Positions 1-38,579 of a stretch of DNA of 38,579 bases are shown piece after piece. The translations under genes and the position numbers were made by a program. The stretch is from a virus: positions 1 through 38,579 of IMG/VR virus record IMGVR_UViG_3300043119_000129. One strand, given 5' to 3'. Below the pieces are notes generated by a model. It ran no database searches. It was not told the DNA's origin and worked only from the letters and a program-made list of their open reading frames with translations. Within the stretch, counting starts at the first letter, position 1; the number at the start of each line of letters is the position of its first letter.

Positions 1-12
1 CTCCTAATCACC
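1..12. repeat. Terminal 12-nt repeat, left copy (candidate cos overhang)
   Basis: The first 12 bases, ctcctaatcacc, are identical to the last 12 bases of the window. The length equals the lambda cohesive end, and the right copy lies just upstream of the small terminase gene, as expected for cos. Twelve bases is shorter than the usual assembler k-mer overlap, which favours a real filled-in 5-prime overhang. A trimming artefact remains possible. Confidence 0.6.
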
Positions 13-221
13 CGCAGGGGCCATCCTCCCCATAGGACCCGCTTTCAGACGGGCTATAATAGGGCCATAGACGCCCGTAAACGGGCTATATGGCGTCAAT
101 CCGCTTGCCCCTGCCACCCTACTAGCTAGGCGCAATGGCATGGCCTGAAACGGCTTTAAAATGGCCCTATGCATAAACGCCAAATGCCAGCGCAAGGGCT
201 GGCATGGCCTATTCAATAGGC
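13..221. other. Non-coding left end with inverted repeats
   Basis: I see no convincing gene here. The region holds a perfect hairpin GCCCGT-AA-ACGGGC at 73-86, a hairpin with an 8-bp stem (ATGCCAGC/GCTGGCAT) at 184-205, a direct repeat ACGGGCTATA at 49-58 and 81-90, and recurrent GGCCAT/ATGGCC words. It lies between the terminator of the leftmost operon and the genome end. Terminase recognition or an RNA structure are possible roles. A 70-codon open frame on the minus strand overlaps all these repeats and has no recognisable product. Confidence 0.5.
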
Positions 222-247
222 AAAAAAATAGGGGCCACTGGCCCCTA
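222..247 (-). terminator. Rho-independent terminator of the leftmost operon
   Basis: Read on the minus strand, a 9-bp perfect stem (TAGGGGCCA/TGGCCCCTA, positions 229-247) with a one-base centre is followed by seven T residues (plus-strand A run 222-228). It starts 22 bases after the stop of the XRE-like gene at 270, exactly where a leftward operon should end. A one-base loop cannot form, so the real stem would be about 8 bp with a 3-base loop. Confidence 0.85.
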
Positions 248-269
248 GTTTCGTTTCGATAGTGTTAAC

Positions 270-422
270 CTATATCATTGCCATTAGTCGCTCTAACGTA
301 GGCGTTAGCCGCCTACTCCCCGCTTCAAGCCGCCCTATATGCCGGGGACTAATCCCTAACAGAAACGCGGCTTGTTCTTGGGTGAGGGCGCGAGCTTGCC
401 GCCATGCTTTAACCGTTACCAT
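270..422 (-). CDS. Small XRE/Cro-type helix-turn-helix protein, 50 aa
   Basis: The 50-residue protein is almost entirely one XRE-type HTH: residues 11-36 contain RALTQEQAAFLLGISPRHIG, then RLEAGSRR, the classical turn and recognition helix followed by a conserved E-x-G. Members of this family bind operator DNA as dimers and act as repressors or Cro-like switches. It is the last gene of the leftmost minus-strand operon: its ATG overlaps the stop of the preceding gene by 7 bases, and a strong terminator follows. There is no room for a dimerisation or effector domain, so a minimal Cro-like role is an inference. The palindromic arrays at 1.94-2.2 kb are candidate targets. Confidence 0.75.
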   Translation of the reverse strand: MVTVKAWRQARALTQEQAAFLLGISPRHIGRLEAGSRRLTPTLERLMAMI

Positions 423-589
423 TGGTCCCGGTCCCTATAGCCGCAACGCTTAACTTTAACCCCTTCATATACCATGCCGCGCTTGATAAAATCAAAGCGC
501 CATTTGGCTTGCGCTTGTCTAAGGTTAGGCCATGCCAGTTTCTGACCGTCCTCTAATATAACCCAAGCTATCCAGTTGTTACTAGTCAT
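416..589 (-). CDS. Hypothetical protein, 57 aa, Trp/Arg-rich
   Basis: I do not recognise the family. The protein has five tryptophans in 57 residues, a hydrophobic start (WIAWVILEDG) and a basic second half (KWRFDFIKRG, VKVKRC). Its ATG lies one base past the stop of the Cys-rich gene upstream (TGA-T-ATG), and its own stop overlaps the HTH gene downstream by 7 bases, so all three are probably translationally coupled. The tight packing and lack of internal stops support a real gene. A regulatory partner of the HTH protein is possible, but nothing in the sequence proves it. Confidence 0.6.
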   Translation of the reverse strand: MTSNNWIAWVILEDGQKLAWPNLRQAQAKWRFDFIKRGMVYEGVKVKRCGYRDRDQW

Positions 590-590
590 A

Positions 591-1289
591 TCAATTTACC
601 CCCATTGCAACGGCACTGGCTTTGCGCTTGCTAGTCCCATGCGCGGGAAAGCCAATAATCGAAAGTCGATCGATTTTTGCGCACAAGCCGCATGTTGTGC
701 AATTGACATTATCAGATAGGACCGCCGGGCAGATTGCGACCTTGCGACCGTTAGGCGTTAGCGTTGCCGTCAATTGGTCGCTAGGCAGCACCACCACCAC
801 CGGGCCTATTTCTAAGTCCGCCAATTGGTCCGCTTCTGCTAAGTTGTCCGCCGATAGGTTAACGGCAAAGCCGCGTGAATTGGCATAGGCAACGCTATGC
901 GCATTGGCTTCATGTTGTGCGTCAAGATTAACAGACACTGGCTTGTGCGTATATGTGAAGCCGCGCTTGCCTCTGTTGGCATTTATCAATTGGTGCAATG
1001 CCGTTGCGTCTATTGCGTCACCCGTCCCCGGCAAGTCCCCGGCTTGATTGTGCCGCCATAAAGTCCCCTTCGGCAACTTAGCAATCTCTGCCATTGCGCT
1101 ATCCCATGCAATCCCGGCTTTGCGCTCTGTGACTTTGCGCCATAGCAAGGCAAGCGGTCCGCTATCGGCAAAGCACCCGTTGTGTTTAAGCGGGCAAGCT
1201 TGCGGGCAACTTTCCTCTGACGTTGTAGTGACTGGCATAGGGCCAGTCTTAGAATTGCGGCTTGTCCGGGTGAATTGTATCTGATGCAT
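591..1289 (-). CDS. Cysteine-rich conserved phage protein, 232 aa (DUF7227-like)
   Basis: The protein has two cysteine clusters: CPQACPLKHNGC near residues 28-39, followed by FADSGPLALLWRKV, and C-x(10)-C-x2-C-x2-C near the C-terminus (CPAVLSDNVNCTTCGLCAK). Between them is a conserved-looking core with LWRHNQAGDLPG and RGFTYTH. I recall this pattern from a widespread phage family of unknown function (DUF7227, recalled rather than checked). The C-terminal cluster resembles ligands for zinc or an iron-sulfur cluster; which one cannot be told from sequence. The ATG is preceded by AAGGA at good spacing inside a 31-bp repeat shared with the next gene upstream. Confidence 0.7.
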   Translation of the reverse strand: MHQIQFTRTSRNSKTGPMPVTTTSEESCPQACPLKHNGCFADSGPLALLWRKVTERKAGIAWDSAMAEIAKLPKGTLWRHNQAGDLPGTGDAIDATALHQLINANRGKRGFTYTHKPVSVNLDAQHEANAHSVAYANSRGFAVNLSADNLAEADQLADLEIGPVVVVLPSDQLTATLTPNGRKVAICPAVLSDNVNCTTCGLCAKIDRLSIIGFPAHGTSKRKASAVAMGVN

Positions 1290-1317
1290 TATAAAATATC
1301 CTTAATGTTAAAAGTTA
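1287..1317 (-). repeat. 31-bp perfect direct repeat, copy A
   Basis: Positions 1287-1317 are identical to 1582-1612. Read on the minus strand, each copy starts with a TAA stop, contains AACATTAAGGATATTT with an AAGGA ribosome-binding site, and ends with the ATG of the next gene. This copy joins the stop of the 89-aa gene to the start of the 232-aa gene. Confidence 0.95.
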
Positions 1318-1584
1318 AAATATAATCTCTATATCTCCATATTCCCCTTCGAAGGGGACTTCTGTTATAAAATATCCAAGCCGATTAATTCGCCAAAATC
1401 CGCTAACAATAAAAGTTTCCCCGCCCTCATCGCATAAGGTCCAAACAAGATTTTGGCCCCTAGCTTCCCAAACATGCTTAACTTCATCGCCATAAGTTTC
1501 AAACATAGTGCCGTCAAAGCCAGCATGTTCAACTATGTTATTTTGCACCGGCTTATATGTTTCAATCCATTGGTCATAGGTCAT
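1315..1584 (-). CDS. Conserved hypothetical phage protein, 89 aa
   Basis: The protein starts MTYDQWIETYKPVQNNI and contains FDGTMFETYG and a C-terminal GYFITEVPFEG. I recall similar small acidic proteins from unrelated phages, always without a known function. It is rich in aromatic residues and has no signal peptide or membrane segment. An AAGGA site sits 9 bases before the ATG. The gene is flanked on both sides by the same perfect 31-bp sequence, which makes it look like a cassette that could be inserted or lost by recombination between the repeats. Confidence 0.7.
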   Translation of the reverse strand: MTYDQWIETYKPVQNNIVEHAGFDGTMFETYGDEVKHVWEARGQNLVWTLCDEGGETFIVSGFWRINRLGYFITEVPFEGEYGDIEIIF

Positions 1585-1612
1585 TATAAAATATCCTTAA
1601 TGTTAAAAGTTA
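1582..1612 (-). repeat. 31-bp perfect direct repeat, copy B
   Basis: This is the second identical copy of the 31-bp spacer at 1287-1317. It joins the TAA stop of the 30-residue membrane peptide (1610-1612) to the ATG of the 89-aa gene (1582-1584) and carries the AAGGA ribosome-binding site. Confidence 0.95.
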
Positions 1613-1702
1613 TGCAAAAATTAAATATTCAAGCGCCAAAGCCGCCAAAATATAAATGCAAAGCAAGGCAACATGCGTTGCGGCTAATTTATGCGGGCTC
1701 AT
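1610..1702 (-). CDS. Single-span membrane micropeptide, 30 aa
   Basis: The frame encodes MSPHKLAATH followed by a 20-residue hydrophobic stretch (VALLCIYILAALALEYLIFA), consistent with one transmembrane helix with a short N-terminal tail. Its ATG overlaps the stop of the preceding gene in an ATGA arrangement, and it ends at the 31-bp repeat that starts the next gene. It is too short for automatic callers, but coupling on both sides supports translation. A role at the host membrane, such as exclusion or modulation of a host protein, is only an inference. Confidence 0.55.
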   Translation of the reverse strand: MSPHKLAATHVALLCIYILAALALEYLIFA

Positions 1703-1878
1703 GCAAATTTATCCGCAAGATATTCTAATTCTTCGTCAAGAATATCCATCCGTGAATAATCGTCATCACTTAGCAATTGGCGCTGTTTGTCGGTGATATG
1801 GGGATATGCATCATATAGGTCGATAATATCACCGTCTGAATTGCGCTTGATTGCATTAAATTGTTTCATAGTAAACAT
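1699..1878 (-). CDS. Small acidic hypothetical protein, 59 aa
   Basis: The protein starts MFTMKQFNAIKRNSDGD and is strongly acidic in its second half (DDDYSRMDILDEELEYLADK). No family is recognised. It is the first gene of the leftmost minus-strand operon: an AAGGA site lies about 9 bases upstream of the ATG, and a terminator-like hairpin sits only about 27 bases before the start codon. Its stop overlaps the membrane peptide start by 4 bases. Small acidic phage proteins sometimes mimic DNA or bind host factors; there is no specific evidence of that here. Confidence 0.6.
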   Translation of the reverse strand: MFTMKQFNAIKRNSDGDIIDLYDAYPHITDKQRQLLSDDDYSRMDILDEELEYLADKFA

Positions 1879-1904
1879 AGTGTTAAATCCTTAAATCTGA
1901 TTTT

Positions 1905-1929
1905 AAAAATCGGGAAATTTTGTCCCGAT
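1905..1929 (-). terminator. Leader hairpin plus T-run (attenuator or terminator)
   Basis: On the minus strand a 7-bp perfect stem (ATCGGGA/TCCCGAT) with a 7-base loop is followed directly by five Ts. It sits between the palindrome-rich control region and the first ORF of the leftmost operon, about 27 bases before that start codon. It could end transcription arriving from the right, or attenuate the operon. Confidence 0.6.
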
Positions 1930-1944
1930 AAGCAGGGCCATATA

Positions 1945-1994
1945 GGACCAATGGTCCACTTACAAGAAAAAAATGCAATGCGGACCAATGGCCC
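1945..1994. promoter_or_regulatory. Pair of GGACCAATGGYCC palindromes (operator-like)
   Basis: GGACCA-A-TGGTCC at 1945-1957 is a perfect 13-base dyad. A near-identical copy, GGACCAATGGCCC, lies at 1982-1994. They are 37 bp apart, on the promoter side of the leftmost operon, next to an AT-rich TATATATA stretch at about 2004-2011. This is the expected geometry for repressor sites; the binding protein is unknown, and the 50-aa HTH protein is a candidate. Confidence 0.45.
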
Positions 1995-2053
1995 TAGCGT
2001 CCCTATATATAAAGCCTAAAATTAACGGATTGACGCGATAATTGCGCATTCCA

Positions 2054-2202
2054 GCAACATTATTGCGCCAAAGAAACATTGTTGCTTTTGGTCATACTAT
2101 TATTGCGTCTATATTGATTGTTGTTTCGCATTATTGCGACAACGCGCAACATTATTGCCTATGCGCAACATTCGTGCGCGATTGAGCAATATTCGTGCGC
2201 GA
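2054..2202. repeat. Cluster of GCAAYATT-type quasi-palindromic repeats
   Basis: GCAACATTATTGC occurs identically at 2054-2066 and 2146-2158. Related sites are GAAACATTGTTGC at 2073-2085 and TCGCATTATTGCGA at 2126-2139. A longer variant occurs twice as GCAACATTCGTGCGCGA (2165-2181) and GCAATATTCGTGCGCGA (2186-2202), exactly 21 bp apart. Most copies are imperfect dyads, suggesting dimeric protein binding on one helical face. The gene-free stretch 1879-2293 consists largely of these repeats plus the elements listed beside it. Confidence 0.65.
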
Positions 2203-2230
2203 GGGGTCTAAAAATTGACCCCTCCCCGGT

Positions 2231-2292
2231 TTATGGAGCAAAAATTACCCCCATACGATTTATGGGCCAAAAATCCCCCATACGATTTACGG
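2231..2292. repeat. Imperfect direct repeats with a period of about 28 bp
   Basis: The words TTATGG-(N)2-CAAAAAT and CCCCCATACGATT recur with starts at about 2231, 2260 and 2287, the last copy partial. The array starts right after the stop of the 62-aa gene in the direction of transcription. On the plus strand it would encode repeated PPYDL, but that frame crosses known genes and looks accidental. Confidence 0.5.
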
Positions 2293-2293
2293 A

Positions 2294-2482
2294 CTAAATT
2301 TTCTTTACGCCCAGCGCCTTCGCGCATTCCTTGGACCAAAACGCCCAATCGTAAATCAATCCCTCATCATCGCACCGATCCAAGCCTTCTTTGGCGGCAT
2401 TGTCCATCAGCACCATCAGAGCGTTCAACAGGTCCGTGGCAAACAGATGCTTCGGACCTTCGTGTTCAATGTTATCGTTCAT
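2294..2482 (-). CDS. Hypothetical protein, 62 aa
   Basis: The frame starts MNDNIEHEGPKHLFATDLLNALM and continues with an acidic, probably helical body. No family is recognised. It starts one base after the TAA of the upstream 250-aa gene, with a weak AGG seven bases before the ATG, so it is probably translated by coupling. It ends the operon that runs from the Cys-rich mini-gene at 3424, and the repeat-rich region follows it. There is no signal peptide, membrane helix or cysteine motif beyond two isolated cysteines. Confidence 0.55.
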   Translation of the reverse strand: MNDNIEHEGPKHLFATDLLNALMVLMDNAAKEGLDRCDDEGLIYDWAFWSKECAKALGVKKI

Positions 2483-2483
2483 G

Positions 2484-3236
2484 TTATAGCCTAGATACCA
2501 TTCGGTTAATTATACGGTTAAAGTGCAGCGGCAGACTGTAAGCGACCTGCTTCTGTCCAACGCCAAAATAATCATAACGCTTCTTATATGGCCTTCTTGT
2601 CTTGGTATTTACAAGCATTATTTTAATGTCCTTGCCACGGCGCTCTGCAATTCCGATAGGAACGCCCTCGCGCTTCATAACAAAGAAGCTGATGTTCTTA
2701 CGATTCCGCTGCTTGCCCTTGGGCATTGCGCTACGGGCAGTCTCAGACAATGCGCCAACAGCCGCCAGCATTTCACTATACCGAGCGCCATTGATGTCAC
2801 CGCCTGATCCACGGGGATAGTTTCTACCTTGGACAGTGTCTTGTGTTCCAAGCAAAGCCACCCGATCCTGTAATCGCCTCTCAGACGCCTTACGCGACCT
2901 TAGCCCACCAAACACATGCGGCTTGACGATGCTCTCAGGCGAACCAGTGCCACCAAAATATTCAAAGTAAGTTCCAGCCTTCAATACACCCTGACCAAAT
3001 CTGGCCCTGTTCGATTGACCCTCACGGCCACCAGGGTAGCTTTTCTTCAAGCCCTTCAGCACATATGGCGATGGATTATTAAAGACAGACTTCATCTCCA
3101 ACTCTTGCCGAGTGTAGAGATCGTCCACGGTATCAGACAAAGCGCCCACAATAGCCTTGCGGATCATATTAGGCGTTTCAGCAAGGACCTTTAAGCCCCT
3201 GTCGAAGTCGCTTGTCTCAACCCGCATTGCTAACAT
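2484..3236 (-). CDS. Putative virion protein (minor tail/tail completion-like), 250 aa
   Basis: The sequence matches a pattern I recall from many phage and prophage proteins: an N-terminal helical region (RGLKVLAETPNMIRKAIVGAL), then MKSVFNNPSPYVLKGL, a central HVFGGLR..K..ERRL element, and a C-terminal RPYKKRYDYFGVGQK. Such proteins are usually listed as hypothetical or as minor tail proteins; the structural role is therefore tentative. I chose the ATG at 3236 because it overlaps the upstream stop as TGATG and follows GAGGACATAGACTG; an in-frame codon ten positions earlier is less likely. It is odd that a virion-like gene lies in the early region, far from the late operon. Confidence 0.55.
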   Translation of the reverse strand: MLAMRVETSDFDRGLKVLAETPNMIRKAIVGALSDTVDDLYTRQELEMKSVFNNPSPYVLKGLKKSYPGGREGQSNRARFGQGVLKAGTYFEYFGGTGSPESIVKPHVFGGLRSRKASERRLQDRVALLGTQDTVQGRNYPRGSGGDINGARYSEMLAAVGALSETARSAMPKGKQRNRKNISFFVMKREGVPIGIAERRGKDIKIMLVNTKTRRPYKKRYDYFGVGQKQVAYSLPLHFNRIINRMVSRL

Positions 3237-3424
3237 CAGTCTATGTCCTCGAACTCGCCACACCAATTAAAGGGTGAAGTCACTGGATTGAAAAACTTGG
3301 CCCGACCTTCTGCATCCATGTTTGTGAACACGGGCGGAAATCTTTTGCAGAAACCGTGGCTACCAGAAGGGCTTCCCTGAAAGAACAAACACTGCCCACA
3401 AGACTCATCATTATTCTTACTCAT
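3236..3424 (-). CDS. Small Cys-rich (zinc-binding-like) protein, 62 aa
   Basis: The protein starts MSKNNDESCGQCLFF and carries C-x2-C, a further cysteine in GFCKRFPPVF, and a last cysteine in FNWCGEFED. Four cysteines around a short core suggest a single zinc site. The ATG at 3424 is preferred over one five codons upstream because AAAGGGA lies just before it. Its stop overlaps the next gene as TGATG. A related arrangement (C-x2-C-x2-F, C, PP, C, W) occurs in the 64-aa protein at 10819. No function is known. Confidence 0.6.
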   Translation of the reverse strand: MSKNNDESCGQCLFFQGSPSGSHGFCKRFPPVFTNMDAEGRAKFFNPVTSPFNWCGEFEDID

Positions 3425-3501
3425 AACATCCCTTTCCACATACCTAATTCTATATCACCAGAGGTCCAATGACAAGTGGTCAGGACACCCCGCAGGACAG
3501 A

Positions 3502-3670
3502 GTGGACAAGTGGACAACACCTATAGGTGTGTTGTCCTGTCCGTCCACCCCTGCCTACCTTGCCCCTACCTTGTCCACCTTCTTGTCCACCCCTACCTAA
3601 AAACCGCAGAAAAGCGTCAGTTTAGGTGGACAAGTTCTGTTTTGTCCACCCTTGTCCACCCTTGTCCACC
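3502..3670. repeat. TTGTCCAC repeat cluster, candidate replication origin
   Basis: Eight exact copies of TTGTCCAC or its complement occur: reversed at 3502-3509, 3510-3517 and 3626-3633; forward at 3571, 3583, 3642, 3652 and 3662. The last three form TTGTCCACC units with an exact 10-bp period. A hairpin-capable dyad (CACCTATAGGTG inside GGACAA/TTGTCC) lies at 3512-3537. TTGTCCACC matches the DnaA box TTATCCACA at 7 of 9 positions. The cluster fills the space between the primase gene stop and the next ORF, and the operon upstream encodes a DnaA domain IV-like protein, so an origin role is plausible but not proven. No gene is seen from 3425 to 3672. Confidence 0.6.
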
Positions 3671-3672
3671 CC

Positions 3673-5691
3673 CTATTTATACTCACTTCTTGAAATCATC
3701 ATGGACGAGGCATTTTCAGGGCAAATAACCACCCATCCATGCTCATGTCTGCTCACCATTTCGCTCACAACAAGCGTCCCAATCAGCCTATTGGTCTGGC
3801 TCTCCTGACACATTTTCTTTGCCGCATCTTCATTCTTAGCCAAGCCCTCTTTCATGATATGATCTATCAGGGCAGAGCGAGACAGGTACGGCATGTCATC
3901 CCTGACTTCGCGCCCAGCCTTATGCCAAGCGCCATCAAATATCTTGAAGTTGCTTTTGTGCTTTGCTTCTTTGCGTGTCTCAGGCGGAGCCTCAGTTTGC
4001 ATTATAACCGCACTGGACACTTGCTCACCATCTTCATCGAACCAGCCGTTGATCTGTACAAGTTCCAGTACAGCATAGACAGGCTTTGCCTCTTCGGCAT
4101 CCTTGGACTTGCGCTGGACGATCTGGATAGGTCCGTCGCCCTTGGCTGGGACAACACTGATTTCGATTTCGAGAGCGCCCTTCCATGCTGACGATCCACG
4201 CGCACGGTGCTGGGCCTCATCTGACACGCCAGTGTGATGGACAAGGATGATGCTGCAACCGAACTCACGCATAAGCGCAGCACAGGCATCAATCATTGTT
4301 TTGGCATCCTGTGCGCTGTTCTCGTCGCCGGACAGGAACCTGTGCAGGGTATCGACCACAATAACACTGGGCGGATGTGGCAGCGCCCTGATGGCCTCGA
4401 CCACCTTCATGTAGCCTTCAGGCGTGTTCAGATCGCAGCCAGCCTTGGACAGCCACATATTGACGCTGGATACGCCGTGGTGCTGTTTCCATGCCGAGAT
4501 ACGCGAACGCAGACCGTGATGACCCTCACCAGCCAGATAGACCACCGTGCCGTTCTTAACCCTGTGACCGTTCCAATCGGTCAGGCTGGAAGCTATGTGC
4601 AGACACCAATCAAGGGCCACGAAGGTCTTGCCTCCGCCTGACGGCCCGTGGATCATGATAAGGGCATCATCCTGTATCCAGTTCTTGACCATCCACTTGA
4701 TAGGGGCTGGCTTAGTGCAGAACTCGTCGGCTGGGATAAGCCAATCCGAAACTGGTGGAATCAGCAGGACGGATAAGTCGCCCCCTGCTGCCACATAATC
4801 GTTCGCATCGCCCTGGAAGGGTGGCATGATGGTCCGCGCACCAAACTTGGCTGATGCTTGGTCAGCATATTTCTGACCCGTGTTGGACGCATCATTGTCC
4901 GCCACGATGACGATTTCTTGGGTTGGGCCGTATTTGTCCCGCGCCTCACCAGTTACAGGAACAAGGTTCGACGCCGAATAGGCCACAAGGCATGGGCGAC
5001 CCGTTACCTGATGGATAGTGGCTGCTGTGGCAAAACCTTCGGCCACATATACAACCCCAGGCTCGTCCATTGTCCCGACCATCCAAGAGCAGCCGCCTGT
5101 CTGTCCGCCAGCATGGTATAACTTGCCACCCTCACGATCTATGTATTGCAGAGAGGATAGTTTGCCGTTGGGACTGAACAAGGGAACAACCAGCCGTCCG
5201 TCGCCTGTGACCCTCGCGCCATTGACGCCAATGCCTTTGCGGGAAAGATACGGGTGATCCGGATGGGCAGCGGTTGCCTCTGACCAAATCTTCTCGACGG
5301 TGTTCGATGCCACCTCCCGCGATTTAGCCAGTTCGATGTCCCGTGCGGCCTTGGCCTCTGACATGCGCCGGACATTTGCCATCTCTTCGGATGGTGTCAG
5401 CTTACGGCCAACGTCTGCCCTCCATGTCATTTCCATGCCAGCCCTCCAGCAGCCGAAGCGGCCAGCGGGAACGCCATCACCATAGGCAATATACCAGCCG
5501 GACTTATCGTGTCCGCCCTTGCCTTTGGTTCCGGAGTTGAAGCGGTGCATCTTACCATCAAGGACAATGTCCTTGGGCGGTGTTATGCCGCTGTTCTCTA
5601 TGGCGTCACGAAGCTGTAGTTCCGGTGGGTCAGCCTTTACCTCTGCTGGCGGCGACCATGAGCCGCCCAAGATGTTTGTTAGATCAGCCAT
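3673..5691 (-). CDS. Bifunctional primase-helicase (Toprim + RepA/AAA_25-type ATPase), 672 aa
   Basis: The middle of the protein holds a Toprim module: VYVAEGFATA near residues 214-223 (catalytic E218) and VIVADND near 261-267, metal-binding acidic residues typical of phage and plasmid primases. A RecA-fold ATPase follows: Walker A GPSGGGKT at 349-356, Walker B SVIVVDT near 442-448 and LVHHTG at 483-488, as in RepA-type replicative helicases. The N-terminal 130 residues resemble the uncharacterised domain often found before Toprim; the last 120 residues look like winged-helix DNA-binding sequence. The start overlaps the DnaA-like gene by 8 bases. The protein probably primes and unwinds phage DNA for host DNA polymerase. 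Confidence 0.88.
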   Translation of the reverse strand: MADLTNILGGSWSPPAEVKADPPELQLRDAIENSGITPPKDIVLDGKMHRFNSGTKGKGGHDKSGWYIAYGDGVPAGRFGCWRAGMEMTWRADVGRKLTPSEEMANVRRMSEAKAARDIELAKSREVASNTVEKIWSEATAAHPDHPYLSRKGIGVNGARVTGDGRLVVPLFSPNGKLSSLQYIDREGGKLYHAGGQTGGCSWMVGTMDEPGVVYVAEGFATAATIHQVTGRPCLVAYSASNLVPVTGEARDKYGPTQEIVIVADNDASNTGQKYADQASAKFGARTIMPPFQGDANDYVAAGGDLSVLLIPPVSDWLIPADEFCTKPAPIKWMVKNWIQDDALIMIHGPSGGGKTFVALDWCLHIASSLTDWNGHRVKNGTVVYLAGEGHHGLRSRISAWKQHHGVSSVNMWLSKAGCDLNTPEGYMKVVEAIRALPHPPSVIVVDTLHRFLSGDENSAQDAKTMIDACAALMREFGCSIILVHHTGVSDEAQHRARGSSAWKGALEIEISVVPAKGDGPIQIVQRKSKDAEEAKPVYAVLELVQINGWFDEDGEQVSSAVIMQTEAPPETRKEAKHKSNFKIFDGAWHKAGREVRDDMPYLSRSALIDHIMKEGLAKNEDAAKKMCQESQTNRLIGTLVVSEMVSRHEHGWVVICPENASSMMISRSEYK

Positions 5692-5920
5692 TTTCAGCCG
5701 CCAAAATCTGTAACGATGTCACGATGCTGCTATGGTCCCTATTCATTATGCGCCCAATCTCAGTGGTTGAAAAGCCCTTGGCGCGTAGCATTCCTATGCA
5801 CTCACGCCGTACTGCTACCATTTTCTTAAACCGTCTAGGGCCAAGCATGTCCTCGACGGTGTATCCATATTTATATGCTATTTCGCCAATTGCTGCGAGG
5901 TTCTTTTCCCGTGGTGTCAT
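5684..5920 (-). CDS. Stand-alone DnaA domain IV-like DNA-binding protein, 78 aa
   Basis: Nearly the whole protein aligns by eye with the C-terminal DNA-binding domain of DnaA: an AIGEIAYKYGYTVEDMLGP helix, a basic loop RRFKKMVAVRR, then FSTTEIGRIMNRDHSSIV. NRDHSSIVTS at 60-69 corresponds to the DnaA signature GGRDHTTVLHA, keeping the Asp-His that contact the DnaA box. There is no AAA+ domain. I chose the ATG at 5920 because GGAG lies nine bases upstream; in-frame starts further upstream lack a good site. It overlaps the primase gene by 8 bases. It may bind the TTGTCCAC repeats or host DnaA boxes and steer replication initiation. Confidence 0.8.
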   Translation of the reverse strand: MTPREKNLAAIGEIAYKYGYTVEDMLGPRRFKKMVAVRRECIGMLRAKGFSTTEIGRIMNRDHSSIVTSLQILAAENG

Positions 5921-5942
5921 TATATATTGCTCCATTTTAAAA

Positions 5943-6119
5943 TTACTCACCTTCACCAATCAGATAACCAGCTAAACGATTAAGCGTGTCGATCTTGGGG
6001 TTTTCTTCCTTGCCGTCCCTTATGCGGGTAACGGTGTTGACATGCAGACCAGTGCGCTCCGCAACTACCTTGGGCCTTCTATCTAGCAAGGCCTGTCTAA
6101 TCCATGCAATTTCGATCAT
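5943..6119 (-). CDS. Small HTH transcriptional regulator (Cro/XRE-like), 58 aa
   Basis: The protein contains a clear HTH: KVVAERTGLHVNTVTRIRDG at about residues 17-36, followed by KIDTLNRLAGYL, typical of XRE/Cro proteins. The ATG is preceded by AAGGAG eight bases upstream. It is the first gene of the leftward replication operon and faces the rightward recombination operon across about 117 bases, the classical position of an early switch regulator. It is as small as lambda Cro and lacks a separate effector domain. Binding to the TTTACA/TGTAAA dyad at 6153-6178 is an inference. Confidence 0.75.
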   Translation of the reverse strand: MIEIAWIRQALLDRRPKVVAERTGLHVNTVTRIRDGKEENPKIDTLNRLAGYLIGEGE

Positions 6120-6236
6120 TAGCTATACTCCTTTTTAATGTTATTTTTCTCCTTTACATATCAAAATTTGGCTGTAAAGACATTTCTACGCACTAACTGG
6201 ATAGTCCGAATTGTGCTGAAACGAAAGGAGCCTTCA
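6120..6236. promoter_or_regulatory. Divergent control region with TTTACA-N14-TGTAAA dyad
   Basis: This spacer separates the divergently transcribed HTH gene and recombination operon. It contains an inverted pair TTTACA (6153-6158) and TGTAAA (6173-6178), with half-sites 20 bp apart centre to centre and an AT-rich core. Two AAGGAG-like sequences face left and GAAAGGAG faces right at the two start codons. Promoters must lie here, but I could not pick convincing -35/-10 pairs by eye. Confidence 0.5.
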
Positions 6237-6914
6237 ATGGCTATTAATCTAAAGAAGACCGGAGGTCTAACCGCCAATGGTGTCAAGCTGCTTGTATATG
6301 GTCAGGCTGGCGCTGGTAAGACATCTCTTATCCGCACACTGCCGAACCCTGTGGTTCTGTCGGCGGAAGGTGGGCTGTTGTCCATCCAAGATGCTGACCT
6401 TGCCTATATTGAAATTAAGAACATGGAAGATTTGCGCGAGGCGTATGCCTGGGCCAAGGACAGCGAAGAAGCCGCTGGCTTTGAAAGCGTTGCACTCGAC
6501 AGCATCAGTGAAGTGGCCGAGGTTGTCCTTCAACATGAACTGCGCACCAACAAGGATGGACGCGCTGCTTATGGCGAACTTAACACCGTTATGCAGGAAC
6601 TGATCCGTGCGTTCCGTGATTTGCCAAACAAGCATGTCTACATGAGCGCCAAGCTGGAGAAATCCACCGACGAGATGGGCAAGTTGCTTTATAATCCATC
6701 AATGCCGGGAAAGTCGTTGACGCAGGGTCTGCCCTACTTCTTCGACGAAGTCTTGGCTCTGCGTGTGGAACGCGATGCGGATGGCAATGCCCAACGTGCC
6801 ATTATGTGCGACAGCGATGGTTTATGGTTGGCTAAGGATCGCTCCGGCAAGTTGGCGTCATGGGAGTCCCCTGACCTTGGTGAGATCATTCGCAAGATTG
6901 GGGGTGTGTCGTGA
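6237..6914 (+). CDS. Sak4-like RecA-fold ATPase (AAA_24), probable single-strand annealing recombinase, 225 aa
   Basis: The protein has Walker A GQAGAGKT at residues 22-29 and Walker B ESVALDS near 83-89, with IRTLPNPVVLSAEGG between them. This arrangement and the length of about 225 residues fit the AAA_24/Sak4 group, short RecA relatives that promote strand annealing with a phage SSB. The SSB-like DUF669 gene three ORFs downstream supports this. The ATG at 6237 follows GAAAGGAGCCTTCA, a good ribosome-binding site; the open frame extends 33 codons upstream into the control region without one. It is the first gene of the rightward early operon. Confidence 0.75.
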   Translation: MAINLKKTGGLTANGVKLLVYGQAGAGKTSLIRTLPNPVVLSAEGGLLSIQDADLAYIEIKNMEDLREAYAWAKDSEEAAGFESVALDSISEVAEVVLQHELRTNKDGRAAYGELNTVMQELIRAFRDLPNKHVYMSAKLEKSTDEMGKLLYNPSMPGKSLTQGLPYFFDEVLALRVERDADGNAQRAIMCDSDGLWLAKDRSGKLASWESPDLGEIIRKIGGVS

Positions 6915-7297
6915 CGCTAACTCCAATTGAACATGAAAAATTAACCTGCCGAGCGTGGAATGTTTTGCAAAACAATGATCTGGGAAAATATAATGTTGGC
7001 GTAAATTTGGAAGCTATTTCTTCCATGACAGATGACATGTTTTTAGCACTAGAAAATTGTGGCCGCAAAACTCTCAAAGAAGTTGAAAATTTGTTAGCGA
7101 GTTATGGGAAAAAGTTTACCGACGATTTTGTTGAAGCTGATTGGGCCACAGAACTATGGGCCGATGCATTAATGGCTCATGGAATGTGGGTAAAATCCAA
7201 AACTCTTCGCAGAAAAGGACCCAATATAAATGATATTGCGGCAATTAAATTGCTTCGCCTTCGCTTTGAGCAAATGATGAACGGAGAAGCGCCATGA
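6911..7297 (+). CDS. RNA polymerase alpha-CTD-like protein, 128 aa
   Basis: Residues 8-70 align by eye with the C-terminal domain of the RNA polymerase alpha subunit: HEKLTCRAWNVLQNNDL, then FLALENCGRKTLKEVENLLA. Mapped on E. coli alpha, R265, N268, G296, K298 and E302 correspond to R14, N17, G51, K53 and E57, while S299 is T54 and C269 is V18. These residues contact UP-element DNA. The last 58 residues (VEADWATELWADALMAHG onward) are not recognised. The start is GTG inside the stop of the Sak4-like gene (GTGA), and the stop overlaps the next gene. The gene looks more AT-rich than its neighbours, suggesting later acquisition. It may affect host or phage promoters; other HhH functions are possible. 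Confidence 0.65.
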   Translation: MTLTPIEHEKLTCRAWNVLQNNDLGKYNVGVNLEAISSMTDDMFLALENCGRKTLKEVENLLASYGKKFTDDFVEADWATELWADALMAHGMWVKSKTLRRKGPNINDIAAIKLLRLRFEQMMNGEAP

Positions 7298-7671
7298 TGA
7301 ACATTTACCAAGATTGGTTAGCCGCCAAGGCCGAGGAAGCTGAGGCGACATCCAGACGCCGTGAGATTGAGGATCAGATGGTTGCGCAGTTTAACGTCCC
7401 ATCCACCCTCGACAAGACGGCCAACTTTGAAGCCGACGGCTACAAGGTCAAGATCGAAGGCCGCATCAATCGCAAGATCAACAGCGAGAAGCTGCAAGAG
7501 ATTGCGGTGGAGCATGGGTTGATGGCGCATCTAGAATGCCTGTTCCGGTGGAAGCCGGAGATTAATGCGGCAGTCTGGAAGTCAACCGACCCAGCAATCA
7601 CTACCCCACTACTGGACGCAATTACCTCAACACCAGGGCGTCCATCATTCACTATCGTTAAAAAGGATTAA
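7294..7671 (+). CDS. Conserved phage protein next to recombination genes (DUF7173-like), 125 aa
   Basis: The N-terminal 35 residues are a likely coiled-coil (LAAKAEEAEATSRRREIEDQM); the rest contains GYKVKIEGRINRKINSEKL and a conserved-looking FRWKPEINAAVWK and GRPSFTI. I recall this pattern from small proteins found beside Sak4, Erf or SSB genes in many phages (possibly DUF7173, recalled rather than checked). No enzymatic motif is visible. It overlaps the alpha-CTD-like gene by 4 bases and precedes the SSB-like gene by 4 bases. A role in recombination or nuclease control is inferred from neighbours only. Confidence 0.65.
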   Translation: MMNIYQDWLAAKAEEAEATSRRREIEDQMVAQFNVPSTLDKTANFEADGYKVKIEGRINRKINSEKLQEIAVEHGLMAHLECLFRWKPEINAAVWKSTDPAITTPLLDAITSTPGRPSFTIVKKD

Positions 7672-7675
7672 TCAC

Positions 7676-8161
7676 ATGGCATTTTTAGGTGAAACATTTT
7701 CGACAGACAGCCTTCCTGTTTCGGATCGTTCGTATGATCTGATCCCAGAGGGCTGGTACAACGCCACCATTACCAAGGCGGAACTTAACAATACCAAGGC
7801 TGGCACAGGTCAAAAGATTGACATGCGCTATGACATCACTGGTCCGACGCAGCAGGGCCGTGTGGTTTTTGGCACAGTCAATGTCCGCAACCAGAGCGAA
7901 CGGGCCGAGGCGATTGGTCGCCAGCAACTTGGTGAGATCATGCGGGCTGTGGGCTTGGCTAAAATCCAAGACACTGACGAACTGGTCGGCGGTAGCATCT
8001 GCATCCGCGTCAAGATTAAGCCAGCCGAAAATGGTTATGATGCCCGTAATGAAGTTAGCGGGTTCAAGTCAGCATCAGGCGCATTGCCACAGGTCGCAGC
8101 ATCAGCTTCTCCAGAGCCTACCGCATCTGTCGGCGGCGCAAAGCCACCTTGGGCTAAGTAA
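7676..8161 (+). CDS. DUF669 family single-stranded DNA-binding-like protein, 161 aa
   Basis: The protein shows the DUF669 layout: IPEGWYNATITKAELNNTKAGTGQKIDMRYDI near the start, then RVVFGTVNVRN and a C-terminal Pro/Ala-rich linker ending in KPPWAK, similar to the flexible tails of SSB proteins. DUF669 proteins are found with Sak4 and Erf-type recombinases and are thought to act as phage SSBs. I chose the ATG at 7676 because AAGGA lies upstream and the longer open frame runs inside the preceding gene. A stem-loop follows the stop. Confidence 0.78.
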   Translation: MAFLGETFSTDSLPVSDRSYDLIPEGWYNATITKAELNNTKAGTGQKIDMRYDITGPTQQGRVVFGTVNVRNQSERAEAIGRQQLGEIMRAVGLAKIQDTDELVGGSICIRVKIKPAENGYDARNEVSGFKSASGALPQVAASASPEPTASVGGAKPPWAK

Positions 8162-8168
8162 ACAAAAA

Positions 8169-8194
8169 CCCCCGCTCTATCACTAGGGCGGGGG
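8169..8194 (+). terminator. GC-rich stem-loop between SSB-like and nuclease genes
   Basis: CCCCCGCTCT (8169-8178) can pair with AGGGCGGGGG (8185-8194), a 10-bp stem with one G-T pair and a 6-base loop. On the plus strand it is followed by aagttt rather than a long T-run, so it may be a weak terminator or an mRNA 3-prime end that lowers expression of the downstream nuclease relative to the SSB-like protein. An A-run on the left side makes leftward termination equally possible. Confidence 0.5.
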
Positions 8195-8220
8195 AAGTTT
8201 GTAGGAAAGGAGATAACACA

Positions 8221-9231
8221 ATGAGCAAGTTGCCCGACCCAGTTAATACCATCGCAACGATGATAGATCAATACCATGCAAGCAAGAAGTCTAGGCCGCG
8301 TCCGCACATGGGCGTCAGCCTCTTGGGACACCATTGCGACAGGTGGCTTTGGATTAACTTCCGCTGGGCAGTGGTCGAGGATTTCGATGGTCGCATCCTG
8401 CGCCTGTTCCGTCGTGGACACAGCGAGGAAGACACCATCATCCGTGACCTTCGCAACATTGGTATCGACATTCGCTCCAGCCAGAGGCGCGTAGACTTTG
8501 GCAACCATGTAAGCGGCAGTCTTGACGGCGTGATCGAGAAAGGCGTCCCAGAGGCCCCCAAGGCGCGTCATGTGGCCGAGTTTAAGACGCACTCGAAAAA
8601 ATCATTTGATGACATGGTGAAGAACGGCGTGGAGAAATCCAAGCCCATGCACTTTATCCAGATGCAAGTTTATATGCACGGGACCAACATTAACCGTGCG
8701 CTCTATCTGGCGGTCTGCAAGGACGATGACCGCATCTATACCGAGCGTGTGAAATACGACCAAAAGGTGGCCGAGGACGCGATTATACGCGGCAAACGGA
8801 TCGCCATGTCAGATCGTATGCCTGAGCCGTGCAGTGCCGACCCTAGCTGGTATCAGTGCAAGTTCTGTCCCGCACACAGCTTCTGCCACAAGCAGGAGCC
8901 GACCAAGCGGATCAATTGCCGCACCTGTGCGCATAGCACTGCAATGGCGGACTCTACATTCCGTTGTGAGCGTCATGAAGCCGACGCCATCCCAGAGGAT
9001 TTCCAGCACGAAGGCTGCGATGACCACATCCTGCATCCAGACATGGTGCATTGGCCTATGGAAGGCTCAGACGATGGTCACAGCGTCAAGTGGAAGATCG
9101 GCGACAAGTGGATCGTGAATGGCAAGGGCGGCTACAAGAGCCGCGAGATACTCGCCAACGCAGAGGCGCTGGATGATCAGGTCGTTCTGTCGATTAAGGC
9201 GATGTTCCCTGATGCGGAGGTGGTGGGCTGA
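8221..9231 (+). CDS. Cas4/RecB-like PD-(D/E)XK exonuclease with probable Fe-S cluster, 336 aa
   Basis: The nuclease motifs are GSLDG (D102), AEFKTH (E120, K122) and a Q-x3-Y helix (Q147-MQVY), as in RecB/Cas4 nucleases. Cysteines C39 (HHCDRW) and C213, C216 and C222 (C-x2-C-P-x4-C) have the AddB/Cas4 spacing that binds a 4Fe-4S cluster. An extra C-terminal part carries a second cysteine set (C233, C236, C249, C266 with nearby histidines), suggesting a zinc site not present in minimal Cas4. It overlaps the SF2 helicase by one base (TGATG), so nuclease and helicase are probably made together and may act jointly in end resection. No cas genes or CRISPR array are present. Confidence 0.85.
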   Translation: MSKLPDPVNTIATMIDQYHASKKSRPRPHMGVSLLGHHCDRWLWINFRWAVVEDFDGRILRLFRRGHSEEDTIIRDLRNIGIDIRSSQRRVDFGNHVSGSLDGVIEKGVPEAPKARHVAEFKTHSKKSFDDMVKNGVEKSKPMHFIQMQVYMHGTNINRALYLAVCKDDDRIYTERVKYDQKVAEDAIIRGKRIAMSDRMPEPCSADPSWYQCKFCPAHSFCHKQEPTKRINCRTCAHSTAMADSTFRCERHEADAIPEDFQHEGCDDHILHPDMVHWPMEGSDDGHSVKWKIGDKWIVNGKGGYKSREILANAEALDDQVVLSIKAMFPDAEVVG

Positions 9232-10835
9232 TGCTGCGACCATACCAACAACGCGCCATCGATGATCTATACAAGTGGATGGGCAAAAACGAAGGCAACC
9301 CATGCTTGGTACTGCCTACAGGATCAGGCAAGAGTCATATTGTTGCGGCATTTTGTAAGAATGCTGTGCAGAATTGGCCTGACACTAAAATTATGATGCT
9401 GACCCATGTAAAGGAATTGATCGAACAGAACGCCGAGAAGATGCGACAGCATTGGCCGGGTGCGCCTATGGGCATCTATTCGGCTGGGATGCGCAGGAAG
9501 CAATTGGGTGAGCCAATCACCTTCGCTGGTATTCAGTCGATCCACAGCAAGGCCAGCCGTGTAGGCCACATCGACATTTGCATCATCGATGAGTGCCACT
9601 TGGTCAACCATAAGGCGATTGGCATGTACCGCGCATTTCTGGATGCGTTACTGGTTATCAATCCATCCATGCGAGTGGTCGGTCTTACGGCAACGCCATA
9701 TCGTCTGGGGCATGGGCTGATTACGGATAAGCCAGCCATCTTTGATGATTTGCTCGACCCAGTGACCATTCCAGAACTGATTGAGAAGGGATTCCTCGCC
9801 CCGCTTAGTTCCAAGGTCACCAAGACCAATTACGATCTGTCAGGCGTCCACAAGCGCGGCGGTGAGTTCATTGAGAGCGAACTGCAAGCTGCTGTCAATA
9901 CCGACGAGAATAACGACAGCGTCATCAGGGAAGTGATTTCCTTGGCAGGGGATCGCAAGTCATGGCTGTTCTTCTGCACTGGCGTCCACCATGCCCACGC
10001 CATAGCTGAATCGCTCAGGCGCGAGGGCATCAGTGCGGCCTGTGTGACAGGGGAAACGCCAAAGGAGGAACGGGAAAAGATACTGGCTGACTTTAAGGAT
10101 GGCCGGATACAGGCGCTGACCAACGCCAACGTGCTTACGACGGGTTTTGACGCGCCAAACATCGATCTGATTGCGATGCTGCGCCCCACTATGAGCGCCA
10201 GCCTGTATGTCCAGATGGCTGGTCGCGGCATGAGGCTGAAGGACCACACCGACCATTGCCTGGTGCTTGACTTCGCTGGGGTTGTGCGGACACATGGGCC
10301 AATCATCGATGTTACCCCGCCACAGCGCAAGGGTGAGGATGGGCGAGGGGCGGGTGAGGCTCCGGTCAAGGTCTGCGACAACTGTGACGAACTGGTCGCC
10401 ATCAGTGCCAAGGAATGTCCGGCTTGCGGGATGGCGTTTCCTGAGCCTGAGAAGGCTGTTCTGAAGCTGCACAACGATGACATTATGGGTGTATCTGGCA
10501 CAGAGATGGTGGTCACTGATTGGCTGTGGCGCAAGCACACCAGCAAAACCAGTGGCAAAGATATGCTCTGCGTGTCATATTATGGCGAGTTGACTGATCC
10601 GAGTGTGACTGAATATTTGCCTGTGACGCATGAGGGATACGCCGGGCAAAAGGCCATAACGCAGTTGGTCAAGATAGCGCAAAGCGCAGGGGCGACATTT
10701 GATGGTGTAAGTTTGCTTGAGGATTGGGCGGAGCGCCTGAACGCCGCACATCCACCGATTGTGATTAGCTATAAGCGCGACGGTAAATATCATAGGGTTT
10801 TAAAAAGGGAATGGAATAATGAAGCGTTTGCCTAA
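9231..10835 (+). CDS. SF2 DEAD/DEAH-type helicase with zinc ribbon, 534 aa
   Basis: All main SF2 motifs are visible: LRPYQQRAI at the start, Walker A PTGSGKS at 29-35, DECH at 120-123, LTATP near 152-156, TGFDAPNID near 304-312 and QMAGRGMR at 328-335. Between 382 and 399 are two C-x2-C pairs (VCDNCDEL and ECPACG), a zinc ribbon. The last 110 residues (WLWRKHTSKTSGKDML onward) may form an OB-like domain. The ATG overlaps the nuclease stop as TGATG. Phages commonly carry such helicases beside PD-(D/E)XK nucleases for replication restart or recombination; the exact substrate cannot be read from sequence. Confidence 0.88.
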   Translation: MLRPYQQRAIDDLYKWMGKNEGNPCLVLPTGSGKSHIVAAFCKNAVQNWPDTKIMMLTHVKELIEQNAEKMRQHWPGAPMGIYSAGMRRKQLGEPITFAGIQSIHSKASRVGHIDICIIDECHLVNHKAIGMYRAFLDALLVINPSMRVVGLTATPYRLGHGLITDKPAIFDDLLDPVTIPELIEKGFLAPLSSKVTKTNYDLSGVHKRGGEFIESELQAAVNTDENNDSVIREVISLAGDRKSWLFFCTGVHHAHAIAESLRREGISAACVTGETPKEEREKILADFKDGRIQALTNANVLTTGFDAPNIDLIAMLRPTMSASLYVQMAGRGMRLKDHTDHCLVLDFAGVVRTHGPIIDVTPPQRKGEDGRGAGEAPVKVCDNCDELVAISAKECPACGMAFPEPEKAVLKLHNDDIMGVSGTEMVVTDWLWRKHTSKTSGKDMLCVSYYGELTDPSVTEYLPVTHEGYAGQKAITQLVKIAQSAGATFDGVSLLEDWAERLNAAHPPIVISYKRDGKYHRVLKREWNNEAFA

Positions 10836-11013
10836 GCCGGATTTCTTGGTGCAGTATGAGGAGTGGATCAAGGATGGTCCGCCTCAATGTTGCCACACTT
10901 GCGACCATTTTGCAGGGGACGGAAAGTGCTTTGCATTTTCAATGTATCCGCCAGCCGATTTCGTTAATAGCCAAGGGCAATGTGCCGCTTGGTCATGGGA
11001 GGTTCCATTTTGA
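10819..11013 (+). CDS. Small Cys-rich protein, 64 aa
   Basis: The protein starts MKRLPKPDFLVQYEEWIKD and has CCHTCDHF, then KCFAF, PPADF and a final cysteine before AAWSW. The pattern C-x2-C-x2-F, C, PP, C, W resembles the 62-aa protein at 3236, suggesting a shared small zinc-binding fold. It overlaps the helicase end by 17 bases in another frame, and its stop overlaps a TTG start of the nuclease gene downstream. Function unknown; the position suggests a helper of helicase or nuclease. Confidence 0.6.
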   Translation: MKRLPKPDFLVQYEEWIKDGPPQCCHTCDHFAGDGKCFAFSMYPPADFVNSQGQCAAWSWEVPF

Positions 11014-11366
11014 CCGACAGAATACCAACAGAGCATGAGGAACAGCGCCAAGTTGTAATGTGGTTCCGCCAGACCTACCGACCCATGCGGATATTTGCGA
11101 TTCCGAACGGTGGCCTTCGATCAAAGGCAGTTGCAGCCAAGCTGAAGGTAGAGGGCGTCACCCCAGGCGTTCCCGATCTGTTTATCCCAGAACTGAAGCT
11201 GTGGATCGAAATGAAGCGGGTCAAAGGCGGCAGATTATCGCCAGAGCAAAAAGATTGGATAAATTATCTTGCCTCTGTGGGTTATGTGTGCTTTATTTGC
11301 TCTGGCGCTGAAGACGCCAAGATACAAATATCTGATTATATTAAGGATTATAAAAATGAGACATGA
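11010..11366 (+). CDS. VRR-NUC domain nuclease, 118 aa
   Basis: The protein is a minimal VRR-NUC domain: E-x2-QRQVVMWFR near the start, then FAIPNGGLRS, GVTPGVPDLFI (catalytic D) and WIEMKRVKGG (E-x-K), followed by the QKDWINYL helix. VRR-NUC proteins in phages are stand-alone endonucleases that act on branched DNA, probably resolving recombination intermediates. I chose TTG at 11010: GGAGG lies seven bases upstream and the codon overlaps the preceding stop (TTGA). The frame extends ten codons further up without a better site. Confidence 0.82.
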   Translation: MTDRIPTEHEEQRQVVMWFRQTYRPMRIFAIPNGGLRSKAVAAKLKVEGVTPGVPDLFIPELKLWIEMKRVKGGRLSPEQKDWINYLASVGYVCFICSGAEDAKIQISDYIKDYKNET

Positions 11367-11673
11367 CATAAAACAGAAGGTTCGCCACCTTTGTGGCTAC
11401 ATCACTGACCGAAGCGCGGTCCTGAACCACATTAATCGTGACTATGGCACTTCATATAAGATGAGGGATTTGGAACAGGCTCTGATCTCGTTCCCAACAC
11501 CGCGCAAGAAAGCCCATATAGAGGACAACTCGCTTCCTCTGACGCCGCCTGTCTCCACACATGATGGCCGTGGTTACGATCCACTGGCTATTGCGCTGTT
11601 TAAATATCATGCAGCGCGAACCACTGGCGAAGATAAGCGCCATTGGGAACGTAAACTAGCAAAGGTATTTTGA
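11356..11673 (+). CDS. Hypothetical early protein, 105 aa
   Basis: The protein starts MRHDIKQKVRHLCGYITDRS and has a basic N-terminal half (INRDYGTSYKMRDLEQAL) that could form an HTH-like helical unit, then a Pro-rich linker and a C-terminal KRHWERKLAKVF. No family is recognised. AAGGA lies eight bases before the ATG, and the start overlaps the VRR-NUC gene by 11 bases. DNA binding is possible from its charge, but no motif is conclusive. Confidence 0.6.
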   Translation: MRHDIKQKVRHLCGYITDRSAVLNHINRDYGTSYKMRDLEQALISFPTPRKKAHIEDNSLPLTPPVSTHDGRGYDPLAIALFKYHAARTTGEDKRHWERKLAKVF

Positions 11674-11674
11674 T

Positions 11675-11863
11675 ATGACACTTAATGAACTTAGAAACAT
11701 AGTCGCAGATCGTGTTGAGATGACGCACGGCAACGTGGAATTTATTCGCCAGATCAGAAATGGTGAGCAGGACGATGGCCCGTTCATGGTTGGCGCTTTG
11801 GCAGTCTGGGCCAAGTTTATGGAAGGCTTGCAGCCAGCACCGGAGGTATTGGCAGATGATTAA
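11675..11863 (+). CDS. Hypothetical early protein, 62 aa
   Basis: The protein starts MTLNELRNIVADRVEMTHGN and looks helical and soluble, with a hydrophobic C-terminal helix (MVGALAVWAKFMEGL). No family is recognised. The ATG follows the previous stop by one base, with AAAGG nine bases upstream, and the gene overlaps the next one at its end. Gene packing is the main evidence that it is real. Confidence 0.55.
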   Translation: MTLNELRNIVADRVEMTHGNVEFIRQIRNGEQDDGPFMVGALAVWAKFMEGLQPAPEVLADD

Positions 11864-11993
11864 GCCAGCACAAGCAGCCCCTATGGGCAAACCCTATCGT
11901 GTATCATCAGATAGCGCATTTCCGCTACGGAACTCAGAGGGCTTGACCTTCGCAGAAGCAAAGCGCCGCAGGGAACAGGAACAAAGCAAATGA
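11856..11993 (+). CDS. Hypothetical early protein, 45 aa
   Basis: The 45 residues start MIKPAQAAPMGKPYRVSSDS and end in a basic helix (FAEAKRRREQEQSK). The ATG overlaps the previous stop, and CGGAGG lies nine bases upstream, a strong ribosome-binding site. The stop overlaps the following gene as ATGA. No family or function is recognised; a longer open frame starting at 11760 lies inside the upstream gene and is not preferred. Confidence 0.55.
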   Translation: MIKPAQAAPMGKPYRVSSDSAFPLRNSEGLTFAEAKRRREQEQSK

Positions 11994-12364
11994 CCGAGTA
12001 TGGCAAAGTTCACATTGACGGAAGCCGCTCCGGTGGTCAGCCTGTGGGCGACCCCCTCACTTGCCGCGCCTGCGCCCAGAATCGGGGAACTATCTTGCAA
12101 TTAAAGCAGGAACTCGCTGACTTCAAGCAGGAGGTGAGCGATGCTGCTGAAATGGCGGTTGAGGCTATAGTAGAGTGGTCAGACGACATCGACAAGGCTG
12201 AATTCCTCCACCAATTCATCATCTCCAAGCCCAAGCCTGATCCGCTGGTTGAGGCGATGAAAAAAATGGGTTGGTATCTTTCGGAAAGATTTCAAACAGA
12301 CGCTGAAAAATTCCGCGCCGCACTGGACGCCCTTGGCTTTGAGATACGGGAGAAGGGGCAATGA
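11990..12364 (+). CDS. Hypothetical early protein with coiled-coil, 124 aa
   Basis: The protein starts MTEYGKVHIDGSRSGG and has a lone C-x2-C (TCRACAQN) near residue 25, followed by a predicted coiled-coil (LQLKQELADFKQEVSDAAEM) and an amphipathic C-terminal half. With only two cysteines, a metal site would need a dimer. It is joined to both neighbours by 4-base ATGA overlaps. No family is recognised; the C-terminal ERFQTDAEKFRAALDALG looks like a simple helix. Confidence 0.55.
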   Translation: MTEYGKVHIDGSRSGGQPVGDPLTCRACAQNRGTILQLKQELADFKQEVSDAAEMAVEAIVEWSDDIDKAEFLHQFIISKPKPDPLVEAMKKMGWYLSERFQTDAEKFRAALDALGFEIREKGQ

Positions 12365-12621
12365 CTGACGATGACAAGGCGCTGGTAGAGCGGTTAAAAC
12401 GCTTTTCAACCCGACCGATAGAACATGATGCCCCAGCGATGAACCGCGTTGCGATGAAGGAAGCCGCTGACCGCATCGAAGCCCAAGCGGCAGAGATTGA
12501 GCGGCTAACAGACTTGCTACGCCGCGTTGTTAATTTGGCTGAAGCCTACGCAACAGGAACAGGCGAAGCTTTCAACAACACTATGACGGAAGCCCGCGCA
12601 GCATTGGAGCAAAGCGAATGA
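12361..12621 (+). CDS. Hypothetical early protein with coiled-coil, 86 aa
   Basis: The sequence contains EAADRIEAQAAEIERLTDLL, a pattern common in small phage proteins that form short coiled-coils, and an N-terminal RLKRFSTRP. I recall similar stretches in diverse phage hypothetical proteins, but not a function. It overlaps both neighbours as ATGA and is the second-last gene of the rightward operon. Oligomerisation is likely; any target is unknown. Confidence 0.55.
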   Translation: MTDDDKALVERLKRFSTRPIEHDAPAMNRVAMKEAADRIEAQAAEIERLTDLLRRVVNLAEAYATGTGEAFNNTMTEARAALEQSE

Positions 12622-12695
12622 CCCTGCGCCAATTCCTGCACGATAATTTCGGCTGGGATATTTACGACTGGGGCGACGAGGACATTCGGTTTTAA
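12618..12695 (+). CDS. Very short terminal ORF, 25 aa
   Basis: A 25-residue acidic and aromatic peptide (MTLRQFLHDNFGWDIYDWGD, then EDIRF) starts in an ATGA overlap with the preceding gene. Its TAA overlaps the TAA of the convergent spanin gene by two bases. Coupling to the upstream gene and the clean end support translation, but at this size chance cannot be excluded. Confidence 0.4.
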   Translation: MTLRQFLHDNFGWDIYDWGDEDIRF

Positions 12696-13168
12696 TCTAC
12701 CTTACCAACGTCAAGCGCCCAAGCCCGTAACGCATCCAACTGCGCGTAGGCGTCAGCGACTATTTCGAGATCGGCAACAGGAACGATGGCCGTTTCGGCT
12801 CCTGACACAACTTCACCGGACACTGGGGCGGCTTTGCTTGCTCCGGTGCTTCCGGTATTACCTTTATTGGCTTGTTTACGCATCCACTCAGACAGAGCCA
12901 CGCGGTTATCAGCAATACGTCTTTCATAATCGGATTCTGCCTTTTCTGATATAGCGGCATATTGGCGCTCAATCTCAGCGACCTTAGCCTTGTTTAACTC
13001 TTTAGCAGCAACCTGTGCGGCCTCATACTGCGCCACTACCTTTTCAGAGGCAGCATATTGCTTTTGCCAATGCCGAGCGTTGCCGTACTGAACGGCAGCC
13101 AGTAGAGCGAACAGGGCAATCCCTGCATATGGTGCAAACTTCAGATACGGAACAAATTTAGTTAGCAT
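12692..13168 (-). CDS. Rz: Rz-like inner-membrane spanin (i-spanin), 158 aa
   Basis: The N-terminus has a single membrane segment (FAPYAGIALFALLAAVQYG, about residues 11-29), followed by a long charged coiled-coil (KQYAASEKVVAQYEAAQVAA and on to about residue 95) and a less ordered tail. This is the layout of the lambda Rz i-spanin, which spans the periplasm and, with Rz1, fuses inner and outer membranes in the last step of lysis. The identification is strengthened by a lipoprotein frame embedded in it at 12760-12927. It overlaps the upstream membrane-protein gene by 11 bases and is the last gene of the late operon. Confidence 0.85.
   Translation of the reverse strand: MLTKFVPYLKFAPYAGIALFALLAAVQYGNARHWQKQYAASEKVVAQYEAAQVAAKELNKAKVAEIERQYAAISEKAESDYERRIADNRVALSEWMRKQANKGNTGSTGASKAAPVSGEVVSGAETAIVPVADLEIVADAYAQLDALRAWALDVGKVD
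12760..12927 (-). CDS. Rz1: Rz1-like outer-membrane spanin lipoprotein embedded in Rz, 55 aa
   Basis: In another frame entirely inside the Rz gene, the sequence MKDVLLITAWLCLSGC is a textbook lipoprotein signal with lipobox LSGC (Cys16), followed by a short proline-rich mature part (IKVIPEAPEQAKPPQCP). Rz1 o-spanins are short, Pro-rich lipoproteins nested in Rz in just this way. The frame is open 15 codons further upstream, but the signal sequence starts at this ATG. Together with Rz it would join inner and outer membranes, which implies a Gram-negative host. Confidence 0.85.
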   Translation of the reverse strand: MKDVLLITAWLCLSGCVNKPIKVIPEAPEQAKPPQCPVKLCQEPKRPSFLLPISK

Positions 13169-13412
13169 CAGTTATCTCAATTCCATCTTTGCCAGCCTTG
13201 ATGCTTCTTTTCACAAACAATGCAGTAAACGCAGTCAGGCCAAGCATAATCTGCGCATGAGCAGCCAGTGCCAGGTAGAAGGTGTACGCGGCGTTTCCCG
13301 ACACTAACCACACGCCCACGGCTGCAAAGATAGTCATAATGACGCAGCCGCCGAGCAATGCCCCAAAGGCAGCGGCCCTGCGTCCGTTTGGTGTCCACAG
13401 CAAGCTAATCAT
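13158..13412 (-). CDS. Two-span membrane protein in the lysis module (possible holin), 84 aa
   Basis: The protein has two hydrophobic segments, about residues 14-36 (AFGALLGGCVIMTIFAAVGV) and 40-64 (YTFYLALAAHAQIMLGLTAF), and a charged C-terminus (KRSIKAGKDGIEITD). Size and topology fit a class II holin or an accessory lysis protein. It sits between amidase and spanins. I chose the ATG at 13412 because it overlaps the amidase stop as ATGA; the frame is open 20 codons further upstream inside the amidase gene. A second candidate holin lies at 15250. Confidence 0.6.
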   Translation of the reverse strand: MISLLWTPNGRRAAAFGALLGGCVIMTIFAAVGVWLVSGNAAYTFYLALAAHAQIMLGLTAFTALFVKRSIKAGKDGIEITDAN

Positions 13413-13873
13413 ATTGGCATCCCCTGAGCAAACCAAGCTGGCATATCGAAGCAGGGGCATTCTTTCAGCCATTCATGCTTCTCGACCACGCCATCGCCAT
13501 CCTTGTCAGGCGACAGATCGCGGTGGCCCATAACTGGTGCGTTCTTGTGCAACGCCCTCATGCGGGTGATGATTTCCTTCAGCGCCTTCTTCTGGGCTGG
13601 CGTCCGCGTGTCCTTGGCCTTGCCGTCCTTGTCCAGACCACCAACATAGACAATGGCGATGCTGCCAGTGTTCCAGCCTTTTACATGCGAACCAACGGCA
13701 GTATCAGGGCGACCTTTCTCGACCCGACCATCCAGCCGCACCACATAGTGATAGCCAATATCCGACCAGCCCTGCTTCAGATGCCAGCCGCGAATGGTGG
13801 CCGCACTTACATCTTGGCCCTCACGGGTTGCGGTGCAGTGGACCACAATGCGCTTAATCGGAAAATTGCTCAT
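13409..13873 (-). CDS. Endolysin: N-acetylmuramoyl-L-alanine amidase (Amidase_2, T7 lysozyme-like), 154 aa
   Basis: The zinc-site motifs of T7-like amidases are present: VVHCTATREG (H12), GYHYVVRLDG (Y41), GHRDLSP (H117) and CPCFD near 139-143. T7 lysozyme uses two histidines, a tyrosine and a cysteine in equivalent places to cleave the amide bond between MurNAc and the stem peptide. Residues 123-134 (DKDGDGVVEKHE) match the 12-residue EF-hand loop, a probable calcium site between the histidine and cysteine motifs. No signal peptide is seen, so a holin is needed. The start lies 20 bases inside the DUF3310-like gene. Confidence 0.92.
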   Translation of the reverse strand: MSNFPIKRIVVHCTATREGQDVSAATIRGWHLKQGWSDIGYHYVVRLDGRVEKGRPDTAVGSHVKGWNTGSIAIVYVGGLDKDGKAKDTRTPAQKKALKEIITRMRALHKNAPVMGHRDLSPDKDGDGVVEKHEWLKECPCFDMPAWFAQGMPI

Positions 13874-14069
13874 GATCTATCCTTGCTATCTCGCGGTCAA
13901 TATACCACCGCGCTTTTCTCAAGTCCTCTATAGCATTATTTTTAAGCCCTGCCCTCCAAATATATTTGATGGCATTGCCAAGGCAGAAATTCATATGTTC
14001 CGTGATCTGGATGCACTCAACGCCCGATGGGTGATCTTGGTAGTGCGGTGGGTTTATTGCGTCAGTCAT
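13854..14069 (-). CDS. DUF3310-like protein, 71 aa
   Basis: The pattern INPPHYQDHPSGVECIQITE, then FCLGNAIKYIWRAGLKN and EDLRKARWYIDRE is diagnostic of DUF3310, a small helical family of many phages (often labelled SaV-like or nucleotide kinase-like). The molecular function is not established. It is usually found among early or nucleotide-metabolism genes; here it is placed within the late lysis cluster. It overlaps the metallophosphoesterase by 4 bases and the amidase by 20 bases. Confidence 0.85.
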   Translation of the reverse strand: MTDAINPPHYQDHPSGVECIQITEHMNFCLGNAIKYIWRAGLKNNAIEDLRKARWYIDREIARIDHEQFSD

Positions 14070-15241
14070 GTTATCTCCAGCATTTCAGTTGTAATCATTA
14101 CACGCCCTACAGCGCCGTACTTCTTATGGTATGTTATAGCCCATGCCGCCCTGTCCGCAATCCATCCGCCACGGGCAGCGTAAGCATCTCTAGCAGCAAG
14201 CGTTGGATGCTGCACCACAGTCACGCCATTATACTCTTTTTCGTCCCTGTGGTGGCGATGCCCGCAGTGGATTTCGCGCCGAGTAGTGCGACCCCATTCT
14301 TGCGGAAACTGTGCCGCAAACAGCAGCGGCAGGGACTCGTTCTTGACCTTGTGGCCGTGATGGATGCCCAGCATGGTAGCGCCCCATTCAAACACATAGA
14401 ACGGTAGGACGCTGTCATTCACAGCCACGCGAGGCTCTTCTTCGTAATGCACCGCGAACAGGTCTGACAGCCATCCTGCGCTTTCCTCGTCGTGGTTGCC
14501 TTCAGCGATAATCAAGCGCACCTCTTGATGGCGTTGCAAACAGATCGCCACCAGTGAGCGGATGATCCGGATCGCGGAGCGGCGTATCTTAGGGAAGCGA
14601 CTGTCAGCATCCAGAACGTGCTTTGACGCTGGCGTCACAGGTGTCTTGCCGTCTGTATGCAAGAAGTCACCTTGGATATTGAGTACTGCTGTGTGCGCAT
14701 TAGGGCTTTGATTGACCATCTGTACCAGCGCAGCCAGAATCGTTTTCTCAGCTATGGCGATGCTCCAATCGCTTCCGCCCTCTTTATGCCACGCCAACAT
14801 GCCAAGGTGGTAATCGGTAAAGGTATAAAGGTTGCACAGATGCTCCTCAGAGCCTTCTGGGGCGATGATAACACTGGCTGGCAGTATCTCGTCCTTAAAG
14901 CCATCTACGGCCTCACGCATGGCGTCCACCAGAGCCTGATGGCTTAGTGATGCCTTGACCCATTGTCCGGCTGGCTTGCCTTCAGCGTTGTAGTAGGTGC
15001 TGACGCCCTTGGCTACATAGCCATCCGGCACTGGCCGAGTGAAGTCATGCTCTGGGGCATAACCAAACTTAGCGGCCTTTTTCTTGACGGCGAGATAAGT
15101 CTCGCTTGCGCCGCCAATGTTCATGCCCAATTCAACGGACGCGGCCCTAGCACTGCCAAGACGATCTATGGCTTCAAGGGTTTCCCTCTGACGAGGCGTA
15201 CAATATTGGTACAGGTTCTCGTCTATTTTTAATGGAGTCAT
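14066..15241 (-). CDS. Calcineurin-like metallophosphoesterase with N-terminal HTH, 391 aa
   Basis: Metallophosphoesterase motifs occur in order: D143-x-H145 (FTDYHLG), GDFLH at 191-195, GNHDE at 248-252, HHGH at 294-297 and GHRH at 327-330. These bind two metal ions in phosphodiesterases and SbcD/Mre11-like nucleases. The N-terminal 60 residues (CTPRQRETLEAIDRLGS, then ARAASVELGM) look like a DNA-binding HTH. Together they suggest a DNA- or nucleotide-directed phosphoesterase. I chose the ATG at 15241; the open frame starts 18 codons earlier within the holin gene. It is unusual to find it between the holin and amidase genes. Confidence 0.8.
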   Translation of the reverse strand: MTPLKIDENLYQYCTPRQRETLEAIDRLGSARAASVELGMNIGGASETYLAVKKKAAKFGYAPEHDFTRPVPDGYVAKGVSTYYNAEGKPAGQWVKASLSHQALVDAMREAVDGFKDEILPASVIIAPEGSEEHLCNLYTFTDYHLGMLAWHKEGGSDWSIAIAEKTILAALVQMVNQSPNAHTAVLNIQGDFLHTDGKTPVTPASKHVLDADSRFPKIRRSAIRIIRSLVAICLQRHQEVRLIIAEGNHDEESAGWLSDLFAVHYEEEPRVAVNDSVLPFYVFEWGATMLGIHHGHKVKNESLPLLFAAQFPQEWGRTTRREIHCGHRHHRDEKEYNGVTVVQHPTLAARDAYAARGGWIADRAAWAITYHKKYGAVGRVMITTEMLEIT

Positions 15242-15249
15242 TAAACACC

Positions 15250-15450
15250 CTAATCTCTTGGCAAGCGTCCACCTGAGAACCTTGCTTCCAACCAATCATA
15301 AATTCTAAGCGACATCCAAACTATCGTCAAAAGGGATGCCAATGGCGGCAAAAACTGCACCAAAGTTCCAAACGCAGCAGCCACTGCCAAACCGTCAGCA
15401 ATATGCTTCACGTTGTCCCCCAAATGATTAAGTATTGTATGAACGCTCAT
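15250..15450 (-). CDS. Putative holin, 66 aa
   Basis: The protein starts MSVHTILNHLGDNVKHIADG and has a hydrophobic central part with two likely membrane helices (LAVAAAFGTLVQFLPPLASL and LTIVWMSLRIYDWLEARF), followed by a short basic tail. I recall the HIADG...LPPLASLLTIVW..LRIYE pattern from putative holins of aquatic phages. It would form the pore that releases the amidase. The ATG at 15450 has only a weak upstream purine run; an alternative TTG lies four codons earlier. Confidence 0.7.
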   Translation of the reverse strand: MSVHTILNHLGDNVKHIADGLAVAAAFGTLVQFLPPLASLLTIVWMSLRIYDWLEARFSGGRLPRD

Positions 15451-15493
15451 TGTACGCCCCAAAATAGAGGTATGTTTGAAAAATTATGTAACA

Positions 15494-15856
15494 CTATTTG
15501 ACTTCGCTGGGTAGTGTTATTTCTACCCATGCCAGCGTTGCTTCGTCCCAATAGTAGGGTTTGCCGTCATCTGGCTTGGCTGCCGGTGCATCCCATAGGC
15601 AAGTATCTTCGTTAATCGTCCATGAGGCAAAAGGCTGTGGCGGAATAAACGCATCACGATCTGCGTCGTATGCGTAACCGACGCCAGCATAGTTCTTACG
15701 CAGCGGACGGCCTTCGGGATGAATGCCGCCATGTGTGTTATACGATGTCTGCACGAATAGCGCAGGATCGCCAAATAGGCCCGTGTCGATAACGTCCTGC
15801 TCGATAACTAGAACTTCTGTGACGATGCCGTCTTCTACTTTTGCAAAATGTGCCAT
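15494..15856 (-). CDS. Conserved tail-associated phage protein, 120 aa
   Basis: The protein starts MAHFAKVEDGIVTEVLVIEQ and contains SYNTHGG, PLRKNYAGVGYAYD, RDAFIPPQPFASW and TCLWDAP. I recall this family from many marine and freshwater phages, where it lies beside tail-fibre genes; the exact role is unknown. Here it lies just downstream of the glycine-rich fibre tip gene. No enzymatic motif is seen. A tail-fibre accessory or assembly role is inferred from context. Confidence 0.75.
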   Translation of the reverse strand: MAHFAKVEDGIVTEVLVIEQDVIDTGLFGDPALFVQTSYNTHGGIHPEGRPLRKNYAGVGYAYDADRDAFIPPQPFASWTINEDTCLWDAPAAKPDDGKPYYWDEATLAWVEITLPSEVK

Positions 15857-15865
15857 TGTACGTCC

Positions 15866-17122
15866 TTAGAATGTAATCGAGCCAGATGAGGCAAATGTGT
15901 AAACGTAGTTAGTTCCTGCCCGTGACTCTCCTGGACTGCCAGTGGTCGCAACAGCTTGAGTTGGGGATGAAATGATAACAACACCTGAGCCACCATTGGC
16001 ATTAGAGCCACCACCGCCGCCTGTGCTTGCACTGCCAGCCGTTCCAACTGTTGAGGAGCCATTGCCACCACCGCCAATGCCGCCAGTGCCAGACGTATCT
16101 CCAGCAGTCCCACCGCCACCGCCGCCGCCAGCGTAGTAAACAGTGGTTCCTGTAATTGTTGATGCAGCACCAGCACCTCCAACTACGGGGTCTCCTTCAT
16201 TTGATGCCCCTGCTGCTGCGCCAGCACCACCGCCGCTACCGCCCATAATGCGACCGAAATCGCTACGGTAAGAACCAGCGCCACCAGCAAAGCCTTGGCC
16301 TGATGTTCCCGCTCCGCCAGCGCCAAGCCACCAACCACCGCCGCCGGAGCCTCCAGCTACTCCATTGCCAGCGCCGCCGCCTGTGCTGGTAATGCTGTTG
16401 AAAGCACTATTGCCGCCATTACTTCCGTTTGATGCACCTGATGTTCCGGTAGCCGCATTGCCACCAGCGCCAACAGTAACCGCGTATGTAGTTAAACTTG
16501 TTAAAGCGGAGCTTCCAGTCCGAAAGCCGCCTCCGCCACCACCGCCAGCACCCGCGCCATTACTACCATCACGCCCACCACCGCCACCGCCAGCCACAAT
16601 CAAATAAGAAACTGTCGGGCTTGACGAGCTTGCAACAGTGCCGAATGTGCTAATCCAAGAGTTTGTCGCTGTCTTCAGTAATTGCACAGAAGCATTCGCC
16701 GGCACAACTGGGACTGACAACGCAGATGCCGAGTTATTTACAAAAATAGAAACGCCTGATGCACTCAAAAGTATAGGGTTGGTTCCCCTGTTCACAATCG
16801 TGATTAACGCCCCAATTTCAAAAGCAACCGACGCGTTGGTCGGGATCGTGATTGTCTGAGCGCCAGTGTTGGCCGAATAGATATGCTTGCCAGCATCATC
16901 AAGCACTAGCGTGTAGTTGCCGCTTTGGATGTTCTGTGGATATGAAACAGCAGTGCTGCCACCACTAGCGCCCGAACCAACAAGGATTACAGTACCACCT
17001 GTTGTTTTGGTATACAACTTTGCGTCGGCAAGATTAACTGCCAATTCACCCGGCTGCAAAGAACCAGCGGCAGGAATTGAACTGGCCGTAGAAGACTTTT
17101 TAAGAATAATTGTTGCTGCCAT
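15866..17122 (-). CDS. Glycine-rich tail fibre/adhesin, 418 aa
   Basis: The first 55 residues (IILKKSSTASSIPAAGSLQP, GELAVNLADAKLY) resemble the N-terminus of the fibre protein upstream and probably attach to the virion. Residues 60-170 look like beta-rich structure. From about 175 to 385 the sequence is extremely rich in glycine (many GGGG runs with A, S and T), like the polyglycine-sandwich tips of phage adhesins such as gp38 of T-even phages. It probably contacts the receptor. The late-operon position after gpJ and other fibre genes fits this. The C-terminal 35 residues return to normal composition. Confidence 0.8.
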   Translation of the reverse strand: MAATIILKKSSTASSIPAAGSLQPGELAVNLADAKLYTKTTGGTVILVGSGASGGSTAVSYPQNIQSGNYTLVLDDAGKHIYSANTGAQTITIPTNASVAFEIGALITIVNRGTNPILLSASGVSIFVNNSASALSVPVVPANASVQLLKTATNSWISTFGTVASSSSPTVSYLIVAGGGGGGRDGSNGAGAGGGGGGGFRTGSSALTSLTTYAVTVGAGGNAATGTSGASNGSNGGNSAFNSITSTGGGAGNGVAGGSGGGGWWLGAGGAGTSGQGFAGGAGSYRSDFGRIMGGSGGGAGAAAGASNEGDPVVGGAGAASTITGTTVYYAGGGGGGGTAGDTSGTGGIGGGGNGSSTVGTAGSASTGGGGGSNANGGSGVVIISSPTQAVATTGSPGESRAGTNYVYTFASSGSITF

Positions 17123-17181
17123 AGGGCTACTCTTTCTTGGCTATAGAGCCGAGCATTGTGAAGGGGCGCAACCCCCGAAAA

Positions 17182-18405
17182 TTAGAACGTGCCGCCGTCG
17201 ATAGTGCTGTTTGGATCAAGATAATCAGTTCCAGCAACAGCCACTGAATAAGCCGTTCCGTTGCCCTTCAACAAGCCATTAACAGCAGTTGTTAGACCAA
17301 TACCGCCATAAGCTATGCCAATGGTCGATCCGTTCCACGTTCCGGTTCCAATCGTTCCAAGCGTGGTGATTGATGTCTGACCAACATAAGTTGATGCAAT
17401 GTCAACACTGTCAGCCGCAACCGAAATTCGATTTGCTGTACCTACGACATCAAATGTGTTGCCAGTTAATGTTAATCCATTCCCAGCGGCGTATGAGCCA
17501 GCGCCAGAAAATTGAGTAAACGTAACGCTTGTAGAGTTCAGCGTCCCGCCGGGGTCTACTGTGCAAACAAAACCAACGTCGGCATTAACAGTTCCACGCT
17601 CAACAAACACAAATGCACTGACTAATTCATTCCAAGTGTCAGCGTCAGCGGCTCTTGTCCAAGCGCCAGCAGCAACGAGATAAATTCCGTTTTGAGAAGA
17701 TGTTGCTTGGTTCTTAACCAGAACACGATCACCAGCAATGACAGAAATTCCGTCAATGGTTTGTGGCGCTGTGAGCGTAATGTCCGCAGTGGTCGCGGCT
17801 ACAACAGATGCCTTAACATCCAAGCCCTGCGCTACGCTATCAACATAGTTCTTAGTTGCAGCGTCAGTCGATGCGCTTGGCTCTGCAAGGTTTGTGATCC
17901 GCTGTGAGTTAAACGAATAAGCGGACGTTGGTGCGCCAATATCATTAAGGATCGCGTTCGCAGCAGCGGTTACTAATCCCTTGCCGTTAACAGTCAGCTT
18001 TGTGAATGTTCCAACATTGGAGTTTACCGTTGCAAGAGTAAGGGCCGCGCTGACGTTGGCAGAACCATTAAAGCTACTCAGGGTCGCAGTTGCATCACCA
18101 GTGAGGGAAAGGTCCCGTGCAGTAGCAAGCGTTGTAGCAGTACCAGCATTGCCAGTGATTGAGCCGCTAATGGTATCGGAGAAGGTCTTGACGCCAGCAA
18201 CTGTTTGAGCGCCAGTAAGAGCAAGATAAGCGCCACTACCAGCGATAGCCTCAACAGTTGTCGCTGATCCACCAGAGCCACCAGTTCCCTTACCATAGTA
18301 AAGGACGTTATCAACTTCGTTAAAGGCTAACTCAGCATTCTGTAGGCTAGTTGGCGCTCCACTGCCGCCAGACGCCCTGCGTTTAATCCTAAGTGTATTA
18401 GCCAT
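17182..18405 (-). CDS. Tail fibre protein, 407 aa
   Basis: The protein starts MANTLRIKRRASGGSGAPTS with ELAFNEVDNVLYYGKG, a fibre N-terminal module shared in outline with the glycine-rich adhesin. The middle is repetitive and beta-like (ALTGAQTVAGVKTFSDTISG, TGNAGTATTLATARDL, then NLAEPSASTDAATKNYVDS), patterns common in phage tail fibres. It ends in TIDGGTF, close to the VDGGNF end of the protein upstream. The ATG overlaps that upstream stop as TAATG. It is probably a trimeric side or distal fibre. Confidence 0.82.
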   Translation of the reverse strand: MANTLRIKRRASGGSGAPTSLQNAELAFNEVDNVLYYGKGTGGSGGSATTVEAIAGSGAYLALTGAQTVAGVKTFSDTISGSITGNAGTATTLATARDLSLTGDATATLSSFNGSANVSAALTLATVNSNVGTFTKLTVNGKGLVTAAANAILNDIGAPTSAYSFNSQRITNLAEPSASTDAATKNYVDSVAQGLDVKASVVAATTADITLTAPQTIDGISVIAGDRVLVKNQATSSQNGIYLVAAGAWTRAADADTWNELVSAFVFVERGTVNADVGFVCTVDPGGTLNSTSVTFTQFSGAGSYAAGNGLTLTGNTFDVVGTANRISVAADSVDIASTYVGQTSITTLGTIGTGTWNGSTIGIAYGGIGLTTAVNGLLKGNGTAYSVAVAGTDYLDPNSTIDGGTF

Positions 18406-18779
18406 TAGAAGTTGCCCCCATCAACAAGATTTTCACGCGCCTGATTTTGCCACTTATTGACTGACGCTGCATAACACAAAACATTACCATCAACAAGATT
18501 TGATAAATCGACATCATCTAGTTCAGATAATGATAGGGGGCTTGCTGTTGCTTGTGTGGTTCCATCTGGAAACTTAAAGCCACCAGTTGTGCTTTCTATG
18601 ACATCAGAAGAAGTGAGTTTGCCTGTTTTACTGATGCTAAACTTAGAATTAGCATTTATCCGTAGATCAAGCAGCTTAGAGTCAGCCGCACTGGCAGCAT
18701 CAGTGACATTAATCTTGATGCCGTTGAACGAGGTCCCGCTATTGTTCCAATTGTCAGTTAGGTCATAGATGTAGGCCAT
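18405..18779 (-). CDS. Small tail fibre-associated protein, 124 aa
   Basis: The protein starts MAYIYDLTDNWNNSGTSFNG with IKINVTDAASAADSKLLDLR, then FKFPDGTTQATA, typical of fibre linkers. A short motif SLSELDDVDLSNLVDGNVL follows. It ends in VDGGNF, the same tag as the neighbouring fibre. I recall similar modules in aquatic phage fibres. It overlaps the downstream fibre gene as TAATG. It may be a connector between the tail tip and the larger fibres. Confidence 0.75.
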   Translation of the reverse strand: MAYIYDLTDNWNNSGTSFNGIKINVTDAASAADSKLLDLRINANSKFSISKTGKLTSSDVIESTTGGFKFPDGTTQATASPLSLSELDDVDLSNLVDGNVLCYAASVNKWQNQARENLVDGGNF

Positions 18780-18839
18780 AACTTCTTCCTATCATTTTAT
18801 GGCTTAAATGCCAACTGAGTATTGCAGTCAAGTCCGCAA

Positions 18840-19577
18840 TCAATAGAAAGTCTGCGGGACCGGAATGTTGGTTACATCAATCACTAGCAATTTGGATGGA
18901 GTGTCCCAATCCGGTGGCACATTGTAGCTGCTTGAATCCCCAACAGTTATAACAACGTCGTCGAAACTAACGCCTGATGTGTCCACTGTTTGAAAAGAGT
19001 TGCTGAGTATTCCGCCATATAGGTCGCAGTCATTTATTATCCGAAGTGACGCACAATAGCTGAATCCATCCCATATTTCTGGTCCACCAGTATCATAGCA
19101 ATAAACATCGCCTCGCGTGGCGTAACCGCCCATTGAAGCATTGGCTATCGCCAAGGTTTTGCCAGTGTGCGTAACATTGGCGCTGCCTGTGAGCATATTC
19201 AGAACCTGCATTGGGAAGAAGTTGCTATTAAACACTCTTTGCCCACTGGCGTTAAATATCTCTATTCCATATGACCCAGAGTTTGCTGGCAAAGAGGCCG
19301 CGTAATCAAAAATATAATAAGTGTACGAAGTGCCTATTGGTGCGCTTGTAACGTATGTGCTGCCACCCGCCTTCGCTACGTTATACCCAGCCATTTTTAT
19401 CGCCACGATAGGATTCGTCATGCCACTTACATCTACGGTAAGCGAAGATGGGGAACTATTGCCTACTACGCGAGATACTGTAGTTCCAGTTCCGGTCTTT
19501 CTGCAAAACCAGCAGATCATTTCAGAGTTGGCCTGTAGGGTTCCGTCAGCAGCGTATATTTCTATTCCATAAGCCAT
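18840..19577 (-). CDS. Tail tip/fibre-associated protein, 245 aa
   Basis: The start MAYGIEIYAADGTLQANSEM resembles that of the adjacent 108-aa protein (MAFGLEAWNANGDKTIS), so the two genes probably arose from a common module. The body is beta-rich with few charged residues and contains several aromatic clusters. No catalytic motif is seen. I chose the ATG at 19577, which follows the upstream stop at 19580 by two bases; the open frame extends 27 codons upstream inside the neighbour. A role in the tail tip is inferred from its place downstream of gpJ. Confidence 0.7.
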   Translation of the reverse strand: MAYGIEIYAADGTLQANSEMICWFCRKTGTGTTVSRVVGNSSPSSLTVDVSGMTNPIVAIKMAGYNVAKAGGSTYVTSAPIGTSYTYYIFDYAASLPANSGSYGIEIFNASGQRVFNSNFFPMQVLNMLTGSANVTHTGKTLAIANASMGGYATRGDVYCYDTGGPEIWDGFSYCASLRIINDCDLYGGILSNSFQTVDTSGVSFDDVVITVGDSSSYNVPPDWDTPSKLLVIDVTNIPVPQTFY

Positions 19578-19579
19578 AT

Positions 19580-19906
19580 TTAGAATATCCCATAAGTAAA
19601 AGTTGTGTCCGGCCTTGTCAGAGAACCTGGGGAAGAAGCCCCATTGGGGAAACTCCATGTCAAGACATTGCCACTAATGCTAAACACCGCAGTGTTCCCG
19701 TCTGGGTCGATGCCGCCAGTTATAGGCATGGCAAACGCAACATGACCAGAATACGCCGTAAACCTTGTGTCAGTGATTGTGCCAGACACTGCCGTTCCAG
19801 TGTAGGTATTTCCTATGCTGGCAACGCCAAAGAATTTAGCCACCTTTGATGTTATGCTAATGGTTTTATCGCCATTAGCGTTCCAAGCCTCCAATCCAAA
19901 AGCCAT
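19580..19906 (-). CDS. Tail tip-associated protein, 108 aa
   Basis: The protein starts MAFGLEAWNANGDKTISITS and is beta-rich (FFGVASIGNTYTGTAVSGTI, SISGNVLTWSFPNG). It shares its N-terminal module with the 245-aa protein downstream. I recall short proteins of this kind after gpJ-like genes in aquatic phages; no function is known. It starts 13 bases after the gpJ-like gene ends and is probably translated from the same late transcript. Confidence 0.7.
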   Translation of the reverse strand: MAFGLEAWNANGDKTISITSKVAKFFGVASIGNTYTGTAVSGTITDTRFTAYSGHVAFAMPITGGIDPDGNTAVFSISGNVLTWSFPNGASSPGSLTRPDTTFTYGIF

Positions 19907-19918
19907 AGCAAATGCTCC

Positions 19919-22822
19919 CTATAGACTTAGATTGCCGATCTTAACGCGCACTCTGGTCGCATCGAATACCTTAATAATGTTGTCAGATATTTCAACTCGC
20001 TCACCAGTGGTGGCCGTCCGTAGCGTTCCTATTGTCGCTGTTATGGCTGACAATTGCGTCACATTTATTTTCGCTGCGGTCACAGCGCCAGCCGCTATTT
20101 CATCCGCAGTGATGGCATTACTTGCGATTTGTCCGGCAGTGATTGTGTTCGCAGCAATTTCGTTTGCTGTTACTGCGTTGGCAGCTATTTTTGGAGTTGT
20201 GATCGCATCTGTGCCAATTTGTGTTTCGGTAATTGTTCCAGTAATATCAACCGCAGGAACTGCTGATGTCCACGCCGTTCCATTGTAGCGATACAGCTTA
20301 TCGTCTGATGTAAGGAAAACGACCCTGCCTTCAAACAAATCAGTAGTTGGCAATGTCGCAACTATCTCATAACCGCCCTTTGCCTTAGATAGCGAAAGCA
20401 CCTTATCAAGCGTTACCCCAGCATATGTTCCTGATCCGGTAGCGCGGATTGTAAGGCTGGCTGTATCCTCATTGGCATCAAAGCCACCAGTTACAGAATA
20501 TGTTTGAGAGGAATAGCCGACAGTCAGAGTCTGTGGGTTGCTCAGGGTCGAAAGCGAGAATGATGAACTTACATCCGTATTACCGCTGAACACCTTAAAG
20601 GTTCCCGTCGCTGGACCATAGGAAACAACGCCGCCATTAGCATAGGAGAATAACTGAACAGCCTCTCTGGTAAGATAGCCAGTGATTGCCGCAGTTCCGG
20701 CAGCGCCTGGTGCGCCATCAGCACCAGCGGGGCCAGTAGCGCCAGTAGCGCCAGTAGCGCCCGTAGAACCTTGCGAAGCCAGCAGCGCCCAATTTGTTCC
20801 GGGAGGGCCATTAAGGGCCGTTGATGTATGGGCAATGATTACGGAATAGCTTGATCCGTTGCGCTGCACAAAATCGCCAACAATGTATGACACGGACGAG
20901 CCTGACCACTCGCCCCTGTTGACGTTCCGTGTGGTGTATTCCGCCACTGCCTTATTCAGCAACTCAAGTTCGTTTACATATTCCTGCAAAGCAGTGTCTA
21001 AGCTGTTACGAACAACTGGCGAGTCTTCGGCTGTGTTATTCCAAGCTGGCGTAATCGCAGCAAGCAGATTGAGCCAAGCAGTCCTCTTTGTGTTGACATT
21101 CGTTGTCGAAATCGCCCGTGTGGTCGCAATTGAAAACAGCGCCTGATATGAACTTTCTAGTTCAGCCGCCTTTGGTATCAGAATACGAATCTTCTCATCG
21201 ATGGTCAGTATTCCATCATCATCAAGTTTTGCGATTAGATCGAATGTCTGCTCAATGCCAAGAATGAATGGGCTGTTGAGCGGATTGTAAATGGTCGGCG
21301 CAGTTGGCGTTATAGGCGCAACTTCATTGGCATCCCATGCGTAGATAGCCGCGTTTTCTTCGACCAACGCCATTGGCACTTGACCGTCAAAGCGAATCTC
21401 TTGGCTAACAACGCGGAATAGTTTGTTCGACCAGCCCAATGCCTCAAGGTTTATGCGGACAACATCACCGACCTGACAACCCAATGCTTTGGCGTTAAAG
21501 GTTGTAGAGAACATGCCGCGATACTGATTGCGCTGCAAAACTTGCTTGGCAATGCGCTGCGCACGGCGACCATCTTCGACATATGGAAGATCAAGGGACA
21601 TAACCCGCTCAATCCCATCAGGGGCCGCAAAGCCTACTTCTGGGTAGTCAACCATCTGATAAAGGCTGTTGGCTGATGGATCGACATAACGGCCACGGGC
21701 AATGTTGTAGTTTTCCGTCAATCCGCGAGTTTGCTGCCAATCAAACTCACCCAGCATGTCGCCTTCATTAAAGGTAAGCACATAGTCGGCAAGGTCGTTC
21801 TTCATTGCCGTTACTGTCAACTTGCCGCCATTGTCACGGAGCGTACCGTTCATTGACGCAAGCAAGTTGTTAATAATTTCCATACGGTCATCAGCATCAG
21901 ATGCTGTGCCGCTGGTGCGGTAACGCTTTTGAGTTCCGCCAATTGCCAAGGTTACATTCTCATCACAGGCGTTCGCTGCTGTAATGAACGACTCCATGTC
22001 GATGCGGGTATAGGGAACACCACAGCCAACAGATAACTTGCCGTTGATCTCCCAACCAAGCAGCCACCATAGCAGTTGCAGGGCAGGGTTATCGGTGTCA
22101 TCCGCATTTGTGTACGCGCCCCAAGTGCTTTGATCTGTGGCGCGGTGTGAGCCAGAGCCACCGGGTACTGTGCTATCTTTGCGCGGATCGTAAAGCAAAG
22201 CGCCGTCGCCAATAACAGTTACGCGGCTGGGCAAGCCACTTACCAGTGGACTCTCTGCTTTTTTGGTAAGACCAGTTCGCTTAATGCGAAGATGCAAATA
22301 AGCGCAGCCAGTAAGGCGACGGGTCGAACCCCATTTGCCACCACCGTTAATTGAAATGTAGTTGCCAGCCGTTCCCTCAGTGCGAACAGTAACAGTCAGA
22401 TAACCAGAGTAAGTGCCTGTAACACCGCCAGCGAGTGTCCATGCTTGCTTTTCTTCAAACCATATTTCCGTAATAGACGCAACTTTATGAGCCGCAACAG
22501 CAATAATATAATCAACATACTCTTGATCTGTGCCGCTGGATTCATGATACCGAAGATCAAGAGGCATCGCCGTTGTGCCGAACACAGCTTTTCGTGGCGT
22601 TGACGGGTCTAGGCTGACGTTCAGGCGTGATATTTGTGTCTTTGGTATCTTTGGGCCAAACAGCGCCATTGAGGCTGTAGAAAGGGCTAGTGAAGCTCCT
22701 ACGGCAGCAATTGCGGCGGCGGTGGCAGCGCCAGCGCCAATTGCAGTGGCGATTGGACCTGATAAAACGACAAGCGCAACACCAACCGCAACCAATGCAA
22801 TAGTTTTTAGAGTTTTACCCAC
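19919..22822 (-). CDS. gpJ-like central tail fibre/host-specificity protein, 967 aa
   Basis: At 967 residues this is the largest protein of the window and lies where lambda gpJ lies. A hydrophobic N-terminal stretch (about residues 5-55) is followed by a tail-hub-like part (DLRYHESSGTDQEYVDYIIA, KVASITEIWFEEK) and a region with CQVGDVVRINLEALGW typical of phage tail-tip proteins. A short collagen-like segment (GATGATGATGPAGADG) lies near residue 690. The C-terminus has repeated units of the type ITTPKIAANAVTANEIAANT, an oligomerising stalk, and ends in VRVKIGNLSL. It probably forms the tail tip that triggers DNA ejection and recognises the host. Confidence 0.85.
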   Translation of the reverse strand: MGKTLKTIALVAVGVALVVLSGPIATAIGAGAATAAAIAAVGASLALSTASMALFGPKIPKTQISRLNVSLDPSTPRKAVFGTTAMPLDLRYHESSGTDQEYVDYIIAVAAHKVASITEIWFEEKQAWTLAGGVTGTYSGYLTVTVRTEGTAGNYISINGGGKWGSTRRLTGCAYLHLRIKRTGLTKKAESPLVSGLPSRVTVIGDGALLYDPRKDSTVPGGSGSHRATDQSTWGAYTNADDTDNPALQLLWWLLGWEINGKLSVGCGVPYTRIDMESFITAANACDENVTLAIGGTQKRYRTSGTASDADDRMEIINNLLASMNGTLRDNGGKLTVTAMKNDLADYVLTFNEGDMLGEFDWQQTRGLTENYNIARGRYVDPSANSLYQMVDYPEVGFAAPDGIERVMSLDLPYVEDGRRAQRIAKQVLQRNQYRGMFSTTFNAKALGCQVGDVVRINLEALGWSNKLFRVVSQEIRFDGQVPMALVEENAAIYAWDANEVAPITPTAPTIYNPLNSPFILGIEQTFDLIAKLDDDGILTIDEKIRILIPKAAELESSYQALFSIATTRAISTTNVNTKRTAWLNLLAAITPAWNNTAEDSPVVRNSLDTALQEYVNELELLNKAVAEYTTRNVNRGEWSGSSVSYIVGDFVQRNGSSYSVIIAHTSTALNGPPGTNWALLASQGSTGATGATGATGPAGADGAPGAAGTAAITGYLTREAVQLFSYANGGVVSYGPATGTFKVFSGNTDVSSSFSLSTLSNPQTLTVGYSSQTYSVTGGFDANEDTASLTIRATGSGTYAGVTLDKVLSLSKAKGGYEIVATLPTTDLFEGRVVFLTSDDKLYRYNGTAWTSAVPAVDITGTITETQIGTDAITTPKIAANAVTANEIAANTITAGQIASNAITADEIAAGAVTAAKINVTQLSAITATIGTLRTATTGERVEISDNIIKVFDATRVRVKIGNLSL

Positions 22823-23213
22823 GGCCTACACTCCAGCACTTATCCCATAAGGATCGGTTGATGCGCTCCAAGCCATCGTCTGAAACGAAGTAAGCGAAGC
22901 CACCCATTACTACACCAACGCTGCCATCAAAGAAAGCCAAGTCGCCGCGCTGGGCATGACCTATTTCTACTTCTGGGAACTTGGCGTCCATCGTCTCTTC
23001 AAGCGTTCCTGCGCCAATATCCTTAATCGCCTTCAGGCTAGTTTTAAGGCTATCATATTGCCCACGGAACTCAGACATAGGGTCTTCGCCAGTTATGGCC
23101 TCAACGGCTCCTGCGGCAAACAGGCAGCAGTCATTTACGCCATACTCAAACGGTTCATGGCGCTTGGCGACAATGTAGCCAGATAAGGCGTCTTCCCAAG
23201 TTGATATTCTCAT
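22815..23213 (-). CDS. Tail assembly protein with NlpC/P60-like motifs (DUF6950-like), 132 aa
   Basis: The sequence FEYGVNDCCLFAAGAVEAIT places a cysteine at the start of a helix, followed later by GHAQRGDLAFF, a layout reminiscent of NlpC/P60-type Cys-His hydrolases and of the DUF6950 phage family (recalled). In lambda the corresponding gene K carries such a domain. The protein is short, and whether it is an active peptidase cannot be decided. It overlaps both the gpJ-like gene (8 bases) and the upstream gene (4 bases). Confidence 0.7.
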   Translation of the reverse strand: MRISTWEDALSGYIVAKRHEPFEYGVNDCCLFAAGAVEAITGEDPMSEFRGQYDSLKTSLKAIKDIGAGTLEETMDAKFPEVEIGHAQRGDLAFFDGSVGVVMGGFAYFVSDDGLERINRSLWDKCWSVGRG

Positions 23214-23842
23214 CTGAAATTCGACATCCCATAATCGTTTTCGCCAGCGCCGCCCCCACCGTAGCTGTAGCTACCAGCTTCAGCCATACCGTTCGCTGCC
23301 GCTATAGATGTTTCCGCACTAAGATCACCAGCATCAAAAATGTTTTGAATAAGGTATGTCTTATTTTGTGCGCCAGCAATACTTGCCAAATAGTTTTCAA
23401 TTGTAAGTGTGACTGTCTGGCTTCCCGCGCCGCCAGAAATACTTACCTCGTTCATGTACCCAGTGTAATAAGGTATTACAGAACCAACTTGGCTCTCATT
23501 CTGGTCAACGCAATAAAACCAAAGCCTAGCAATGCGCCCCTGCCATTTTGACTTGTCGCCAATAATAGCTAAAAAGTCAGCATTGTTTACGATAAGACCG
23601 CTCATTGAAATTGCGACGGTATCAGAACCTGTTTCACTGTGCTTAACAGGGGATACATTTATTAGATTGTGATCAAAGCTATCGTAAGTTCCATCCAGTT
23701 CAGTGTCGCCCGATCCAGAAATAACCTTGTCGTAAAGGCCGCTTGTGCCGCGCAAAACATCGCCAACAAAGTCAGCGTAAATAAGCACCCGCCAGTTAAC
23801 GACTGTGGCTTCAAGCGCAGCCTGTGTGGTTGCATCAACCAT
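23210..23842 (-). CDS. Minor tail protein (distal tail/hub-like), 210 aa
   Basis: The protein starts MVDATTQAALEATVVNWRVL with IYADFVGDVLRGTSG and contains GSDTVAISMSGLIVN, RLWFYCVDQN and VTLTIENYLA, like families found between tape measure and tail-tip genes (DUF2163-like and similar; recalled). Such proteins form part of the tail hub. The C-terminus is Gly-rich (SYGGGGAGENDYG). It overlaps the preceding gene by one base (stop and start share it) and the following gene by four. Confidence 0.65.
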   Translation of the reverse strand: MVDATTQAALEATVVNWRVLIYADFVGDVLRGTSGLYDKVISGSGDTELDGTYDSFDHNLINVSPVKHSETGSDTVAISMSGLIVNNADFLAIIGDKSKWQGRIARLWFYCVDQNESQVGSVIPYYTGYMNEVSISGGAGSQTVTLTIENYLASIAGAQNKTYLIQNIFDAGDLSAETSIAAANGMAEAGSYSYGGGGAGENDYGMSNFR

Positions 23843-24432
23843 TAAAAGGACTCCCGTAGGTTCAGTGATAGGCTATATACATAACCTGTCTCAACTGAAA
23901 GCGTTGGCTCCTCCACCAGATACATTAGGCAATATGGGTTCTTATATTCAATCGCAGCATTGTCTGCTGGCGATGTGCGGATCGGCGGCTCGAACGTCAG
24001 CACAGCAACGCCAGAGCCGTTAGATGTGACGTTTTCAGTCAACTGCAAAAGCTGGTTGTTAATGGTCACATACTGACCCGCCTGTAAGACGGTAGTGGAC
24101 AGGGGCCAGCCATCAGTGTTCAGCGTCCGGCCTGTCTGAGCAGCGCCGTTCACCAGTGGGGTTGCTGTTGCAGCCGACTGCGCAACAGGATCGACGGGAA
24201 CCTGAAAGTCGTTTGCCGCACCACGCGATTTGGCAATGAAAGAGCGCCAAGCATTGATGCTGAGTGTGCCTACAATTGGCGGGAAGGTGATCTGGGCTTC
24301 CCACCATCCACGGCCAGAGGCAAGCGTCTGACGCCGTCCCGTCCAATCAGATACGTTCGTCTGCGCTGGCATAACCAGCCGCCATGCCATGCCCTGTGGC
24401 CTTGGCGTTGAAGGATATGTGATTGTAGCCAT
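23842..24432 (-). CDS. Minor tail protein (distal tail-like), 196 aa
   Basis: The protein starts MATITYPSTPRPQGMAWRLV and has a beta-rich body with SGRGWWEAQITFPPIVG, SAATATPLVNGAAQTG and a C-terminal GYVYSLSLNLRESF. The WEAQITFP pattern and location just downstream of the tape measure gene suggest a distal-tail or hub component, as lambda M or L. The exact counterpart is uncertain. It overlaps both neighbours by one base, so the stops and starts are coupled. Confidence 0.65.
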   Translation of the reverse strand: MATITYPSTPRPQGMAWRLVMPAQTNVSDWTGRRQTLASGRGWWEAQITFPPIVGTLSINAWRSFIAKSRGAANDFQVPVDPVAQSAATATPLVNGAAQTGRTLNTDGWPLSTTVLQAGQYVTINNQLLQLTENVTSNGSGVAVLTFEPPIRTSPADNAAIEYKNPYCLMYLVEEPTLSVETGYVYSLSLNLRESF

Positions 24433-26255
24433 TACTGCATTGCTCCACCGAGGCGCGGCCTACGAAGGCTTGAGATTGTGCGTGACTCTGCTGCCGCTAT
24501 GATAGCCGGAGCAGCCTCAAGTATGCCCTGCTGCACCTGAGCGCGGACTGCGGCTGGATCGTTTGAGCCACGGGCGTCTACGCTGATGCTAATGGGGCTT
24601 CCGCCGCCGCTACGGCCTAATTTATGATTGGGTATTACTTGGCTGCCCCTTGGCAAATTAACCAATTCGGGGCCGCGTTCACCGACAAGCGCCATGCCTC
24701 CGGGGGCGTATGACGTTCCATTCGCAAAACCCGGCATAAAACCTGACGGCGGTGTTACAGAAGTTGTTCGCGCAAAACTTTTTGGTGTGCCAGTTGCTCC
24801 ACCTAATGCCCCAGTAACAAGTCCGACAATCTGCTGCACAACAAACAGTTTCCACAACTGGTCAATCACAGAACTGATGAGGCTGCGCATACCATCTTTC
24901 CACGACATCGCACCAGTAAGCATACCCTTGAAGGCATCGCTGACAGAGTTGCCGAAGGATTCGAACGATTGATTAAGTTCATCTGTGCGGGTCTGGATTG
25001 CTTCCATTTCTGGACTGACTTTGGCGGTTGTCTCAAGTATCGCCTTAACTTGGTCTTCAGCCGCCTTGTTCATATCCTTTTCGTTTTCAGCAAGTTCCTT
25101 TGCAAATAGTTCTTCGTAAAAACCAAGAAGGCTATCCTTGCCCTTTTCCTTTATCTTTTTAGCTGCATCCGCGCCCTTGGCCGCGCCGCCGTTCGTTTTT
25201 TCCTTTGCTTTGTCGGCGGTGTTTCTAGCTGCCGCTAAAGCGTCAGCCCTGCTAGATATATCGCTGCCAACGATGAAATCAGTAGAAAGCGTTTTCCGAA
25301 ACGCAGCGCCAACTTCAGCGGCAGCTTTCTTGCTTGTACCAGCCCACTTATTTGTGACCGTCTCAAGGCGACCGAAATTAGCTTCGCCTACGCGAAAGCC
25401 CAAGCTGAAAATACCGGAAACTTGGTTGATGTAACCGCCCATCTTGTTGATTGAGTTCTCAACCATTGCGATCAGCGAGTTTACAGCGCGCACACCCACG
25501 TTGATTGTGCCAATAACCAACTCAGCGACCATGCCAAACGAATTGCTTGCAAGAATAGATATTGAGTTTACGGCGATCACAAATGTGCGGATAAGGCCAT
25601 TAGCGACCTTCTCGCCAACAACGCCAAGGTTCTCAAAGAAGGTACCAACGCTGTCGATTACAGGCTCAAGGGCCGTAAGTGCTGGTTGGACTGCCTCAAT
25701 AGCGGGAGTTAAGCCGTTGGCGATTGCTTCACCAATGCTTGCAAAAGTAGCGATGGCATAATCGCCGAAATTCGCCGTTGCCTCACTAGTCTCTTCAGTC
25801 TTTCCCTTAAACTGCTGGAGCAATACGGTTGCGCCGATAATGGCGATGCCGAGAGGGCCAGCGATAAGGCGACCCAGAGCGCCAACGCGGCCCTCCATCA
25901 TAGACAGCGCAAAACCGATCTGACCAATCTGTTGGTTAAATGCTTGCGCTGGGCTTGCACCAGTTGATATGGAAGTCGCAAGGTCATTGAACTGCATACC
26001 AAGTTGCTGTGCGCCTTGGCGGCTATTGCGAAGGGCTTTAGACTGGGCGTCCAGCGCATTATTGTAACGCTTGCCGTTTCGGATAACAGCATCAGTTGAT
26101 GTAGCAAGGCCAGTATTAGCAGCGGCTAATTTCTTGGTTTCAGCCTCAAGCGCACCAACCCGATTAATCAGATTAGCGATTTGCTCCATGCCCTGCGTAT
26201 GGGCAATGATATTGAAATCAAGATTTTGCTCTGCCACGCTTCTGGTTTTCCTCAC
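24432..26255 (-). CDS. Tape measure protein, about 600 aa
   Basis: The N-terminal part is alpha-helical and Ala/Asn-rich (LINRVGALEAETKKLAAANT), followed by hydrophobic segments (IAGPLGIAIIGATVLLQQF) and a long helical body with KAKEKTNGGAAKGADAAKKI. The C-terminus has LVGERGPELVNLPRGSQVIP, a hallmark of lambda-type tape measure proteins. It determines tail length. The frame opens with GTG at 26255; a second GTG at 26237 is also possible, and both overlap the frameshifted T frame. At about 1.5 angstrom per residue, a tail of about 90 nm would be expected, which is short. Confidence 0.88.
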   Translation of the reverse strand: MRKTRSVAEQNLDFNIIAHTQGMEQIANLINRVGALEAETKKLAAANTGLATSTDAVIRNGKRYNNALDAQSKALRNSRQGAQQLGMQFNDLATSISTGASPAQAFNQQIGQIGFALSMMEGRVGALGRLIAGPLGIAIIGATVLLQQFKGKTEETSEATANFGDYAIATFASIGEAIANGLTPAIEAVQPALTALEPVIDSVGTFFENLGVVGEKVANGLIRTFVIAVNSISILASNSFGMVAELVIGTINVGVRAVNSLIAMVENSINKMGGYINQVSGIFSLGFRVGEANFGRLETVTNKWAGTSKKAAAEVGAAFRKTLSTDFIVGSDISSRADALAAARNTADKAKEKTNGGAAKGADAAKKIKEKGKDSLLGFYEELFAKELAENEKDMNKAAEDQVKAILETTAKVSPEMEAIQTRTDELNQSFESFGNSVSDAFKGMLTGAMSWKDGMRSLISSVIDQLWKLFVVQQIVGLVTGALGGATGTPKSFARTTSVTPPSGFMPGFANGTSYAPGGMALVGERGPELVNLPRGSQVIPNHKLGRSGGGSPISISVDARGSNDPAAVRAQVQQGILEAAPAIIAAAESRTISSLRRPRLGGAMQ

Positions 26256-26379
26256 TCACTTTGAAGAATGCTACCCATTCGTTATACTCTTCAATTGAGA
26301 TTTGTTCAATCTCCGCAATGGTTTTGCCGAGCCGATCCGCCAAGGTAATAAGATTATACCTAAGCGGATCGTTTCTTAG
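26218..26379 (-). CDS. Frameshifted gpT-like extension of the tail assembly chaperone
   Basis: After a -1 shift at 26379-26385, reading continues for 53 codons: LRNDPLRYNLITLADRLGKT, then IAEIEQISIEEYNEWVAFF, ending at TGA 26218. The LA..LG.T..E...IS..E...W pattern matches the T part of gpGT-type chaperones. It has no start codon of its own in a suitable place. The predicted fusion is 165 residues (112 plus 53). In lambda, gpGT binds tape measure and tail-tube proteins during tail assembly. It overlaps the start of the tape measure gene. Confidence 0.82.
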   Translation of the reverse strand, partial: LRNDPLRYNLITLADRLGKTIAEIEQISIEEYNEWVAFFKVSEENQKRGRAKS

Positions 26380-26714
26380 TTTTTTTCCTGCTCCTCGACG
26401 CTATCTCCGCTCATAAATGCAGCGGCGACAGTCGAGATCACGGATACTTCTTCACGCATCAGAACAGCCTTGTCCTCAAGCGTAAACAGCTTTTCACCTT
26501 GACCATTCTCAGCCTTGAGAATGATAAGGTCAACCATTGCATCAAATGATGCGGAACCCAAAAAGTTAGGGTGCTTGCGCTGAATGCGGTTCAGTTCACC
26601 AGCAAGCAGAGGGCCATAATAGACCTTCTCTGGCTTGCCTTCATCACCCCATTCTGCAACGTCGATGTGACGCTTATTCGATGTCCGCTCTGCGATACGC
26701 TTGGCAATACTCAT
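26376..26714 (-). CDS. gpG-like tail assembly chaperone, 112 aa
   Basis: The protein starts MSIAKRIAERTSNKRHIDVA and contains EWGDEGKPEKVYYGPLLAGE with an acidic C-terminus (MSGDSVEEQEKN). It lies between tail-tube and tape measure genes, where G-type chaperones are found. AAGGA lies upstream of the ATG. Its last codons, GAA AAA AAC TAA, form a canonical slippery site, so part of the ribosomes should make the longer GT form. In lambda the ratio of G to GT matters for tail assembly. Confidence 0.85.
   Translation of the reverse strand: MSIAKRIAERTSNKRHIDVAEWGDEGKPEKVYYGPLLAGELNRIQRKHPNFLGSASFDAMVDLIILKAENGQGEKLFTLEDKAVLMREEVSVISTVAAAFMSGDSVEEQEKN
26379..26385 (-). promoter_or_regulatory. -1 programmed frameshift site A_AAA_AAC
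   Basis: On the minus strand the zero frame reads GAA AAA AAC TAA. A AAA AAC is one of the most efficient -1 slippery heptamers of the X XXY YYZ type. It lies directly before the G stop, and the -1 frame stays open for 53 codons with gpT-like content. I did not identify a clear downstream pseudoknot. Confidence 0.85.
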
Positions 26715-26729
26715 ATTTTATCCTTCTAA

Positions 26730-27122
26730 TTATACAGCCGCGCTAGTCAAAGCCCCTGTTCCTTGAACAGTGATAGTGGATTCCACCATACCATCGAAGC
26801 TGCCTGTGATAGTCTTGCCAGTAACAATGGCTTGACCTGTTAAATAAACGTCTGCGGTTGTAGCGCCCTCTGGATAGAACCGGATGGCTACCTCAGAGCC
26901 AGGGACCAATGCGCCCTGACCCGTGGTGTCAGTTTCGTCCCAGAACACATCAACTGAACCAGACCAACCCTTCAGGGTAGTCTTGAACGTGCGATAGCTG
27001 TCACCCATTGAAGTGTCTTCAACAGTATCGGCAGTTTCCTCAACCGAATACGAACGAATTTCAAGCACGTTATTGGTCGCACCAATGCGTACAGTGCCTT
27101 CTGAACCAGTATGGGTAGCCAT
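26730..27122 (-). CDS. Major tail tube protein paralogue 2, 130 aa
   Basis: The protein starts MATHTGSEGTVRIGATNNVL and matches the protein upstream almost residue for residue across EETADTVEDTSMGDSYRTFK and GWSGSVDVFWDETDT, and again in TGKTITGSFDGMVESTIT. The fold pattern and the location before the chaperone identify a tail tube protein. The two copies differ mainly in the loop around residues 70-100, where the second has GSEVAIRFYPEGATTADVYL. Tandem copies are unusual. It starts 9 bases after the end of the first copy. Confidence 0.82.
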   Translation of the reverse strand: MATHTGSEGTVRIGATNNVLEIRSYSVEETADTVEDTSMGDSYRTFKTTLKGWSGSVDVFWDETDTTGQGALVPGSEVAIRFYPEGATTADVYLTGQAIVTGKTITGSFDGMVESTITVQGTGALTSAAV

Positions 27123-27131
27123 GTCTTATCC

Positions 27132-27530
27132 TTACGCCAGTGTTGCTTCAGTCAAAGCACCAGTGCCTTGAAGCGTGATTGTCGATTCCACCATGCCGTC
27201 AAAGCTGCCCGTGATGGTCTTGCCTGTCACAGTCGCTGTTCCGGTGTAATACTTTTCAGATACGCCAGCCGACGCACCTTCTGGGAATACGCTGATTGTA
27301 ACCTGAGCGCCAACCACAAGGGCAACTTGACCGTTCGTATCAGTCTCGTCCCAGAATACGTCTACGGAGCCTGACCAACCCTTAAGTGTCGTTTTAAAGC
27401 TACGATAGCTATCACCCATCGAAGTATCTTCGACAGTGTCAGCGGTTTCTTCCAGAGAATAGGAGCGAATCTCTGCGATGGTGTTCGCACCAACTTTGAG
27501 CGTTCCTTCACTGCCAGTATGCGTAGCCAT
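27132..27530 (-). CDS. Major tail tube protein paralogue 1, 132 aa
   Basis: The protein starts MATHTGSEGTLKVGANTIAE and has the same EIRSYSLEETADTVEDTSMG and FDGMVESTITLQGTGALT elements as its downstream twin, the pattern of small phage tail-tube proteins. Many copies would stack in hexameric rings around the tape measure. The start codon overlaps the stop of the 48-aa gene as TAATG. Which of the two is the main tube subunit cannot be told from sequence. Confidence 0.82.
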   Translation of the reverse strand: MATHTGSEGTLKVGANTIAEIRSYSLEETADTVEDTSMGDSYRSFKTTLKGWSGSVDVFWDETDTNGQVALVVGAQVTISVFPEGASAGVSEKYYTGTATVTGKTITGSFDGMVESTITLQGTGALTEATLA

Positions 27531-27676
27531 TACTCAGACTCCTCGACTTTCTCTGCTTGAACCTTTGGCTTTGCAGCCTTCTTAACATCCCAGCCCTTCG
27601 ACTGATATTGCTCTAGATCAACCTCACAGGCGAGTATCTCATCGCCAGTTTTGTTGTAAACTTTGACCATCTTCAT
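27530..27676 (-). CDS. Small Lys-rich protein between tail terminator and tube genes, 48 aa
   Basis: The frame encodes MKMVKVYNKTGDEILACEVD, then LEQYQSKGWDVKK and a Lys/Glu-rich tail. The ATG overlaps the upstream stop as ATGA, and the stop overlaps the tail tube start as TAATG, so it is firmly embedded in the operon. An ATG two codons in is an alternative. The basic sequence resembles short linker or connector proteins near the neck genes of marine phages, such as the 68-aa protein at 28925; its function is unknown. Confidence 0.65.
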   Translation of the reverse strand: MKMVKVYNKTGDEILACEVDLEQYQSKGWDVKKAAKPKVQAEKVEESE

Positions 27677-28116
27677 CTTGGTGTCTCCGCATCCGCAATG
27701 TATGTAACATAATCTACGGAGTAAGACAATCGCGCATTGGCAATTGGCTTTTCACCCTCGACACTAATGTCAATATTGCTTTCACTCAGAATACAGCTTT
27801 TGACCAATCCGTTCAATGAGAAATCAGACCCTATGGCGTCCTCTATTAAAACACAGGCATCGTCGATCTGGTCGGCTATTGTTGCGCTGGCTCCCTTAAT
27901 ATAAATTTCTACAACAAGATCAAGAGAACCGCGCAGCGTCCTGTAGCCTATGGTAGCAAGAGATGAAGATTGGCTATTGGTGTAAATCACTGCCGCTGGA
28001 AGTTTTGCATCATCCAGAGCATAGGATCGCATTTTGTAAACGCGACCAGAGAAGAACGGCAACGCCTCAATGATCGTTGCTACACGATCTCTTATCTGTT
28101 GGTTGATATGCGCCAT
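27673..28116 (-). CDS. Tail terminator-like protein (gpU-type), paralogue 2, 147 aa
   Basis: The protein starts MAHINQQIRDRVATIIEALP and contains YKMRSYALDDAKLPAAVIYT, TIGYRTLRGSLDLVVEIYIK and a C-terminal ARLSYSVDYVTY. The layout is that of tail terminator (gpU-like) proteins, which cap the tail tube. It aligns throughout with the protein upstream, including IRD, YALD, LPA, IKGAS and NGLVKS. I chose the ATG at 28116, which overlaps the upstream stop as TAATG; an in-frame start six codons earlier is less likely. Confidence 0.75.
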   Translation of the reverse strand: MAHINQQIRDRVATIIEALPFFSGRVYKMRSYALDDAKLPAAVIYTNSQSSSLATIGYRTLRGSLDLVVEIYIKGASATIADQIDDACVLIEDAIGSDFSLNGLVKSCILSESNIDISVEGEKPIANARLSYSVDYVTYIADAETPR

Positions 28117-28622
28117 TAAATCGATACCTGACAATTGTTTATAGCGGTTATATATTGCATATTAAATATTATTTTGCCAGAGCCGATGGCCTTTTCGCCA
28201 TCAGTTTTGACAGAAAATTCTGAACTTGCCAGAATAGATTTTTTCACCAACCCGCTTAGATCGAAGCTGCCTTCCACCTTATTCATCAAATCAACAAAGA
28301 ATTGCTCAACACTTTCAAATATGCTTGTGCTTGCACCCTTGTTTATAATGTCTACCCTTAACTCAAGATTGTGGCTTATGGTCTTCTGGCCCATAGTTAC
28401 AATTCCAGATATGTCGCTAGTAGTGTAAACATTAAGCGCAGGAAGACTTTCTTCGTCCAGGGCATACCGACGAAATTTATACAATGAACCTGTTTGTCCG
28501 CTATTGCGTACCTGAAGATCATTATCAAAACGATCTTGTATTATAATCCCGAATCTATCGTAGATAAAGTTAACCAACAGGTCGGCAACATAGTCCCTGA
28601 TCTGCTGCCGAACATGCGCCAT
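28116..28622 (-). CDS. Tail terminator-like protein (gpU-type), paralogue 1, 168 aa
   Basis: The protein starts MAHVRQQIRDYVADLLVNFI and shows the same pattern as its downstream paralogue (YKFRRYALDEESLPALNVYT, LELRVDIINKGAS, LSGLVKKSIL, IIFNMQYITA), with an extra segment of about 20 residues near the N-terminus (YDRFGIIIQDRFDNDLQV). Tail terminators bind the head connector and end tube growth. The ATG at 28622 lies one base after the upstream stop; the open frame extends eleven codons upstream. Confidence 0.75.
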   Translation of the reverse strand: MAHVRQQIRDYVADLLVNFIYDRFGIIIQDRFDNDLQVRNSGQTGSLYKFRRYALDEESLPALNVYTTSDISGIVTMGQKTISHNLELRVDIINKGASTSIFESVEQFFVDLMNKVEGSFDLSGLVKKSILASSEFSVKTDGEKAIGSGKIIFNMQYITAINNCQVSI

Positions 28623-28623
28623 G

Positions 28624-28935
28624 TTACACCTTTTCGAGTATAAGCGTCGATACACCTGTGCCGTCTGTCAGCACAACACGCACGTTGTAGGCCACAGAGC
28701 GAATAATAATTTCATCACCATCAGCAGCCAAAGGCACATCAGCAGTGCGGCAAACAAACTGCGGCGATGGGATTGTGATGTCCATCAGGTCTGTTGCGCC
28801 ACGGCTGGCCTGTGGAGCATCGAAGATGCCATTCACAGAAACAGCACTGCCACCTACGGGAGTGTAAGTGGCAGTATCTGCAAAATCATCGACTGTGAAA
28901 AAGTCGAGAATGTCATCTGCGCTCTCAACGCCCAT
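28624..28935 (-). CDS. Head-tail joining protein (gpFII-like), 103 aa
   Basis: The protein has the layout of lambda gpFII: a start with DILDFFTVDDFADTATYTPV, then VNGIFDAPQ, SPQFVCRTADVPLAADGDEI and a C-terminal TGVSTLILEKV. FII-type proteins sit at the head-tail interface, which matches a location between capsid and tail terminator genes. It overlaps the upstream gene by 11 bases and is followed after one base by the first terminator paralogue. Confidence 0.72.
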   Translation of the reverse strand: MGVESADDILDFFTVDDFADTATYTPVGGSAVSVNGIFDAPQASRGATDLMDITIPSPQFVCRTADVPLAADGDEIIIRSVAYNVRVVLTDGTGVSTLILEKV

Positions 28936-29131
28936 TCTTAGGACCGCGCTTGATTACAGGATCGCGATGCTCAACCTTTGGGGCTTCAGCTACGCGCACA
29001 GCCTCTTCAAAGATTTCGATTTTCTTGGCAGCGATAAGCACCAAGGCCTCGCCATGTGGGAGAGTAGCAACATCGCCCGGAGTAAGCGGACCTTGAGACG
29101 TTACAACGCCACGAATACATTTGTACTGCAT
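28925..29131 (-). CDS. Small protein after capsid gene (neck/connector-associated?), 68 aa
   Basis: The protein starts MQYKCIRGVVTSQGPLTPGD, contains VATLPHGEALVLIAAKKIEI and ends in a basic tail (VIKRGPKNGR). I recall similar small proteins after capsid genes in aquatic phages. No function is known. I chose the ATG at 29131 because CGGAG lies six bases upstream; the frame is open 19 codons earlier without such a site. It overlaps the gpFII-like gene by 11 bases. Confidence 0.6.
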   Translation of the reverse strand: MQYKCIRGVVTSQGPLTPGDVATLPHGEALVLIAAKKIEIFEEAVRVAEAPKVEHRDPVIKRGPKNGR

Positions 29132-29191
29132 GTCATTCTCCGAAGGAGTCGAGGGCCGATACGACTTCCAAATATCGGCCCTCAACATCTA

Positions 29192-31075
29192 TTATGCGCC
29201 GTCGTTGTTGTATGCGAACGAGACTGGGTTGCGAAGTGCAACGTCAATCGTCTGAAGCGCAACGATACGAACAGTACCAGTGGTCGATGCAGTGTATGGA
29301 TCAACCGTCAGGTCGAGGCCACCCCACATACCGATCATGCAGTCGCTGAAGTTACCGAAGTAAACGTTACCAGCAGTTGACTGCTGAGTGCGGATTACGT
29401 TGTAACCGTTAGCCTGACCGCCTTCAAGTACGAACATGCCCGAACCAGCGTCCTTAGCTTTAGTCTTCAGACCGCCGTAAGTGGCTGCGTCCGTGATGTA
29501 GGCCAAGTTACCGAACAGAGCGTTGTCTTCTGCAATAGCAGTTTCCATCGCAACCATTTCAGCAAAGGTTGGAACCGCAGCAGCAAACGAGGTTGGCTTG
29601 TTAACGCCAACAGTGCTGAGGATACCAGTTGGCTGACCGGAAAGGCCTGTGCCTTCCAATGCGCCCTTGTCGATTGCCAGTGCCAGCGATTGCGTCAAGT
29701 CGTCACGGACCAACTGCTCAATTGCTGGTGTCGATTGGAGGATCAACTGACGAGTCATGTCAGTGAACGCACCAATGTTCTTTGGCGTCAAGGAGACAGT
29801 GCCGAAAGTCGCTTCCGACTCAGCAGCAGCGCCGCCTTCAGTGCTGATCCAGCCAGCCGAAGAAGCAGCAGTCTTTTTAGGGATTGCTACGTTGCCAACC
29901 AGACCGGGGAGCATACGCGCACCAGCTTGCATGACAGACGACGAGTTGCGCAGAACGTCGATGAACTCGTTAGCAAGCAAGTTGGTTGCAACGATTTCGT
30001 TGTCGTCAGCGGTGTTCAGGTCGCGCTTCCAGACGCCGAGAATGTCGGTTGGGAGCATAACGCCCTGTGCGCCACGGCCATAACGCTGTGCAGCAGCTTC
30101 CGAGACTTCAAACTCGAATGCAGCGGCTTCGCGGAGGCGACGGTCACTTGGGTTGGCGAGAGCAGCAATTGCACGAACAACCGAGAACTGACGGATTTCT
30201 TTTTTCGTCAGGCCAATGTTTTCGTTTTCAAGCGGCTTGTCCGAACCGATTACGTCAAGCAGTTCACCACGGAACTGTTCAATGCTCTTGCCCGAACGGA
30301 GGGCTGCGTCTGCGAGGTCACGCTTGTTGTGACGAGCGCCGAGCGCGATGATTTCGGAGGCGTTACGGGCGGCAGCAGCATTTGCTTCGGCCCGAACCGC
30401 ATCCAAGTTTACTTCGTCAGTCATTTTGACTTCCTTTTTGATGGATGGTTCAACTTTAGGTTGGGGTTCGAGAGCAGCCGCGCTACGACCCACACCAACT
30501 GACTGGTCAGCGGGGATAGAAACGACAGATACCTCAAGGGGCGACCAGGAGCGAACAAGGTACTCGTCCTTATTCGTCGCGGATCGCTCCATTTTGTTGA
30601 CGCGGTAGCCGACGGAGACGTTCCCCCGGATGCCATCGACAACGTCCTGAAAAATCTCTTGCGCCAAAGCAGAGCGCCCAAAGCGAACATTCGCCCTAAG
30701 CACCCTATCAGCATCGAGACCAACAGATTCAATCACGCCAATTTGGCGCTCCATATCATGGTCGAGTAGCAACGGCGCACGGCCAGATGACAAAAACGCC
30801 ATATCAATGGCATTCGACTCATGAACAAGGATTTCTTTTCCGAACGAGCGTTCGACGGGAAGTTCAGACGACACCGCAATGGATACAGTGCGCTTCTTCT
30901 CGTCAACGCCACGAACAGCAATGTCAACAACGGCAGAACGGCGCTCAAGATCAGCGTCCTTGCGCTCTTCTTCAGAGGGCATGGCCTCCTCGTCAACTGC
31001 CTCCATATCAGGATGGTCCTCAGTATCGATTTCTATCTCGACCTTGATTGTGGCTCGTTCCTCAACTTCTGACAT
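29192..31075 (-). CDS. HK97-type prohead protease-major capsid protein fusion, 627 aa
   Basis: Residues 45-195 form an HK97-family prohead protease: APLLLDHDMERQIG (H106), GNVSVGYRV (S154) and PLEVSVVSIPAD, the His/Ser motifs of family U35. Residues 218-627 are an HK97-fold capsid protein with a helical delta-like part (about 220-330) and a body with LPTDILGVWKRD, VAIPKKTAASSAGWISTEGG and ALEGTGLSGQPTGI. Protease and capsid are usually separate genes. The first start, ATG 31075, follows GGAGCAATTT. A second start inside is described separately. Confidence 0.9.
   Translation of the reverse strand: MSEVEERATIKVEIEIDTEDHPDMEAVDEEAMPSEEERKDADLERRSAVVDIAVRGVDEKKRTVSIAVSSELPVERSFGKEILVHESNAIDMAFLSSGRAPLLLDHDMERQIGVIESVGLDADRVLRANVRFGRSALAQEIFQDVVDGIRGNVSVGYRVNKMERSATNKDEYLVRSWSPLEVSVVSIPADQSVGVGRSAAALEPQPKVEPSIKKEVKMTDEVNLDAVRAEANAAAARNASEIIALGARHNKRDLADAALRSGKSIEQFRGELLDVIGSDKPLENENIGLTKKEIRQFSVVRAIAALANPSDRRLREAAAFEFEVSEAAAQRYGRGAQGVMLPTDILGVWKRDLNTADDNEIVATNLLANEFIDVLRNSSSVMQAGARMLPGLVGNVAIPKKTAASSAGWISTEGGAAAESEATFGTVSLTPKNIGAFTDMTRQLILQSTPAIEQLVRDDLTQSLALAIDKGALEGTGLSGQPTGILSTVGVNKPTSFAAAVPTFAEMVAMETAIAEDNALFGNLAYITDAATYGGLKTKAKDAGSGMFVLEGGQANGYNVIRTQQSTAGNVYFGNFSDCMIGMWGGLDLTVDPYTASTTGTVRIVALQTIDVALRNPVSFAYNNDGA
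30424..30436 (-). promoter_or_regulatory. Internal ribosome-binding site and ATG for a separate capsid product
   Basis: Inside the fusion gene, AAGGA (30436-30432 on the minus strand) lies seven bases before an in-frame ATG at 30424-30422. Initiation there would give a 410-residue product starting MTDEVNLDAVRAEANAAAAR, just after the protease part and close in size to a normal HK97-type capsid precursor. Confidence 0.7.
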
Positions 31076-31140
31076 AAATTGCTCCAAAAAGCGTTTCGAC
31101 GAAACAATAACATCAAACCAAGCAACAATCAATCACGCTG

Positions 31141-32172
31141 TTAATCTAATGCGAAATCAAGAATAAACAGCAGTTCATCGTCGCTTGGGTCGTTCCAACT
31201 GGATTCCGCTCTGACGCCCAGCATATATGTTTCGATCTGCGTGAACGCCAAGCTGGTGCGCGAGTTGATTGGATCAGGCGATGTGGCCACCACAGAGCCG
31301 ACAGAGACAGTTGCTGACAGTCCCGCTAAGATTGTCTTGGCGCTTACGTCAGGAAGTTTCTTTTCTTCCTCTGGCAAGTCAATGAGGATAGCCGGACGGA
31401 ACTTACGCCGTGGCCTTACAAGTGATCCACCGCCTAAGATGGGCTGGATGGGAGTAGCGCCAATGCTTGCTGGGAAGAATGTGTTGGTGTTGGTAAACAG
31501 CGATGCCGTCAGAGTTTGTGGTCCACCAACCTGTGTAACGACAGGTGGGAATACGAAATCGCTATCCGCAAATAACGGAGGTGCGATTGTGTTGAAACTA
31601 TTTGCCGTAGAGTCGTAGAATGTTTGACTATTCGTGAATAGACTTGCAGATAACGCTTTGGTGGTCGTGACCGCTGCGCCATAAAATGTTTGGCTATTGG
31701 TAAATAGCGTAGGCGCAATATTGCTTACGCGGCTAATCGTTGGGCCGTAGAATGTCTGGTCGTTGGCAACCAGTGTCGGTGCAATAGTATTGCTTGATGT
31801 CCGCGTAGGTGCGAAAAACGTATTGTTATTGGTGAATAGAGCCGCAGTCAGATTGCTTGTGGCCGCAACCGCTGGTGCGTAGAATGTTTGGGTATTGGTA
31901 AATAACGAAGCCGTAAGGTTTGTTATTTGTGCAACCGTTGGACTATAGAATGTCTGGTTGTTCTCTACCAGTGTTGGCGCAATGGTATTAGTTGACGTTC
32001 TGGCAGGGGCGTAGAAAGTCTGGCTGTTAGTAAAAAGCGTAGGCGTCAGAGTTTGGTTTGACGGTCCCGTGGGATTAGCCACAGAATCATCATCAAACCA
32101 ACCCGCTGGCTGCAAGTCTGGGTCGAACCAAGCAACTTGAACCAGTTGGGGATCAAATACCCCTTCCGTCAT
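31141..32172 (-). CDS. Repeat-rich virion-associated protein (LFTN-QTFY repeats), 343 aa
   Basis: About nine tandem repeats of 21-22 residues fill residues 38-235, with the consensus L-T-A-S/P-L-F-T-N-x-Q-T-F-Y-x-P followed by a variable spacer. Each probably forms two short beta-strands. A Pro/Arg-rich linker (LVRPRRKFRPAILIDLPEEE) leads to a C-terminal part. I recall LFTN..TFY repeats from prophage and aquatic phage proteins. The position between the capsid fusion and accessory virion genes suggests a head decoration or fibre. It overlaps the upstream gene as TAATG. Confidence 0.72.
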   Translation of the reverse strand: MTEGVFDPQLVQVAWFDPDLQPAGWFDDDSVANPTGPSNQTLTPTLFTNSQTFYAPARTSTNTIAPTLVENNQTFYSPTVAQITNLTASLFTNTQTFYAPAVAATSNLTAALFTNNNTFFAPTRTSSNTIAPTLVANDQTFYGPTISRVSNIAPTLFTNSQTFYGAAVTTTKALSASLFTNSQTFYDSTANSFNTIAPPLFADSDFVFPPVVTQVGGPQTLTASLFTNTNTFFPASIGATPIQPILGGGSLVRPRRKFRPAILIDLPEEEKKLPDVSAKTILAGLSATVSVGSVVATSPDPINSRTSLAFTQIETYMLGVRAESSWNDPSDDELLFILDFALD

Positions 32173-33074
32173 TAGCTTACTGCAGCGTAGATACTAGTCA
32201 CCACAAATGCAAGCGCGGCGGCAGGGTTTGGTAGCGCCGTGGTCAGGCCGGTTGTGCTTGACCCAAAGATGATGGGCGCAACAGCCGCCAACTGACCACC
32301 CGTTCTCGCCGTTCCGCCTTTAATTGTCGGGAGGGTTGTGGCGGTCATAAAGTAGCCGATGTAATAAGCGCCGCTCACTTGAACGCGATACGGTGAAGTC
32401 ATTGCCAGCGTCTTGACGGTGTTGGCAGGCCATGCCGTTGTAGTCTGGTTTGCAGACTGTGCCAGCAAGTTCCGGTTGCCGTCATACAGCGCAAAGAAAT
32501 AGTTTGTTGGCGTACCAGCAGCAGTAGTTGCGCTACATAGTGTGATTTTAGAAATCAACTGGCCAGCAGTCAGGTAGATAAGCTGCATATTTAGTACGCC
32601 GGAGCCAGCTACCGAAGTGTTAACTTCTGGGCAAATCTCACGCGGCATACTTTCAGCCAGTGTTCCACTTATACCTAAGTTTGCATTATTTGGCGCTTGA
32701 TAGGTATATTCTGCCAGTGTAGCTGAACGGTGAACCCAAGAACCATTCTCATTCATGTTGAGATGCTCGTCAGGAAGCAGGGTGCAGTTCACCAAATCAA
32801 CGTTTGTCGTGCCATCAAAGTGCTGCACAGTTACAGTCGTAGACACAGTTGCGCTGGCGTTGTGAATATAGATCGCCTTGATGTTGCGCTGGGTAGACGC
32901 AGCAGGAGAGCCAGCAATGGTCGTGGTCGTGGCGGAAGTAATCGGCGGTGTATTTGTGCGCCCCGGCGTTACCGTTGTGCCGTTAATGTCCACATAAGAC
33001 ACATGCGCGTCAACGTCAGCCGCGCTGCCTGTGACGACGCGGATAATGTCAGAAGTCGAAGTTAAAAGCAGCAT
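32172..33074 (-). CDS. Accessory virion protein, 300 aa
   Basis: The first 130 residues (SDIIRVVTGSAADVDAHVSY, then RNIKAIYIHNASATVSTTVT and GSWVHRSATLAEY) match a domain I recall from aquatic phage structural proteins. The remainder is beta-rich (MQLIYLTAGQLISKITLCSA) and looks like a surface-exposed jelly-roll-type domain. The location among head genes suggests a decoration or head fibre. No catalytic motif is seen. It follows the 133-aa protein gene by 9 bases. Confidence 0.65.
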   Translation of the reverse strand: MLLLTSTSDIIRVVTGSAADVDAHVSYVDINGTTVTPGRTNTPPITSATTTTIAGSPAASTQRNIKAIYIHNASATVSTTVTVQHFDGTTNVDLVNCTLLPDEHLNMNENGSWVHRSATLAEYTYQAPNNANLGISGTLAESMPREICPEVNTSVAGSGVLNMQLIYLTAGQLISKITLCSATTAAGTPTNYFFALYDGNRNLLAQSANQTTTAWPANTVKTLAMTSPYRVQVSGAYYIGYFMTATTLPTIKGGTARTGGQLAAVAPIIFGSSTTGLTTALPNPAAALAFVVTSIYAAVS

Positions 33075-33083
33075 AAAGTAGCC

Positions 33084-33485
33084 TTAAAGTTGGAATATAC
33101 CCGAAACGTTCCAAGTAACCGTAATGTCACCGCCATTTGGCGTTACTGGCAATCCGGTTACGCCAGTATCAATAAACGCTACAAGACGCGATGTGCCAGC
33201 AGTGCCAGTGTCAATGTAAATGACCAATGCTTCAGCCGAGTTGCCCGTAACCGCAGTGTAAGTAACGTTGTCACCATCAAATAGACCGTTGGTCACAGTA
33301 GTTGCAGCAATGGTCTGCGCCGTACCAACAACGCCCGTGAGCGAGGTGAGGAACTGGTGAGCAGCCGAATAGGTGTAGGTTCCCGTATCAACCAAGGCAA
33401 CTTTTACAGTAAGATCGTTAAGATCGATGTTGGCATCACCATCAAGCAAGGCTTGCTTGTAAAGTGGGTATATTGCGTTAGCCAT
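33084..33485 (-). CDS. Conserved virion protein, 133 aa
   Basis: The protein starts MANAIYPLYKQALLDGDANI and contains VKVALVDTGTYTYSAAHQFL, GVVGTAQTIAATTVTNGLFD and GLPVTPNGGDITVTW. I recall this very conserved family from marine and freshwater phages, beside head genes, where it is annotated as a structural protein. It is beta-rich and Ala/Thr-rich without charged patches. A decoration or fibre base role is inferred. Confidence 0.75.
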   Translation of the reverse strand: MANAIYPLYKQALLDGDANIDLNDLTVKVALVDTGTYTYSAAHQFLTSLTGVVGTAQTIAATTVTNGLFDGDNVTYTAVTGNSAEALVIYIDTGTAGTSRLVAFIDTGVTGLPVTPNGGDITVTWNVSGIFQL

Positions 33486-33494
33486 TCTTCAGCC

Positions 33495-33896
33495 TCATTT
33501 TAAGCGGACTATTCCGCGTGGGGACTCTACCTCAATCTTGCCGTTCCGTGCGGTGAGCGTTTCACCAAAGTTGAACACAGCAACTGACCGATTTTCTTTG
33601 GATGCGTTATATATCAAACATCCATCAACTGCAACTGTCAACCGAGCGTACACCACTGGATCGAAGTCAATATAAAACTCAGGTCCGTTGCTCTCGACCC
33701 GCATATTGGGGATCGGGATGCCACCAGCCTCATAACCTTCGCCTATAGCCTCGTTGCTGTCGCTATAAGCTGTGGTCGCGGCAGACAGACGCGCACCGTC
33801 AACATACAGCGCCATGCGATAGTCGTCAGTGATCGCGTGAAGCCCCATCAGGAGTTCCCGTTTGTAGGATTCACAAAGGGCTGTGACTATTGCCAT
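33495..33896 (-). CDS. Conserved virion protein, 133 aa
   Basis: The protein starts MAIVTALCESYKRELLMGLH and has RMALYVDGARLSAATTAYSD, VDGCLIYNASKENRSVAVFN and FGETLTARNGKIEVESP. It resembles the same group of aquatic phage virion proteins as the neighbour at 33084 and may have arisen from a common ancestor. The start lies one base after the portal stop. A head decoration role is inferred from the neighbours only. Confidence 0.7.
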   Translation of the reverse strand: MAIVTALCESYKRELLMGLHAITDDYRMALYVDGARLSAATTAYSDSNEAIGEGYEAGGIPIPNMRVESNGPEFYIDFDPVVYARLTVAVDGCLIYNASKENRSVAVFNFGETLTARNGKIEVESPRGIVRLK

Positions 33897-33897
33897 A

Positions 33898-35517
33898 TTA
33901 TTCCTCGTTAGCCTCTACGCCTACGACAACGCCCTTTTCGTCACGCACCAACTTGACGGAGCGTTTCTTCTGTGGCTGTTCTTGCTTGATATTGACGACA
34001 ACCTCTTGTCGGCGAGGTACTGGCTCGTCCTCATCATCCGCGTCATTATCGTCCTCAACCTCAACACCCTTAGTAGCCTCATTCCCGCCGAACGGGAAGA
34101 AGGCCAGTTCAAGGCCAAAGGTATCAGCCATTTCTTTATCACGCTGCCACTGGCTGAATGTCTCTTCAACATCGCGGCCATACTGACCAGCAACATCCTG
34201 CATGGACATAACACCATTGTGCATCGCAGTAACCGCTGCGTTGATTTCCTTCTGTGGATCGACCCACTGCCAACCACGGGGGCGGAAACTTGAAGCGGAC
34301 GAGAACTTGTTAAAGCGCGATGCTGGAATTGGAATAAAACCAAACTCCATAACGTGCATAAGCCAAGCATTGTATGCTGGGATGATGAAATGTTCCATTA
34401 GGAACTGCTGCATCATTTTGTAAGAGTCGCGCTCCTCCAATGCACCCTGACGGATGGAACTGTAAGAAGTGCCTTCAAGATCGTTCGACAACGCAGCGTA
34501 AGATACGCCAAGGCCAGATGCTATCCCGCGAATAATGCCCTTCTGGAAATCGCTGAATGCAGTTGCCGGATGCGATGGGTCGAACGGCTTAAAGTCAACG
34601 CCGTTAGGCAACTGGTGGAAAGTGCCGGGTTCAGCATCGATGATCGGGACGGTGTTGTCGTAATCGTCGGCTGGGGCATCCTCGCCAGTATCTGAGGTAA
34701 AGAAGCCCATCTTAGACGCAGCCATACGCGATGCTACTAACTCAGCCTCACGGTGAGCGTTGAGCATCTTCAACTGGCTTATTGCTGGTGACATCCAAGG
34801 CTCACCGCGTGTCTGACCCGCACGGATGGGGTCGTAAACGTGGATGATATTCTTCGCGTCAATGCGGTTAGACGAATTGATAGAGATGGACGAAAACTCA
34901 GAATCACCAGGGTGACGCTTCTTCACCCAATAGGCAACAGGACGCTGGAACTCATCGACCTCAACGCCCATGCGGATTTCGCGTCCATTGCGCAGCTTCT
35001 CATTCTTCTGCTCATCAATCTGGTCAGATTCGATAGGGTGGAATGCAATACCGTGAATAAATACACGGTTAGGCACGATCTGAATAATCGCCTCGCCATC
35101 ACGCGCAGCCGCTTCTATCACATATTTCTGAAGATCGATCCAGCTTAGGCGACCATCTGCTGTGCAGTTGCCTTTAAGGGCAAACTGGGCAAAGGCGTCT
35201 TCAATAATCTGGTTGCCAATGGAATCCAGCGACCCGTTTGTGTTCCGCGCCTTGACTTGCAGGGTCATGCCTTTGTCGCCAACCACGTTGGTCTTCAGCA
35301 AGTTTAGGAACCGCTTAACATAAACATCATTCCGCGCCAATTCACGCGAACGGTTGCGCATCAGGACAAGGTCAGGTCGCAGTTCGCTGTCTGGGCTACG
35401 GCTAGATGCCATAAAGTCGGCAAAGAGCCGACCCGTGTTCGCAGCGTGGTATGAACGCTTTGCTACCTTGTTCTGTACCTTTGGGGGCAAACCCAATGCT
35501 TCACGCCACAAACTCAT
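33898..35517 (-). CDS. Lambda-family portal protein, 539 aa
   Basis: The order of motifs fits the lambda gpB portal family: RSRELARNDVYVKRFLNLLK near the N-terminus, VIEAAARDGEAIIQIVPN, FHPIESDQID, NIIHVYDPIRAGQTRGEPWM and EAELVASRMAASKMGFF. The dodecameric portal forms the DNA channel at one vertex and docks the terminase. The C-terminal 80 residues are acidic, then basic (VEVEDDNDADDEDEPVPRR). It overlaps the upstream connector gene by four bases. Confidence 0.92.
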   Translation of the reverse strand: MSLWREALGLPPKVQNKVAKRSYHAANTGRLFADFMASSRSPDSELRPDLVLMRNRSRELARNDVYVKRFLNLLKTNVVGDKGMTLQVKARNTNGSLDSIGNQIIEDAFAQFALKGNCTADGRLSWIDLQKYVIEAAARDGEAIIQIVPNRVFIHGIAFHPIESDQIDEQKNEKLRNGREIRMGVEVDEFQRPVAYWVKKRHPGDSEFSSISINSSNRIDAKNIIHVYDPIRAGQTRGEPWMSPAISQLKMLNAHREAELVASRMAASKMGFFTSDTGEDAPADDYDNTVPIIDAEPGTFHQLPNGVDFKPFDPSHPATAFSDFQKGIIRGIASGLGVSYAALSNDLEGTSYSSIRQGALEERDSYKMMQQFLMEHFIIPAYNAWLMHVMEFGFIPIPASRFNKFSSASSFRPRGWQWVDPQKEINAAVTAMHNGVMSMQDVAGQYGRDVEETFSQWQRDKEMADTFGLELAFFPFGGNEATKGVEVEDDNDADDEDEPVPRRQEVVVNIKQEQPQKKRSVKLVRDEKGVVVGVEANEE

Positions 35518-36101
35518 AGGAAACGTACCTTCATCGTGGTCTTAGTCGGCTTTCCAAGAGCAATGGCGTTATCGCGCCGCTCCTTTAAAACTTCCTTGCG
35601 ATAATAATCACGCCATTGCAGTAAATCCACAATGGACATTTTGGCAATAGAGCGACCCTGAATAGAATAGGAAGACACATCCTTGTCAGCGCGACCCTGC
35701 AACAAGGACTCAATCTTATCCAGCATAATCTCAGCATGGGTGCGTGGATCAGCGCCGTTTACATCTAAGTCCTGAATGGCCTCAAACTCGCCGCGCTCAA
35801 CCACAATGCGATTGTTCGTTGACGTTTGGACTATCTCAAGTTGCCAATGATAGAAGCCGGGTTCAAACGCAGCGGATGTGGCGCTACTGGCCGTAAACAA
35901 ATAATAGCCAGTTCTTTCAACGGCTGGTAATTGTATCTCACTAGAGCCGCCACCAGTAACCCGCGCAACATAGTTGGCAGAGTAAAGTGCAGGAGGATAT
36001 GTCTCTGCAAGAGCCGTCTTTTTCCACTGAATAAAATCGCCAACTACGATTTTCAGTGGTTCGCCCTCTGGTGCTTCGTTCTCGTCAAAAAGATTAGCCA
36101 T
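35514..36101 (-). CDS. Head-tail connector-like protein (gpW-type C-terminus), 195 aa
   Basis: The protein lies between the large terminase and portal genes, where lambda has gpW. The C-terminal part (MLDKIESLLQGRADKDVSSY, SIQGRSIAKMSIVDLLQWRD, YYRKEV) resembles gpW/DUF6148-type head-completion proteins. The N-terminal 100 residues (KIVVGDFIQWKKTA onward, VERTGYYLFTAS) form an additional beta-rich domain. It may both complete heads and decorate the virion. The overlap with the portal gene supports a role in the head. Confidence 0.65.
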   Translation of the reverse strand: MANLFDENEAPEGEPLKIVVGDFIQWKKTALAETYPPALYSANYVARVTGGGSSEIQLPAVERTGYYLFTASSATSAAFEPGFYHWQLEIVQTSTNNRIVVERGEFEAIQDLDVNGADPRTHAEIMLDKIESLLQGRADKDVSSYSIQGRSIAKMSIVDLLQWRDYYRKEVLKERRDNAIALGKPTKTTMKVRFL

Positions 36102-36107
36102 TATCCC

Positions 36108-37964
36108 TCAGCGCCAGTTGTTAGCAAAGCCACCCCTGCGGACGGCTTTTTTACCACCCGCTAAAGGATGGGGTTTATCAGCTTCTTCCGCATTTGGCAA
36201 TTTATGCTTTTCCATGTTAGCATAAAACTTACGGGCCACGCTATCCATATTTACATTTAGGATCGTAAGTGCCGCAATTGCGTACACTCTAACGTCCAAA
36301 GCCTCGTTTCGTGTTCGCGTTTTAACCCAGACCCGCGACGGGAAACCCTTGTGATATCGGATCATCTGCTTTTCGGCAGTCAACTGCTTAAAGTATTCAT
36401 CATCCCGCTTGGCTGGGAAGTGACAGTAGCCTGGGCCAGCCTCATCCATCTTCAGGCGCGAGTAATGCACTTCCTTCGCAGTATCAACGCCAATAGGATA
36501 CAGCGGAACCCTGCCGATGTTGTTCTTGGACGGACGCCCGACAATCGGCTTGCCCTCGCCGCCAACACCCTTAATGGCGAACACTCTGTGTCCAGCCCTA
36601 GTCTTGGCATAGTTGTAAACGGCCCTTGTGTGGTGTCCGCCAGTATCGATACAGGTGGCGCGGACAAGCATAGGCTCACCGCACGGGTGCTCATAGGTCG
36701 CCAGCAAGACCTCATCGACCTTGTGCCATAGCTGTGTGGTGGACGGATCGCCATAAATCACATGGTAATCGACTTGCCAACTTTCTTCGCCAGCGCCCCA
36801 GCCCACAATCTCCACTTCGACGCGGTCATCCTGAACGTCGGCTCCAGCCGTGAGCAGCACCACCTCATCAGGGATGCCTTCGTAATCTTCCTTGCGCTGG
36901 GCAACCGCATAATCATCGACACCCTCGCCAGCATCCTCCCATGTCTCGCCAAGGAAGGTATTAACAAAGGTTTTGAGCCGCATTGGGTTCTTTCGAGCCG
37001 CTAAAAACTCTTCGATGGCGTCAGATAGCACCGACCAGGGCGAGTAAAGTGCATTGAGATGGAACCCTGCCACACCATTAAACGGCGCATTCGCCACCCA
37101 CTCGCCATTACGAACTGCCCTATGCCGATCCGTATCAGACCAAGTCACGCCACATTTATCGCAGTGATACTCACCAGTGCTGGGGTTATCATCCCGCCAA
37201 GTCACATTCGACCACGCCAAGACCTGTTTGTGGCCGCACTCATGGCACGGAACCATGAACTTGCGCTGGTCGCTTTCCATATATGCGGACTCGATCCGGC
37301 TCCCACCCTTATTTGTAGGCGTGGATACTAGAATGATCTTCCTGTTCCAGAAGGTAGCTGCTCTTCGTTTGGCAAGAGAAATAGGGTCACCTTCTTCACC
37401 AGCAGAAGGAGGATATCGATCAACTTCATCGCAAAGAACAACACGAATCGGGCGAGAAGCAAGGGAACTAGGAGAATTAGCGCCGACAAGAGATAGAGCG
37501 CCACCAGGGAATACTTTATGGAGCGTAGTGTTGTTTGCATCTTTAGCCTTACTGTCTTTGACCTTGTCCCGAAGGCAAGGGGTTGAACGGAGAAGACCCG
37601 CAGTTACGCGGTCCTTCGAGAATGACTGCGCCATGTCCACGGTGGGCTGCATCATTAGAATTGGCGCAGGATCGTGAGCCATGTGGTAGCCAATGGTGTT
37701 CAGCAGCATCTCAGACTTGCCAAGCTGCGCACCGCACATCACCACAACTTCTTTAACAAGGGGGTCGGAGCAAGCGTCCATGATCCCGCGCTGATACTCA
37801 GCCCTCGCCGTGACCCATCGACCAGGCTCCGAACTGCTCTGCGAGTCCAGCCGCCGTTCATGGTCGGCCCACTGCGCCACACTCATGCGCGGAGGCGGCG
37901 TCATCTGGTGCATGGCCTTCGCCATTAACTCTAGTGCGGCCTGTCTGGTGGCTTGTTCGATCAT
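36108..37964 (-). CDS. terL: Terminase large subunit (lambda gpA family), 618 aa
   Basis: The ATPase has a Walker A-like GAQLGKS at 78-84, Walker B VVLCDE at 175-180 and the coupling motif STPT at 214-217. A zinc-ribbon pair follows: C240/C243 and C268/C271. The nuclease part has VVLLTAGADVQDDRVEVEIV and CIDTGGHHTRAV acidic residues. These are signatures of the gpA family, which cuts DNA at cos sites and drives packaging. Membership of this family supports the cos-type ends of the window. It overlaps the small subunit gene by four bases (ATGA). Confidence 0.94.
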   Translation of the reverse strand: MIEQATRQAALELMAKAMHQMTPPPRMSVAQWADHERRLDSQSSSEPGRWVTARAEYQRGIMDACSDPLVKEVVVMCGAQLGKSEMLLNTIGYHMAHDPAPILMMQPTVDMAQSFSKDRVTAGLLRSTPCLRDKVKDSKAKDANNTTLHKVFPGGALSLVGANSPSSLASRPIRVVLCDEVDRYPPSAGEEGDPISLAKRRAATFWNRKIILVSTPTNKGGSRIESAYMESDQRKFMVPCHECGHKQVLAWSNVTWRDDNPSTGEYHCDKCGVTWSDTDRHRAVRNGEWVANAPFNGVAGFHLNALYSPWSVLSDAIEEFLAARKNPMRLKTFVNTFLGETWEDAGEGVDDYAVAQRKEDYEGIPDEVVLLTAGADVQDDRVEVEIVGWGAGEESWQVDYHVIYGDPSTTQLWHKVDEVLLATYEHPCGEPMLVRATCIDTGGHHTRAVYNYAKTRAGHRVFAIKGVGGEGKPIVGRPSKNNIGRVPLYPIGVDTAKEVHYSRLKMDEAGPGYCHFPAKRDDEYFKQLTAEKQMIRYHKGFPSRVWVKTRTRNEALDVRVYAIAALTILNVNMDSVARKFYANMEKHKLPNAEEADKPHPLAGGKKAVRRGGFANNWR

Positions 37965-38398
37965 ACGATTATCGTTCGACCCTTCTTGGGGCGACCAACC
38001 TTGCGTTTGGGCTGCTCGACAACCGCCGTTTCCTCTGTGGCCTCCTGCGCCACCGATCCGGTGCGGACAGGGTCGATGCTTGGCTGGTAGTTGGACAATT
38101 CCGTCAGAGCCTCGCGAATCGCGTTCTCTAAGTAGTCCTTGGCTACAACAACATCTGTCTCTGTGGCTAAAATTGGCGCGACTTTAGTAGGCAGGGCCAG
38201 AAACTTGGCCTTACAGGCGTGAAGGACGCTTTCCCAAGCTGCCACCACATCGTTGGTCATGCAAAGAGTGCCGCGAATTTTGGCGAGTTCCAGTTCTGCG
38301 ATTTCGGCTTCGGCATTTACCTTGCGCGTCCGTGCCTCGTCATAGGATGAGCCGATCAGAATCCCACCAGTAGTAGGTTTACGCTGCTGTGCTGTCAC
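37961..38398 (-). CDS. terS: Terminase small subunit (Nu1-like), 145 aa
   Basis: The sequence SYDEARTRKVNAEAEIAELE and LAKIRGTLC, then VVAAWESVLHACKAKFLALP and KVAPILATETD match the Nu1-like small subunit family as I recall it. The N-terminal DNA-binding HTH of lambda Nu1 is not obvious. A basic tail (KRKVGRPKKGRTIIV) may bind DNA. It starts with GTG after AGGA-ACCATT. It is the first gene of the late operon, 181 bases from the window end, similar to the distance between cos and Nu1 in lambda. Confidence 0.82.
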   Translation of the reverse strand: MTAQQRKPTTGGILIGSSYDEARTRKVNAEAEIAELELAKIRGTLCMTNDVVAAWESVLHACKAKFLALPTKVAPILATETDVVVAKDYLENAIREALTELSNYQPSIDPVRTGSVAQEATEETAVVEQPKRKVGRPKKGRTIIV

Positions 38399-38567
38399 AA
38401 TGGTTCCTAAATTCGTATGAAAATATCATTTCAGTTTCAGTTTAAAACAGGTTTTATGGATGCGTTTTGACATTGTGACATCAGGGCCACGGCCTGTCTA
38501 GCCCAAATCTGCGCAACAATATTTCAACAATAGGTTTGGAAATTGCTCTCTCTGCAAATCGTTTGGG
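38399..38567. promoter_or_regulatory. cos-proximal non-coding region upstream of terS
   Basis: No gene is seen. The region holds a direct repeat CAACAATA at 38514-38521 and 38525-38532 (11-bp period), TTTCAG repeats near 38430-38440 and AT-rich stretches. In lambda, the equivalent region (cosB) binds the small terminase subunit and IHF. The late promoter for the terS-terL operon may also lie here, but I could not identify -35/-10 elements with confidence. Confidence 0.45.
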
Positions 38568-38579
38568 CTCCTAATCACC
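38568..38579. repeat. Terminal 12-nt repeat, right copy (candidate cos overhang)
   Basis: The last 12 bases repeat the first 12 exactly. This copy is 170 bp upstream of the terS start codon, as expected for lambda-type cosN. Confidence 0.6.

Follow-up and report, generated by a model that had tools for sequence, protein, structure and literature searches.

A variable iteron array behind a phage primase-helicase gene as a probable replication origin

RESULTS AND DISCUSSION

A repeat array directly behind a primase-helicase gene

The DNA analyzed here (hereafter, the window) is a 38,579-nt stretch of a virus record. On its minus strand, at positions 3673–5691, it encodes a 672-amino-acid primase-helicase, the proposed initiator, in which Pfam recognized a Toprim_3 domain (residues 214–304, window positions 4780–5052; E-value 2e−13) and an AAA_25 domain (residues 321–490, window positions 4222–4731; E-value 3.5e−37). 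The Pfam matches of this protein included neither an SF3 family nor a Rep_3 or RepA_N domain, and Toprim_3 stands in the place of the archaeo-eukaryotic primase of pRN1-type proteins. Directly upstream on the same strand, within what a preliminary description of this DNA took as the same operon, lies a gene for a DnaA-like protein consisting of DnaA domain IV only (positions 5684–5959, 91 amino acids as listed; Pfam Bac_DnaA_C, E-value 3e−8), for which its relatives suggest Met14 as the start. The upstream neighbor, also on the minus strand, encodes a 59-amino-acid XRE-like helix-turn-helix protein (positions 5943–6122, coordinates derived by hand from offsets).

The gap between the primase-helicase stop codon (position 3673) and the next gene (positions 3236–3439, 67 amino acids) is occupied by a repeat array, which starts a few bases past the stop codon. 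The full window contains eight exact copies of the box TTGTCCAC on both strands, every one within positions 3502–3669; 1.1 copies were expected per shuffled window, none of 100 shuffles reached eight, and the exact box was not clustered anywhere else in the window. On the strand of the primase gene, the box reads GGTGGACAAG. With four weaker copies located by the motif finder (positions 3541–3548, 3532–3539, 3493–3500, and 3476–3483), the array comprises 12 boxes at positions 3476–3669. Their consensus, read on the primase strand, is GTGGACAA, and they form two groups arranged about a spacer and a dyad. Three direct boxes on the minus strand, directly behind the stop codon (positions 3642–3669), have an exact 10-bp period (3642, 3652, and 3662), as had been described. 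The dyad, a perfect 14-bp palindrome (ACACCTATAGGTGT, positions 3517–3530), lies between direct and inverted boxes, and the 26-base dyad noted earlier encloses it at positions 3513–3538; read by eye, this larger dyad is imperfect, its arms differing by a 2-base indel. The array also contains three elements on the minus strand that are not boxes: GGGGCAAGG (positions 3558–3566), common to relatives with differing boxes; TCCTGCGG (positions 3490–3497), beyond the inverted boxes and GATGCGG-like in many relatives; and the spacer CTGACGCTTTTCTGCGG (positions 3604–3620), which separates the box groups and is almost constant among close relatives. Several short direct and inverted repeats lie beside a candidate initiator gene, the arrangement of an iteron-type origin. 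The array adjoins the primase gene as the preliminary description had placed it, but the leftward stretch, which it called gene-poor, holds further ORFs and is not obviously so. A search among phages for closely similar DNA returned one 121-bp match.

Arrays at the same place in relatives

Relatives of the primase-helicase were collected from virus contigs with four queries, the best 80 relatives being kept for each (the best 80 of 563 in the first). The whole set of 377 loci, window included, yielded 269 usable primase ends, 178 of them unique; seven loci without a stop codon and five that were too short were dropped, and the rest of the dropped loci had no strong primase match or were the window's own copy. 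In the 260 bp around the stop codon, the motif finder gave a median score of 61 for the 178 loci, compared with 33 in the in-gene controls (n = 178, maximum 49) and 33 in controls 1 kb downstream (n = 130, maximum 44), and 172 of the 178 loci scored above the highest in-gene control. For the analysis of covariation, 169 loci were used, nine being omitted for a partial protein or a motif score below 48 (L088, L096, L126, L130, L133, L149, L309, L313, and L341; in L341, GGTAAC-like repeats were visible by eye). The median distance from the stop codon in these 169 loci is 3 bp to the start of the first box and 188 bp to the end of the last.

The location of the array is thus constant across relatives, while the box changes at all sites in concert. 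The boxes of the different groups were GTGGACAA, GGGGACAT, CGGTAAC, GGGAAC, GGTACT, GGTACA, TTGACCCT, and TGGCCCCT, and further AGCCCCCT, AACGCCCT, ACCGTACC, AACGGACC, CGTATC, and CGTACC. Other elements stay fixed: GGGGCAA was found in 91 of the 178 loci (14 in controls) and GATGCGG in 50 (0 in controls). One array is a mosaic (L088, positions 1618–1779) that carries both close box forms, its primase-side half resembling that of the window and its other half those of L002 and L005.

Among named phages, full-length relatives of the primase-helicase are encoded by Salicola phage CGphi29 (57.6% identity), Idiomarinaceae phage 1N2-2 (51.6%), and Alteromonas phages PB15 and XX1924 (approximately 49%), and all four have the array; it is absent from the distant MW202475 (44% identity). 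CGphi29 (L386) is also reported to carry a TIGR-TasH RNA-guided locus (PMC12045711). The primase gene was also present on nine metagenome-assembled contigs, and the array was found in seven of the eight examined, L384 being omitted because it ends inside the gene. In the eighth, L383, the primase frame breaks after 99 residues, which may reflect a sequencing error or a pseudogene. L149 was the only full-length member of the 178 in which neither a recognizable array nor a DnaA box was found, which may be explained by a deletion or a chimeric contig. We found no published description of an origin for this primase family in a literature search outside most subscription journals and all preprints.

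Perfect DnaA boxes (TTATCCACA) were concentrated near the array, with 190 in 53,400 bp compared with 24 in 1,344,947 bp elsewhere. They were confined to one clade, occurring in 79 of its 90 loci and in none of the 79 loci of the remaining clusters. Being separate from the variable boxes, they provide the best independent hint that the array region is an origin. The proposal of the preliminary description that the array is a candidate phage origin is supported by this excess in one clade, by the arrays at the same place in the relatives, and by the fixed elements. In most members of this clade, body cluster 0 (the L142–L304 range), two or three perfect TTATCCACA flank the array within the 300 bp behind the primase gene, and host DnaA may help at these origins. 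Perfect DnaA boxes seemed to exclude the DnaA-like gene (0 of 9 versus 71 of 149 loci), but this was dropped as evidence: the perfect boxes are all in a single body cluster, so the pattern is a trait of that clade.

The box covaries with one helix of the primase-helicase

In the 169 loci, we related box similarity to protein identity segment by segment through the primase-helicase, controlling for residues 1–560. The partial correlation with the box was 0.539 for residues 601–640, 0.466 for residues 621–660, and 0.233 for residues 581–620, and it did not exceed 0.141 in any remaining segment of the protein. In 500 label permutations, the best value of all segments was at most 0.093, and within-clade permutations gave at most 0.161. 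Residues 641–672, which are nearer to the array in the DNA and equally variable, gave 0.105; therefore, simple linkage is not the cause of the tracking. Single-column values peaked at K626 (0.62), followed by M627, A623, Q632, D622, G616, and K625. The same pattern was seen in pairs of loci: at body identity above 0.90, mean box similarity was 0.635 if the helix segment was alike (241 pairs) and 0.429 if it was not (223 pairs), and the 15 pairs with body identity below 0.68 and segment identity above 0.80 had a box similarity of 0.685, compared with 0.458 for all pairs. When out-of-clade neighbors (body identity below 0.80) were taken for 153 of the 169 loci, box similarity was 0.578 for those chosen by five helix residues and 0.471 for those chosen by the nearest body.

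Individual residues corresponded to particular bases. Q626 was accompanied by GTA in 56 of 56 boxes (other residues, 7 of 113), N626 by CCC in 56 of 56 (otherwise 38 of 113), V626 by GGAAC or GGGAA in 26 of 28 (otherwise 1 of 141), K626 by GGAC or GTAC in 27 of 28 (otherwise 10 of 141), and Y627 by G(N)AAC in 67 of 77 (otherwise 0 of 92). On a tree of residues 1–560 from the 169 sequences, the box class changed 45 times and residue 626 changed 38 times, 31 of these 38 on branches on which the box class also changed (5.1 expected); the box patterns for both the residue–base counts and the tree classes were chosen after the boxes were known. In 11 array loci outside the set from which the rules were made, judged by eye, the rules held in 3 of 4 cases for K626, 1 of 1 for Q626, 2 of 5 for N626, and 4 of 6 for Y627. 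All three N626 failures were in marine phages (1N2-2, PB15, and XX1924), which makes the residue–base code context-dependent, and on these sequences it holds only in part. Sak4, considered as another candidate reader, showed weak tracking (0.126; 144 usable of the 169 loci). Of these proteins, it is the primase-helicase, through this one helix, that the box tracks, rather than the DnaA-like protein, the XRE-like protein, or Sak4.

The tracking residues lie in the C-terminal domain of the primase-helicase (residues 560–672, positions 3676–4014, minus strand), the proposed reader of the boxes. AlphaFold2 modeled this domain from a 74-sequence alignment with a mean pLDDT of 86.9 and predicted helices at residues 573–591, 605–615, 621–627, 636–642, and 658–671 and strands at residues 600–604, 646–649, and 652–655, a helix-turn-helix with a wing; the model of the L118 protein has the same order of helices and strands. 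The segment SRSALxDYL-turn-SEATAKQYLKPS resembles a helix-turn-helix, with the covarying residues on its second helix, and the proposed recognition helix (residues 621–627, positions 3811–3831, minus strand) includes residues 622, 623, 625, 626, and 627, which covary with the box. The top structural matches were mostly winged-helix proteins (SqrR, SmtB, HlyU, and the globular domain of histone H1/H5), with Z scores of 7.0 or lower; Foldseek returned no match with an E-value below 0.001 for this domain, and profile searches against the PDB and Pfam found nothing convincing and no solved relative. P4 alpha was not among the fold matches listed, which is no evidence of a difference. The matches are weak and no more than suggestive of a winged-helix-like fold; in the models, the covarying residues lie on one helix.

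Exchange of the C-terminal domain together with the array

Up to codon 608, the loci L153 and L235 share 99.77% identity over 4.69 kb. Beyond this codon, 417 bp, comprising the rest of the helix-turn-helix domain (approximately the last 64 codons) and the array, cannot be aligned, and past the array the two agree again, with 99.45% identity across the 183 bp that remain of the L235 contig. The exchanged segment corresponds to L153:6315–6731 and L235:4694–5063, and the similar flank resumes 225 bp behind the stop codon. Box and helix switch jointly in this pair, CGGTAACT occurring with ASAKQY and AGCCCCCT with RTIEND. Among pairs with body identity above 0.93, 88 of 369 differ in helix segment and box alike. 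Between the window and L325 (body identity 0.996), the helix segment is different and the box slightly so.

A bolder reading, to which we give somewhat less than even odds, is that approximately the last 65 codons and the array of approximately 200 bp make up an exchangeable cassette that sets origin specificity and is kept diverse by selection, as a phage equivalent of the incompatibility groups of plasmids, and that the recognition helix comes close to a residue-to-base code. The selective pressures might include, for instance, cross-firing by co-infecting relatives, or satellites or nucleases that target origins. Such clean exchange raises the question of why near-identical phages would carry mutually foreign origins.

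Proposed origin mechanism and alternative explanations

The fixed place of the array, the concerted change of its boxes, their tracking by one helix, and the exchange of domain and array together were all computed here. We consider it probable (roughly 0.8) that the array is the phage replication origin, an iteron origin behind its own initiator gene, with its boxes bound by the C-terminal helix-turn-helix of the primase-helicase. Under this reading, the protein would bind the boxes directly through this domain, with residues 621–627 or thereabouts as the recognition helix; its AAA_25 helicase would then assemble at the dyad and open it, the Toprim domain would prime at the opened origin, and a host polymerase would take over after priming, so that replication would start at the array.

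In the preliminary description, the array was instead taken as variant DnaA boxes bound by the DnaA-like protein of the phage, a self-contained DnaA-type initiation. The gene directly upstream of the primase gene is consistent with this, as is the identity of TTGTCCACC with TTATCCACA at seven of nine positions, which was confirmed; however, this likeness weighs little because the window contains 126 sites with two or fewer mismatches to TTATCCACA compared with 102 expected (2 of 100 shuffles reached 126), and no site with zero or one mismatch lies within positions 3432–3685. Moreover, the presence of the array does not follow that of the gene, as it would in a DnaA/oriC-type system. L103, L090, and L100 all have the primase-helicase and the array, but no match to the DnaA-like protein; in the first two, the primase gene is directly adjoined by a small XRE-like gene, and L100 has other sequence at that place. 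Conversely, in the search set beforehand for the same box in relatives with the DnaA-like gene, L004, L021, L022, and L338 proved to keep the gene and to have another box. In L004, where both genes and the array at the same place are retained, the box is GGGGACAT, and it differs from that of L005 despite nearly identical DnaA-like proteins; the DnaA-like protein of L002 is 98% identical to that of the window, and its box consensus is CTGGACAA. These mismatches indicate that the box is not set by the DnaA-like protein. The gene was present in only 9 of the 178 primase loci, the primase-helicase in only 6 of the 78 loci fetched with relatives of the DnaA-like protein (many of these contigs are short), and the boxes of the rest of the family do not resemble DnaA boxes. 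We regard this explanation as very unlikely. In 72 of the 78 fetched loci, DnaA-domain-IV-only genes occurred without a detected primase of the window's family.

A role as the operator of some small regulator, for instance the upstream-encoded XRE-like protein, is similarly improbable for the array. In the window as well as in the named phages, a small helix-turn-helix gene does adjoin the primase gene, but in the 51 of the 169 loci in which XRE-like genes were recognized by pattern, the partial correlation with the box was 0.058, compared with 0.364 for residues 601–640 in the same loci, and L004 and the window share nearly the same XRE-like protein and differ in their boxes. If the array were a transcription terminator or a structured RNA following the gene, this would agree with the palindrome and with the position directly behind the stop codon; however, a terminator scan found no terminator-like site at positions 3300–3800, an Rfam scan gave a single sub-threshold match, and the concerted switching of boxes in both orientations agrees with a protein-binding site, which leaves this explanation hardly any probability. 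A further possibility accepts the C-terminal domain as the reader and takes the array as a control or incompatibility site (for copy number, autoregulation, or coupling), with the origin elsewhere. Iterons frequently act in both initiation and control, and phage P4 has a separate control region, crr, with repeats like those of its origin. On the other hand, the exact box forms no other cluster in the window, which argues against this explanation, and the dyad, the fixed elements, and the clade-specific DnaA boxes point to an origin; we consider the control-site explanation unlikely, although it deserves some weight.

Comparison with known replication systems

The helicase of the P4 alpha protein belongs to SF3, and the P4 iteron has the sequence GGTGAACA, which resembles GGTGGACA. 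The window protein differs in its AAA_25 helicase, in the position of the array directly behind the gene, and in the high variability of the box across the family. Because the helicase is of another kind, we do not class the protein as a member of the P4 alpha group, although it would work in a similar manner. A published study describes P4 alpha as a single protein with a Toprim-type primase, a helicase, and a C-terminal winged helix that binds origin repeats (PMC4234260), and the window protein likewise has a Toprim primase and a helicase in one chain, followed by a C-terminal domain that may be a winged helix and may bind the repeats behind its gene. According to the same study, plasmid pRN1 and Bordetella phage BIP-1 have the origin region directly behind a primase-helicase gene with a C-terminal winged-helix domain, as proposed here, but their primase is archaeo-eukaryotic, their helicase is SF3, and they have a large stem-loop rather than iterons; no specific box is given for them there. 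At the iteron origin of RSF1010, iteron binding, helicase, and primase also cooperate, as described in that study, but through the three separate proteins RepA, RepB', and RepC (PMC4234260), whereas we propose all three functions in one chain.

Covariation of an initiator with its iterons has precedents. In the PLE of Vibrio cholerae, the DNA-binding domain of RepA is reported to covary with the iteron origin, to have been swapped repeatedly, and to work, as tested, only with its cognate origin (PMC8263062), in the same way as the initiator domain and array covary and swap in the window's family. However, that initiator is of the RepA_N type without a primase or helicase, and PLE is a phage satellite that has few variants rather than a large family of phages. 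Geminiviruses also have fixed iteron positions with diverse iterons (5–6 nt) in close relatives and a match to the cognate Rep reported earlier, as summarized in a study that itself questions the need for iteron identity in replication (PMC12548392). These are rolling-circle plant viruses with single-stranded DNA, and their Rep is unrelated to the primase-helicase.

If our reading is correct, one phage family would provide many naturally matched pairs of helix-turn-helix and binding site, and the approximately 45 changes of box class on the 169-sequence tree would be material on how a DNA-reading helix switches its target. Furthermore, origins in uncultured phages could be located, and in part predicted, from sequence alone.

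An exact-pattern scan of virus contigs yielded 29 stretches, six of which belong to the family (L082, L088, L090, L096, L100, and L103). Many of the other stretches were rejected as coding sequence of an unrelated phage protein. Three unrelated contigs (L098, L099, and L102) contain clusters of GGTGGACA-type repeats, and the cluster of L099 adjoins a helicase that shares 30% identity with the AAA_25 part of the window protein.

Follow-up and report, generated by a model that had tools for sequence, protein, structure and literature searches.

Why does a phage encode, among its early recombination genes, a small protein resembling the DNA-binding domain of the RNA polymerase alpha subunit, and how far does that resemblance go? 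The window analysed here is the whole virus record IMGVR_UViG_3300043119_000129 (38,579 bases). An initial annotation read the N-terminal part of a 128-aa protein in this window as a complete, stand-alone alpha C-terminal domain (αCTD) that could compete with or redirect host polymerase. The features on which the argument depends are as follows.

6240..6914, plus strand: upstream neighbour, Sak4-like ssDNA annealing protein / AAA_24 (phrog_124)
6911..7297, plus strand: gene of the 128-aa αCTD-domain protein, running from a GTG start to a TGA stop and overlapping each neighbour by 4 bases
6920..7126, plus strand: αCTD-homologous domain, residues 4-72 (profiles, shuffles, fold, residue alignment)
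7127..7294, plus strand: C-terminal tail, residues 73-128, a predicted helical hairpin (76-101 and 106-123)
7294..7671, plus strand: downstream neighbour, DUF7173 (phrog_2480), function unassigned
7670..10835, plus strand: remaining early operon, with a DUF669 SSB-like protein, a Cas4-like exonuclease and a DEAD/ResIII helicase

The GTG start (6911-6913) overlaps the TGA of the Sak4-like gene (6912-6914) by 4 bases, and the TGA stop (7295-7297) overlaps the ATG of the DUF7173 gene (7294-7296) by a further 4 bases, so that the gene is translationally coupled to both neighbours. As the neighbours comprise Sak4, the DUF669/SSB-like protein, the Cas4-like exonuclease, the helicase and a VRR-NUC nuclease, also downstream, we consider this to be an early recombination operon. 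Both overlaps and the neighbour families agree with the placement originally proposed, as does the base composition: the gene is more AT-rich (GC 39.8%, GC3 33%) than the flanking early genes (GC 52-56%, GC3 53-69%). A small XRE-like ORF (5950-6119, minus strand; its sequence starts MIEIAWIRQALLDRRPKVVAERTGLHVNTVTRIRDGKEE) is divergent from Sak4. A promoter-like match inside the αCTD gene (6965-6994) was rejected as chance level (3 found versus 3.6 expected).

Judged by its sequence, the region from residue 4 to 72 is a divergent but genuine copy of the RNA polymerase αCTD. RNA_pol_A_CTD (PF03118) was the sole family matched up to an E-value of 10 among the 24,736 of Pfam (20.1 bits, E 5.4e-4); this score is below the gathering score of 23.8, and we therefore term the domain αCTD-like and homologous rather than a formal Pfam member. 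All six NCBIfam matches were to rpoA models, and 14 of the 16 matches in a phmmer search of PDB sequences were alpha subunits, each of them weak (E 0.3-1.8). We built a viral αCTD profile from 52 distinct domains, drawn from 62 viral loci. It scored the domain at 29.9 bits and the whole protein at 30.8 bits (best of 5,000 shuffles, 9.5). Searched against all loci in six-frame translation (25,281 segments), it recovered the window ORF with an E-value of 3.3e-7 and had no match in loci L002-L153. Homology is thus significant when the profile includes viral αCTDs. Identity to the E. coli RpoA αCTD is approximately 29-31%. The claim that the domain is complete stands as regards homology but has to accommodate an insertion of approximately 6-8 residues after helix 1, similar to one in the viral protein L226. 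The competing possibility raised in the initial annotation, a better match to a different helix-hairpin-helix (HhH) family, was rejected because RNA_pol_A_CTD stands alone in Pfam and no HhH family was returned. The protein begins at the αCTD; the alpha N-terminal dimerisation/assembly domain is absent and no other Pfam or NCBIfam family was matched. A PHROGs search returned nothing for this protein, nor for the E. coli αCTD, and a PADLOC defence/anti-defence search gave no match.

Fold prediction pointed in the same direction. An AlphaFold model from a six-sequence alignment placed helices at residues 13-21, 33-37, 41-45 and 52-64, with a mean pLDDT of 73 overall and mostly 74-89 across the domain blocks. 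All 50 matches listed from a PDB fold search were polymerase alpha chains (probability 0.95-1.00), and the model reached a TM of approximately 0.6-0.78 against isolated αCTD structures. Five of the six aligned sequences were other αCTD proteins and the model from the single sequence was poor and uninformative (pLDDT 43), so the αCTD fold assignment is supportive rather than independent.

We compared the domain with an E. coli αCTD reference sequence identical to PDB 1lb2, using the 265, 261 and 287 determinants, the established definitions of the positions of DNA, sigma and activator contact. The 265 determinant (L262, R265, N268, C269, G296, K298, S299, E302) is largely kept, with six identities (L11=L262, R14=R265, N17=N268, G51=G296, K53=K298, E57=E302) and two substitutions (S299 to T, at T54; C269 to V, at V18). 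The five identities first listed (R265, N268, G296, K298, E302), with Thr at S299, were correctly counted. R265 and N268 are conserved in 52/52 viral domains, but the scan patterns themselves included VR..NCLK and so partly predetermined this count, which we therefore did not use as independent evidence. The 261 determinant, which faces sigma region 4, is not retained: D259/E261 correspond to H8/K10, positions that are acidic in most viral αCTDs. On the activator face, V287, E288 and R317 are replaced by D, M and D. The DNA face is thus retained and the protein-protein faces are lost. Residues 1-72 carry an acidic excess (11 D+E versus 8 K+R), which counts against a DNA-binding explanation.

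The αCTD is targeted by host activators and by phage enzymes (PMC2988021), and the protein could accordingly be a decoy that binds and titrates host activators or enzymes that dock there. T285 and the acidic residue at 286 resemble the αCTD in this part of the activator face, but the replacements at 287, 288 and 317 leave the classical CRP-contact face poorly retained, and we regard a decoy as quite improbable.

The tail is modelled with moderate to low confidence (pLDDT 57-70 in the AlphaFold model with alignment) and matched nothing in Pfam or the PDB. Kinship with the tails of the L154 or L173 families was rejected (-2 bits or nothing, under shuffles), and sigma-70 region 4 was found neither in the tail nor elsewhere in the protein, which is therefore not a member of the sigma-fusion group described below. 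With no detectable tail homologue and no alpha N-terminal domain, the description of a stand-alone αCTD with an unrelated tail is upheld.

The same cannot be said of uniqueness, as dozens of phage proteins contain αCTD domains, some of which are already annotated accordingly. The 62 viral loci with αCTD domains have many architectures. We checked ten proteins of the set with Pfam; arrangements in the set, together with two cultured-phage examples, include the following.

L173: αCTD followed by a tail of 60-70 residues
L182: 140-aa protein with a C-terminal αCTD
L201 and L223: sigma-70 region 4 followed by αCTD
L210: Cro/C1 HTH, then sigma-70 region 4, then αCTD
L197: HTH_17, sigma region 4 and αCTD
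L186: αCTD followed by sigma region 4
Bacillus phage Goe8 gp005 (cultured phage): 210 aa, annotated 'RNA polymerase subunit alpha'
Microbacterium phage Mazun gp26 (cultured phage): 141 aa, annotated 'DNA binding protein'

'Phage' records that are bacterial contigs with rpoA (Salmonella, Acinetobacter) were left out of the counts. Single chains joining sigma-70 region 4 and αCTD were seen in L201, L210, L217-L219, L223, L225, L227 and L231, in L197, L198, L200 and L202, and in L185-L190 and L193-L195; the combination was established by Pfam in L186, L197, L201, L210 and L223 and by sequence likeness in the others. Such proteins could read -35 and UP elements with a single polypeptide. The best BFVD fold matches of the 128-aa protein were phage proteins of 111-135 aa named 'RNA polymerase, alpha subunit, C-terminal'. 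Like the stand-alone phage αCTD class, it is the product of a phage gene, has an αCTD and an extra helical segment, and lacks the alpha N-terminal domain; it joins an annotated but functionally unstudied group of phage proteins. We found no functional study of phage αCTD-domain proteins in the open-access literature searched (5.39 million papers).

The main rival to competition with the host αCTD for its sites is recruitment, in which the tail would bind host RNA polymerase, sigma or a phage factor and the phage-owned αCTD would pull polymerase to phage promoters, activating them. The single chains with sigma region 4 show viral proteins combining αCTD with polymerase-facing modules, and an αCTD with an extra helical region is common to several phage families (L173-L178, L154-L163). 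The tail considered here, however, shows no detectable kinship with sigma, other αCTD tails or any known family, and the sigma-contacting face of the domain is lost. We consider such a recruiter, although the chief rival, unlikely.

No close relative of the protein was found in the viral and genome contigs scanned with the protein itself, and tblastn in phages and plasmids gave only weak N-terminal matches to bacterial rpoA, in the plasmid collection. This lack of a close relative in the collections searched, together with the low GC of the gene, would fit a recently captured αCTD-derived insert, decaying or neutral and of no function to the phage. A clean ORF overlapping both neighbours by 4 bases and the specific retention of DNA-contact residues at approximately 30% identity argue otherwise, and this is the reading to which we give least credence.

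The slot between Sak4 and DUF7173 is variable across approximately 140 related viral loci. It is often empty, so that Sak4 directly adjoins or overlaps DUF7173 (as in L004, L008 and L009), and is otherwise occupied by unrelated small ORFs. Weak similarity to the restriction-alleviation protein Lar and to a CI-type HTH is seen among the slot ORFs, whose starts and stops are often coupled. Among these loci only the window has an αCTD-like occupant. The slot (L002-L153 and the window) is hypervariable and likely an accessory or counter-defence slot, and the 128-aa gene is an accessory early gene. This bears on whether the protein aids recombination instead, its helix-hairpin-helix core binding DNA without promoter specificity and assisting the Sak4/exonuclease/SSB set. 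Coupling within a recombination operon is what such an accessory would show, and the HhH core of the αCTD is a general DNA-binding fold. Against this, most relatives with the same Sak4-DUF7173-exonuclease set have an empty slot, and the set therefore works without the protein; moreover, αCTD was the only HhH-type family matched and residues of the R265/K298 type are retained. A recombination accessory thus seems improbable, if less so than a decoy.

A second αCTD gene type occurs in the same lineage. The PF03118 search covered 124 viral records, and among those fetched via Sak4/DUF7173 one had an αCTD protein (G008, IMGVR_UViG_3300042382_000112; 151 aa, 36-37 bits), encoded after VRR-NUC and outside the Sak4-DUF7173 slot. 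This protein matched nine loci, L155-L163, one of which is the same record; L155-L158 have the operon type of the window, with neighbours 54-72% identical. αCTD genes therefore lie in at least two different places in one phage lineage, for which two acquisitions would be the simplest account. Members of the αCTD-like family L154-L163 are 141-153 aa in length and stand beside VRR-NUC in L154-L158. Part of the family has K in place of N268 and G-P-K in place of G-R-K, which suggests a changed DNA contact. A search of bacterial genomes for the L154 family as a host prophage found none. In L176 (3262-4411), of the L173-L178 family, the αCTD gene follows genes that appear by eye to be VRR-NUC-like and DUF3310-like; VRR-NUC ahead of an αCTD gene in both this and the L154 family is possibly a recurring neighbourhood. 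Of the deposited phage records, MW202867.1 has the Sak4 nearest to that of the window (86.5%), and in it a gene annotated 'sigma-70' directly follows the helicase (7321-7743; L237 9507-9929); no such gene was recognised in the window.

Overall, the αCTD observation is confirmed and its earlier interpretation is partly supported. The reading that we tentatively favour, with somewhat less than even confidence, is that the 128-aa protein modulates early transcription as an accessory DNA-binding factor, competing with the host αCTD for UP-like sites. We place its action outside the polymerase, given that it lacks an alpha N-terminal domain with which to enter the enzyme and has lost the residues that face sigma, and we tie viral αCTDs to promoters because related viral proteins fuse them to sigma-70 region 4. 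The retained minor-groove residues would allow the domain to bind A+T-rich, UP-like DNA upstream of promoters; isolated B. subtilis αCTD alone binds promoter DNA (spoVG) in gel shifts (PMC2801614). The helical tail might pair two copies or hold a partner. Through competition with the host αCTD for UP-like sites, host UP-dependent promoters would be damped or the phage's own early promoter tuned. A 52-base intergenic stretch between the minus-strand XRE-type ORF and Sak4 (6124-6175; 75% A+T) is a possible target of the protein in its own genome. A bolder reading, which we think rather unlikely, is that a free phage αCTD, having lost the sigma face and kept the UP face, competitively inhibits host transcription that depends on UP elements, as at rRNA and other strong promoters. 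It would then represent a new means of taking over host polymerase, and one among several independent acquisitions of the αCTD by phages.

Known phage strategies against the host αCTD are to modify it, to cleave it or to re-aim it. A phage-made free αCTD, if true, would add displacement as a route to the takeover of host polymerase. αCTD modules are spread across many phage protein plans, among them single chains that also contain sigma region 4. This wider class, and those chains in particular, is more surprising than the 128-aa protein.

The domain shares with E. coli RpoA 249-329 (PF03118) four helices in order and the DNA-contact residues. It differs in belonging to a 128-aa protein without the alpha N-terminal domain, in its insertion after helix 1 and unrelated 56-residue helical tail, and in its changes at C269 (V), S299 (T), D259/E261 (H/K) and the CRP-contact positions 287, 288 and 317. 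The UniProt/BFVD proteins A0A6J5NZM6 (111 aa), A0A6J5L490 (131 aa) and A0A6J5M7I6 (135 aa) share its size class, phage origin and αCTD but are only 14-30% identical to it. The L154 family likewise has an αCTD followed by a helical tail and, in L154-L158, the same early operon type (exonuclease, helicase, VRR-NUC), whereas its gene lies after VRR-NUC, its tail is unrelated, N268 is K in part of it and S299 is A. Proteins of the L173-L178 family (149-163 aa) also have the αCTD first, followed by approximately 60-70 residues, but their αCTD resembles bacterial RpoA far more closely (67-68% with the E. coli protein) and their tail is unrelated to that of the 128-aa protein. The fusions of L201, L210, L223, L197 and L186 share the phage use of an αCTD module; their chains also contain sigma-70 region 4 and, in some cases, an HTH of Cro/C1 or excisionase type, neither of which is present in the 128-aa protein. 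Finally, T4 Alt and ModA ADP-ribosylate R265 of alpha (PMC2988021), a residue modified because of its importance to the αCTD, and the phiKMV-like Rac cleaves alpha (PMC7552054). These share with the 128-aa protein a phage intervention at αCTD function; however, Alt/ModA and Rac are enzymes that act on host alpha, whereas the 128-aa protein, without an enzyme domain, is itself the αCTD.
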